A stretch of DNA of 5,645 bases from Lachnospiraceae bacterium UBA3645 (GTDB taxonomy: Bacteria; Bacillota; Clostridia; Lachnospirales; Lachnospiraceae): NCBI GenBank assembly GCA_002373555.1, contig DFKM01000031.1:1-5645 (forward strand). The letters are read 5' to 3'. This document shows positions 1 through 5,645 of this stretch, one piece after another (positions within the stretch are counted from its first letter, which is position 1; each line of letters starts with the position of its first letter). Position numbers and translations under genes: made by a program. Below the pieces are notes generated by a model, which was not told the origin of the DNA, did no database searches, and saw nothing but the letters and a program-made list of their open reading frames with translations.

Positions 1-770
1 ACAAATTCGAATTCCGTATGGTGGGTTCTTCTGCATCGATCTCCACCTGCAACGTGATCCTGAACGCGATCGTTGCGGATGCTTTCAGAGAAGCCGCCGA
101 CAGGATGGAAGTAGCGGAAGATAAGCGGGCCTGCGCGATGCAGGTCATCCGCGAAAACCTGACGGCGCATGAGCGGATCGTCTTTAACGGAGACGGCTAT
201 GCGGCGGAGTGGGTCGAAGAAGCCGAAAGAAGAGGGCTTCCGAACCTGCCGGGCATGGTGGATGCGATCCCCGCACTTCTCAGAGAAGAGAATGTAGCGC
301 TGCTCGAGGGCCTCGGCATCATGAGCCGCACGGAGCTGGAGGCCAGGGAAGAGATCAGCTATGAGATCTATGTAAAGACCGTCAATATCGAGGCGCATAC
401 GATGATCAATATGGCCGGCAAGCGGTATATTCCCGCCGTGATCCGGTATGTGGGAGAGCTGGCGCGCTCGGTCAGCTCGGTGCGGGAAGCCTGTCCGGAA
501 GCGGATGTCAGTGCACAGACGGGGATCCTCTGTGAATGCAGCAGTCTTCTGGCGGAGGCGAAGAATGCGCTTACGGAACTGGAAAGGAAGGCCGCCTCTG
601 CTGCTGCAGAAAAGGATATGGTGATCTGTGCGCAGCGTTTCAACAGGGAAGTCGTACCGGCCATGCAGGCGCTGCGGGCCCCCATCGACAAACTGGAATT
701 TCTGGTGGACAAGAAGATGTGGCCGTACCCGAGCTACGGCGATATGATGTTCCAGGTAAGCGACGTATAA
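1..770 (+). CDS. glnN: Glutamine synthetase type III, C-terminal part (5' end outside the window)
   Basis: This is the C-terminal 255 residues of a type III glutamine synthetase (ATP-dependent glutamate + ammonia to glutamine, cytosolic, nitrogen assimilation). The frame is open from position 3, reading K-F-E-F-R before the first ATG at 18. That ATG is therefore an internal methionine, not the start. The motif FEFRMVGSSASIS is the hallmark end of the catalytic beta-barrel in GSIII. The helical C-terminal extension follows, with the family-typical stretches IVFNGDGYAAEWVEEAERRG, GLPNLPGMVDAIPAL and YVKTVNIEAHTMINMA. GSIII proteins are about 700 residues, so roughly the first 450 lie upstream. 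The frame is intact to a TAA at 768-770, with a terminator 9 nt later, so this is a window truncation and not a pseudogene. The symbol glnN is the usual one for type III; some annotations use glnA. Confidence 0.95.
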   Translation, partial: KFEFRMVGSSASISTCNVILNAIVADAFREAADRMEVAEDKRACAMQVIRENLTAHERIVFNGDGYAAEWVEEAERRGLPNLPGMVDAIPALLREENVALLEGLGIMSRTELEAREEISYEIYVKTVNIEAHTMINMAGKRYIPAVIRYVGELARSVSSVREACPEADVSAQTGILCECSSLLAEAKNALTELERKAASAAAEKDMVICAQRFNREVVPAMQALRAPIDKLEFLVDKKMWPYPSYGDMMFQVSDV

Positions 771-779
771 GGAAAAATG

Positions 780-821
780 AAAAGCACAGCATTCCGGGGG
801 AGACCGGTATGCTGTGCTTTT
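780..821. terminator. Bidirectional intrinsic terminator after glutamine synthetase
   Basis: A 13-bp stem pairs AAAAGCACAGCAT-type bases 780-792 with 809-821. One T-T mismatch follows, then CCGG (794-797) pairs with CCGG (804-807), closing a 6-nt loop. The plus-strand stem ends in TTTT (818-821). The minus strand ends in TTTTCATTTTTCC (783 down to 771), a better U-tract, so the element can also end a transcript coming leftward from the intergenic region. It lies 9 nt after the glutamine synthetase stop. Confidence 0.9.
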
Positions 822-850
822 ATCTGAAATAGAGTTTCTGCCAAAAGGAT

Positions 851-879
851 GAAGCTCCCGCACCACCTGCGAGAGCTTC
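851..879 (-). other. Stem-loop in the predicted small RNA
   Basis: GAAGCTC (851-857) pairs with GAGCTTC (873-879), and CGCA/TGCG pairs (859-862 with 868-871) lie inside, closing a 5-nt loop (863-867). T850-A880 extends the stem by one pair. On the minus strand position 858/872 is a G·U wobble, giving an uninterrupted stem. On the plus strand it is a C-A mismatch. No T-run follows on either side, so this is an RNA structure and not a terminator. Confidence 0.7.
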
Positions 880-897
880 ACATTATGAAAGGGAGGA

Positions 898-913
898 AGT
901 CGCAAATGCGACT
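898..913. repeat. Perfect 7-bp inverted repeat around an ATG
   Basis: AGTCGCA (898-904) and TGCGACT (907-913) are exact inverse complements separated by two A residues. On the plus strand the start codon of the 19-codon ORF (906-908) sits in the tip of this hairpin. On the minus strand it forms the first hairpin of the predicted small RNA, where a loop of this kind could serve for initial contact between sense and antisense transcripts. Confidence 0.65.
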
Positions 914-965
914 GTTTATGAAAAAAATGATCGGTTGGCTTGCTTTCTTTATGCTTATATACTAA
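906..965 (+). CDS. Candidate 19-aa hydrophobic membrane peptide (type I toxin-like), uncertain
   Basis: The ORF encodes MRLFMKKMIGWLAFFMLIY and ends in TAA. It has a basic N-terminus (R2, K6, K7) followed by about 12 hydrophobic residues, enough for one short membrane segment. GGGAGG (891-896) lies 9 nt upstream, a near-ideal ribosome binding site. Size and composition resemble short type I toxins such as the 18-19 aa Ibs peptides of E. coli, but no sequence homology is claimed. The minus-strand promoter at 954-981 overlaps its 3' end and would give an RNA antisense to nearly the whole ORF and its ribosome binding site, as in type I systems. Against it: I see no convincing plus-strand promoter between the terminator (821) and the ATG, and the ribosome binding site may simply be the complement of a C-rich motif in a real minus-strand sRNA. 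Confidence 0.35.
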   Translation: MRLFMKKMIGWLAFFMLIY

Positions 966-981
966 TCGGCAGAAATGTCAA
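954..981 (-). promoter_or_regulatory. Sigma-A type promoter, leftward, for the predicted small RNA
   Basis: Read on the minus strand, a perfect -35 TTGACA (981-976) is followed by a 16-bp spacer and a -10 TATAAG (959-954, five of six consensus). The predicted start is a purine near 946-948. No gene on the minus strand lies within reach: transcription would run into the small ORF, the hairpins and the terminator at 821-780. This indicates a noncoding transcript. Confidence 0.65.
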
Positions 982-1055
982 ACCCGTGATTTCGGTGTAA
1001 ACGATTTGATAATTAAATATGAACAGACTATGAACGATGACACGTGAGGCGTTCC

Positions 1056-1084
1056 TTGACAGGAGATCGAAAATGAAATACTAT
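1056..1084 (+). promoter_or_regulatory. Sigma-A type promoter for the ppi-ddl-murI-DUF1934 operon
   Basis: A perfect -35 TTGACA (1056-1061) stands 17 bp before TACTAT (1079-1084, four of six consensus) in a run of A/T. Transcription would begin near 1091 and leave an untranslated leader of about 75 nt before the cyclophilin start. No other plus-strand promoter of this quality lies between the terminator at 821 and the gene. It is divergent from the minus-strand promoter at 954-981, with about 75 bp between the two -35 boxes. Confidence 0.65.
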
Positions 1085-1166
1085 ATACTGACGGCGTGCT
1101 GATGATCCGGCGCGCAAAAACAGTGCCCTCATCCGCAGCGCGGCAGAGGCAGAAGGAGGAAGAATC

Positions 1167-1685
1167 ATGGCGAATCCGGTCGTAACGATCACGATGCAGA
1201 ACGGCGATGTGATGAAGGCGGAACTCTATCCCGAGATCGCGCCCAATACAGTCAACAATTTTATCAGTCTGGTGAAGAAGGGCTTTTATGACGGCCTGAT
1301 CTTCCACCGGGTCATTGCCGGCTTCATGATCCAGGGCGGCGATCCTGAAGGAACAGGCATGGGCGGCCCCGGCTATTCCATCCGCGGAGAATTTAACGGC
1401 AACGGTTTCCGGAACGATCTGAAGCATACCAAGGGCGTGCTTTCCATGGCAAGAGCCATGCATCCGGATTCGGCAGGATCCCAGTTCTTCATCATGCACC
1501 AGACTTCACCCCATCTGGACGGACAGTATGCCGCTTTCGGCGCCGTTACGGAAGGCCTGGATGTGATCGACAGGATCGCGGCCTGCAGAACGGACTGGAA
1601 CGACCGTCCGCGCGAGCCGCAGGTCATTGCAAAAATGACCGTGGAAACCTTCGGTACGGAATATCCCGAGCCCGAAACAATCTGA
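1167..1685 (+). CDS. Cyclophilin-type peptidyl-prolyl cis-trans isomerase
   Basis: This 172-residue single-domain cyclophilin catalyses cis-trans isomerisation of peptide bonds before proline. It has no signal peptide or membrane segment, so it acts in the cytoplasm. The signature FHRVIAGFMIQGGDPEGTGMG spans residues 46-66, with the catalytic Arg48 and the pocket residues Phe53, Met54 and Gln56. SAGSQFFI at 102-109 supplies Phe108. The position of human CypA Trp121 is His116 and that of His126 is Tyr121, a substitution pattern common in bacterial cyclophilins and linked in the family to weak cyclosporin binding. The start is fixed by AGGAGG (1154-1159), 7 nt before the ATG. It is the first gene of its operon, 22 nt before ddl. 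It would be annotated ppiB or ppiA in different genomes, so I leave the symbol open. Confidence 0.95.
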   Translation: MANPVVTITMQNGDVMKAELYPEIAPNTVNNFISLVKKGFYDGLIFHRVIAGFMIQGGDPEGTGMGGPGYSIRGEFNGNGFRNDLKHTKGVLSMARAMHPDSAGSQFFIMHQTSPHLDGQYAAFGAVTEGLDVIDRIAACRTDWNDRPREPQVIAKMTVETFGTEYPEPETI

Positions 1686-1707
1686 TTGAGGAAAAGAGAG
1701 ATCTTCT

Positions 1708-2766
1708 ATGGATAAGACAGTCCTTGCGCTGATCTACGGCGGACAGTCATCGGAACATGAAGTGTCCTGCATGTCTGCGGCGACCGTGATCGGTGCGGTA
1801 AATACGGAAAAATATGAACTGATAAAGATCGGCATTACGAAAGACGGCCGGTGGATCCTGAATGAAGGCGAGAGCGTGTCGCCCGGCAGCTGGGAGAACG
1901 GAAGCACCCGCGCGGTCCTGTCGCCGGATGCCGGCATTCACGGCCTGATCCTCTTAAGGGAGGGAAAGGCGGAGACAAAGCGTGTGGATGTCGTATGTCC
2001 GGTCCTGCACGGCCTTTTCGGAGAAGACGGTACGATCCAGGGCGTCTGTGAACTCGCCGGGATCCCTTACATCGGCTGCGGCGTGCTTTCCTCCGCCGTC
2101 TCCATGGACAAGGTCTTCACGAAAGCGGTCGTGGAGCGGTATCCGGTATCCCAGGCGGCTTACGCAGTCGTTCTCAAGAAGGAGCTTTCCGATATGGAGG
2201 CGGTCATCCGCCGTATCGAAGAAAAGCTTCCCTATCCGGTCTTTGTAAAGCCTGCGAATGCGGGATCCTCGAGAGGGGTATCCAAGGCGGCAGACCGGGA
2301 GGAGCTTGCCGCGGCGCTCGCCTTTGCGGCAGCGGAGGATTCCAAGATCCTGGTTGAGGAAACGATCGTCGGCAGAGAACTGGAATGCGCAGTGCTGCAG
2401 GACGGCGGGGACATCCTGGTCTCCGGCGTCGGAGAGATCCTCGCGGCAGCGGAATTCTATGACTACGACGCAAAGTACAACAACAGCGATTCGAGGACGG
2501 TGACCGATCCCGTGCTTCCCGAAGGGAAGACCGAAGAGATCCGGCGTGCGGCAAGGGCCGTGTTCGGCGCAGTGGACGGCAGGGGGCTTTCGAGAGTCGA
2601 TTTCTTCCTGGAGGAAGGAACGGACAGAGTGATCTTCAACGAGATCAATACGCTGCCGGGATTCACCTCGATCAGCATGTATCCCATGCTTTTTGAAAAG
2701 TGCGGGATCGGTCTTGAGGAGCTTGTGGAGCGCCTGATCCGCTCCGCGTTTGAGAGAGCATTATGA
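1708..2766 (+). CDS. ddl: D-alanine-D-alanine ligase
   Basis: This 352-residue ATP-grasp enzyme joins two D-alanines to the dipeptide that MurF adds to the peptidoglycan precursor in the cytoplasm. Visible motifs in order: YGGQSSEHEVS (10-20, including the N-terminal substrate Glu16), VLHGLFGEDGTIQG (99-112), SMDK (132-135), the ATP-binding FVKPANAGSSRGVSK (179-193), EETIVGRELECAVL (217-230), the omega-loop YDYDAKYNN (251-259), RVDFFL (296-301) and the metal/ligand-binding FNEINTLPGFTSISMYP (310-326). Tyr257 in the AKY motif is the residue expected of D-Ala-D-Ala ligases; VanA-type D-Ala-D-Lac ligases carry a His in the equivalent loop. Length is normal. The ribosome binding site is weak (AGAGAG at 1695-1700, 7 nt before ATG). 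Its stop overlaps the murI start. Confidence 0.97.
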   Translation: MDKTVLALIYGGQSSEHEVSCMSAATVIGAVNTEKYELIKIGITKDGRWILNEGESVSPGSWENGSTRAVLSPDAGIHGLILLREGKAETKRVDVVCPVLHGLFGEDGTIQGVCELAGIPYIGCGVLSSAVSMDKVFTKAVVERYPVSQAAYAVVLKKELSDMEAVIRRIEEKLPYPVFVKPANAGSSRGVSKAADREELAAALAFAAAEDSKILVEETIVGRELECAVLQDGGDILVSGVGEILAAAEFYDYDAKYNNSDSRTVTDPVLPEGKTEEIRRAARAVFGAVDGRGLSRVDFFLEEGTDRVIFNEINTLPGFTSISMYPMLFEKCGIGLEELVERLIRSAFERAL

Positions 2767-3581
2767 GCAATAACCAGCCAGTAGGCGTATTTGATTCCGG
2801 CGTCGGCGGCCTGACCGTCGCGAGAGAGATCATGCGGCAGATGCCGGATGAGCGGATCGTTTATTTCGGGGACACCGCGAGAGTGCCGTACGGCACCAAA
2901 TCGCAGGGCACCGTACTGCGGTTCGTGCGTCAGATCGTCTCATTCCTTGAAACCCATGATGTAAAAGCCATCGTTGTCGCCTGCAATACGGCCAGCGCCT
3001 ATGCGCTCGAGACGATCGAGCGGGAGATCGATCTTCCGATCATCGGTGTGATCAAGCCCGGCGCCAGGACGGCTGTCAGAGCCACCCGCAACCGCAGGAT
3101 CGGTGTCATTGCAACGGATGCCACCATCAACAGCGGCATGTATACGCGGTTCATCCAGAGCATTGATCCGGATGTGGCTGTTTTCGGCAAGGCCTGTCCG
3201 CTGTTCGTGCCGCTGGTCGAAGAGGGAATGCTGCATGACTTTGTCACGGAGGAGATCGCGAACCGGTATCTGAAGGATCTGAAGACCCAGAATATCGACA
3301 CCCTGATCCTCGGATGCACGCATTATCCGCTGCTTCGTTCGCTGATCGGCAAGTGCATGGGAGATTCCGTGACGCTGGTGAATCCGGCTTACGAAACGGC
3401 GATCGGCCTGAAGGCCATGCTTGCGGAGCATGATCTGCTGGCCGCTCCGGAACGGCATGATCTGCCGCCCAGGCACCGGTTCTATGTAAGCGACGGTGCG
3501 GAGAAATTCGAGATCTTTGCGAACTCGATCCTGCCGTATGACATCAGAAAGACGCAGGTCGTTGACATCGAAGGATATTGA
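2763..3581 (+). CDS. murI: Glutamate racemase
   Basis: This 272-residue cytosolic, cofactor-independent racemase converts L-Glu to D-Glu, which MurD adds to UDP-MurNAc-L-Ala. The Asp/Glu racemase motifs are complete: VFDSGVGGLTV (9-19, Asp11), YFGDTARVPYG (34-44), the first catalytic cysteine in VVACNTASAYAL (71-82, Cys74) and the second in LILGCTHYPLL (181-191, Cys185 with His187). The C-terminal FYVSDGAEKFEIFANSIL is also typical. Length is normal. The ATG overlaps the ddl stop as ATGA (2763-2766), so translation is probably coupled to ddl. A purine-rich GAGAGAG inside the end of ddl is the only ribosome binding site. Its stop is 10 nt before the DUF1934 start. The symbol racE is also used for this family. 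Confidence 0.97.
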   Translation: MSNNQPVGVFDSGVGGLTVAREIMRQMPDERIVYFGDTARVPYGTKSQGTVLRFVRQIVSFLETHDVKAIVVACNTASAYALETIEREIDLPIIGVIKPGARTAVRATRNRRIGVIATDATINSGMYTRFIQSIDPDVAVFGKACPLFVPLVEEGMLHDFVTEEIANRYLKDLKTQNIDTLILGCTHYPLLRSLIGKCMGDSVTLVNPAYETAIGLKAMLAEHDLLAAPERHDLPPRHRFYVSDGAEKFEIFANSILPYDIRKTQVVDIEGY

Positions 3582-3591
3582 CGGAGGACGC

Positions 3592-4056
3592 ATGAAGAAG
3601 GATGTCCTGATCACCGTGACCGGACTGATCTATACCGGGGACGGGGAAGATGAGAAAGATTATATCGACGTCATTACGCCCGGAAAGTATTATCTGAAGG
3701 AGGACCGGCATTTTCTGGTCTACGAAGAGATGCTGGAGGGCTGTGATGAGCCGATCCGGAATTTCGTGACGATCATGCCGGATTATGTAAAGATCAGAAA
3801 GACCGGGATCGTGTGCTCGGAGATGGAGTTCCGTACCGGAGAGTCCAGAACAGCCTTCTACAGTACGCCTTTCGGGGAGCTGCAGATGGAAACGGATACG
3901 TCTGCGGTGACACTGGCGGAGGAAGAGGAACAGATCCGGGCCGATATCCGGTATGTGATGACGGTCAACGGCGTGCAGAGGAACAACTGCTTTGTGAAGA
4001 TCCTGATCCAGTCAAAAGACAGTGAAAGCGGTTTTTCGATCACGGGACGGAAATAA
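3592..4056 (+). CDS. DUF1934 family beta-barrel protein (YwiB-like)
   Basis: This 154-residue soluble protein is recognised as a DUF1934 member, like Bacillus YwiB, by overall pattern: MKKDVLITVTGLI at the N-terminus, DVITPGKYYLKEDRHFLVYEE (26-46), VKIRKTGIVCSEMEF (66-80), the conserved YSTPFGELQMET (90-101) and a C-terminal RYVMTVNGVQRNNCFVKILI (120-139). The family adopts a calycin-like barrel; its ligand and role are unknown, and none is proposed here. The start is ATG 3592, preceded by GGAGG (3583-3587) and 10 nt after the murI stop. A longer in-frame ATG at 3496 lies inside murI without a ribosome binding site and is rejected. It is the last gene of the operon, followed by a terminator. 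Confidence 0.85.
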   Translation: MKKDVLITVTGLIYTGDGEDEKDYIDVITPGKYYLKEDRHFLVYEEMLEGCDEPIRNFVTIMPDYVKIRKTGIVCSEMEFRTGESRTAFYSTPFGELQMETDTSAVTLAEEEEQIRADIRYVMTVNGVQRNNCFVKILIQSKDSESGFSITGRK

Positions 4057-4073
4057 AAAGACAGAAATAAAAG

Positions 4074-4098
4074 AACCGGACGGCGGTGCCGTCCGGTT
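4074..4098. terminator. Bidirectional intrinsic terminator between convergent genes
   Basis: AACCGGACGGC (4074-4084) pairs perfectly over 11 bp with GCCGTCCGGTT (4088-4098) around a 3-nt loop. The plus strand ends in TTTA, a short tail. The minus strand continues as TTCTTTTATTTCTG, a longer U-rich tract. It lies 17 nt after the DUF1934 stop and 12 nt beyond the end of the minus-strand gene, and so serves both. Confidence 0.9.
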
Positions 4099-4110
4099 TA
4101 CTGTGTCTGC

Positions 4111-4566
4111 TTATTTGTTGGGGTTCGCGGAAACTCTGTTGCGGAGCCTTGCGAGCCAGCCCTGCTTCTCAGGGGTCTTGATGCTGCCGCCGCGGACGCT
4201 CTTGATCCCGGTGATGTAGATGCCGGAGATATCGACCTTGACTTCCGATTTTACGGGGAGGAGATCAAAGACCTGCTGATCGGCGACGAGATTCATGATC
4301 CTCGGTCCGACCTTCGCCTTGACGATCGGCATCTTGCCGCGTCTTGCATACCAGGGCGTCTGGTCGATCACCTGCTGCGGAAGCCCGGATTCCTTTAACG
4401 GAAGCTTCTTCTTGTCGATGATCAGCATGGAAACCGTTTGCTTCATGGCTTCGATCTGCTCATTGACGGCGGCCTGCTTCTGCTGTGTGCGGCGGCCGAG
4501 GAAGTAAAGGACCGCCAGGATGACGGCAACGACTATCAGTACGATTAACAGAACTTTCCAGACCAT
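4111..4566 (-). CDS. Small single-pass membrane protein of unknown function
   Basis: The 151-residue product starts with a strongly hydrophobic segment (about residues 3-23, WKVLLIVLIVVAVILAVLYF) followed by GRR, so the bulk is predicted on the cytoplasmic side, anchored at its N-terminus. Residues 28-50 look helical, perhaps a short coiled coil. A compact domain follows at about 53-125, with LPLKESGLPQQVIDQTPW, KMPIVKAKVGPRIMNLVAD and VKVDISGIYITGIKSVRG. The C-terminus is basic (KQGWLARLRNRV). I believe similar proteins occur in other Lachnospiraceae, but I cannot assign a named family or function. The start is well supported: GGAGG (complement of 4573-4577) lies 6 nt upstream. It is monocistronic, with its own promoter and terminator. 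Confidence 0.85.
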   Translation of the reverse strand: MVWKVLLIVLIVVAVILAVLYFLGRRTQQKQAAVNEQIEAMKQTVSMLIIDKKKLPLKESGLPQQVIDQTPWYARRGKMPIVKAKVGPRIMNLVADQQVFDLLPVKSEVKVDISGIYITGIKSVRGGSIKTPEKQGWLARLRNRVSANPNK

Positions 4567-4621
4567 ATGATTCCTCCGTTTTTACGCGTCTCAATAGGGA
4601 AGACGGCTCAAATGCCAAAAT

Positions 4622-4650
4622 ATTATAACACTATACGTCTGCCGATGCAA
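4622..4650 (-). promoter_or_regulatory. Sigma-A promoter for the membrane-protein gene
   Basis: On the minus strand TTGCAT (4650-4645) is separated by 17 bp from a perfect TATAAT (4627-4622), which carries an extended -10 TG one base upstream (4630-4629). The predicted start is near 4615, giving a leader of about 50 nt. A/T tracts lie upstream of the -35. It is a strong promoter by sequence for a gene of unknown function. Confidence 0.8.
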
Positions 4651-4660
4651 GCGGAACATG

Positions 4661-4687
4661 GAAAAAATCCCGAAAAAATCATTTTTC
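4661..4687. promoter_or_regulatory. Helically phased A-tracts between divergent promoters
   Basis: GAAAAAATC occurs twice (4661-4669 and 4672-4680), 11 bp apart or one helical turn, followed by ATTTTTC (4681-4687). The tract ends just before the rpoB -35 at 4691 and starts just beyond the opposing -35 at 4650. The position and composition fit an UP-element-like or intrinsically bent region serving the rpoB promoter, and perhaps both. This is inference from composition. Confidence 0.5.
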
Positions 4688-4690
4688 CGA

Positions 4691-4719
4691 TTGACAGGAT
4701 ATATTGTTTTTGCTAATAT
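4691..4719 (+). promoter_or_regulatory. Sigma-A promoter for rpoB
   Basis: A perfect -35 TTGACA (4691-4696) and a 17-bp spacer lead to TAATAT (4714-4719), with an extended -10 TG at 4711-4712. The predicted start near 4726 leaves a leader of about 79 nt before the rpoB ATG. A/T-rich DNA lies directly upstream. No convincing attenuator or ribosomal-protein binding structure is visible in the leader. Confidence 0.8.
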
Positions 4720-4804
4720 AAAGTTTACTTCTATTGTGGTGTGTTATGCCCTTAATATAGGAACATAATGCTTAATTACAAATAAAACAGGGGTGTGTGC
4801 GTCT

Positions 4805-5645
4805 ATGGAGAATTACAGAATGCGTCCGGTGAAAGCCGGTAAAGGCGTCAGGATGAGCTACGCGAGACAGAAAGAAGTGCTGGAGATGCCGAATCTCATC
4901 GAGATCCAGAAGGATTCCTACGGCTGGTTCCTCGATGAAGGATTAAGGGAAGTCTTCAGGGACATCTCTCCGATCTCCGACTTTTCCGGCCATCTGAGTC
5001 TGGAGTTTATTGACTTTACGCTGTGTCGCGATGATGTAAAATATACCATTGAAGAATGCAAGGAAAGAGATGCTACGCTCGCTGCGCCCCTGAAGGTGAA
5101 GGTTCGCCTGATCAACGAGGAGTCCGGTGAGATCAATGAGCATGAGATCTTTATGGGCGATCTGCCGCTCATGACAGACACGGGCTCGTTTGTGATCAAC
5201 GGTGCCGAGCGTGTTATCGTCAGCCAGCTGGTCCGTTCCCCGGGCATCTACTACGGTATCGCGCATGATAAGCTCGGAAAGAAGCTCTATTCCTGCACCG
5301 TGATCCCGAACCGCGGCGCGTGGCTGGAGTATGAGACCGATTCCAATGACGTTTTTTATGTACGCGTTGACAGGACCAGAAAGGTGCCGGTCACTGTCCT
5401 TCTGCGTGCCCTCGGCGTAGGAACGAATGCCGAGATCACCGAGATGTTCGGGGAAGATCCGATGCTGACCGCCAGCTTTGCGAAGGACCAGGCGACGGAT
5501 GCGGACTCCGGACTTCTTGAGCTGTACAAAAAGATCCGTCCCGGCGAGCCGCTCTATGTCGACAATGCCAGAAGCCTTCTGGAGAGCATGTTCTTTGATC
5601 CGCGACGGTACGATCTCGCCAAGGTCGGCAGATATAAATATAATA
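4805..5645 (+). CDS. rpoB: RNA polymerase beta subunit, N-terminal 280 residues (3' end outside the window)
   Basis: This is the N-terminus of the catalytic beta subunit of DNA-dependent RNA polymerase. No stop occurs before the window ends; the full protein is about 1,200-1,300 residues. Recognisable stretches are [20 protein letters not shown] (28-47), [19 protein letters not shown] (82-100), [20 protein letters not shown] (116-135), [15 protein letters not shown] (136-150), [20 protein letters not shown] (166-185) and [18 protein letters not shown] (263-280). These cover the protrusion and the beginning of the lobe. The main rifampicin-resistance region lies beyond the window, so nothing can be said of resistance. 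The start at 4805 is supported by AGGGGTG (4789-4795), 9 nt upstream; the next ATG (4820) has no such site. The upstream neighbour is divergent, so rplJ-rplL do not directly precede it. Confidence 0.97.

Follow-up and report, generated by a model that had tools for sequence, protein, structure and literature searches.

A predicted clostridial small RNA with two putative anti-start-site arms behind a shared operator

The window, i.e. the whole 5,645-nt stretch of DNA analysed, contains a predicted small RNA (sRNA) gene that appears to belong to a real and widespread family, for which no earlier description was met in the literature searched. At 1035–843 (-) it combines an operator, a promoter and a covarying element, which together quite probably specify an sRNA of ~105 nt, activated by a likely OmpR-family response regulator and acting as a start-site clamp. 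Confidence is high for the strand and structure of the predicted sRNA, good for its control through a common operator, moderate for the two-arm clamp and low for the particular targets and the signal. Model searches find the element in about half of the sampled family genomes, far more widely than one window could reveal.

The locus and the ends of the predicted RNA

The gap that hosts the RNA on its minus strand separates a glutamine synthetase gene (stop at 770; Pfam Gln-synt_C-ter) from ppi (start at 1167; Pfam Pro_isomerase), and transcription is expected, from the sequence, to start at ~947 (Table 1). A preliminary description of this DNA had read here a TTGACA-16-TATAAG promoter, with boxes found at 980–975 and 958–953 of the minus strand, followed by two hairpins and an unpaired CCTCCC linker; this layout was recovered as hairpin 913–898, linker CUUCCUCCC and hairpin 881–849. 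Minus strand 947–774 folds at -64.4 kcal/mol (z -7.13), a value equalled by none of 200 shuffles. The proposed length of about 170 nt has to be shortened to ~105 nt, since hairpin 881–849 is the last one common to relatives and is terminator-like, placing the 3′ end likely near 843. Hairpin 821–780 was set aside as the 3′ end because it fits a glutamine synthetase terminator and, among the relatives, was seen to persist just in L006 and L007, the two closest. Since that hairpin serves the glutamine synthetase gene, one might regard the gap as a mere terminator region devoid of an RNA function of its own; this is extremely improbable, as the covarying core is found again, together with operator and promoter, in varied gene contexts. 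On the other side of the operator, back to back with it, lies a plausible plus-strand promoter for ppi-ddl-murI (TTGACA-17-TACTAT, 1056–1084).

Table 1. Features read or predicted in the gap (positions in the window)
Feature	Position	Strand	Basis or remark
Operator, four units, 11-nt spacing	996..1035	-	matrix score 39.4
-35 box TTGACA	975..980	-	sequence; same letters in L006 and L007
-10 box TATAAG, 16-nt spacer	953..958	-	sequence; same letters in L006 and L007
Predicted sRNA, ~105 nt	843..947	-	ends predicted from promoter position and from hairpin 881–849 followed by a T-rich tail
5′ arm UUUUUUUCAUAA, U-rich, ending in CAUAA	916..927	-	sequence; common to relatives
Covarying hairpin AGUCGC-AUUU-GCGACU	898..913	-	fold and covariation; outside every search pattern
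3′ arm CUUCCUCCCUUU	888..899	-	19-mer copies in the genus
Last conserved hairpin, terminator-like, loop GGUGG	849..881	-	position and loop alike in most genus copies
Hairpin of the glutamine synthetase terminator	780..821	both strands readable	possible back-up terminator of the RNA
19-codon ORF behind GGGAGG	906..965	+	judged an antisense shadow, not a gene

Arms, hairpins and strand

The two single-stranded arms read as complements of a translation start. UUUUUUUCAUAA is complementary to UUAUGAAAAAAA, a start codon with Lys codons, and CUUCCUCCCUUU to AAAGGGAGGAAG, a Shine–Dalgarno (SD) sequence. The 5′ arm was part of the two-arm search pattern described below and is hence selected in the loci found that way. 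In alignment A7, 94.1% of the cells of the hairpin between the arms are paired, versus 76.4% upon shuffling (none of 500 shuffles reached the observed value) and no more than 45.8% after sliding, and double changes occur in eight of the nine hairpin pairs. Alignment A8 (89 rows) gives 98.4% versus 70.4% upon shuffling, but it is model-fitted and leans towards the model. Covarying stems had been named beforehand as an observation that would support the RNA, and the core is indeed conserved and covarying, more than expected by chance.

The strand can be read from several features. Terminator-like sites follow the hairpin in the sense direction in 44 of 66 relatives versus 2/66 in antisense, -10-like boxes are present in 56/66, and 12 G-U cells are counted versus 4 A-C cells. 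Terminators, -10-like boxes and G-U bias all indicate the minus strand. Together with the covarying hairpin, the conserved CCUCCC arm and the common operator, the terminators on this strand favour the earlier proposal of a minus-strand sRNA with an exposed anti-SD patch. In some relatives (L089 and L122), CCUCCC could itself pair inside the terminator stem.

The statement that no coding frame explains this stretch needs correction: a plus-strand frame does exist at 906–965. Read as a gene, it would encode a 19-residue membrane peptide with its own SD and an upstream hairpin; GGGAGG, ATG and stop codon are in good register, and L006 and L007 have the same letters. The frame is intact, however, only in the window and these two relatives, and was rejected as a gene, being lost in the other genus members read: it is broken or absent in L008, L009 and L010 to L013, where the hairpin pairs are kept. 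As operator, terminators and G-U bias also indicate the opposite strand, a peptide gene is very improbable, and the frame resembles a shadow, in reverse complement, of an RNA shaped as an anti-start-site.

Conservation in the genus of the window

Blast detected a portion of the gap in 8/11 genus genomes, and the 19-mer CTTCCTCCCTTTCATAATG has eight copies without mismatch in 7/11. Including a decayed-looking copy in G201, in which hairpin and CCUCCC are both degraded, the genus holds nine copies in 8/11 genomes. Hairpin variants differ in sequence and length and are still able to pair (AGUCGC/GCGACU, GUCGUC/GACGAC and GGCUG/CAGCC); for the G206 copy, the MFE fold lacks the hairpin. A second place in G206 matched by model R1 (L065), with core-like letters and no operator (score -21.1), was left out of the count.

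The operator

An element absent from the preliminary description sits just before the -35 box, namely an array of the units GTTCATA (1035–1029), GTTCATA (1024–1018), ATTATCA (1013–1007) and GTTTACA (1002–996). A scoring matrix was trained on 65 upstream regions of other genera (training median 40.8), 64 of which score at least 17.8 in this matrix trained on those same regions and share the consensus ~(G/A)TTCATA-N4-GTTCATA-N4-ATT.AAA-N4-TT.A, with 11-nt unit spacing. All 65 regions offered 170 nt of upstream sequence; in L095, the stretch read contains no operator (-12.7). Elsewhere in the window, two overlapping placements score 6.0 and -3.4 and the next best site -7.9, and 2000 first-order Markov versions of the gap do not exceed 11.4. 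Copies in the window's genus score 40.8 (L057), 33.8 (L058), 33.6 (L061 and L062) and 24.7 (L060); in neither of the two G208 copies can an operator be recognised (9.0 and 0.4).

Starting from the operator leads back to the RNA. In 20 genomes, the operator pattern has 22 sites, of which 19 precede such RNAs (15 before R1 or R2 matches; L253, L254, L266 and L268 before RNAs read by eye) and three look like chance; it matches no site in the four of these genomes that belong to the window's genus. In 11 further genomes, 9/13 sites precede such RNAs. Over 1.23 Mb, mostly DNA taken around these RNAs, strong sites stand before a core of either type in 173 of 178 cases.

Boxes bound by OmpR-family response regulators repeat every 11 nt. 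A response-regulator-type operator, recognised by its sequence only, precedes the predicted sRNA promoter, and its 11-nt repeats suggest a binding site for a regulator that is likely of the OmpR family. No response regulator gene recurs beside the RNA among the neighbours inspected in relatives; the recurrent ones are ppi, aldolase, whiA, HPr, rapZ, murB and symporter genes (names given by eye from sequence).

Two known types of box come close. PHO boxes resemble the operator in spacing and in TT.A.A units, and the fourth unit of the window contains TTTACA, so that the 11-nt repeats might be a PHO box and the RNA part of the phosphate-starvation (PhoP) regulon. Against this, the matrix gives no score above 5.0 around nine pstS-like genes, of which five exceed the family cut-off, versus an RNA median of 40.8, in genomes that partly differ from those of the matrix; membership in this regulon seems improbable. 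The HssR box of the heme sensor system is presumably a repeat GTTCATATT-N2-GTTCATATT, very near the first two units of the operator; here, four units are found, and no HrtAB-like gene was recognised behind the 13 and 22 operator sites looked at.

Distribution in the family and the class

Direct blastn of the gap against 200 family genomes gave, besides the window's own, two weak and unrelated-looking matches, so that models were needed. Model R1, built from five sequences, matches 12 of 397 genomes; besides the window's own (844–932), the matches in G169, G065 and, less surely, G026 were kept. The eight other places, without operator and core, were rejected, and two of the genomes concerned, G286 and G311, do have R2 matches (elsewhere in the case of G311).

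An exact pattern for the two arms finds at least 119 stretches in named genomes. Among the matches listed, 69 of 80 loci were kept and 11 were dropped by eye for want of a proper hairpin or matching surroundings (L087, L098, L109, L127, L129, L130, L135, L148, L154, L162 and L164). The pattern fixed the arms only and left free the hairpin between them and the upstream region, yet both are conserved. Kept loci among these matches are mostly titled Lachnospiraceae or its genera, and named isolates carrying the RNA include Lacrimispora, Butyrivibrio, Enterocloster and Mediterraneibacter; the family in question is likely Lachnospiraceae.

Model R2 was built from 29 sequences, none from the window's genus; window-type rows were left out because MAFFT misplaced their hairpin. 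It matches 193/397 family genomes, corresponding to 156/319 good ones and 161/334 genera, with two to four copies in some; the count of 193/397 refers to the CCUCCC type, the second RNA type described below being mostly missed. In a class-wide sample searched with strict filters, 10 of 391 genomes match, all ten in the family, with no match among the ~375 genomes outside it (16/391 are family members). On the window alone, R2 scores 32.9 bits at 885–929 (E 4.1e-5; next match 8.6 bits), which stays below the genome-wide cut-off in the window's own genome in both the family and the class-wide searches. Since this score is too weak for the genome-wide cut-off, the window's genus is viewed as a divergent branch.

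Several features of individual loci deserve mention. Two tandem sRNA copies are present in G065 (L046, 1501–1610 and 1725–1835, minus strand), with operator scores of ~30 for both. In G169, the sRNA has a Clostridiales-1 RNA of Rfam (L045, 1061–1220, plus strand, 96.4 bits) some hundreds of bases away. Among the matches listed, the sRNA is often immediately preceded by the end of a ppi gene in the same orientation (18 ORFs in 69 loci; e.g. L107, L086, L114 and L261), while sRNA and ppi are divergent in the window. L112, an operator-bearing member, comes from a 240-kb contig whose title reads uncultured Bacteroides; the bin may be mislabelled. The operator is also present in four of the 37 viral contigs with the pattern (L351, L355, L370 and L378), in all of which an integrase-like gene ends 257–283 nt upstream of the sRNA core; in L378, this gene corresponds to Pfam Phage_integrase and a phosphofructokinase gene then follows. 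Such elements may integrate beside the sRNA gene.

A second and a possible third RNA type

A second type of RNA stands behind the same operator and displays the same CAUAA arm, a hairpin and an anti-SD arm of the form CUCCUC. Its members are L209, L213, L215, L216, L253, L254 and L266, three of which adjoin a ppaC-like gene; L216 alone among the seven is matched by R2. A third type may exist in L204 (~1501–1620): a lexA-like gene there is preceded by an operator-like site, after which come CTCCCCCTCATAAG and a hairpin resembling a terminator.

Relation to known RNAs

No Rfam family accounts for the RNA. A search of the window with E up to 10 returned six rows, all far under gathering scores; at gathering, no family fits the sRNA in 18 relatives; and for nine loci, a search with E up to 1 yielded two rows, both well short of their gathering scores. 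ST7-OT4_3, Clostridiales-2, PyrR and the other Rfam rows, being below gathering scores, were judged chance. Clostridiales-2 RNA (RF02937) reaches 21.5 bits on the opposite strand of L111, against a gathering score of 58.6, and is seen in one of nine relatives in the sub-gathering search and in 0/18 at gathering. That the RNA was not recognised as 6S, SRP, tmRNA or RNase P RNA agrees with Rfam, which matches none of these. In the open-access literature searched, no earlier report of this RNA was recognised.

The closest parallels are functional. Streptococcal csRNAs are, according to excerpts of PMC3091779 and PMC8186281, driven by CiaR and proposed to act through unpaired regions complementary to SD and AUG. 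Likenesses drawn from the same excerpts are a direct-repeat operator with 11-nt spacing (TTTAAG-N5-TTTAAG in csRNAs) and short RNAs with hairpins and unpaired anti-SD/anti-start stretches, several per genome (PMC3091779, PMC8186281). The window's RNA does possess unpaired sequence complementary to SD and start codon, on two arms split by a hairpin, whereas both complementary stretches of csRNAs, as far as the excerpts describe them, lie in an unpaired region. The operator letters and the taxon differ too: the box TTTAAG-N5-TTTAAG is absent before the promoter, where the array reads GTTCATA/GTTCATA/ATTATCA/GTTTACA, with four GTTCATA-like units.

Rfam holds an LhrC family, and no row for it appeared for the window (E up to 10), the 18 relatives (gathering) or the nine loci (E up to 1). 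In the excerpts of PMC4132741, LhrC1-5 of Listeria are multicopy, LisRK-dependent RNAs that block surface-protein mRNA through CU-rich sites, with no LisR consensus known. Multicopy occurrence and CU-rich sites are common to both systems, and the two-component control described there is predicted here (PMC4132741, same excerpts); LhrC has several redundant CU-rich target sites, whereas the present RNA has one CCUCCC arm. The best reading is by analogy: the RNA would work like csRNAs and LhrC and be filed under neither, as sequence, operator and layout differ; it is set apart from them because the CiaR box is absent and no Rfam model fits.

Proposed mechanism and candidate targets

In the proposed mechanism, a response regulator, likely of the OmpR family, would bind the operator and activate the promoter. 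On one mRNA, the 3′ arm CCUCCCUUU would then pair with AAAGGGAGG at the ribosome-binding site, and the 5′ arm UUUUUCAUAA with UUAUGAAAAA at the start codon. The arms are arranged as antiparallel pairing requires, the hairpin between them would stay closed, and translation of target mRNAs would be blocked by their clamped start sites. Since mRNAs opening with AUGAAAAA often encode exported proteins, the RNA might damp these, binding proteins of ABC importers first and, as the analogy to csRNAs and LhrC suggests, perhaps under envelope stress.

Candidate targets were sought as exact sites AAGGGAGG-N(3-11)-ATGAAAAA, of which 16 genomes contain 24, with 23 opening ORFs of at least 100 aa. Cofolding of 16 candidate sites, each with the sRNA from its own genome, gave pairing of both arms and an intact hairpin in every case; the 5′ arm lies on the start codon in 15/16 and on a second, downstream AUGAAAAA in L279. 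All 400 control start sites are outdone by L286 and L290, and the weakest candidate, L289, is equalled or beaten by 44/400; because candidate sites were chosen by complementarity, these cofolds speak for feasibility only. A Pfam scan of 18 of the 23 candidate proteins found 11 solute-binding proteins and two permeases of ABC importers. A lipobox is present in 11/23 candidates versus 5/31 control genes opening with ATGAAAAA (p 0.017; the motif was home-made and the test post hoc). In a background sample of 597 genes, 15 start with ATGAAAAA, nine have AAGGGAGG and none has both; the dual motif is not clearly enriched over ~63 Mb (23 ORFs observed versus ~18 expected by independence), and no recurrent target emerged from the candidate genes of the 16 genomes.

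This lack of clear enrichment would also suit an anti-SD sRNA that seeds through the CCUCCC arm alone, with the U-rich CAUAA arm serving, for example, protein binding or stability. CCUCCC by itself suits many ribosome-binding sites, and Listeria LhrC acts through CU-rich sites, according to the excerpts of PMC4132741. Yet CAUAA, the start-codon complement, is kept in genus copies that were found without that arm in the search, and it is also present in the second RNA type, found via the operator alone and endowed with another anti-SD arm. Seeding by CCUCCC alone is on balance unlikely, and a two-arm clamp of the start site is preferred with moderate confidence.

A broader proposal is put forward tentatively, as a possibility that may well need revision. 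In about half of Lachnospiraceae, a single response regulator would have RNA as its only output from strong sites, namely between one and four sRNAs with two arms each, belonging to two anti-SD types that share the operator, which would clamp SD and AUGAAAAA on the same mRNAs for exported proteins, above all nutrient-uptake lipoproteins.

Biological meaning

If the prediction is true, a major family of gut bacteria would possess a broad sRNA regulon that is absent from Rfam release 15, a clostridial counterpart of csRNAs and LhrC. Such an RNA would also illustrate how an anti-start-site sequence can mimic, on its other strand, a persuasive small ORF complete with SD and ATG. The named isolates that carry the RNA make regulator, signal and targets testable, and it would become testable whether Firmicutes have long and generally signalled through RNAs of this anti-start-site kind.
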